This document shows, in pieces, positions 1 through 32,862 of a DNA stretch of 32,862 nucleotides. Source of the DNA: Acidobacteriota bacterium (GTDB lineage Bacteria; Acidobacteriota; Thermoanaerobaculia; Multivoradales; J023); NCBI GenBank assembly GCA_003697015.1, contig RFGL01000190.1, forward strand, positions 1 through 32,862, read 5' to 3'. Position 1 is the first letter of the stretch; each line of letters starts with the position of its first letter. A program made the translations under genes and the position numbers. The notes beneath the pieces were generated by a model. That model searched no databases and was not told where the DNA came from. It saw only the letters and a program-made list of their open reading frames with translations.

Positions 1-702
<702 letters not shown>

Positions 703-766
703 GCGACGCGCCGGCGCGAGACCGGCGGCCCCACCAACAACGGGGACGGTATAGAATCCCGCGACC

Positions 767-1030
767 ATGAGCGATCTTCGTCAAGCCCTCGTCTTCGCCC
801 TGGAGAAATACCCCGAGCGCGTCGAGCTGATCGCCGTCGAGGAGCTGCTCCTCGACAGCGCGCGCCAGAACGAGCGCCGGCCGGCCTACGTCAAGCTGGC
901 GGTCCCCGACGAGCTGGTCAAGGCGCTGCGCGGCCCGGCGAGCAAGCGCCAGGACGTCGTCGCCCTGGTGCGCATCCCGCAGGCGGTCGCCGAGCGCGCC
1001 GACAGCCGCATCATCCTGCCCGGCGAATGA
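767..1030 (+). CDS. hypothetical protein (87 aa)
   Basis: ATG start preceded by a -10-like TATAGAAT (750-757). The stop overlaps the next ORF start region. No family recognised. Confidence 0.65.
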   Translation: MSDLRQALVFALEKYPERVELIAVEELLLDSARQNERRPAYVKLAVPDELVKALRGPASKRQDVVALVRIPQAVAERADSRIILPGE

Positions 1031-1047
1031 GCCACCGAGGAGACCCG

Positions 1048-1311
1048 ATGTCCGACGCCCCCCCCACCACCACCGTCTCCTGTGCCCGCTGCGCCCGGAC
1101 GGCGCCGGCTGCCCGCGACGTCGCCTACGGCGGCAAGGTCGGCGAGGAGATCCGCGCCAGGATCTGCGACGACTGCTGGCAGGAATGGCAGCATGCCGAA
1201 GTCATGGTCATCAACGAGCTGCGGCTCAACTTCATGGATCCCGAATCCCTCGACGTCCTCATCCGTCACATGCGCGAGTTCCTGATGCTCGACGACCCCG
1301 GCGATGGCTGA
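1048..1311 (+). CDS. Fe(2+)-trafficking (YggX)-like protein with added CxxC/CxxC zinc-ribbon-like motifs
   Basis: ATG at 1048 preceded by GAGGAGA. GEEIRARICDDCWQEWQHAEVMVINELRLNFMDPESLDVLIRHMREFL matches the YggX pattern (GxxI...W..W...q.mlINE.rLn.....r..l...m..FL). CARC and CDDC flank the first half. Confidence 0.75.
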   Translation: MSDAPPTTTVSCARCARTAPAARDVAYGGKVGEEIRARICDDCWQEWQHAEVMVINELRLNFMDPESLDVLIRHMREFLMLDDPGDG

Positions 1312-1350
1312 GAACGCCGGCCCCGCCCGCCGACAATCCGCGGATCCCCG

Positions 1351-2130
1351 GTGAGCGTCCACCCCCCTTCCGCCTCCCATCGCCGCGGAATCCTCCACCG
1401 CTTGCGCCACCTGCCGCCGCGCCTTTGGGGGCGGCTGGCGGTGCTCGCCGCCCTGCTCGCCGGCGGCCTGTTGCTGCTGCGCTGGCCGCCGGTGGCCGAC
1501 CAGCTGACGGAAGAGAACGTCCGCGCGGTCCTCGAGCGGCTGAGCGGCTCGTGGTGGGCGCCCCTGGCACTGATCGCGCTCTACGTCGCCGGCGCGCCCC
1601 TCGGCCTGCCGGTGAGCCCGATGGTCTTCGCCGGCGGAGCGGTCTTCGGCGCCGGCGCCGGCACCCTCTACAACGTCGTCGGCCTGCTGCTCGGCGCCGG
1701 CCTGAGCTTCGCCGTCGCCCACCGCCTGGGGCGGGACGTCGTCGCCCACCTGGTCGGCACCCGCAGCCTGCAACGGGCCGAGCGGGTTTTCGACCGGCGC
1801 GGCTTCTGGCCCCTGGTGCAGATCCGTTTCGTGCCCCTGCCCTTCGCCCTGGTCAACTACGGTGCCGCCCTCGCCGGGGTCAAGCCGCGGCTCTTCATCC
1901 CGGCGACGGCGGCCGGCATCCTGCCGACGACCGTCATGCACACCTTCTTCGCCGCCTGGCTGGCGCGGGCGCCGGCGGGACAGCGACGCGAAGTCCTGCT
2001 GTGGTACGCCGCGGTATGGGCGGCGGCGGCCTTCCTCACCACCCTGCCCACCCTGCGCCAGAATCTGCGCCGGCGCCGGCGCTATCGCGAGCTCACGGCG
2101 CGTCGCCGGGCGCGGCGCGGCCCCGGTTGA
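1351..2130 (+). CDS. TVP38/TMEM64 (VTT domain) family membrane protein
   Basis: GTG start. Multiple TM segments with GLPVSPMVFAGGAVFGAGAGTLYNVVGLLLGAGLSFAVAHRLGRD and VQIRFVPLPFALVNYGAALAGV, typical of SNARE-associated/VTT proteins. Confidence 0.82.
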   Translation: MSVHPPSASHRRGILHRLRHLPPRLWGRLAVLAALLAGGLLLLRWPPVADQLTEENVRAVLERLSGSWWAPLALIALYVAGAPLGLPVSPMVFAGGAVFGAGAGTLYNVVGLLLGAGLSFAVAHRLGRDVVAHLVGTRSLQRAERVFDRRGFWPLVQIRFVPLPFALVNYGAALAGVKPRLFIPATAAGILPTTVMHTFFAAWLARAPAGQRREVLLWYAAVWAAAAFLTTLPTLRQNLRRRRRYRELTARRRARRGPG

Positions 2131-2251
2131 GACCCCCTTTCCCGGCGGCGCCGCCCGTCGCGCGCCGCGATCAACGGCCGGGGGGAATCCACGCTAGGAT
2201 GATTCTCACCGCCGGCGCGATCCGCCGGCAGGCGACGGAGACCTCGACGCC

Positions 2252-4234
2252 ATGCACAGCGCAGCGACCCGGCTCGGCTCAACCGCCTGCACCCTGAGCG
2301 TGCTCGCCCTGCTCGCCGCCGGCGACGCGGCCGCCGGCGATGCGGCCGCCGGCGGCGCCTACGTCGCCGACCAGGCCTGCGCCTCCTGCCACCGCGACCT
2401 GTGGGACAGCTACCAGGAGGTGGGCATGGCCAGATCGTTCTTCCGCCCATCGCCGGCCACCGCGATCGAGGACTTCTCCGGCGACGGCTTCTTCCACCGC
2501 CCGTCCCAGCGCCACTACGCGATGCGATTGGAAGGGGAGCGCTACGTCTTCCATCGCCACCAGCTCGACGACGCCGGCCGGCCCATCCACCGGCTCGAGC
2601 AGGGCGTCGACTGGGTCCTCGGCTCCGGCAACCACGCCCGCACCTACCTCTACCGCACCCCCGGCGGCGAGCTCTACCAGCTGCCGATCGCCTGGTACGC
2701 CCAGGAGGGGCGCTGGGGCATGGCGCCGGGGTACGACCTTCCGGATCACGAAGGCATCGGGCGGCGGGTGCGCCGCGAGTGCATGTTCTGCCACAACGCC
2801 TACCCCGAGCCCTCCCCCGGCGGCGACGGCTATGCCGACCCCCACGTCTACCCGCAGGAGCTTCCCCAGGGCACCGGCTGCCAGCGCTGCCACGGCCCCG
2901 GCGCCGCCCATCTCGCCGCCGCCCTCGATCCCGGCGCCCCGCCGGGGTTGCTCCGCGCCACCATCGTCAACCCCGGTCGCCTGAGCCGCCAGCGCCAGCG
3001 CGACGTGTGCTACGGCTGCCACCTGCAACCGGCGGTAGCCCTGCCCGGCGTACGCCGCTTCGGCCGCGGCGACTACTCCTTCCGCCCGGGCGACGACCTC
3101 GCCGACTACCAGGTGCACGTCGACGTGGTCGAGAGCCATGGCGCACGCGAGGAGCGCTTCGAGATCAACCACCACCCGTACCGCCTCGAGCAGAGCCGCT
3201 GCTTCGTCGCCAGCGGCGGTGCCCTCGGCTGCCTGACCTGCCACGATCCCCACCGCAAGGTGCCGCCGCAGGAGCGCGCCGCCCACTTCCGCGCCGCCTG
3301 CCTCACCTGCCACGCGAGCGACGCCTGCACCCGCCACCCGACGGCCGAGAGCGCGCCGGCGACGGCCGACGACTGCGTCGCCTGCCACATGCCGAAACGC
3401 CGCCCGCGCGACGTCGTCCACGTGGTGATGACCGACCACCGCATCCGCCGCACGCCCGGCGGCCCCGAGCTCCTCGCCATGCTGCCGGAATACGAACCGG
3501 CGATCGTCGACGTGCGCTTCTACCAGCCCGAGCGGGCGCCGGCCGGCAAGCTCGGGCAACTGTACCTGGCCGCCACCGTCGTCCGCGCCGGCGGCACCAC
3601 CACCGATCGGCTGGCCGCCCTCCTGGCCGAGCTCCACCCCCGAGCCCTCGATCCCTACCTCGATCTCGCCCGCGGCCTGCTCCACCAGCAGCGCTTCGAC
3701 GACGCCGTCCGGGTGCTGTCCGATCTGCTCGAGCGCGCGCCCGAGCATCCGCGGATCCTCGAGTGGCTGGGCACCGCCCGCGCCGGCCAGAACCGGCTCG
3801 AGGAGGCCGAAGCCCTCTATCGCCGCGCCCTGGTCCACGCTCCCGAGCGGCCCGAGCTGCACTTCAACCTCGGCTGGCAGCTCCTCATCCGGGATCGCCC
3901 TGCCGCCGCCGGCCGCGCCTTTGAGCGCGCCGTGGCTCTGCGGCCGAACATGACCAACGCCTGGTTTCATCTCGGCAACGCCCGCGCCGCCGAGGGCCGG
4001 CTCGAGCCCGCCGTCGAGGCTTACCTCCGCGCCCTCGCCCTCGACCCGCGCCACGCGCGGGGTTACCTCGCTCTCGCCCGCGTCCTCACCGCCCTCGAAC
4101 GGCGCCAGGAGGCCGAGCGCTATCTGCGCCACGGCCTCGACCTCGTGCCCCGACCGCAGGCCATCCGCCGCGCTCTGGCGGAGCTCGCCGCGTCGTCCGC
4201 GGATGCCGCCGGGCCGGAGGACGGCTCGAGATGA
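2252..4234 (+). CDS. secreted multiheme c-type cytochrome with C-terminal TPR repeats
   Basis: Signal peptide followed by seven CxxCH heme motifs (CASCH, CMFCH, CQRCH, CYGCH, CLTCH, CLTCH, CVACH). The C-terminal ~200 aa carries TPR units (PRILEWLGTARAGQNRLEEAEALYRRALVHAP...). Confidence 0.88.
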   Translation: MHSAATRLGSTACTLSVLALLAAGDAAAGDAAAGGAYVADQACASCHRDLWDSYQEVGMARSFFRPSPATAIEDFSGDGFFHRPSQRHYAMRLEGERYVFHRHQLDDAGRPIHRLEQGVDWVLGSGNHARTYLYRTPGGELYQLPIAWYAQEGRWGMAPGYDLPDHEGIGRRVRRECMFCHNAYPEPSPGGDGYADPHVYPQELPQGTGCQRCHGPGAAHLAAALDPGAPPGLLRATIVNPGRLSRQRQRDVCYGCHLQPAVALPGVRRFGRGDYSFRPGDDLADYQVHVDVVESHGAREERFEINHHPYRLEQSRCFVASGGALGCLTCHDPHRKVPPQERAAHFRAACLTCHASDACTRHPTAESAPATADDCVACHMPKRRPRDVVHVVMTDHRIRRTPGGPELLAMLPEYEPAIVDVRFYQPERAPAGKLGQLYLAATVVRAGGTTTDRLAALLAELHPRALDPYLDLARGLLHQQRFDDAVRVLSDLLERAPEHPRILEWLGTARAGQNRLEEAEALYRRALVHAPERPELHFNLGWQLLIRDRPAAAGRAFERAVALRPNMTNAWFHLGNARAAEGRLEPAVEAYLRALALDPRHARGYLALARVLTALERRQEAERYLRHGLDLVPRPQAIRRALAELAASSADAAGPEDGSR

Positions 4235-6045
4235 TCGGGCCCGACCGGGCGTTCCTGCGCCGCCAGCCGCTGCTCGTCGCCAGCCTGGTGGTGCTCGCCT
4301 TCTTCGGCGTCCTCTACGCCGTGCCGGCCGAGCTGCGACCGCTCCAGCCGGGAGACGTCGACCACCACGTCAACCTGATCCTCGCTGCCCTGGTCGTCGC
4401 CGCCCTGGCCGGCAACCTGCGCGCCGGCTCGAGCCGCGGCGAGCGGCGCTACTGGGCCGGACTCGCCCTCGCCTTCGGCTCGTGGCTGCTCACCGAGGCG
4501 ATCTTCGTCGCCCTGCCCCACCTCCAGCAGGCCGTCGGCGCCGCCCTGGCGGGGGACGTCTTCTACCTGTTGTTCTACCTCTTCGCCCTGCTGGCGGCCG
4601 AGGAGCAGCCCCACCGCCCTCCCGCCGGCCGGCCGATGGACGAAGCCGTGCGTTTCGTCAACCGGGCGGGGGCGACGGTCTTCCTCCTCGCGCTCTTGAC
4701 CTACTTCGTATTGATCCCCAGCGCTCTCAACCCCGCCGAATACCGCACCTGGCTGCCCTCCCTGGCGTTGTGGGCGACCCTCGATCTGACCCTCGTCGCC
4801 CGCTACCTGAATCTCGGCCTGGCGGCGCGCGACCAGCCCTGGCGGTCGCACTACCGGCTGTTGGCCCTGGCCTTCGCCTCCTGGGGCCTGATCGACCTGA
4901 TGGACGTCGTCGCCTACGCCGGCGGACCGCGCGTGCCATCGGGGACCGTCGTCGACGTCCTCTGGTTCGGCCCCTTCGCCCTGGTCGTCGCCGCCGTCCT
5001 CCGGTGCCGCTCCGCGACGCCCCCGGCCGGCTGGCTGCAGACGATCCGATGCCAACTCGAGCCGCCGGCACGGCGCCTCCGCCTGCGCCTGGTGGCCTAC
5101 GTCTTCGCCCTGCCCGCCGTCCACTTCGCCGGCTACCAGCTCGGCGTGCTCGATCCCCTGAGCCGCCGGCCGCGGGAGATCTGCGTGGTGGTCTTCCTGC
5201 TGCTTGCCGCCGCCCTGGCGCTGCTCGCCACCACCCTCCAGGCGGCCCTCGCCCGCAGCCAGCACCAGATCGAAACCGCCCGGCGGATGGCGGCGATCGC
5301 CCGCCTCACCGGCGGCCTGACCCACGAGCTCAACAACCTGCTGACGGTGATCTTCATGCACACCAGCCTGCTGCGCGACGAGCTCGACGAGGACGACCCG
5401 CGGCGTACCCGGGTCGAGCAGATCGCCGACACCGCACGGCGGGCGGCGAGCTTCACCGAGCAGCTGGTGACCTTCAGCCGCTCGCGCACGCCGGCGGCGG
5501 AGGTGCTCGACCTCAACCGGACCCTCCAACACACCGCGCGCTTCCTCGAGCCGCTGCTCGGCGAAGACGTCGAGCTGGCCCTCGAGCCGGCGCCGGACCT
5601 GTGGCCGGTGCGCATCGATCCGACCACCGTCGAGGAGATCGTCATGCACCTCGGGGCCAACGCCCGCGACGCCATGCCCGGCGGCGGTCGCCTGCGGCTG
5701 GTCACCGCCAATCGGGATCTGCGCCGCGGGCCGCGCGACGACCTCGGCCTGGCCGCCGGCCGCTACGCCGCCCTCACCGTCGGCCACGCCGCCCGCGACG
5801 GCGGGCGACGGCCCGTCAGCCACCTGGTCAGCCCCTTCTTCGCCACCGGCCTGGAGAGTCCCGCGAGCGCCTCCAGCCTGGCCAAGGTGCACGACCTGCT
5901 CGATCCCTTCGGCGGCCGCGTCCTGGTCGCCGAAGAGCCGGGGGGCAGCATCGCCGTCCACATCCTGCTGCCCCATGCCGACGAGCGGCCGGAGGACGCC
6001 GTCGTCGAAGACGCCGAGCCGCCGCTGGTCAACGCCGGCATCTGA
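4231..6045 (+). CDS. membrane-associated histidine kinase-like protein (HisKA present, HATPase degenerate)
   Basis: ATGA overlap with the upstream gene. N-terminal TM helices, H-box LTGGLTHELNNLLTVI, N-box-like GANARDAMPGGGRLRL. The C-terminal G boxes are lost (see findings). Confidence 0.82.
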   Translation: MIGPDRAFLRRQPLLVASLVVLAFFGVLYAVPAELRPLQPGDVDHHVNLILAALVVAALAGNLRAGSSRGERRYWAGLALAFGSWLLTEAIFVALPHLQQAVGAALAGDVFYLLFYLFALLAAEEQPHRPPAGRPMDEAVRFVNRAGATVFLLALLTYFVLIPSALNPAEYRTWLPSLALWATLDLTLVARYLNLGLAARDQPWRSHYRLLALAFASWGLIDLMDVVAYAGGPRVPSGTVVDVLWFGPFALVVAAVLRCRSATPPAGWLQTIRCQLEPPARRLRLRLVAYVFALPAVHFAGYQLGVLDPLSRRPREICVVVFLLLAAALALLATTLQAALARSQHQIETARRMAAIARLTGGLTHELNNLLTVIFMHTSLLRDELDEDDPRRTRVEQIADTARRAASFTEQLVTFSRSRTPAAEVLDLNRTLQHTARFLEPLLGEDVELALEPAPDLWPVRIDPTTVEEIVMHLGANARDAMPGGGRLRLVTANRDLRRGPRDDLGLAAGRYAALTVGHAARDGGRRPVSHLVSPFFATGLESPASASSLAKVHDLLDPFGGRVLVAEEPGGSIAVHILLPHADERPEDAVVEDAEPPLVNAGI

Positions 6046-6054
6046 GCCGCCGGT

Positions 6055-7572
6055 TCAGGGCTCCGACGGCGTCGCCGGATGCCGCGGCGGCTGCTCGATC
6101 AGCAGGTGGAGGAGATTGTTCTGAAAGGTCGGATTGCGCAGGAAGCTGGTGTGGCGGTCGCTGACGAAGAACGTCCAATCCCAGGGGATCGGCGACCGCA
6201 GCCAGCCCGCCGGCCCGCCGGCCAGACGCTCGTCGGCCAGCGCCGAGGCGCGGCTGACGGTACCGTCCCCCGGCCCCATCAAGCCGAGCTCCTCCGGCCC
6301 GTCGAAGACCAGCTCCAACCGGCCGGCGCGACGCAGCACCACCGCCCGCTCCAGGGTCGCGTCGGCGTCGCCGGCGAAGAGCACCAGGGTGGTCGGCGGG
6401 CGGCTGGACGGGTGCTGGTCGAGAGCGGCGTGGAAGCGCCGGCCGCGCTCCAGGGCGGCGGCCATGAAGCCGGCGACGTGCCGGCGGCGGGCGGCGGCGT
6501 CGAGGGACGGATAGAGCCAGGCGAGGAAACGCTCCTGGTCCTCGGCGAAGGGCCCCCAGCCGTTCTCCATCCAGGTGGCGACGTCGTAGAGCGGCGGCGG
6601 CGCCGCCGGCCGGCCGCCTTCGTCGAGCCACAGGAGAGCGTGCTGCGGGCGGGGCAGCATCTGGTAGACCGACGTCAGGGTCGCCGCCAGGGCGGCCTGG
6701 ATGCGCGGCAGGACCGGGTGACCGCGGCCCTGGATCAGGTCGCGCAGCACCTTCATGCTGCCGAAGTTGGGGGTGCCGACCATGATCAGCCGCTCGACGT
6801 CGGGAGAGCCGGCCCAGGTGATCGGCGGCGGCGCGCCGCCGAGTACGTCGCGCGGGCCGTAGCGCAGGTAGTAGCGGGCGACCAGCCCGCCCATCGAATG
6901 GGCGATGACGTCGAAGCGCACCGGCTGCTGCGGCAGGCCGGCGCGGCGCCGCGCCTCGCGCACCTGCTCCCGCGCGTGACCGATGAAACGGCCGAGGGCG
7001 ATGGCGTTGTCCACCCCGTCCTGGCGCCAGTCGTAGGCGAAGGTGAAGACCAGGGGCGCGGCGGGATCGGCCGGCGCCGCTCCCTCGCCGCCGGCGGCCG
7101 CGGCTCCGGAGCCGGGCACCAGCCGATAGCCCGCCCCCGCCAGCAGATTGAGCAGGGTGGCGTAGACGTCGAAGCTGACGTCGGTGACCAGGGCCTCGGC
7201 CCGCACCTGCGCCAGCGGCGCGGTGGCCTCGGCGTCGTCGTCGATATGGCGCAGGTCCTCGGGGCGGGGACGGGCGGGCAGGGCGGCGACGTCGAGGCCG
7301 AAGGCGCGAAAGCCTTCCTCGCGGCCGTAGCTCAGGGCATCCTTGGTGAAGAAGGCCCCCCAGACGATCTTGCCGTCGGCCTGCCGCACCAGCTCGGAGC
7401 CGGCGAAGCCGGGGATGACGATCACCGGATTGCGCTCGGGATTCTGCCGCGCGGCGGCGTAGATGCGGGCGATGTCGGGCCGTGGATAACGCGCCACCAC
7501 GCTCCGCACCGTGCGGCAGCCCGCCAGCAGCAGCACCAGCAACAGAAGGAGAGCGGCCCGGCGGCGGCTCAT
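6055..7572 (-). CDS. LCAT-like alpha/beta hydrolase, predicted lipoprotein
   Basis: Start at 7572 overlaps the upstream kinase stop (ATGA). Lipobox-type N-terminus MSRRRAALLLLLVLLLAGC; NPVIVIPGFAGSEL; FAYDWRQDGVDNA; nucleophile elbow VIAHSMGGLVARYYLRYG; C-terminal GDGTVSRASAL and DRHTSFL, as in the lecithin:cholesterol acyltransferase family. Confidence 0.85.
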   Translation of the reverse strand: MSRRRAALLLLLVLLLAGCRTVRSVVARYPRPDIARIYAAARQNPERNPVIVIPGFAGSELVRQADGKIVWGAFFTKDALSYGREEGFRAFGLDVAALPARPRPEDLRHIDDDAEATAPLAQVRAEALVTDVSFDVYATLLNLLAGAGYRLVPGSGAAAAGGEGAAPADPAAPLVFTFAYDWRQDGVDNAIALGRFIGHAREQVREARRRAGLPQQPVRFDVIAHSMGGLVARYYLRYGPRDVLGGAPPPITWAGSPDVERLIMVGTPNFGSMKVLRDLIQGRGHPVLPRIQAALAATLTSVYQMLPRPQHALLWLDEGGRPAAPPPLYDVATWMENGWGPFAEDQERFLAWLYPSLDAAARRRHVAGFMAAALERGRRFHAALDQHPSSRPPTTLVLFAGDADATLERAVVLRRAGRLELVFDGPEELGLMGPGDGTVSRASALADERLAGGPAGWLRSPIPWDWTFFVSDRHTSFLRNPTFQNNLLHLLIEQPPRHPATPSEP

Positions 7573-10286
7573 CGCAGGCCCTCCACCAGCCAGATGTCGC
7601 CCACCGTCTCCGCCAACTCGAAGACCAGCTGCCCGCCGTCCGGCGACCAGGCCGGATACCGCACGTAGGCGCCGAGGCGGGCGAGCTCGGTGAGGCGACG
7701 GCTCTCGCCGCTCGAACGCGAAACCCAATAGAGCTCCCACCGCCCCTCCCGTTCGCCGGCGAAGGCCACCTTGTCGCCGTCGGGCGAGAAGCTGAACGGC
7801 CAGCTCTGGCCGCGGTCGAAGGTCAGCTGCTCGGGGCTGCCGCCGGCGGCGGGGATGACCATGACGTGGCTGTCGTCGCCGCGTTTCGACTGGTAGGCCA
7901 GGATGCGGCCGTCCGGGGACCAGACCGGGAATCCGGCGAGCTCGTCCTCGAAGGTAAGCTGGCGCCGGGCGCCGCTCGTCAGGTCGAGGACGAAGACGTT
8001 GATGCCCTCGCCTCCGGCCTGGGCGTGGTAGGCGACGCGCCCGCCGCCGGGGGCGAGGCGCGCCCAGTCGGCGTCCGGCGGCAGGTCGGCGAGCCTCGTC
8101 TCCTCGCCGGTGGCCAGCCTGATCGCCCACAGCCCCTGCTCGCCGTCGCGCTCGCTGACGAAGGCGATGCGGTCGGCGAGGGGGAACCAGCTGGCGATCG
8201 AGTTGTTGTGCGGATCGGTGGTGACCTGCCGCGCCGCGCCGCCGGCGGCGGTCATCACCCAGATGTCGGCATTGACCCCCAGGCGCCAGCGGTCGAAGGC
8301 CAGCAGGCGGCCGTCGGGGGAGAAGGCCGGCCGGTTGTTGCGTCCGCCGCCGGTGGTCAGGGCCTGGGGCGCCGCCGCCGGCAGAGCGGTCGCCGGCTCG
8401 AGGGCCAGGGACCACAGGTTGCTGCGCGTCACCAGGCCGGCGTAGGCCATGCGGCCGTCGGCGGCGATCGCCAGTTGGCGGATGCTGGCCAGACCGAGGT
8501 TGGCCACCGCTTCCGGCGGCCCGCTCGGCGAGCCGTCGCGCGTCACCGGCACCCGCCACAGCGCGCTGACCTGGCGGGTGCGGGCGGAGAAGTAGATGCT
8601 CGCGCCGTCGGGAGCGTAGATCGGATCGTAGCCCGACGCCGGCTCGCGCACCACCGCGACCAGATCGCTGCCGTCGCGGGCGATCGACCAGATCTCCGAG
8701 CGGCCGCGCTGGGAGGCGGTGAAGGCCAGGCGCTGCCCGTCGGGGGAGAAGGCCGGCGAACCGTGGCCGCCGGGGGGATGGCCGGCGGTGGTCAGGGGCC
8801 ACGGCAGGCCGTCGAGCTCGACCAGCCACAGCTGCGAGCCGGCGAGGGCCGGCAGGGCGGTGTCGGCGATCGCCGGCCAGCTCTCGGACTGAAAGGCCAG
8901 GGTCCGTCCGTCGGGGGAGAAGGTCGGTCGCGAGCCGAAGTCGGTCAGGCGTTCGGCCGGGCCGCCCGCCGCCGGCACCCGCCAGATGCCGCCGCGCTCC
9001 GCATCGTGGTAGGCGATCCAGCGCCCGTCGGGGGAAAAGCTGGGCTCGAAGGCCTGGCCGGCCTCGGTCAGCCGCAGGGTGCGGCCGCCGGGCTCCAGCT
9101 GGCGGACGAAGAGCGCGAAGCCGCCGTCCTGATAGGCGCTGTAGGCCAGAGCCCGGCCGTCGGGGGAGAACGCCGGGTCGAGCTCCAGCCCCTCGCCGGT
9201 GGTCAGCTGACTGGGGCTGAAGACCGGCGGCCGCGGCAGCTCGCGCCGGGCCTGCCACAGGATGAGCAGGGCGATCACCAGGAGCACTCCGGCTGCGGGC
9301 AGAAGCCAGCGCGCCGGAGAGCCCGCCGGCGCCGCCGGCACGACGGTGGCGCCGGTGCCGGTACCGCTACCGGCGGTACCGGGGAGGGCCGCCCAGCCGC
9401 CGGTACCGTAGCCGTCGCCGAGCGCCCCCACCACCTCCTGGACGGTGCCGAAGCGCGCCGCCGGATCGTCCGCCAGACAGCGCAGGATCGCCCGCTCCCA
9501 GCGCTCGTCGAGCTGCGGCACCAACTCCCGCGGCGAGCGCGGCGGCTCGCTGATGCGCTTGACCAACAGGGTCATGGTGGTGTCCGCCTGGTAGGGCTTG
9601 TCGCCGGTGAGCATCTCGAACATCACCACCCCGAGGGCGTAGATGTCGCTGGCGGCGCTCACCGGCTGTCCCCGCAGCTGCTCCGGCGACATGTAGTCGG
9701 GGGTGCCCAGCACCTTCATCTCGCCGGTCAGGGGGGTGGTCCCGGAATCGCTTCGACCGATGGCGCGGGCGAGGCCGAAATCGGTCACCACCACCCGCGG
9801 CCCCCCCTCCTCCGCCGGGATCAGCATCACGTTGCTCGACTTGAAGTCGCGGTGGATGATGCCCGCCGCGTGGGCGGCGCCGAGGGCCGCCGCCATCTGC
9901 GCCACGATGGGGAAGGCCTGTTGCTCGCGCATCGGACCGCCGCGCAACAGGGCCTGCTCCAGGGTCTCGCCGGCGAGCAGCTCCATGGTGACGAAGGTCA
10001 CCTCGCTGCCCGCCAGGACACCGTCCTCGAGGCGGTGCCGGTAGACGTCGAAAATGCGGCACACGTTGGGGTGGGTGACCTTGCGGGCGAGCTGGATCTC
10101 GCGGCGGAAACGCCGCGCCACCTGCTCGTCGCCGACGTTGCGCCGGTTGAGGAACTTGAGCGCCACCCGATCCCCCAACACTTGATCCTCCGCTTCGTAG
10201 ACCTCGCCCATGCCGCCTTCGGCGATGAAGCGCACGATGCGGAAGCGATCGGCGATCAACTGGTTCTCGGCGAAAATCTGCGACAC
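7569..10286 (-). CDS. serine/threonine protein kinase with C-terminal TolB-like/WD40-like beta-propeller repeats
   Basis: Likely GTG start at 10286 (VSQIFAENQLIADRFRIVRFIAEGGMGEVYEAEDQ). Kinase motifs VALKFL, GIIHRDFKSSN and VTDFGLA, one TM segment, then repeated F/YSPDGR propeller motifs. Confidence 0.93.
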   Translation of the reverse strand: MSQIFAENQLIADRFRIVRFIAEGGMGEVYEAEDQVLGDRVALKFLNRRNVGDEQVARRFRREIQLARKVTHPNVCRIFDVYRHRLEDGVLAGSEVTFVTMELLAGETLEQALLRGGPMREQQAFPIVAQMAAALGAAHAAGIIHRDFKSSNVMLIPAEEGGPRVVVTDFGLARAIGRSDSGTTPLTGEMKVLGTPDYMSPEQLRGQPVSAASDIYALGVVMFEMLTGDKPYQADTTMTLLVKRISEPPRSPRELVPQLDERWERAILRCLADDPAARFGTVQEVVGALGDGYGTGGWAALPGTAGSGTGTGATVVPAAPAGSPARWLLPAAGVLLVIALLILWQARRELPRPPVFSPSQLTTGEGLELDPAFSPDGRALAYSAYQDGGFALFVRQLEPGGRTLRLTEAGQAFEPSFSPDGRWIAYHDAERGGIWRVPAAGGPAERLTDFGSRPTFSPDGRTLAFQSESWPAIADTALPALAGSQLWLVELDGLPWPLTTAGHPPGGHGSPAFSPDGQRLAFTASQRGRSEIWSIARDGSDLVAVVREPASGYDPIYAPDGASIYFSARTRQVSALWRVPVTRDGSPSGPPEAVANLGLASIRQLAIAADGRMAYAGLVTRSNLWSLALEPATALPAAAPQALTTGGGRNNRPAFSPDGRLLAFDRWRLGVNADIWVMTAAGGAARQVTTDPHNNSIASWFPLADRIAFVSERDGEQGLWAIRLATGEETRLADLPPDADWARLAPGGGRVAYHAQAGGEGINVFVLDLTSGARRQLTFEDELAGFPVWSPDGRILAYQSKRGDDSHVMVIPAAGGSPEQLTFDRGQSWPFSFSPDGDKVAFAGEREGRWELYWVSRSSGESRRLTELARLGAYVRYPAWSPDGGQLVFELAETVGDIWLVEGLR
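7600..9240 (-). repeat. propeller-encoding imperfect repeats (plus-strand ccgtcgggggagaa-type motif = FSPDGR on the coding strand)
   Basis: Many recurrences of ccgtcggggGagaa or close variants, e.g. near 8310, 8740, 8910, 9030 and 9160, each encoding (F)SPDG(R). Confidence 0.75.
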
Positions 10287-10582
10287 GGCGGACGACCCAG
10301 GAGCTCGGAGTACGCGGCGACCGGCGGACGGCGCCGGCCGGAACAGCTTAGCGGGTCCACGATCGACAATAGCATCTTGCCCCGTTCCCTGCGCCGCTGG
10401 ACCCTCCCCCGCCACCAAGCCGGGCCGATCGGGCGCGAGCTGCGCACCGCTCACCTGGGTCCCCGCACCGGGCGGAGCGGATCACCCATCGCCGCCAGCC
10501 CGCCTCACCCCGCAGAGTATGCAGTTTCAAACTTCGATGTTGAATTGTCCTAGAATGGGATCGGGATCACCAGGAACGCACC

Positions 10583-11779
10583 GTGTACGCACGCACCCTG
10601 CACAACCGCCTCGTCGAGCTGGCCCACAGCTATCCGGCGGTCTTCCTCACCGGCCCCCGCCAGTCGGGCAAGACAACTCTCGCACGAGCGAGCTTTCCCG
10701 ATTTCCTCTACCTGTCGCTGGAGCATCTTCAGACCCGCGAAGAGGCGATCGAGGATCCGCAGGGTTTCCTGCGCCGCTTTGAGGGCATCGGCGGCGTCAT
10801 CCTCGACGAGGCACAGCGGGCACCGGACCTCTTCTCCTACCTCCAGGGATTCCTCGACGACGAGCGCGGCGGCCCCTTCGTCCTCACGGGATCCCAGCAC
10901 TTCCTGCTTTCCGAGCGCATCTCGCAAAGCCTCGCCGGTCGGATCGCGATCCTCGAGCTCATGCCGCTGTCGGTGGCGGAGCTCGCCGGGCGTCAAGCTC
11001 TGGAGCCCGAGCAGCTCGCCGACGCCGGCGCCCCTGGTCAGGAGGAAAGGCCGATGCCCCTGGAGGAACTCCTGCTGGCCGGGCTTTTCCCCCGCGTCCA
11101 CGCCCGCGGCCTCGAGCCGACCACCTGGTACGACGGCTACGTCCGCACCTACGTCGAGCGCGACGTCCGCACCCTGTCAAACGTCGGCGATCTGGACGCT
11201 TTCGCCCGTTTCGTCACCCTCTGCGCCGGCCGCTCGGGCCAGATCCTGAACGCCTCCGCTCTGGCGGGAGACGCCGGCGTCAGCCAACCGACCGCTCGCC
11301 GCTGGCTGTCGATCCTGCGCACCAGCTACGTCATCGACCTGCTGCCCCCGCACCATCAGAACTTCAACAAGCGGCTGGTCAAGCGCCCGAAGATGCACTT
11401 TCTCGATGCCGGCCTGCTGTGCTACCTGCTCGGCATTCGACGCCCCCAGGACGTCCTGCTCCACCCCTTGCGCGGGGCCATCTTCGAGACCTTCGTCATC
11501 GCCGAGCTGCGCAAGCTCTTCCTCCACCAGGGTCGCCGGCCGCAGCTCTATTCCTGGCGCGACTCGAACGGACGCGAGGTCGATGCCGTCCTCGATTTCG
11601 GCACCCGTCGCCTGCCGGTGGAGGTCAAGTCGGGCGAGACCGTCCGCAGCGACGCCTTCCGTGGCCTCGACCACTACCTCCGCTTGTCCGGCGACGCCGG
11701 CGGCGTACTGGTCTACGGCGGCCGGCAGACCTACCGCCGCCGCAACCACGTCGTGCGCAGCTACTGGGCGTGCAGCTGA
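10583..11779 (+). CDS. ATP-binding protein, AAA_14 / DUF4143 family
   Basis: GTG start. Walker A GPRQSGKTTLA, Walker B-like GGVILDEAQRAPDLFSYLQ, sensor LTGSQHFLL, C-terminal DUF4143 pattern (YVRTYVERDVRTLSNVGDLDAFARFVTLCAGRSGQILN...; WRDSNGREVDAVLD...VEVKSGET). Confidence 0.92.
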   Translation: MYARTLHNRLVELAHSYPAVFLTGPRQSGKTTLARASFPDFLYLSLEHLQTREEAIEDPQGFLRRFEGIGGVILDEAQRAPDLFSYLQGFLDDERGGPFVLTGSQHFLLSERISQSLAGRIAILELMPLSVAELAGRQALEPEQLADAGAPGQEERPMPLEELLLAGLFPRVHARGLEPTTWYDGYVRTYVERDVRTLSNVGDLDAFARFVTLCAGRSGQILNASALAGDAGVSQPTARRWLSILRTSYVIDLLPPHHQNFNKRLVKRPKMHFLDAGLLCYLLGIRRPQDVLLHPLRGAIFETFVIAELRKLFLHQGRRPQLYSWRDSNGREVDAVLDFGTRRLPVEVKSGETVRSDAFRGLDHYLRLSGDAGGVLVYGGRQTYRRRNHVVRSYWACS

Positions 11780-11787
11780 GCCGCGCG

Positions 11788-11830
11788 TCCGCCGGCGGCG
11801 GCGCCATAGGTCCGCCGGCGGCGGCGCCAT
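11788..11830 (+). repeat. two 20-bp perfect direct repeats, period 23 bp
   Basis: TCCGCCGGCGGCGGCGCCAT at 11788-11807 and again at 11811-11830, separated by agg; a degenerate partial third copy (cCCGCCGGacg) follows. Confidence 0.85.
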
Positions 11831-11888
11831 CGGCCCGCCGGACGAGTCTCCGCCAACCTCTTGATCGAACGGGACTTGTGAAGAGGGT

Positions 11889-11916
11889 GGCGCCTGGAGG
11901 GCGGCACCTGGAGGGC
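11889..11916 (+). repeat. 14-bp tandem duplication
   Basis: GGCGCCTGGAGGGC (11889-11902) immediately followed by GGCACCTGGAGGGC (11903-11916), one mismatch. Confidence 0.85.
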
Positions 11917-12101
11917 TCCAGCGGCGAGCGAAGAGACCCACCTCACGCCCCCGATCGCCGGAGCGGTAGCACCCGGGCTGAGGATCGTAGTACGCTCGCT
12001 CCATGCTTCCGAGAGCGATGCTCGCCCCGGCGAGCGGCCGTGCGACGGCCACGCCGGCCTCCCCTGCCGGCGACGGATGAGACGACGTACGAGGACTGAC
12101 C

Positions 12102-15100
12102 ATGAACGAGACCTTTGCGCAACGTAGGCGCGGTGCGGCCGGCGGCTGGTGCTGGATGCTGCCGGTCGCAGCGCTCTGGCTGGCGGCGCCGGCGGTGGGC
12201 GAACGGCCCGTGCCGCCGCCGTTCTATGCCATCCGGGACGCGCGGGTGGTGACCGGCACCGGCGAGATTCTCGACCGGGCGACGGTGGTGCTGGCCGACG
12301 GCTTGATCACCGCGGTGGGGACCGACGTCCCCATCCCGGCCGACGCCTGGGTGATCGACGGCCGCGGCTTGACCGTCTATCCCGGCCTCTTCGACGCCTT
12401 GACCGACCTCGGCCTGACCCAGGAGGAGGACGGCGAGGGCCAGCGCGGGCGCGGCGGCCCGCCCGGCTTCGGCGGCGATCAGCCGCCGATCCGCGGCCCC
12501 GAGGATCGGCCCGGCACCCAGCCCTGGGTCAGCGCGGCGGACCGGTTGTCGACCGCCGACCGGCGCCTCGAATCGTGGCGCGAGGCGGGCTTCACCACCG
12601 CGGTGACCGCCCCCGGCGGCGCCTTCTTCGCCGGCCAGGCGGCGGTCGTCGACCTCGGCGGCGACGACCCGCGGTCGATGGTGGTGGCGAGCCCGGTGGC
12701 CCAGCGCATCAGCCTCGACGGACCGGGCGGCTTCCGCACCTTTCCGGGCTCGCTGATGGGGCGGCTGAGCTACCTCAAGCAGGTGTTCTCCGACGCCCGT
12801 CACGAGGAGCGGGTGCAGGCGCTCTATCAGGCGTCGCCCGCCGGCCGCGAGCGACCGGTCTACGACCGCGCCCTGGGGCCGATCCGCCAGGCCCTGAGCC
12901 GCGGCCTGCCCTTCCTCCTCCCCGCCCACCTCGGGCGCGAGATCGACCGCATGCTGGCGATCGCCGGCGAGTACGACCTGCGGCCGATCCTCTACGGCGG
13001 CCAGGGAGCCTACGCCCGCGTCGCCGCCCTCGCCGAACGGCGGGTGCCGGTGCTCGTCAGCCTCGAATGGCCGGAGGCGGAAAAAGACCGCGATCCGGAG
13101 GCCGACACCCCCTTCCGCGAGCTCTACCACCGGCGCCTGGCGGCGGTCACCCCGCAGCGCCTGCACGCCGCCGGTGTGCCCTTCGCCTTCTACTCCGGCG
13201 GCCTCAGCAGCCCGTCGCAGATCTTCGACGGCGTACGCCGGGCGATCGAGGAGGGCCTGCCTGCTGGCGCCGCGCTCGCCGCCCTGACCATCGCTCCGGC
13301 GCGCATCTTCGGCGTCGACGACCGGCTCGGCAGCGTCGAGCCGGGCAAGATCGCCAACCTGGTGCTCGCCACCGCCGAGCCCTGGGCCGAGGACGTCGAG
13401 ATCAAGGCGGTCTTCGTCGACGGCTACCGCTACGCCGAACGCACCCCGGCCGAGCCCGCCGAGCCGCCGGCTGCCGACGTCAGCGGCACCTGGAAGCTGA
13501 CCCTGGAGACGCCGCGCGGCGGCCGCGAGATGACCGCCGAGCTGACGATGAGCAAAGACGGCAAGGTCAGCGGCGAGCTGCGCGGCGAGCGCGGCAGCCA
13601 GACGATCGAGAAGGGGCGCATGAGCGGCGACCGGCTGCGTTTCAAGACCACCTTCTCGATGGGGACGCGCAGCCGCGAGGTGTCCTACAACCTGACGGTC
13701 GAAGGCGACGAGCTTTCCGGCACCGTCAGCGCCGGTCCGATGGCGATGGAGGTCCGCGGCGAGCGCAGCGGCGAAGCGCCGGCGGCGGCGGCAGACGGCG
13801 GAGAGAAAGCGGCGCCGGCGGTGCCGGTCGACGAGCTCGAGCGGGCGATGGCCATCGTCCAGGGGCCGGTGCGCGACGGCGACAGCTTCGCCATCGTCAA
13901 CGCCCGGGTCTACACCGTCTCGGGCGAAACCCTCGACGGCGGCGGGGTGATCGTCGAGGACGGCAAGATCGCCGCCGTCGGCACCGACCTCGACATCCCC
14001 GACGGCCTGGAGGTGATCGACGCCGGCGGCGGCTCGCTGATCCCCGGCATCATCGACGCCCACTCCCACATCGCCATCGAGGGCGGCGTCAACGAGGGCT
14101 CCCTGGCGGTGACCTCGATGGTCACCGTCGACGACGTGATCGATCCCGACGACGTCGCCATCTACCGCGCTCTCGCCGGCGGGGTCACCACCATCAACGC
14201 CCTCCACGGCAGCGCCAACCCGATCGGCGGCGGCAACGCGGTGCTCAAGCTGCGCTGGGGCAAGGATGCCGCCGGCCTGCGCTTCGACGGCGCACCACCG
14301 GGGATCAAGTTCGCCCTCGGCGAGAATCCCAAGCGCTCCCGCGGTCCGTCGCTCCCCGGCGTGCCGCAGCGCTACCCGGCGACCCGCATGGGGGTGATGG
14401 ACGTCATCCGCCAGGCCTTCACCGAGGCGCGCGAGTACCGCAAGACGTGGCGGGACTACGAGCGGGCGGTCGCCGCGGGCGAAAAACCGCTGCCGCCGCG
14501 ACGCGACTTCAAACTCGAGCGACTGGTGGAGATCCTCGACGGCAAACGCCTGGTCCACGCCCACTGCTACCGCGCCGACGAGATCCTCCAGCTGCTGCGC
14601 CTGGCGGAGGAGCAGGGCTTTCGCATCGCCACCCTGCAACACGTCCTCGAGGGCTACAAGGTGGCGGACGAGATCGCCGCCCACGGCGCCGGCGCCTCCA
14701 CCTTCTCCGACTGGTGGGGCTACAAGGTCGAGGCCTACGACGCCATCCCCCACAACGCCGCCCTGATGACCGAGCGCGGGGTGGTGGTATCGATCAATTC
14801 GGACAGCGGCGAAGAGATGCGGCACTTGAATCAGGAAGCCGGCAAGGCCATGAAGTGGGGCGGCCTGAGCGAGCTCGAGGCCTTGAAACTGGTGACCTTG
14901 AACCCGGCACGGCAGCTCGGCATCGCCGATCGCGTCGGCTCGATCGAGGTGGGCAAGGACGCCGACCTGGTGCTCTACGACGGCCCGCCTCTCGCCCTCG
15001 GCTCGGTGGTCCAGAAGACCTTCGTCGACGGCGTCCTCTACTTCGACCGCGAGGCCGACCGCCGGCGTCAAGCGACCATCGAGGAAATCGAGCAGAAGCT

Positions 15101-15227
15101 CCTCGGTGAGGCGGGGAACAACGACCGAGCGGAAGGCGAGGCCGCCCCGACCGCGCACCATGCCAGCAGCCACGCAAGCACCCTGCTACGCCACGAGCCA
15201 CGCTACAGCTGCCGGGAGGAACACTGA
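12102..15227 (+). CDS. fused tandem amidohydrolase-family protein (degenerate N-terminal domain, lipocalin-like linker, apparently intact C-terminal domain)
   Basis: N-terminal hydrophobic segment; two amidohydrolase-like halves. The first has YPGLFDALTDLGL. The second has IPGIIDAHSHIAIEG, LVHAHCYRADE, IATLQHVLEGYK and SINSDSGEEMRHL. Both halves end in the GSVEPGKIANLVL / GSIEVGKDADLVLYDG signature. Confidence 0.9.
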   Translation: MNETFAQRRRGAAGGWCWMLPVAALWLAAPAVGERPVPPPFYAIRDARVVTGTGEILDRATVVLADGLITAVGTDVPIPADAWVIDGRGLTVYPGLFDALTDLGLTQEEDGEGQRGRGGPPGFGGDQPPIRGPEDRPGTQPWVSAADRLSTADRRLESWREAGFTTAVTAPGGAFFAGQAAVVDLGGDDPRSMVVASPVAQRISLDGPGGFRTFPGSLMGRLSYLKQVFSDARHEERVQALYQASPAGRERPVYDRALGPIRQALSRGLPFLLPAHLGREIDRMLAIAGEYDLRPILYGGQGAYARVAALAERRVPVLVSLEWPEAEKDRDPEADTPFRELYHRRLAAVTPQRLHAAGVPFAFYSGGLSSPSQIFDGVRRAIEEGLPAGAALAALTIAPARIFGVDDRLGSVEPGKIANLVLATAEPWAEDVEIKAVFVDGYRYAERTPAEPAEPPAADVSGTWKLTLETPRGGREMTAELTMSKDGKVSGELRGERGSQTIEKGRMSGDRLRFKTTFSMGTRSREVSYNLTVEGDELSGTVSAGPMAMEVRGERSGEAPAAAADGGEKAAPAVPVDELERAMAIVQGPVRDGDSFAIVNARVYTVSGETLDGGGVIVEDGKIAAVGTDLDIPDGLEVIDAGGGSLIPGIIDAHSHIAIEGGVNEGSLAVTSMVTVDDVIDPDDVAIYRALAGGVTTINALHGSANPIGGGNAVLKLRWGKDAAGLRFDGAPPGIKFALGENPKRSRGPSLPGVPQRYPATRMGVMDVIRQAFTEAREYRKTWRDYERAVAAGEKPLPPRRDFKLERLVEILDGKRLVHAHCYRADEILQLLRLAEEQGFRIATLQHVLEGYKVADEIAAHGAGASTFSDWWGYKVEAYDAIPHNAALMTERGVVVSINSDSGEEMRHLNQEAGKAMKWGGLSELEALKLVTLNPARQLGIADRVGSIEVGKDADLVLYDGPPLALGSVVQKTFVDGVLYFDREADRRRQATIEEIEQKLLGEAGNNDRAEGEAAPTAHHASSHASTLLRHEPRYSCREEH

Positions 15228-16645
15228 TGCAAGCCACCATCCGCGGGAAGAACACCCCCTTAAGCTCCCCCGTCTCCTACGGCGGAGAGGACCGACGCTC
15301 CCGCACCCGACGGGCCGGGAGGCGATGGCTCCGGATCCTGAGCCGGACCGTCGCGGTGCTGCTGGCGACGGCGGCGACCGCTGCCGCTCAGCCCCTGGTG
15401 CTCGACGGCGGCACGATCCATGCGGCGGCGGGGGAGGAGCCCTTCGCCGGCCGGGTGGTGATCGACGGCGGCCGGATCGTCGCCGTCGGCGAGGCCGCCG
15501 AGGTGCCGGAAGGGGCGGTGCGGCTCGACGTCGCGGGGCTCCACGTCTACCCCGGGCTGTGCGACGCGCTGAGTCGGATCGGCCTGGTCGAGATCGGCGC
15601 CGTCGCCGCCACCGTCGACACGGCGGAGATCGGCGCCTACAACCCCCACCTCAAGGCGATCACCGCCGTCCACCCGGCGAGCGAGGTCATCCCGGTGACC
15701 CGCGAGACCGGCATCACCCACGCCGTGGTCGCCCCGGGAACCGACCGCGACGGCGTCGTCGCCGGCCAGGCGTCCCTGCTCCACCTCGCCGGTTGGACGG
15801 TGGAGGAGATGGCGATCGAGACCTCCGTCGCGATGGTGATCGCCTGGCCCGAGATCCAGACCCGCAGCTTCGACTTCGCCACCTTCAGCGTCCGCGAAAG
15901 CCCCTTCTCCGAAGCCAAGGAGCAGGCCGAGGAGGCGCAGAACGAGCTCCGCGACTGGTTCGACGCCGCCCGCCAGTACCAGCGGGCGATGGCCGCCGGC
16001 AGCGACCGGGTCGAGCGCGACCTCAAGCTCGAAGCCCTGGCGCGGGTGCTCGACGGCCAGCTGCCGGTGGTGATCCAGGCCAACGCCAAACGCGACCTGG
16101 AAGCGGCGATCGCCTTCGCCGAGGAGCAGGACGTCCGCCTGATCCTCGCCGGCGGCCGCGACGCCTGGAAGATCAAGGACCAGCTGGCGGAGAAGAAGAT
16201 CCCCGTCATTCTCGGCCGCACCCAGAGCCTGCCCGCCGAAGAGGACGATCCCTACGACCGCCCCTACCGCACCGCCGGCGAGCTGGCCGCGGCGGGGGTG
16301 ACGATCGCCTTCGGCTCAAGCGCCGGCGGCGGCTTCGGCCCCGGCGGGCCGCACAGCGCCCGCACGCTGCCCTACGAGGCCGCGATGGCGGTCGCCTTCG
16401 GCCTGCCCCGCGACGTCGCCCTCGCCGCCCTGACCCGGAATCCGGCCGAGATCTTCGGCCGCGGCGACGAGCTCGGCACCATCGAGGCGGGCAAGATCGC
16501 CAACCTCATCGTCACCGACGGCGATCCCCTGGAGCTCACCACCGAGGTGCGGCACCTGATCATCGACGGCAAGGAGGTCACCACCGACAACCGCCATCGC
16601 GCGCTGTACGAGAAATACCGCGCCCGCCCCGGAGCCGAGCGCTGA
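15227..16645 (+). CDS. amidohydrolase-like protein, apparently missing metal ligands
   Basis: TGATG stop/start overlap with the upstream gene. Signal peptide (ILSRTVAVLLATAATAAAQ), DGGTIHAAAGEEPFAGRVVIDGGRIVAVGE, C-terminal LGTIEAGKIANLIVTDGDPLE. PGLCDALSRIGL replaces the usual PGxIDxHxH. Confidence 0.87.
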   Translation: MQATIRGKNTPLSSPVSYGGEDRRSRTRRAGRRWLRILSRTVAVLLATAATAAAQPLVLDGGTIHAAAGEEPFAGRVVIDGGRIVAVGEAAEVPEGAVRLDVAGLHVYPGLCDALSRIGLVEIGAVAATVDTAEIGAYNPHLKAITAVHPASEVIPVTRETGITHAVVAPGTDRDGVVAGQASLLHLAGWTVEEMAIETSVAMVIAWPEIQTRSFDFATFSVRESPFSEAKEQAEEAQNELRDWFDAARQYQRAMAAGSDRVERDLKLEALARVLDGQLPVVIQANAKRDLEAAIAFAEEQDVRLILAGGRDAWKIKDQLAEKKIPVILGRTQSLPAEEDDPYDRPYRTAGELAAAGVTIAFGSSAGGGFGPGGPHSARTLPYEAAMAVAFGLPRDVALAALTRNPAEIFGRGDELGTIEAGKIANLIVTDGDPLELTTEVRHLIIDGKEVTTDNRHRALYEKYRARPGAER

Positions 16646-16664
16646 CCCTCGCGGGCCTCGAGGG
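16646..16664 (+). terminator. possible weak hairpin after the amidohydrolase operon
   Basis: CCCTCG-cgggcct-CGAGGG inverted repeat directly after the stop codon. No downstream T tract, so this is weak evidence. Confidence 0.25.
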
Positions 16665-16761
16665 GGGCGGCGCGGGGCGGATCGCCTTCCTGAGGCGGCG
16701 GCGGCCGCTCGCCCAAGACGCGATCGGCGTCGCTGCCCGTCGCCTCGCGGCTCGCGACGGC

Positions 16762-17877
16762 CTACTCCGCGTCGAGGAAGTTGCGCCGCGCTGCGGAGAC
16801 GTCGAGCACCAGCCGCTGCTCGACGCCGCCGCGGAGGATGGTGAGGGTGACCGCGTCGTGGCCGGCCAGGTGCTTGCGCGAGTCGACCAGACACGCCGTG
16901 TGGCAGGCCTCCTGATCGCCGATCGACAGGATCAGGTCGCCGCCGAGGAGCAGCTCCTCACCGGCGATGATCGCCGGCACCTTGCCGCCGACCAGCCCGG
17001 CCTTGTCCGCCGGGCTGCCCTTGATCACCCGCTGCACCAGGAGGGCGCCGTCGCGGTCGATGTTGAGCAGCTCCCCCAGCACCTGGCGGTCGAGGAGAAT
17101 GGCGTCGAAGCCCGCCCACACCCGCTCCTCCAGCGCCAGCAGCTGCTTGGCGGTGTTGATGGCGACGGCGAATCCCAATCCCTGGGAGCCGCCGGAGGAG
17201 GTCAGGATCTGCGATGCGATGCCGATCACCCGACCGCGCAGATCGAAGAGCGGCCCGCCGCTGTTGCCCGAGTTGATGGCGGCGTCGGTCTGGATGAACT
17301 CCGCCAGGATGGTGCCGTCGTAGAGGCGGTTGAATTCGCGGAAACCGCTGATGTGGCCGACGGAGAGGGAGTTGGCCAGCCCCAGAGGATTGCCGATGGC
17401 GATGACGCTCTGGCCGACGGCGAGATGGTCTGAATCGCCGAGCACCGCATGAGGGAGGGTGACGTCCGGCTCCCGCAGCCGCAGCAGGGCGACGTCCGCT
17501 CCCGATTCGCTGAACAGGAGCTCGGCCGCCCGTCGCCGGCCGTCCTGGGTCTCGACCCAGATGCGATCCGCCGCTTCCACCACGTGGGCCGCGGTGAGGA
17601 CGTGGCATTGACGGGAGATCAGCACGCCGCTGCCCAGCACCTGGGACGGCTCGGGGCCGTGCTCGGTGATCTCGGTGCCCTCGACCAGAACCGCCACCAC
17701 CGCCGGCAGCACCCGGCGATAGAGACGCGTGATCACCGCCTCTTCGGCGGTGAGATCGGCCGGAGGCTGGCGAACCTTCGGCGCGACGTGCTCGTCCTGC
17801 GCCAGGGCGCCGGCCGCGGCGGCGAACAACGCCAGCGCCGCCATCCCGAGACGGCGCCGTGAATCGAGCTTGCGCAT
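16762..17877 (-). CDS. secreted HtrA/DegP-like trypsin-family serine protease with PDZ domain
   Basis: Signal peptide MRKLDSRRRLGMAALALFAAAAGALAQ. Catalytic triad motifs LTAAHVV (His), GADVALLRL (Asp) and TDAAINSGNSGGPLFD (Ser). PDZ-like C-terminus (VIKGSPADKAGLVGG...GGDLILSIGD). Confidence 0.92.
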   Translation of the reverse strand: MRKLDSRRRLGMAALALFAAAAGALAQDEHVAPKVRQPPADLTAEEAVITRLYRRVLPAVVAVLVEGTEITEHGPEPSQVLGSGVLISRQCHVLTAAHVVEAADRIWVETQDGRRRAAELLFSESGADVALLRLREPDVTLPHAVLGDSDHLAVGQSVIAIGNPLGLANSLSVGHISGFREFNRLYDGTILAEFIQTDAAINSGNSGGPLFDLRGRVIGIASQILTSSGGSQGLGFAVAINTAKQLLALEERVWAGFDAILLDRQVLGELLNIDRDGALLVQRVIKGSPADKAGLVGGKVPAIIAGEELLLGGDLILSIGDQEACHTACLVDSRKHLAGHDAVTLTILRGGVEQRLVLDVSAARRNFLDAE

Positions 17878-17983
17878 GGCGACCTCCTTTCCTGCGGTCG
17901 CCGTTGCGGCCGCACCCATCCCCCCAGTACGCGGCGCCGGCGGCCGGCGGATGGCCGGCGCTCGCAAACCTCCGGCGGTCGCC

Positions 17984-20020
17984 TCAGAAGGCGAGCACCT
18001 CCCGGGCGGCGTCGAGCACTTTGTCGCGGGTCGGCAGCAGGGCCTGCTCGAGGACCTTGGCGTAGGGGACGGGGACGTCCGGATAGGCGACGCGGCGGAT
18101 CGGCGCGTCGAGCCAGGGGAAGGCCTGATCGGCGATGCGGGCGGCGACCTCGGCACCGAAACCGCCGGTGAGCTGGTCCTCGTGCACCACCACCACCCGG
18201 CCGGTCTTCTTCGCCGACGCCAGCACCGTGGCCTCGTCGAAAGGCACCAGGGTACGCAGATCGACCACCTCCGCCGCCACCCCCTCGCCGGCCAGGACCT
18301 CGGCCGCCTCGAGGGCGGTCCAGGTGCTGGCGCCGTAGGCGATCAAGCTCAGGTCGCTGCCCGTCCGGCGCACCCGCGCCTCCCCCAATCGCCCGACCGC
18401 CTCGGCCCCGGGGAGGACCTCCTTGATCCGCCGGTAAAGGAACTTGTGCTCGCAGAAGACCACCGGATTCGGATCGCGGATCGCCGCCTTCAGCAGCAGC
18501 TTGGCGTCGGCGGCGGTGGCCGGACAAACCACCTTGAGACCGGCGACGTGGGCGAACCAACCCTCCGGATTCTGCGAGTGGAAGGGGCCGGCGCCGACCC
18601 CGCCCCCGGAGGGCAGGCGCACCACCACCGGACACGGCACCTGCCACCGGTAGTAGAGCTTGGCGATGACGTTGACCAGCTGATTGAAGCCGCAGGAGAT
18701 GAAGTCGGCGAACTGCATCTCGACCACCGGCCGGTAGCCGAGGATGGCGGCGCCGGCGGCGATGCCGAGGGTGCCCGACTCGGCGATCGGCGTGTCGCGC
18801 ACCCGCTCCGGCCAGCGCTCCCAGAAGCCGCGGGTGACGCGGAAGGCCCCCTCGAAGCGGGCGATGTCCTGGCCGAGCAGGATCACCGACGGATCGCGCT
18901 CGAGCTCCTCCTCCAAGGCCTGATGGATGGCCTCGACGTAGGTCGCCGGTTCGCCCTCCACCTCCGCCGCCGGCTCGGCGACGGGGGCGAAGACCGGCCG
19001 CCTGGCGGTGGCGACGTCGGGGCCGGGAGCCTCGAGGGCACGGCCGACGGCGTCCTCGATCAGTTCCTTCACCCGCCGGTCGAGGGCCTCGGCGAGCTCC
19101 TCCGTCAACGCCCCCTCCGCCAGCAGCCGGGCGCGGTAGGCCGGCACCGGATCGGCCGCCAGATAGGCCTCGAGCTCCGGCTTCGGCACCACCTTGAGGG
19201 AGTCGTCCCCCTCGCTGTGGCCGCGCATGCGGCCGAGCATCGCCTCGATCAGGGTCGGCCCGCGCCCGGCCCGGGCGCGGGCAACCGCCCGCGCCATCGC
19301 CGCCGCCACCGCCTCCGGGTCGTTGCCGTCGATGGTCTCGGCGGCGATGCCGTACCCGACGCCGCGGTCGGAGAGGCGCTCGGCGGCGTATTGCTCGGCG
19401 ATCGGGGTGGAGAAGGCGTAGCGGTTGTTCTCGATCACCAGGATCAGCGGCAGGCGCCAGACCGCCGCCATGTTCAGCCCTTCGTGGAAATCGCCGGTCG
19501 AGGTGCCGCCGTCGCCGATGAAGTTCAAGGCCAGGCGGTCGCCGCCCGCCTGGCGCAGGGCGAAGGCGCAGCCGGCGGCGACCGGGATCATCGCCCCCAG
19601 ATGGCTGATCATGCCGGCGTGCCGGATGCCCTCCTGCGGCGCCAGGAAGCCGTAATGAAAGGAGCGCTCGACGCCGTTCGAGAAGCCATCGGCCCGCCCC
19701 AGGAGCTGGCAGGCGAGGCGGTAGAGCAGCTCCTGCGGCGGCGGCCGGCGATCGTCTGCGGCGGCGAGGCCGAGCTCGGGAAAGGCGCGTGCCGGATCGA
19801 GGTAGACCGCCAGGATGGCACCCAGGTCGCGGTGCAGGGTACAGAGGACGTCCCCCTCTTCGAGCGCCAGCCCCGCCGGTACCGAGGTCGCCTCGGTACC
19901 GATCTGGCTGTACCACTTGGCCACCCGGCCGGTGAGCAGGAGGGAGCTGAAGCGCGAATCGAGCTCGCGCGCGAGGGTCATGAAGGCGTGGCGCAGGAGG
20001 CGCGGGCGGTGGTCGTCCAT
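17984..20020 (-). CDS. 2-oxoacid (branched-chain type) dehydrogenase E1, fused alpha and beta subunits
   Basis: The alpha part has the TPP motif GDGGTSTGDFHEGLNMAAVWRLPLILVIENNRYAFSTP. The beta part has PSVILLGQDIARFEGAFRVTRGF, DTPIAESGTLGIAAGAAILGYRPVVEMQFADF and VVVHEDQLTGGFGAEVAARI. Confidence 0.92.
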   Translation of the reverse strand: MDDHRPRLLRHAFMTLARELDSRFSSLLLTGRVAKWYSQIGTEATSVPAGLALEEGDVLCTLHRDLGAILAVYLDPARAFPELGLAAADDRRPPPQELLYRLACQLLGRADGFSNGVERSFHYGFLAPQEGIRHAGMISHLGAMIPVAAGCAFALRQAGGDRLALNFIGDGGTSTGDFHEGLNMAAVWRLPLILVIENNRYAFSTPIAEQYAAERLSDRGVGYGIAAETIDGNDPEAVAAAMARAVARARAGRGPTLIEAMLGRMRGHSEGDDSLKVVPKPELEAYLAADPVPAYRARLLAEGALTEELAEALDRRVKELIEDAVGRALEAPGPDVATARRPVFAPVAEPAAEVEGEPATYVEAIHQALEEELERDPSVILLGQDIARFEGAFRVTRGFWERWPERVRDTPIAESGTLGIAAGAAILGYRPVVEMQFADFISCGFNQLVNVIAKLYYRWQVPCPVVVRLPSGGGVGAGPFHSQNPEGWFAHVAGLKVVCPATAADAKLLLKAAIRDPNPVVFCEHKFLYRRIKEVLPGAEAVGRLGEARVRRTGSDLSLIAYGASTWTALEAAEVLAGEGVAAEVVDLRTLVPFDEATVLASAKKTGRVVVVHEDQLTGGFGAEVAARIADQAFPWLDAPIRRVAYPDVPVPYAKVLEQALLPTRDKVLDAAREVLAF

Positions 20021-20085
20021 GGCCGGCGAAGCATACGTCCGCCACCGGGCGGCGGCAAGTCGGCAGGCGGGCGTTGGAGCGGCGA

Positions 20086-22269
20086 TCAGCGGCCGGCGAC
20101 CCTCAGCTCGAGCTCGACGGTCTGATCGGGGCCGAGGCTGACCGAGGTCAGGTAGGCGTCCTCGTTTCCCGCCGCCAGATTCGACACGCTGGTGCGGTTG
20201 CCGTGGAAGAGATCGTAGACGTCGGGCTCGAGGGCGGCGAGGGCGAAGAGGCCGCCGGTGGCGAGGGGGGGCAGGCCGAGGGTCCGCAGGTGGAGAACGA
20301 GGACGTCGGGGGGGATGATCACCCCCGACCGGCGCAGCAGGACCTGGACGTGCTCGCCCTCGTCCCCCTCCGCGGTCTGGAGCTTGAGCAGCAGGTTGGC
20401 CGGCGGGCTGCAGTGGAGGTGGAGCGCCTCCCCCGCCGCCGGGGCGACGACGTCGCGCACCGCCAGCGGGCAGCCGGGACCGCCGTAGAACACGCGCAAC
20501 GGACCGCCCGCCGCCGGCGCCCTGAAGCGTCCGTCCCGATCGCTGTAGACCAGGGCCAGACGCGGCGCCACCGGGCTCGCCGACTGCTGCTGAATCCACA
20601 GCCAGACCCCCGCCGCCGGCAAACCCGAGGGCAGGGTCACCTCGCCCTCGATCTGCTGGCGCCGGCGCAGGACCAGGGTCAGGGGCTGGAGCGCGCGGCC
20701 GGGCTCGATCCACAGCCGCTGCTCGTCCTCCTCGAAGCCGTCGGCCCGAGCCCGGATCTCGGCCATGCCGCTCGCCTCGCGCAAGGGAACGCGGAACCAT
20801 CCGGCCTCGTCGAGCTCGACGGCGCGTACGGTGTTGAGCCAACGCACCAGGACCCGCGCCGACGGCAGAGCCGAGCCCGCTTCGTCGACCACCCGTCCGG
20901 CGAGCTCGTTGGCGGCGAGCTGAAAATCGATCTCTTCGTCGTGCTCGATCGCGACCGATCGGTAGGCATCGCCGGCCGCCTCCTCGGTGCCGGCAAGGAG
21001 CAGATACTCGCCGGCGCGCCACAGCACCAACTCATAGGCGCCGTCGTCGTCGCAGTCGGCGACCGTCTCGTCGCCGGCGGCAGCCGCCGGCACCGCGACG
21101 ACCCGGCAATCGGCGGCCGGCTCGTCGCCGCGGACGACGTGGCCGCGGACGGTGATCGGCCGCAGGTCGACGGCGAGCTGGGTGATGGTGCCGGCGGTCA
21201 CCTCCAGGGGTTCGACGCCGCGCGCCGGCCCTTCGGCGGCGCGGAGGCGCAGGGCATAGCCGCCGGGTGGAACGACGCTGGCGTAGCAGACCCCGAGCCC
21301 GTCGGCGCGGCGCTCGAGCACGGGTTCCTCGAGGTCGGGCGCCAGCAGCTCGCAGCGCGCCCCGGCAGCCGGCACGCCCTCGACCGTCACCAGCACCTCG
21401 AAACCGCCGCCGGCCGGGAGCCGCACCTCGAAGAGCTCGAAGGTGCCGGCGGCGGCGGTGATCGAGGGCAGGCGGGTGGCGACGAAACGCGGGTGCGACG
21501 CCGCCACCGCCGCCAGCGGCGGATCGAGGCCGGAGACCACCACCAGGCCGTGACGATCGCTGCGCCCGGCGGCGATCGGACGCCGCCCGCCCGGCGACGC
21601 CGCCGCCGGGCTCGGCTCGCCGCTTGCCCCCACGCCGAAGAGCTCGACCCGGGCTCCTTCGACGGTGCCGCCGCCGGCGTCCGCGACCAGGCGCAAGACG
21701 GCCGACCAGCCATCCAATCGCCGGTACCGCAGGCGGTGGCGCGAGCCCGGCTCGGCCTCGAGCAGGCGCAGATCCGGCGCCCAGCCGCGCGCCGCCAGGG
21801 CGACGACGTAGGCCCCCGGCGGCAGGTAGACGGCGGCCTCGCCCGCCACCGTCACCCTTTCGAGGGGGCGGACCATCCGCTCGTCGCCGGCGTCGAAGAA
21901 GGACGCATCGACCGCCGTCACCCCCGAGCCCTCGAGGGAGATCTCGAGCCGCGCCTTGCGCGGCACCGTGAGGGTGCAGGTCCCCTCCTCCCCCGGCACC
22001 GGCTCGGGACTCGCCGTCACCGGGCCGTGGCGCTCGCCCTCGACGGCGTAGAGGCGCCGCAACTCCACCCGGGCGTCGCCGCCGGGGAGGAGATCGCGGC
22101 AGGCCGGCTCCTCGCCGGCGGCGCGGCAGAGGGTGAGAGGGTGGTCGATCGCCCGGCCGGCGTCGTCGACGGGCCGCAGCAGGCAGAGGGATTCGTCCGC
22201 CGCTGCGGCCGCCGCCGCGGCGAGCAAGCCGGCGGCGAGCAACGGAGCGGCGACGCGCGCTGCACTCAC
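20086..22269 (-). CDS. secreted protein with repeated carboxypeptidase-regulatory-like / Ig-like beta-sandwich domains
   Basis: Probable GTG start at 22269 (VSAARVAAPLLAAGLLAAAAAAAADES signal peptide). Repeated patterns such as GRVVDEAGSALPSARVLVRW, GEVTLPSGLPAAGVWLWIQ, GHVVRGDEPAADCRVVAV and PGGYALRLRA. Confidence 0.75.
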   Translation of the reverse strand: MSAARVAAPLLAAGLLAAAAAAAADESLCLLRPVDDAGRAIDHPLTLCRAAGEEPACRDLLPGGDARVELRRLYAVEGERHGPVTASPEPVPGEEGTCTLTVPRKARLEISLEGSGVTAVDASFFDAGDERMVRPLERVTVAGEAAVYLPPGAYVVALAARGWAPDLRLLEAEPGSRHRLRYRRLDGWSAVLRLVADAGGGTVEGARVELFGVGASGEPSPAAASPGGRRPIAAGRSDRHGLVVVSGLDPPLAAVAASHPRFVATRLPSITAAAGTFELFEVRLPAGGGFEVLVTVEGVPAAGARCELLAPDLEEPVLERRADGLGVCYASVVPPGGYALRLRAAEGPARGVEPLEVTAGTITQLAVDLRPITVRGHVVRGDEPAADCRVVAVPAAAAGDETVADCDDDGAYELVLWRAGEYLLLAGTEEAAGDAYRSVAIEHDEEIDFQLAANELAGRVVDEAGSALPSARVLVRWLNTVRAVELDEAGWFRVPLREASGMAEIRARADGFEEDEQRLWIEPGRALQPLTLVLRRRQQIEGEVTLPSGLPAAGVWLWIQQQSASPVAPRLALVYSDRDGRFRAPAAGGPLRVFYGGPGCPLAVRDVVAPAAGEALHLHCSPPANLLLKLQTAEGDEGEHVQVLLRRSGVIIPPDVLVLHLRTLGLPPLATGGLFALAALEPDVYDLFHGNRTSVSNLAAGNEDAYLTSVSLGPDQTVELELRVAGR

Positions 22270-22274
22270 GGCCG

Positions 22275-23375
22275 TCAGAGGCGGTCGATGCGCTGCTGAA
22301 AGTGCTTCAGCTGTTGGTCGTCGATGTCCAGGCCGCGCAGCACCTTGAGCGCCAGCTCGGCCTCGGCGCGGCGGCCCTGGGCGATGAAGTCCTCGAGGGT
22401 GGCGATGCCCTGCTCGACCGACTTCTGCCGCCGTTCCTCCGCTTCCAGCCGGTTGATCTCGTCGAACATCTCCCCCGCCCGGTCGCTGGTGGGGCACAGC
22501 TCGCCGATGGCGGCGGCGACGTCGCGCGCCGCCTGCCAGCCGTGCCGCGCCAGGTGCTGGCGGTAGACGCTCTCCATCGACTCGAGCTCGGCGGCGGTAC
22601 ACAGCTCGGCGCGGATCTCGGCCAGCCGCTTGCGCAGGAAGTCGAGGGTCACCTTGGGCACCGACAGCTCGGCCAGGGCGTCGATCTCGACCTCCGCCTC
22701 GTTGACCTGGCGCGCCGCCAGCAGCGCTTCGATGCGCTGCTTGCGTTGCTCGATCGAGGCGCCTTCCGCCCGGCTGCGTTCGGCCCGCTCGAGGTCGCGG
22801 GCGAAGGTCTCGGCAGCCATCGAGCCGGGGGCCAGCTTGCGCAGCAACGCCAGCACCCGCTTGGCCTCGCGCCAGTCGCCGGAGTCGAGGGCGTCGCGGC
22901 CGGCGGCGACTTCGGCCTCGATCTGCGACTGGAGCTCGGCCTCGCGATCGATCTCGTCGATCCAGCGCTCGTAATCCTCGCGCCGGGGATGATTCGGTAC
23001 CAGCTCGAGCAGGGTCTCGAGGGCGAGGGTGGCGAGGGACTTCTTGCGCTGTTGGATGTAGCGCTCGAGCATCTCTTCGGCCGCCCGGCGGTTGCTCTCC
23101 CGCCGCGTCTGGCGGCGCGCTTCGTGCAGCTGCTGCTGGAGCAAGGCCAGGCCGGGGGTGCCCGGCGCGCGCTCCTCGAGGGCGCTGAGCAACCGCTCGG
23201 CCTGCTCGACGTTGCCACCTTGCAGAGCCTGCTGAGCGCGCGCCAGCATGCTCTCCGGTCGCTGGCCCGGCGCCGCGTCCTCGATCTCGGTCAGCAGGCG
23301 ATGCCGCTCGGCCCGCGTCAGGTGCGTCCCAGCGGGCGCGCCATCGCCTTCCGGGTCGAATCGCAGGTTGGCCAC
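22275..23375 (-). CDS. hypothetical protein, alpha-helical/coiled-coil with TPR-like character
   Basis: GTG start at 23375 preceded by AAGGAG on the minus strand. Charged helical repeats (ARAQQALQGGNVEQAERLLSALEERAPGTPGLALLQQQL...). The stop is 5 nt before the downstream gene's start. Confidence 0.7.
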   Translation of the reverse strand: MANLRFDPEGDGAPAGTHLTRAERHRLLTEIEDAAPGQRPESMLARAQQALQGGNVEQAERLLSALEERAPGTPGLALLQQQLHEARRQTRRESNRRAAEEMLERYIQQRKKSLATLALETLLELVPNHPRREDYERWIDEIDREAELQSQIEAEVAAGRDALDSGDWREAKRVLALLRKLAPGSMAAETFARDLERAERSRAEGASIEQRKQRIEALLAARQVNEAEVEIDALAELSVPKVTLDFLRKRLAEIRAELCTAAELESMESVYRQHLARHGWQAARDVAAAIGELCPTSDRAGEMFDEINRLEAEERRQKSVEQGIATLEDFIAQGRRAEAELALKVLRGLDIDDQQLKHFQQRIDRL

Positions 23376-23607
23376 GTTCTCCTTCCGCGCCCTGCCGCCG
23401 TTCGGCTGCCGGCGGCCGAGGGTCGATTCGTCATGATCCCGCCCAAGCCTGCCCATTGTAAGCCAGCCGCGGGCAGGAAGGGGGCGAAAACCCGAAGCGG
23501 GGGGCGAAAAAGTCGCCCGCCGGTCTGCTACGCTCCGCTGGCGGCGCTGCGCGCTTGCCGCCGCGCGCGCCGCCTGCTTCCACCGTCATCGTCGCCGGAG
23601 CGAGCGC

Positions 23608-24714
23608 GTGAGGCGCTTTGGACCCGCTATCGCCCTCAGCCTGCTGATCCTCGTCACCGCCCCGGTGATGGTGCAGATCCGCCGGCTGTTCTTCGACCTC
23701 TTCCCCGGTACCGCGGCGCGCCTGCTGATGCTCGCCTTCGCCGCGCTCCTGGCCCTCGCCATGCTGTGGGCGGTGGCCCGCATCGACCGCCATCGCCCCC
23801 TGCGCTACGCCGGCCTGGTGCTGGTTCTGGGACTGCTCTGGCTGCAGACCTGGGGCTTCAGCCAGGCGGATCCGGTGGTGTCGCTGGTCGAGCGCGTGCA
23901 CGTGGTGGAGTACGGTCTGCTCGCCGTGCTGCTCTACCGCGCCTGGCGGCCGGCGGGGGGCGTCGAAGCCTGCCTGCTCGTCTTCCTCTGGGCGACCTTC
24001 GCCGGCACCGCCGACGAATGGGTGCAGTGGTTCTTCCCCCAGCGCGTCGGCGAGATCCGCGACGTCGCCATCAACGCCGCCGCCGCCGCCACCGGGGTGC
24101 TTTTCGCCCTCTGCCTGTGGCCGCCCGCCGGGCGCTGGCGGGCGACGGCGGCGGGCTGGCGACGGATCCGGCGAAGCGCCGCCCTGGTGCTGCTCAACGC
24201 CGGCTTCTTCGTCTACGCCGCCCATCTCGGCTACGAGATCTACGATCCGCAGATCGGCCGCTTCCGCTCCTGGCATACCGCCGATCAGCTGCGCGCCCTG
24301 GCCGCCGAACGCGCCGTCGCCTGGGACGTGCCTCAGCCGCCGACCGGCCGCGAGCTGTGCTGCAAGCAGGACTACTACCTCACCGAGGCGGCGCGCCATC
24401 ACCAGCACCGCAACGAGAGCTTCCGCGCCGGACTCTACGTCCTCGCCTGGCACGCCGATCAGATCCTCCAGCGCTACTACGCCCCCTACCTCGACAAACG
24501 CCAGGCGAACGGCCGCACCCCGCGCGCCCGTCCCGACATGCGGCGCGAGCTCGACCGGGCGGCGGCGCGGGCGGACCCCTCGACCTACTACAGCCCGGTG
24601 CTGCGCGACCGCATCTTCGTCCGGCCTTCCAAAGCGGTTTTTCTCGCTCTGCTGCTTCCCGCCTGCGCCGGCCTGTGGCTGCTCCCTGCGGCGCGGGACC
24701 AGCGGGGGGCCTGA
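23608..24714 (+). CDS. VanZ-like family membrane protein with a C-terminal extension
   Basis: GTG start. Several TM helices with HVVEYGLLAVLLYRAWR...FAGTADEWVQWFFPQRVGEIRDVAINAAAAATGVL, the VanZ E-x-x-Q-x-F-x(n)-R-x-x-D-V-x-x-N pattern. Confidence 0.83.
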   Translation: MRRFGPAIALSLLILVTAPVMVQIRRLFFDLFPGTAARLLMLAFAALLALAMLWAVARIDRHRPLRYAGLVLVLGLLWLQTWGFSQADPVVSLVERVHVVEYGLLAVLLYRAWRPAGGVEACLLVFLWATFAGTADEWVQWFFPQRVGEIRDVAINAAAAATGVLFALCLWPPAGRWRATAAGWRRIRRSAALVLLNAGFFVYAAHLGYEIYDPQIGRFRSWHTADQLRALAAERAVAWDVPQPPTGRELCCKQDYYLTEAARHHQHRNESFRAGLYVLAWHADQILQRYYAPYLDKRQANGRTPRARPDMRRELDRAAARADPSTYYSPVLRDRIFVRPSKAVFLALLLPACAGLWLLPAARDQRGA

Positions 24715-24733
24715 GGGGCGGGTCGCCGGCCGT

Positions 24734-25285
24734 TCAGTCGGCCGGCCCCTGGCTCAGGCGCTCGATGCCGGCACACCCCGGACGGTGGAGGTCGATGCGC
24801 CACAGGCCGTCGTAGCCTTTGATCCGGTCGTCGTCTCCGACCCCGAGGCGGCGACGGCAGTCGCCGCCGCCGAGGGCTTCGAGCAGCCAGGGGATGGTGT
24901 TGCTGTGACCGACGACGAGCACCGCCCGGCCGTCGCGATGGCGCTCGCGCAGAGCATCGAAGAAGGCGGGTAGCGCCCGGCGATCGATGGTCGCGTCGTC
25001 GGCGACGACCCTCACTCCGGCGCGCTGGGCGATCGGCATGGCGGTGGCGAAGGCGCGGCTGGTCAGGCTGCTGTAGACCGCGACCAGGCCGGCGTCGGCG
25101 AAGCGCTCCGCCAGGCGGAGGGCGCGCACCCGGCCGGCCTCGCTCAGGGGTTGAAAGTCGGCGTACGCCGCCGGCCAGGGCTCCTCTTTCTCGGCGTGAC
25201 GTACCAGGTAGATCCGCTCCAGGGCGACGGCGGGCGCGGCGGCGACGAGCGCGGCGGCGAGCGCGGCGATGAGGGTTCGTTGCAT
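24734..25285 (-). CDS. secreted histidine phosphatase (phosphoglycerate mutase superfamily)
   Basis: Signal peptide MQRTLIAALAAALVAAAPAVA, then IYLVRHAEKEE (RHG motif), LSEAGRVRALRLAERF, YSSLTSRAFATA, AVLVVGHSNTIP. Confidence 0.9.
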   Translation of the reverse strand: MQRTLIAALAAALVAAAPAVALERIYLVRHAEKEEPWPAAYADFQPLSEAGRVRALRLAERFADAGLVAVYSSLTSRAFATAMPIAQRAGVRVVADDATIDRRALPAFFDALRERHRDGRAVLVVGHSNTIPWLLEALGGGDCRRRLGVGDDDRIKGYDGLWRIDLHRPGCAGIERLSQGPAD

Positions 25286-25407
25286 CGTTCTCCTCCGCCG
25301 CGTAGTCTACCCGCGATGCCGCCGTCGCCGTCGCCGGCCGGATGGCGTATCCTAGGGCACGCCGGGGGAGGTGACCGCGTCGCCGTCCGCTGCCAGGAGG
25401 AGACGCC

Positions 25408-27828
25408 ATGGACGCGCTGTGGAGGGACCTGCGCTACGCCTTGCGGGGGTTCGGCCAGCGGCCGGGCTTCGCCGCCGTCGCCATCCTCACGCTCGCCCTG
25501 GGCATCGGCGCCAACGTCGCGATCTTCACCGTCGCCTACGGCGTGCTGATCGCCCCCCTGCCTTATCCCGACGCCGGCCGCATCGTGGTGGTGCTCGAGT
25601 CGGCCCCCGCCCTCGGCTACCCGCGCTTCTCGATCGCCCCCCCGAACTACGTCGACTTCCGCGATCAGAACACGGTCTTCAGCCACCTGGCGGCGACCTC
25701 AGGCGGCGATCTGAGCCTCACCGGCGCCGGCGACCCGGTACGGCTGCGCGCCCGACGGGCGACGTGGGAGTACTTCCCGGTCCTCGGCGTCGAGCCCCGA
25801 CTGGGCCGCGTCTTCGGGCCCGCCGACGATCGGCCCGGGGCACCGAAGGTGGCGGTCCTCGGCCACGCCGTCTGGCAACGCTACTTCGGCGGCGACGCGG
25901 CGGTGGTCGGGCGGACGGTGGAGCTCGACGGCGAGCCGCACGAGGTGATCGGCGTCATGCCCGAGGAGTTCTCGCCCGACTTCGACGTCTTCGTCCCCCT
26001 GGCCATGGACTACGCCGCCTTCGGCCGCGGGGGCCACTTCCTCGGCGCCGTGGCACGGCTCAAGCCGGGGGTTGACCTTGAGCGGGCGCGGGCGGAGATG
26101 AAGGCCATCGCCGCCCGCTTGGAGGCCGAATACCCGGACTCCAACACCGGCTGGTCGGCGGTGGTCGACCCGCTGCGCGAGCTGCTGGTCGAGGACGTCC
26201 GTCCGGCGCTGCTGCTGCTCCTCGCCGCCGTCGCCCTGGTGCTGCTCATCGCCTGCGCCAACGTCGCCAACCTGATGCTCGCCCGCATGGCCCTGCGCGA
26301 GCGCGAGATCGCCCTGCGCATCGCGCTCGGTGCCGGTCGCGGGCGGTTGATCCGCCAGCTGCTGGCCGAGAGCACGCTCCTATCCCTCGCCGGCGGCGCT
26401 CTCGGGGTCGGCCTGGCGATCTACGGCACCCGGGCGCTGGTGGCGATGAACGCCGGCGGCATCCCGTTGGCGGAGGAGATCGGCGTCGATCCGCAGGTGC
26501 TCGCCTTCGCCCTCGTCCTGTCCCTCGCCACCGGCCTGCTCTTCGGCCTGCTGCCGGCGCTCCAGGCGTCGCGTCCCAACCTGACGGCGGCGCTCAAGGA
26601 GGGGGGCGGAGGCCAGAGCGGCGGGGTACGCGGCCGGCGGCTGCGCTCCGTCCTGGTACTCGCCCAGGTGGCGGTGGCCCTGGTCCTGTTGATCGGTGCC
26701 GGCCTGCTGCTCAAGAGCTTCGCGCGCCTCCTCGCGATCGATCCCGGCTTCGAACCGGCCGGCGCCCTCACCGCCCAGCTCGCCCTGCCCGAGATCCGTT
26801 ATCGCGACGACGAGAGCCAGGTCGCCTTCTACCGCCAACTCTTCGAGCAGCTGAACGCCGAGCCCGGCATCGACGGGGTGGGAGCGATCTTCCCCATGCC
26901 CCTGACCGGCAGCGGCTTCATCCTCACGTTCGCGATCGAAGGTCGCGGCCCCTCGCCCCCCAACGAAGGCCCCTTCGCCCACGTCCGGGTAATCGGCCCG
27001 GGTTACTTCGAGACCCTCGGCATTCCGATCCGCCGCGGCCGCGGCGTCGAGCTCAGCGACGACCGGAACGGCAAGCCGGTGGCGGTGATCAACGAGAGCG
27101 CGGCCGAGAAGTACTGGCCGGGGGACGATCCGATCGGCCAGCGGATCACCTTCGACGACCTGGCCGATGCCGACGCCGAGGAGGTGCGGTGGCTGGAGAT
27201 CGCCGGCGTGGTCGGCGACGTCCACCACGAGGCCCTGGAGCAAGACACCGAGCCCGAGATCTACTGGCCCTACCTGCAGAATCCGATGGACCGGGCGACC
27301 CTCGTGCTGCGCGCGGCGGGCGACCCCGCGCCGCTGGTCGACCGCCTGCGCGAGATTCTGGCGCGGATCGATCCGAGCCTGCCGATCTGGAACGTGCAGC
27401 CCCTGCAGGCCATCGTCGACGCCTCGGTCGCCCAGCCGCGCTTCAACACCGTCCTCCTCAGTCTCTTCGCCGGCCTCGCCCTGACCTTGGCGGCGATCGG
27501 CGTCTTCGGCCTGATCAGCTACGCCGTCAGCCATCAGCTGCGCGAGATCGGCGTCCGCCTGGCCATCGGCGCCGGCCGGCGGCGCATCCTCGGCCTGGTC
27601 TTGCGCCAGGGCATGACGCCGGTAGCCGGCGGCCTGCTGCTGGGGATCGCCGGCGCGCTCTACGCCAGCCGCTACTTGGAGAGCCTGATCTACGGCGTCG
27701 CGGTCACCGACGCGGCGACCTACGCCGCGCTCTCCCTCGCCCTCGCCGCCGTCGCCGCCGCCGCCTGCCTGCTGCCCGCCTGGCGCGCCACCCGGATCGA
27801 TCCGATGGTGGTGCTGCGCGACGAATGA
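25408..27828 (+). CDS. MacB-like/FtsX ABC transporter permease, ADOP type
   Basis: N-terminal DLRYALRGFGQRPGFAAVAILTLALGIGANVAIFTVAYGVL. Two FtsX permease modules (ACANVANLMLARMALREREIALRIALGAGRGRLIRQLLAESTLL; GLISYAVSHQLREIGVRLAIGAGRRRILGLVLRQG). No ATPase gene adjacent. Confidence 0.93.
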   Translation: MDALWRDLRYALRGFGQRPGFAAVAILTLALGIGANVAIFTVAYGVLIAPLPYPDAGRIVVVLESAPALGYPRFSIAPPNYVDFRDQNTVFSHLAATSGGDLSLTGAGDPVRLRARRATWEYFPVLGVEPRLGRVFGPADDRPGAPKVAVLGHAVWQRYFGGDAAVVGRTVELDGEPHEVIGVMPEEFSPDFDVFVPLAMDYAAFGRGGHFLGAVARLKPGVDLERARAEMKAIAARLEAEYPDSNTGWSAVVDPLRELLVEDVRPALLLLLAAVALVLLIACANVANLMLARMALREREIALRIALGAGRGRLIRQLLAESTLLSLAGGALGVGLAIYGTRALVAMNAGGIPLAEEIGVDPQVLAFALVLSLATGLLFGLLPALQASRPNLTAALKEGGGGQSGGVRGRRLRSVLVLAQVAVALVLLIGAGLLLKSFARLLAIDPGFEPAGALTAQLALPEIRYRDDESQVAFYRQLFEQLNAEPGIDGVGAIFPMPLTGSGFILTFAIEGRGPSPPNEGPFAHVRVIGPGYFETLGIPIRRGRGVELSDDRNGKPVAVINESAAEKYWPGDDPIGQRITFDDLADADAEEVRWLEIAGVVGDVHHEALEQDTEPEIYWPYLQNPMDRATLVLRAAGDPAPLVDRLREILARIDPSLPIWNVQPLQAIVDASVAQPRFNTVLLSLFAGLALTLAAIGVFGLISYAVSHQLREIGVRLAIGAGRRRILGLVLRQGMTPVAGGLLLGIAGALYASRYLESLIYGVAVTDAATYAALSLALAAVAAAACLLPAWRATRIDPMVVLRDE

Positions 27829-27889
27829 GCTCAGCGGTGGAACGCATGACGGTACGCCGGCACCACGCCGGCGCGGGGGGCCGTCAGCC

Positions 27890-28534
27890 GTGAGGCGCCC
27901 CCGCAGCCGGCCGGCGGCCGCCGGCGATAGCGTCCCCTTCGTCGCCGGCGTGGTGCTCGCCGCCGGCGGCTCGAGGCGACTGCCCGGGACGACCCCCAAG
28001 CAGCTGCTCGACTTCGGCGGCGAACCGCTGGTGAGACGGGTGACGCGGGCGGCCCTCGCCGCCCCGCTCGCGCAGGTGATCGTCGTCCTCGGCCACGAGG
28101 CGACTCGGGTGGCGGCCGCGGTCGCCGGCCTCGACGTCGAGACGGTGGTCAATCGCGACTGGGGGAGCGGTCAGAGCACCTCGGTCCGCGCCGGTCTCAG
28201 CCGGGTGGCGGAGGCGGCGCGGGCCGCCATCTTCCTGCCCTGCGACCAACCTTTTCTCGACGCCGCGGTCATCGCCGGTGCCGTCGCCGCCTGGCGCGCC
28301 AGCGGCGCGCCGATCGTGGTCCCTGCCTGGGGCGAACGCCCCGGCGCGCCGGTACTCTTCGAGCGCAGCCTCTTCCCCCGGCTCCTGCGCCTCGAAGGCG
28401 ACGCCGGCGGCCGCCTCCTCGCCGCCCGCCATCCCGAGCTCGTCCACCGCTGGCAACTGCCCGACGAACGCCCCCTTCTCGACGTCGACACCCCCGCCGA
28501 CCTCGAGCGCCTGCGGCGCCTCGCCGAAGCTTGA
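27890..28534 (+). CDS. MobA/MocA-like nucleotidyltransferase (NTP_transf_3)
   Basis: VVLAAGGSRRLPGTTPKQLLDFGGEPLVRRV (LAAGxSxR...K.LL), WGSGQSTSVRAGL, IFLPCDQPFLDA, LLDVDTPADLERL. Confidence 0.88.
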   Translation: MRRPRSRPAAAGDSVPFVAGVVLAAGGSRRLPGTTPKQLLDFGGEPLVRRVTRAALAAPLAQVIVVLGHEATRVAAAVAGLDVETVVNRDWGSGQSTSVRAGLSRVAEAARAAIFLPCDQPFLDAAVIAGAVAAWRASGAPIVVPAWGERPGAPVLFERSLFPRLLRLEGDAGGRLLAARHPELVHRWQLPDERPLLDVDTPADLERLRRLAEA

Positions 28535-28572
28535 CCGGCGACGGACCTTCCGCGGTACCGGTCCAGCCTCGG

Positions 28573-28601
28573 TTGACGTACGTATACCTTCGGTCTAAAG
28601 T
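28573..28601 (+). promoter_or_regulatory. sigma70-like promoter for the two-gene island
   Basis: TTGACG (28573-28578), 17-nt spacer, TAAAGT (28596-28601). The palindromes ACGTACGT (28576-28583) and GTATAC (28582-28587) fall at the -35 edge and in the spacer. Confidence 0.6.
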
Positions 28602-28640
28602 AGTAGGTGACGCCAAGCCCGAGCTGTGAGGAGGCACAGG

Positions 28641-28982
28641 ATGGCCACCAAATCAAGAATTGGAAGCGAACGGACCGCGGAAGCGGCCTCGAAGGTCGGC
28701 CGCAGTGGATCGTCGCCTACAAAACCGGAAACCACTGCCGCCAGCCCGCTCGCTCGGCGAGCCGCAGCCGAGGGCAAGACGTTGCAGAAAGCGGGGAAAG
28801 CAGCTTCGAAAGTCCGTCGCGGTGCCGGAGCGGGCCAGACGCCGAAAAGCGCCGCGGGCAGCGCGGTTGTAGAGCGACTGCCGCGCACCATTAAATCCGC
28901 CCCGAAGGCAGGGAAGGTCAGCAAGATGGACGTCAAACGTGCCGTCGAGGCAGTTTCGTCGAAGCGAGCTGCTACGTTCTAA
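28641..28982 (+). CDS. small highly basic Ala/Lys/Ser-rich protein of unknown function (113 aa)
   Basis: ATG at 28641 with AGGAGG (28629-28634) 6 nt upstream. By count 25 Lys+Arg versus 7 Asp+Glu. Two ~27-aa internal repeats (EAASKVGRSGSSPTKPETTAASPLARR / KAASKVRRGAGAGQTPKSAAGSAVVER). The supplied track extends to a GTG at 28626. Confidence 0.72.
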   Translation: MATKSRIGSERTAEAASKVGRSGSSPTKPETTAASPLARRAAAEGKTLQKAGKAASKVRRGAGAGQTPKSAAGSAVVERLPRTIKSAPKAGKVSKMDVKRAVEAVSSKRAATF

Positions 28983-28994
28983 GAACGCAGCATT

Positions 28995-29612
28995 ATGAAG
29001 CGCTCAGCCTATGAGGAAAGCGTATTCATCAACTGCCCGTTCGACGCCGCTTACCTGAACCTCCTGAACGCGATACTCTTCGCCGTATTCGACTGCGGTT
29101 ACAAGCCCCGTTGCGCCCAAGAAGCCGACGACGGATCCCAGGTCCGAATTCAAAAAATCTACCAGCTGATCGCCGGCTCCAAGCTCGGCATCCACGACAT
29201 CTCGAGGACCGGCCTGGATCCGGCGACCAACCTTCCAAGATTCAACATGCCCTTCGAACTCGGCGTCTTCCTGGGCGCCAAGAGATTCGGCGACAAGCAT
29301 CAGCGCAGCAAGAATTGCTTGATTCTTGACAAAGAACCATACCGATATCAGCAGTACATTTCCGACATCTCGGGCCAAGACATTCGTGCCCACGGCGACG
29401 ACCCCGAGACCGTGATCAGCATCATTCGAGATTGGCTGAAGAATGCATCGCCGGACACGGTAATACCTGGCGGCAAAGAGATCTTCAGACGCTACAAACT
29501 CTTCATGAGCGAGCTGCCTGAGCTTTGCGCCGAAATCCCGATTGATCCCAGCGAGCTCACCTACAACGATTATACGTCGTTCATCTCCGAGTGGCTGAGG
29601 GTCAACGCATGA
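28995..29612 (+). CDS. conserved-looking 205-aa protein, putative TIR/nucleoside-deoxyribosyltransferase-like Rossmannoid domain
   Basis: Starts 12 nt after the preceding stop. SVFINCPFDAAYLNLLNAILFAVFDCGYKPRCAQE, IYQLIAGSKLGIHDISR, LPRFNMPFELGVFLGAKRFG, NCLILDKEPYRYQQYISDISGQDIRAHGDDP. Alternating strand/helix pattern with Glu in the ELG motif. The fold assignment is inference. Confidence 0.8.
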   Translation: MKRSAYEESVFINCPFDAAYLNLLNAILFAVFDCGYKPRCAQEADDGSQVRIQKIYQLIAGSKLGIHDISRTGLDPATNLPRFNMPFELGVFLGAKRFGDKHQRSKNCLILDKEPYRYQQYISDISGQDIRAHGDDPETVISIIRDWLKNASPDTVIPGGKEIFRRYKLFMSELPELCAEIPIDPSELTYNDYTSFISEWLRVNA

Positions 29613-29641
29613 GCCGGGTGCCCCCATACGAGCGGCAGCGG

Positions 29642-30424
29642 TTACTCCAGCTGGTCCTTGCGCCGGCCGCAGAGGGCGGTGACGACGCCGTGCAGGGTGC
29701 GGACCTCGCGTTCGCTCAGGTTGGCGCGGTGGAAGATGGCGCGCAGGTTGCGCACCATCGACGGGCGTAGCTCGCGGGTCTTGAAGAAGCCCGTTTGCTC
29801 GAGGGCGCCTTCGAGGTGGTCGAAGAAGCCGAGCAGCTGCGCGCGGGTGGCCGGCGGCGCGCCGGCGGCGGAAGGCCGAGGCGGCGACGGCAGCGATCCG
29901 GCGCGGCGCCACTCCCAGGCCAGGAGCAGCACCGCCTGGGCGAGATTCAAGGAGCTGAAACCGGGGTTCAGGGGAATGGTGAGGATGGCGTCGGCCAGGC
30001 TCAGCTCATCGTTGGTCAGGCCGATGCGCTCGCGGCCGAAGAGCAAGCCGGTGCGCTCCCCCCGGGCACTGGCGCGGCGGATCGCCGCCGCCGCTTCCTG
30101 CGGCGTGAGCACCGGCTTGGCGACGTCCCGCGGCCGGGCGGTGGTGGCGTAGACGTGATGCAGGTCGGCGACGGCGCTCCGCAGGTCGTCGTAGAGTCGC
30201 GCCGCGTCGAGCACCGCGTCGGCACCCGACGCAGCGGCCCGCGCCTGGGGATTGGGCCAGCCGTCGCGCGGCGCGACCAGCCGCAGGTCCCCGAGGCCGC
30301 AGTTGAGCATCGCCCGCGCCGCCGCGCCGACGTTCTCCCCCAGCTGCGCCCCGACCAGGACGACGGCGGGGGCCCCGTCCTCGACGTCGCTCATGCCGCG
30401 CAAGCGGCCGTCCGTACCGGCCAT
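29642..30424 (-). CDS. trmJ: TrmJ/TrmH-like SPOUT tRNA 2'-O-methyltransferase
   Basis: VVLVGAQLGENVGAAARAMLNCGLGDLRLVAPR, TGLLFGRERIGLTNDELSLADAILTIPLNPGFSSLNLAQAVLLLAWEW: SpoU-type knot motifs. An alternative start at 30394 (MSDVEDGAP) is possible. Confidence 0.88.
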   Translation of the reverse strand: MAGTDGRLRGMSDVEDGAPAVVLVGAQLGENVGAAARAMLNCGLGDLRLVAPRDGWPNPQARAAASGADAVLDAARLYDDLRSAVADLHHVYATTARPRDVAKPVLTPQEAAAAIRRASARGERTGLLFGRERIGLTNDELSLADAILTIPLNPGFSSLNLAQAVLLLAWEWRRAGSLPSPPRPSAAGAPPATRAQLLGFFDHLEGALEQTGFFKTRELRPSMVRNLRAIFHRANLSEREVRTLHGVVTALCGRRKDQLE

Positions 30425-30432
30425 CGGCGACG

Positions 30433-30438
30433 ATTATA
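30433..30438 (-). promoter_or_regulatory. consensus -10 box (TATAAT) just upstream of the TrmJ-like gene
   Basis: Plus strand ATTATA at 30433-30438, i.e. TATAAT on the minus strand, 8 nt before the ATG at 30424. No good -35 seen. Confidence 0.45.
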
Positions 30439-30481
30439 CGAGCCGCCGCGCCGGCCGCCGTTGCCGCCCCCGGCCTTCGGA

Positions 30482-30700
30482 TCACCGCAGAGCGAGGGTG
30501 GGATCGCCCCGACTTTTCTCGTATGAATCGGGTCTACGGCCATCGTGCCGGCGCTCACCTTCCCCGGTGGCCTTGCAGTAGATCGCCTTGCCGTCTCCGG
30601 GGGCATCGAAGTCCTCCAGCGTGGCGGCCGACCGGTAGCCGCAGCGCTCGAAGAAGGCGCGGGTCGAGGCGGTGCGGGTGCCGGCCGGCGGATGCCGCCC
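30482..30700 (-). pseudogene. C-terminal remnant of a GNAT-family acetyltransferase
   Basis: Minus-strand translation directly after the ALDH stop: GRHPPAGTRTASTRAFFERCGYRSAATLEDFDAPGDGKAIYCKATGEGERRHDGRRPDSYEKSRGDPTLALR*. This resembles GNAT motif B/C-terminus (FFERCGYR....DF.APGDGKAIYCK). No N-terminal acetyl-CoA-binding part is present. Confidence 0.5.
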
Positions 30701-32068
30701 TCAGGCGATCCAGACGGTCTTCTGGTTGACGAATTCGAGCATGCCTTCGCGCGCCAGCTCGCGGCCGAAACCGGAGTCCTTGACCCCGCCGAAGGGCAGG
30801 CGCGGATCGGACTTGACCAGGCCGTTGACGAAGACCGAACCGCTTTCCAGGTCGGGGATCAGGCGCTCGGCGCGCGCCGGGTCGCCGGTCCACAGGCTGG
30901 CGCCCAAGCCGTAGGGGGTGGCGTTGGCGATCGCCACCGCTTCCACCTCGCTGGCGAACGGGATCAGGGTGGCGACCGGGCCGAAGAGCTCCTCCCTGGC
31001 CGCAGGCGCGTCGGCCGGGACCTCGGTGAGGACGGTCGGCGGGTAGAAGAAGCCCGCCCCTTCCGGGACCTCGCCGCCGCACAACGCCCGGGCGCCGCGG
31101 GCGACGCTGTCGGCGACCTGCCGCGCCAAATGGTCGCGCAGATCGGCCCGCGCCAGGGGCCCGACGTCGGTGTCGCCCCGGCGGGGATCGCCCATCTTGC
31201 GCCCTCGCATGCCGGCGACGAAGGCCTCGGTGAAGCGCTCGAGGATCGGCCGCTCGACCAGGAAGCGCTTGGCGGAGATGCAGCTCTGGCCGCTGTTCAG
31301 ACAGCGCGAGGCGACGCCGATGCGGACCGCCTGCTCGAGGTCGGCGTCGGCGAAGACGATGAAGGGATCGCTGCCGCCGAGCTCCATCACCATCGGCTTG
31401 AGCGCCCGTCCGGCGGCCGACGCCACCTCGCGCCCGGCGCCGGTGCTGCCGGTCAGGGTGACGCCCCGCACCCGCGGGTCGGCGATCACCTCCGCCGCCT
31501 GCTCGTTGGACAGAAAGAGGCTCTGGAAGACGCCTTCCGGGCAACCGGCCCGCGCCAACAGATCGGCGAGCGCGAGGGCGCAGCGCGGCGTGCCCGGGGC
31601 GTGCTTGAGCAGCACCAGATTGCCCGCCGCCAGGGCCGGCGCCGCGAAGCGAAAGACCTGCCAGAAGGGGAAGTTCCACGGCATGATCGCCAGGATCGGC
31701 CCCAGGGGGTCGTAGCGCACGAAGGCCTGGGAGCCGTCCGACTCGTGCAGCTCGGGTTGCAGGAAGGCGGCGGCGTGCTCGGCGTAGTAGCGGCACGCCC
31801 AGGCACACTTCTCGGCTTCGGCGACGCCCTCCGCCAGCGGCTTGCCCATTTCCAGGGCCATGGTGGCGGCGTGCTCGCGGGCCTCCTGCTCGAGCAGCTC
31901 GGCGGCGCGCTGGAGCACCCCCGTACGCTCGCTGAGCGGTCGCTTGCGCCAGTCGTCGAAGGCGCGGGCCGCGGCCTCGAGGCGGGCTTCGAGCTCGTCG
32001 TCGCCGATCGTCGGGTAGCTCTCGACCAGCTGGCCGGTGGTCGGGTCGAGGGTGCGATAGAGGCTCAT
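30701..32068 (-). CDS. NAD(P)-dependent aldehyde dehydrogenase, succinate-semialdehyde dehydrogenase-like
   Basis: ATG at 32068 (MSLYRTLDPTTGQLVESYP). IMPWNFPFWQVFRFAAPALAAGN, VTLTGSTGAGREVASAAGRALKPMVMELGGSDPFIV, NSGQSCISAKR catalytic Cys, EELFGPVATLIPF, PFGGVKDSGFGRE. Confidence 0.94.
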   Translation of the reverse strand: MSLYRTLDPTTGQLVESYPTIGDDELEARLEAAARAFDDWRKRPLSERTGVLQRAAELLEQEAREHAATMALEMGKPLAEGVAEAEKCAWACRYYAEHAAAFLQPELHESDGSQAFVRYDPLGPILAIMPWNFPFWQVFRFAAPALAAGNLVLLKHAPGTPRCALALADLLARAGCPEGVFQSLFLSNEQAAEVIADPRVRGVTLTGSTGAGREVASAAGRALKPMVMELGGSDPFIVFADADLEQAVRIGVASRCLNSGQSCISAKRFLVERPILERFTEAFVAGMRGRKMGDPRRGDTDVGPLARADLRDHLARQVADSVARGARALCGGEVPEGAGFFYPPTVLTEVPADAPAAREELFGPVATLIPFASEVEAVAIANATPYGLGASLWTGDPARAERLIPDLESGSVFVNGLVKSDPRLPFGGVKDSGFGRELAREGMLEFVNQKTVWIA

Positions 32069-32103
32069 TCCGTCGGCGCCGCGGCCGGATGTGGACGGGA
32101 GGA

Positions 32104-32583
32104 TCAGCGGAAGAGTCGCCAACCGGCGAGGACGTCTTCCTCCTTCAGCACCAGGACGTCGCCCTCGAGGTGATGGCGCATCGGCACCGGCCGGCAGCCG
32201 CCGCGATGGCCCGGCTCGAGCTCGGTCAGACGGGTTGCGGTCTCGCACTTGTTGTCGATCATCCAGCCGTCCTGGAAGCTGAATCCGCGGCGGGTCTTGT
32301 AGTGGGTCTCGCTGGCATCGAAGCCGACGTGGATCTTGCCCAGCTCGTCGCGGCCGACCAGGAAGAGCACCTCCTGGTTGCCGTAGTTGAGGAAGCGGTA
32401 GAAGCGCACCGAGTTGGGCTCGAGGTCGGAGACGTCGATGCGCACCGTGCCGTCGTCGCCCGGCGACACGCGGATGTAGCCCGAATGGCTGAATCCGCCG
32501 TCGAGGGCGTAGTCGGCGGCCCACACCACGCCGGCGAAGAGCAGGACGATGGCGAAGCCGTGGATCGGTCGGATGCGTTTCAT
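32104..32583 (-). CDS. hypothetical exported/membrane-anchored protein (159 aa)
   Basis: ATG start with N-terminal hydrophobic segment (IHGFAIVLLFAGVVWAADYAL) followed by a soluble region. No family recognised. Confidence 0.65.
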   Translation of the reverse strand: MKRIRPIHGFAIVLLFAGVVWAADYALDGGFSHSGYIRVSPGDDGTVRIDVSDLEPNSVRFYRFLNYGNQEVLFLVGRDELGKIHVGFDASETHYKTRRGFSFQDGWMIDNKCETATRLTELEPGHRGGCRPVPMRHHLEGDVLVLKEEDVLAGWRLFR

Positions 32584-32664
32584 AGTCCCCCCATTGTCGC
32601 TGACGTCGGGGTTTGAGGCAAGCCGGTCGCCGCGCGGCCGGCGGTTCAGACGAGGGTACGTTGC

Positions 32665-32862
32665 GGCCCCCCGATCCGATCTACCCGACCGCGAAAGAGC
32701 CTCACCACCCGGTGGGGCTCTGCGACGAGCAGACCGGCGTCGAGCCCGACGTCGCCGCCGGCCATCTCCCCCACGCCACCTTCGAAGGCGACGACGCGCA
32801 GCTGCATGCCGCCGTCGATTACCTGCTGGAGAAGATCCGCGACGCCCCCACCACCGTCCCCC
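32665..32862 (+). pseudogene. possible S41-type peptidase C-terminal fragment (runs off window)
   Basis: Open frame RPPDPIYPTAKEPHHPVGLCDEQTGVEPDVAAGHLPHATFEGDDAQLHAAVDYLLEKIRDAPTTVP. The GVEPDV...D.QL.AAV..L pattern resembles the end of C-terminal processing peptidases. No convincing start codon or upstream domain. Confidence 0.3.

Follow-up and report, generated by a model that had tools for sequence, protein, structure and literature searches.

A candidate conflict module pairing a divergent TIR-like protein with a small basic partner that carries a conserved tag

The stretch of DNA analysed here (the window) comprises 32,862 nt of an Acidobacteriota genome (assembly GCA_003697015.1, contig RFGL01000190.1) and contains a two-gene island coding for a basic protein of 113 aa and a TIR-like protein of 205 aa. 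TIR enzymes are among the core components of antiviral immunity in organisms as different as bacteria, plants and animals. In our opinion, there is an even chance that the pair is a horizontally acquired conflict module, in which a TIR-family enzyme is restrained by a dedicated partner bearing a conserved tag and is released during infection. Stated more broadly, the pair gives the impression of a widespread and so far unnamed module that serves defence or acts as a toxin-antitoxin system, most likely one of toxin-antitoxin-like or abortive-infection type, with a TIR effector under the control of its cognate tag protein. Its chemistry would be familiar, that of TIR NADases, and nothing found in the open-access papers searched matches the tag-partner architecture.

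The acquired low-GC island (28535..29641, no strand assigned) lies between convergent genes for a MobA-like nucleotidyltransferase (PF12804, 1e-40) and a SpoU/TrmJ-type RNA methylase (PF00588, 9e-24). The sharp GC drop claimed in the preliminary description is reproduced exactly (0.45 at 29281-29340 versus 0.80 at 29881-29940). Positions 28600-29630 have a GC content of 0.584, compared with a window mean of 0.722 (sd 0.029, 1-kb windows); of all 1-kb windows in the 32.9 kb, the five poorest in GC begin between 28561 and 28641; and GC3 is 0.65 and 0.73 in the two island genes versus 0.89–0.94 in the flanking genes. The claim of an insertion between two housekeeping genes is supported as well. 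In the one same-genus genome searched (G001), the homologs of the flanking genes are convergent and lie ~112 bp apart, versus 1107 bp in the window. Given this empty site, the pair was most likely acquired by insertion at the junction of the flanks; the alternative is a deletion in G001. Direct or inverted repeats of at least 7 nt, as would be expected of a transposon footprint, were not found at the island borders.

Both island ORFs (28641-28982 and 28995-29612) are intact, co-directional and 12 nt apart, and the first ATG, that of the 113-aa gene, is preceded by the Shine-Dalgarno sequence GAGGAGG, as described earlier; no clear Shine-Dalgarno sequence of the 205-aa gene was seen. The dedicated promoter, also claimed, fares less well: one promoter-like site was found, TTGACG-17 nt-TAAAGT (28573..28601, plus strand; 9/12 matches), with 0.4 expected by chance, which makes such a promoter plausible but weak. 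Its −35 element is overlapped by an imperfect palindrome, GGTTGACGTACGTATACC (28571..28588, no strand assigned; arms 83% complementary), a possible autoregulatory operator. These features bear on the explanation that the pair is a decaying foreign relic without current function in this genome. The foreign GC, the single copy of the TIR-like gene in the window genome and the many broken copies elsewhere would agree with it, but neither reading frame is broken, no invariant residue has been lost and there is a promoter-like site, and we give this explanation hardly any weight.

Neither island protein matches a Pfam, NCBIfam or PADLOC model, including the defence models of PADLOC-DB. For the 205-aa protein (FINCPFD...RFNMPFELG...SDISGQDI; 28995..29612, plus strand; pI 5.5), searches of the PDB by sequence and by profile gave nothing relevant, and the phage genome collection gave no match. 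PHROGs and NCBIfam compared with 66 homologs of the protein yield scattered weak matches only, and PADLOC applied to the homologs yields only trace matches to TIR effectors. The structural assignment is carried by an AlphaFold2 model built on the 66-homolog alignment (mean pLDDT 92, pTM 0.90), which was used in place of a single-sequence prediction (pLDDT 37). The model consists of a single TIR-like domain, with the flavodoxin-like sheet and the Glu-bearing helix of the TIR fold, plus short helices. Its top PDB matches in Foldseek, with E-values of only ~1e-3, are the SPARTA TIR-APAZ protein and the SfSTING TIR, with AbTir reaching a TM-target score of 0.73; the top match in the Foldseek viral library is a CAP12/Pycsar TIR.

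The second line of evidence is the putative active site. The segment RFNMPFELG (29238..29264, plus strand) holds R82, N84 and E88 at the spacing of R78, N80 and E84 of the SfSTING TIR, and the R82-x-N84-x3-E88 signature is invariant in 66/66 homologs and also kept in much more distant relatives. In the SfSTING TIR, R78 and N80 are positioned for substrate holding and E84 is catalytic (PMC9402430). The modelled fold, together with an invariant signature of this spacing, places the 205-aa protein in the TIR family by predicted fold and active-site conservation, and the protein probably cleaves NAD+.

The relation to PF10137 (CAP12-PCTIR_TIR) is more distant than membership. This family is touched weakly by 31/66 homologs (best 8e-4, below the gathering cut-off), and the window protein itself has no match to it. 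A profile-profile comparison with bona fide PF10137 domains of the same order aligns over the full length and in register (P 2.9e-4), and in this alignment RFNMPFELGVFLG falls on RQNVxFELGxFxG. Since no score exceeds the PF10137 cut-off, the protein is filed here as a divergent TIR relative rather than as a member. The preliminary description had spoken of a “TIR/NDT-like Rossmannoid”; structure and profile bear out the TIR side, and the NDTs are a more distant match. NDTs (7o62, 8pqt) do occur among the Foldseek matches, so that the protein might instead be a glycosidase of nucleosides or nucleotides resembling the NDTs, or else a nucleotide sensor without catalytic activity, and not a TIR that consumes NAD. 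They are outranked by TIRs, however, and the R-x-N-x3-E signature and the register are those of PF10137, which leaves this reading highly improbable.

The 113-aa partner (28641..28982, plus strand; pI 11.6, 25 K+R versus 7 D+E) was introduced as a “tiny basic repeat protein”. Basic it is; “repeat” is loose, the N-terminal two thirds being rather a low-complexity region rich in Ala, Lys and Ser, followed by a conserved C-terminal tag. The tag, RTIKSAPKAGKVSKMDVKRAVEAVSSKRAA (residues 82-111; 28884..28973, plus strand), is common to partners across phyla. It has the pattern R-T-I-K-x-x-P-K-x-G-x-V-x4-V-K-x-A-V-x-x-V in the window partner, and its wider consensus, usually C-terminal, is R-[TK]-[IV]-x-x-[PA]-x-[KR]-x-G-x-[VIL]-x4-[IV]-x-x-A-[VI]-x-x-[VIL]. 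The 35 upstream partner examples, window included, have a median length of 77 aa and a median pI of 11.6, and the gaps that separate them from the TIR-like gene are mostly −14 to +17 nt.

Because the initial tag set was chosen by eye and by pattern, the tag model was subjected to two control tests. A model made without the window finds the window partner with an E-value of 6.8e-8 among 7778 ORFs, the next window ORF having an E-value of 21. With two-fold hold-out, tag matches are found in 26/65 and 18/66 upstream ORFs versus 25/6365 and 26/6431 ORFs elsewhere, and nearly all of the matches elsewhere are poribacterial genes immediately downstream of a TIR-like gene, a position on which the model had no information. 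After iteration, a tag gene is present at 66/89 homolog loci, upstream or downstream; by a stricter tally, a tag gene or a tag + DUF2188 gene is present at 57/78 genome loci. The partner lies upstream in most phyla and downstream in Poribacteria.

About one quarter of the relatives have no recognisable tag, but a different small basic ORF lies upstream in many of them. More distant TIR-like relatives pair with plain DUF2188 (PF09954), and the most distant ones with yet another small basic upstream ORF. DUF2188 was considered as a universal partner and rejected, as close relatives carry the tag, sometimes with DUF2188 and tag on one chain (L022, L048, L083, L091, and L004 by eye). Relatives of the VFLNIPYD type (L103-L109, L117) often have upstream small basic ORFs that contain an HTH-like stretch, e.g., LGVSKTRQNLIASIV, and no tag. 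It should be noted that small partners are easily missed: at L145:6001-6624, the public annotation begins the TIR-like gene ~165 bp downstream of where homology places its start, and it omits the small upstream ORF that overlaps this gene.

Three outcomes had been named beforehand in the preliminary description as speaking against it: missing linkage of the two genes, a housekeeping enzyme family for the 205-aa protein, and a native composition of the region. The linkage recurs across many phyla, no housekeeping family was matched in Pfam, NCBIfam or PDB, and the foreign GC with the empty site in a congener marks the region as not native.

The linkage was also followed across whole genomes of Poribacteria, where the survey covered the 85 genomes returned for the phylum. 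A tag gene lies no more than 600 bp downstream of 44/45 full-length TIR-like genes, and 60/81 tag genes adjoin a TIR-like gene or its remnant. Both genes are present in 42 genomes, the tag gene only in five and the TIR-like gene only in four. Of 71 places with a TIR-like gene, 40 are full length without a stop, although some of the short ones may be contig ends. There is thus a pronounced asymmetry of loss: some 37 tag genes stand beside broken or missing TIR-like genes, versus a single full-length TIR-like gene without a tag gene. Such an asymmetry would be expected of a TIR-like protein that imposes a cost when its partner is missing.

Poribacterial proteins of very different kinds carry the tag as their N-terminal part. 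In six genomes it precedes a DncV-like CD-NTase (PF21654, 3e-10; PF18144, 4e-7), and in the neighbour set that holds this fusion, PADLOC CBASS cyclase models match at values down to 1e-127. Two genomes have the tag joined to a ThsB-type TIR (PF08937 ThsB_TIR, 5.7e-23), and further fusions are to GIY-YIG-like proteins and to DUF2188. The fusions to CD-NTase and ThsB_TIR tie the tag to immune enzymes. Poribacterial sub-clades of the TIR-like tree follow the type of partner (GIY-YIG-like in L069/L073/L081/L082, DUF2188 in L038/L042/L047/L048), which suggests that effector and partner evolve together.

Several individual loci deserve mention. The units at L060:6655-7929, L229 and L233-L236 are bare two-gene arrangements of a TIR-like gene and a tag-CD-NTase gene, with no other CBASS gene recognised alongside. 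As read from the sequence, the tag-ThsB TIR gene of L240:3166-3774 has an HsdS-like gene and the decayed remains of a TIR-like gene beside it, and that of L227:2312-3121 is flanked on both sides by type I restriction-like genes. At L056:6636-8429, L041:6632-8437, L059:6632-7888 and L237:1499-3310, the tag is N-terminal to a domain of up to ~560 aa; the domain of L056, which was scanned, has no Pfam match.

These observations bear on two other explanations of the partner. According to the first, the partner is an activator or sensor: the TIR-like protein would be harmless by itself, and the tag protein would bind phage nucleic acid or make a nucleotide signal and so nucleate TIR oligomers, in the way that other TIRs are assembled by STING, SAVED or Argonaute. 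The fusion of the tag to infection-sensing enzymes (CD-NTases and a ThsB-type TIR) speaks for an activator, as do the CD-NTase version being a bare pair and the apparent resemblance of DUF2188, GIY-YIG-like domains and basic tails to nucleic-acid modules. The opposite is indicated by the toxin-antitoxin pattern of loss, in which full-length TIR-like genes nearly never occur without a tag gene and tag genes often outlive TIR-like genes, and by the upstream, often overlapping position of the partner (gaps mostly −14 to +17), which is typical of antitoxin-first operons. We consider the activator unlikely, if deserving of serious attention.

According to the second explanation, the pair is a selfish addiction module of toxin and antitoxin with no immune role, kept by post-segregational killing. 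The patchy distribution, with up to six places per genome, the broken copies, and the plasmid and transposon-associated copies could all be so understood. This reading by itself hardly explains partners fused to CD-NTase and to ThsB TIR; two loci in or beside type I restriction genes also speak against it, and it is in our opinion improbable.

Restraint of a TIR enzyme by its partner, the reading we prefer, can be put as a sequence of steps. The 205-aa protein would be a stand-alone TIR enzyme, a divergent relative of the CAP12/Pycsar/TIR-STING group (PF10137), that would cleave NAD+ through E88 upon oligomerisation. The constant tag of 30–35 aa, in which a short helix follows an Arg/Lys-Pro stretch, would dock on the TIR protein, and the variable remainder of the partner would serve as an input module: in the window a Lys/Ala-rich tail, likely nucleic-acid binding, and elsewhere DUF2188, a GIY-YIG-like domain, a CD-NTase or a ThsB-type TIR. 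As long as the cell is at rest, the TIR would be kept inactive by the partner. Engagement or loss of the input module, e.g., upon phage infection, would release or assemble the TIR, which would then deplete NAD+ and stop growth. Gene order and the asymmetry of loss point to restraint, the fusions to enzymes point to triggering, and the two may both apply.

A defence role is one that we infer from neighbours and fusions, not from enrichment. When 77 neighbour ORFs were compared by PADLOC with 77 control ORFs from the same genome set, defence matches occurred in both, the control set including a CRISPR locus by chance. This comparison did not separate the two sets. That it shows no defence-island enrichment counts against the preferred explanation, as do the sub-cut-off PF10137 scores, the ~1e-3 Foldseek E-values, the tagless quarter of relatives, the unfixed order of the partner, and the tag genes that occur without a TIR-like gene in some genomes, for which a model of pure activation or inhibition has no need.

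A wider proposal, which we hold tentatively and at clearly less than even probability, is that one stand-alone TIR effector family operates under a universal docking tag mounted on interchangeable input modules, i.e., basic nucleic-acid tails, DUF2188, GIY-YIG-like domains, CD-NTases, ThsB-type TIRs and the ~560-aa domain. If so, several known immune signalling enzymes would be wired to the same NAD-depleting output.

Comparison with known systems shows partial likeness to several. With the CAP12/Pycsar TIRs (PF10137), including that of SfSTING (PMC9402430), the window protein shares the predicted fold, the register, the R-x-N-x3-E signature and a following S-D-x-x-G motif. The window protein differs in having no ligand-binding domain (SAVED, STING or other) on its chain; it has its own C-terminal helical extension and a separate tag partner. 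The six Poribacteria genomes in which the tag protein is a CD-NTase adjoining a TIR-like gene or remnant recall CBASS. Unlike CBASS, the module has two genes only, no cyclic-nucleotide receptor domain is seen on the modelled effector, and the window version lacks a CD-NTase, which is seen in those six genomes only.

The two fusions to a ThsB-type TIR (PF08937) recall Thoeris, but no ThsA is seen with them, the window island has no ThsA (SIR2/SLOG or equivalent) either, and the neighbour of the ThsB fusion is a TIR-like gene or remnant. SPARTA supplies the best Foldseek matches and a two-gene layout with a TIR effector; the window module differs in lacking an APAZ domain and an Argonaute. With type II toxin-antitoxin systems, the likeness lies in a small basic upstream gene, a short gap or overlap, and a partner that is nearly always present (44/45 in Poribacteria) and outlives the effector; the difference is that in Poribacteria the order is reversed and the partner carries enzymes. 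Swarozyc/DUF4062, a divergent TIR-like family recently reported as an NADase defence protein (PMC13174449), is a different family, with a trace DUF4062 match in 1/66 homologs only; it indicates that comparable divergent TIR families continue to come to light.

In open-access papers on TIR toxin-antitoxin, Cap12/Pycsar and nucleotide-centred conflict systems, no description of this TIR-like + tag pairing was found, and the open-access papers found for DUF2188 were unrelated. The occurrence of the tag both beside TIR-like genes and fused to CD-NTases and ThsB-type TIRs would make it a sequence handle for new sensors, and would turn the switching-on of stand-alone TIRs into a directly testable question.

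The family is widespread, yet rises above no curated Pfam or NCBIfam cut-off: a scan of one genome per species gave at least 567 relatives of the 205-aa protein, of which 80 were kept. Its distribution is patchy. By whole-genome search, the TIR-like gene is present in 7/59 genomes of relatives, the window's own counted, and in 16/297 genomes of the phylum. The best match of the window protein among the matches listed is planctomycete, at 62–63% identity, and the sole same-family copy among the matches found is ~50% identical to the window protein. In the tree of TIR-like proteins, Poribacteria form one clade and elsewhere phyla are mixed; the window protein belongs to a supported group of ten rows that represent eight phyla (96/87, the bootstrap being not fully settled). 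Plasmid copies exist. On the Sphingomonas aliaeris plasmid NZ_CP061036.1 (L144:670-6612), a TIR-like gene and a small upstream gene directly follow genes for a Mu-type transposase, TniB, TniQ, HU and a serine protease, and the pair is probably transposon cargo.

Follow-up and report, generated by a model that had tools for sequence, protein, structure and literature searches.

What does the 205-residue protein encoded in this stretch of an Acidobacteriota genome do, and does it work alone? An earlier reading of the window (the whole stretch of DNA analyzed, 32,862 nucleotides), made from the letters only, had proposed a hydrolase of NAD or nucleotides resembling TIR domains or nucleoside 2-deoxyribosyltransferases (NDTs), with E88 as the candidate catalytic glutamate. 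The ORF is intact and carries all the motifs that had been quoted from it, at the positions collected in Table 1; the E88 codon lies exactly where it had been placed, at 29256-29258. The 5.3 Mb genome holds no second copy of it, but does carry a canonical TIR_2 domain in a long open frame (G000:C443:4275-4613). Comparison of sequences confirmed, far beyond chance, that the ORF is a real gene. Relatives are encoded in at least 546 stretches among one-genome-per-species GTDB contigs, and the best 80 of these are roughly 50-61% identical to the window protein over nearly the full length and come from many phyla (Acidobacteriota, Poribacteria, Planctomycetes, Proteobacteria, Nitrospirae, Chlorobi, Verrucomicrobia and others).

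The distribution of the family is patchy. Seven of 59 near relatives carry matches, up to six per genome, and within the phylum the family was found in 17 of 297 genomes. Matches to the TIR-like protein were absent from 50,697 phage records and only 10 relatives were found in 2.9 million viral contigs; the gene is therefore not a core phage gene. In L021, L026, L054, L222 and L228 the TIR-like gene is interrupted by stops or shortened while the small gene beside it, described below, can still be read. Scans of the window protein against Pfam, NCBIfam, PADLOC and PHROGs and searches of PDB sequences gave nothing significant, and these four libraries hold no model for the family.

Table 1. Features of the two-gene module and its flanks (positions are those of the window).
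Feature	Coordinates	Strand	Basis or remarks
MobA-like NTP transferase, left flank, outside module	27890..28534	+	
Sigma-70-like promoter candidate, TTGACG-17-TAAAGT	28573..28601	+	Upstream of the pair; consensus scan, 1 found against 0.4 expected, weak
Small basic partner, 113 aa	28641..28982	+	ATG at 28641, GGAGG at 28629-28633; a small ORF likewise near most relatives
Conserved partner motif, RTIKSAPKAGKVSKMDVKRAVEAVSSKRAA	28884..28973	+	Motif HMM E=3.7e-10; C-terminal half predicted helical
TIR/NDT-like gene, 205-aa protein	28995..29612	+	ORF reading, relatives, invariance, AF2 model, Foldseek, profile alignment
First beta strand and following loop, VFINCPF	29022..29042	+	F11, N13, P15 invariant in 99/99
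D68-x-S70 of IHDISR motif	29196..29204	+	Invariant in 101/101
RFNMPFELG block	29238..29264	+	R82-N84-M85-P86-E88-G90 invariant in 101/101; E88 is the predicted catalytic Glu
SDISGQDIRAH block	29361..29393	+	Counterpart of PCTIR 'PSDxxG' motif
SpoU-family RNA methyltransferase, right flank, outside module	29642..30424	-	

The conserved residues of the family mark out a probable active site. E88 is invariant in the 58 close relatives that were aligned, and remains so in a 101-sequence alignment that takes in relatives as divergent as E ~1e-30. In the latter, S123 and G127 are as rigidly conserved as the residues listed in Table 1, while in the C-terminal block D124 is found in 100 of 101 sequences and D129 and H133 each in 99. 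An AlphaFold2 model built from 58 sequences (pLDDT 91, pTM 0.89) places E88 within the first turns of helix 84-98. When this model was compared with the PDB using Foldseek, the NDT 2a0k ranked first, followed by further NDTs, SPARTA TIRs, the SfSTING TIR and AbTir (TM-score 0.74 over the target); the E-values of these matches were only ~1e-3 to 1e-2, with probabilities of ~1. The best matches among viral structures likewise include a CAP12-type TIR and deoxyribosyltransferases. The fold that had been proposed from the letters is thus the one predicted here.

Profile comparisons gave a similar picture. At E<=1, 35 of the 58 members match the CAP12-PCTIR family PF10137 (best E 8e-4), all of them below its gathering cut-off of 24.7 bits, the best member reaching 19.8 bits. 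For the window protein, PF10137 gave no match at E<=1. In profile-profile alignments, the RFNMPFELG block falls on the PCTIR block RARQNVIFELG and SDIxGQDI falls on PSDxxG, and the order of motifs agrees with that in PF10137. The E-values were 3e-4 for PCTIR and 1.6e-4 for NDT, in both cases with E88 on the catalytic Glu, compared with 0.62 for an unrelated control family; the PCTIR set held at least two wrong-frame rows (L107 and L120), an error expected to lower the score of this match, not to produce it. No significant profile-profile alignment was obtained with TIR_2, with DUF4062 or with an unrelated methyltransferase: DUF4062 gave an hhalign E of 0.06 and did not align over the active site, and PF13271 (DUF4062) matched one of the 58 members, at E=0.096 only, with none in the source genome. 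Together, the structural model and the sequence profiles support placement of the protein in the TIR/NDT fold, with CAP12/PCTIR and NDT as its nearest predicted kin. The sub-threshold PF10137 matches fit a separate family, as had been surmised. The SDISGQDIRAH block is conserved, as that reading had also held; since it aligns with the PCTIR motif, however, it is not foreign to TIR domains as had been thought.

The TIR-like protein does not stand alone, because a dedicated small gene adjoins it. This second gene of the pair (28641-28982) lies outside the coordinates given in the sequence-only reading, which had missed it. It ends 12 bp before the TIR-like gene and encodes a Lys/Ala/Ser-rich protein, probably disordered apart from a C-terminal motif; a Pfam search with this ORF returned nothing at E<=1. 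The C-terminal segment of this protein, RTIKSAPKAGKVSKMDVKRAVEAV, recurs in small ORFs adjoining the TIR-like genes of relatives; the motif comprises about 28 residues, with the C-terminal helix pattern G-x-V-S-x-x-x-I-x-x-A-V-x-x-V. Partner and enzyme share one frame, and an AlphaFold2 model was made in which the single TAA between them was read through. In it the motif was helical (core pLDDT ~87), but docking of this helix on the enzyme is unconvincing, since pTM falls from 0.89 in the enzyme model to 0.78.

Motif and TIR-like gene proved to be tightly paired. An HMM was built from 25 motif sequences, the seeds being picked near TIR-like genes, and was run against 15,708 six-frame segments; at E<0.05 all matches were on the same strand as a TIR-like gene and within ~420 bases of it. 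Many of them were not seeds (for example L013, L014, L034, L052, L056 and L063). At convergence the motif was found in 54 loci, with every match adjoining a TIR-like gene and none elsewhere in a set of 201 loci, which includes 90-odd control loci of other, mostly TIR-type, families. The source genome has one motif site, that of the window, and of the 26 sites found across 18 whole genomes, 22 adjoin a TIR-like homolog or its remnant, the other four having no TIR-like gene within 1.5 kb. Apparent orphan partners, judged by the same distance, are seen at L210, L215, L226 and L227, and tandem duplicates of the partner gene at L013:6647-7192 and L030:1292-1669. The iterated partner HMM converged short of the most diverged partners, and these were looked for by a windowed test against controls. 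In 25 loci without an HMM-detected partner, the 330 bases upstream of the TIR-like gene outscore 1,173 control windows (Mann-Whitney p=7e-15), which points to diverged versions of the partner upstream of most of the remaining loci. In the window and in nearly all phyla the partner comes first, co-oriented and tightly spaced; in Poribacteria it lies downstream, a single relocation on the tree.

The remainder of the partner is exchanged from locus to locus. In some loci the partner is the motif alone, whereas in others the motif is joined to DUF2188 (L020, L080, L085) or to a GIY-YIG-like domain (L052, L056, L062, L063). DUF2188 alone is encoded directly upstream of diverged TIR-like relatives (L086-L090, L195, L196 and L198-L202) and is also the partner in several viral contigs. 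When seven genomes were compared, 6 of their 11 DUF2188 genes adjoined a TIR-like gene; literature searches turned up no report that joins DUF2188 with TIR. The motif is also fused N-terminally to a DncV-like/SMODS CD-NTase encoded immediately after a TIR-like gene (L044:6655-7929; PF21654 E 3e-10), and shares one ORF with a Thoeris ThsB-type TIR domain (L225:1501-1584 in G061; PF08937 E 6e-23), where the adjoining TIR-like gene survives as weak remnants only. Proteins of ~420-600 aa carry it at L026:6632-8437, L040:6636-8429 and L043:6632-7888; those at L026 and L040 are unassigned and reach ~600 aa, and that at L026 has no significant Pfam match. A diverged TIR-like clade (L092, L094, L095, L096) has a different conserved small protein upstream, KHIAPPATAEQI, with the pattern KHIAPPATAEQIxxxxGVTxxDxxxVxxVL. 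The exchange suggests that the variable part of the partner carries a sensing or DNA-association function.

The pair looks like a horizontally acquired insertion. In a genome of the same genus (G001, locus L151) the MobA-like and SpoU-family genes that flank the module are immediate neighbors, ~80 bases apart and without the module, and the GC content of the pair is low, at 0.64 for the partner and 0.55 for the TIR-like gene against 0.72 overall. Relatives are present on rhizobial and Sphingomonas plasmids, one of them adjoining TniB/TniQ transposition genes and preceded by a small gene annotated as hypothetical. Defense genes occur near relatives (JetD, ThsA/ThsB, ZorD, AbiLi, DpdE), as scattered single matches that do not dominate the 136 proteins.

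We consider it somewhat probable that the two genes form a mobile suicide or defense module, in the manner of a toxin-antitoxin or abortive system, in which a small partner controls a TIR-like NADase effector. The 205-aa protein would be a NAD glycohydrolase of the CAP12/PCTIR-NDT branch, in which E88 attacks the nicotinamide-ribose bond with the support of N84, D68/S70 and R82. The partner would bind the enzyme through the conserved helix and, most likely, act like an antitoxin in holding it inactive; once phage infection or some other stress had removed or altered the partner, the enzyme would be released, and NAD depletion would lead to growth arrest. The occurrence of the helix in other bacteria, joined there to various immune sensors, is what gives the pair the look of a plug-in suicide or antiviral module. 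The enzyme could instead be a nucleoside or nucleotide glycosidase or deoxyribosyltransferase of the NDT type, or a maker of signaling nucleotides, rather than a depleter of NAD, as the structural rank of 2a0k and the NDTs behind it and the E-value of the NDT profile, with E88 on its Glu, would allow. We judge this improbable: the PF10137 matches extend further along the protein and take in the SDxxG block, and the mobile, partnered setting suits a conflict effector more than salvage metabolism. Hydrolysis of NAD or of nucleosides by the protein is what we infer from these likenesses. Many TIR domains act as scaffolds, and a non-catalytic TIR-like scaffold or signaling protein would need no such chemistry; since E88 and the active-site block around it never vary among the 101 sequences, we consider that very improbable here.

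The direction of control is the closer question. TIR effectors are usually activated by oligomerization, and the partner might be an activating adaptor or sensor, the enzyme being inactive alone and the exchangeable domain sensing infection and assembling or delivering the effector, much as the effector-associated domains known as EADs are proposed to do. Fusion of the motif to sensor-type enzymes, the DncV-like CD-NTase of L044 and the ThsB TIR of L225, favors such an adaptor role, and the downstream position of the partner in Poribacteria departs from the antitoxin-first order. These fusions fit an activating adaptor as well as they fit an inhibitor. Most partners, however, are basic proteins of 50-110 aa, apparently disordered and with no evident sensor domain, and the order in nearly all other phyla is antitoxin-first with tight spacing; some apparent orphan partners occur without an effector. 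Activation by the partner is accordingly a possibility that we regard with some doubt, and inhibition is favored on the strength of gene order, the small basic partners and the occasional orphans. A more general form of the idea, that the ~28-residue motif is a universal docking plug for this effector family whose attachment rewires the effector to new sensors (CD-NTase, ThsB TIR, GIY-YIG-like, DUF2188), is put forward tentatively, as somewhat unlikely.

Several known systems resemble the putative suicide or defense module in part. The CAP12/PCTIR effectors of CBASS and Pycsar (PF10137) have the same Rossmannoid TIR-like fold, the R-x-N-x-x-[FL]-E-[LF]-G catalytic block and the downstream SDxxG motif, all of which align with the window family; the latter, in contrast, is unfused to SAVED, STING or other parts, has a small partner gene instead, scores below the Pfam cut-off and has its own conserved VFINCPFD and GQDIxxH signatures. 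NDTs (PF05014) share the fold and the Glu-bearing helix, but they belong to a salvage setting, whereas the window family has no Pfam match and a mobile two-gene setting. DUF4062 (Swarozyc) is an experimentally shown NADase that requires its conserved Glu (PMC13174449); the two families have in common a TIR/NDT-like fold, one conserved catalytic Glu (predicted in the case of the window family) and a patchy, mobile spread across phyla, although the auxiliary domains of DUF4062 are fused and the accessory part here is a separate small protein. EADs are similarly small non-catalytic modules common to an effector locus and to different enzymatic domains, including TIR-type ones (PMC7159879, PMC8195603), but they serve many effectors by homotypic pairing, while the ~28-residue motif, unmatched in Pfam, goes with a single adjoining effector family. 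NatR-NatT (PMC11535050) is a toxin-antitoxin system with a NAD-depleting toxin. It is likened to the window pair by its two-gene arrangement and by the NAD-directed effector that we infer here, and neutralization by the window partner is putative.

TIR-like NADases as such are already known, and the principle of a small adaptor resembles that of EADs (PMC7159879, PMC8195603). Neither the TIR-like family itself, nor its tiny partner, nor the swapping of partner domains turned up in the profile libraries and open-access literature that were searched. Degradation of NAD by TIR-like enzymes is central to immunity in organisms from bacteria to humans, and the present family occurs in many phyla, yet plasmid annotations call it hypothetical. 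If the pairing holds, this would be a TIR-like family whose control resides in a very small separate protein and its transferable helix; DUF2188 partners, to which the literature searched assigns no role, would also gain one. Should the docking-plug reading be true as well, the family would represent a bacterial immune effector of a plug-and-play kind, its sensors interchangeable.
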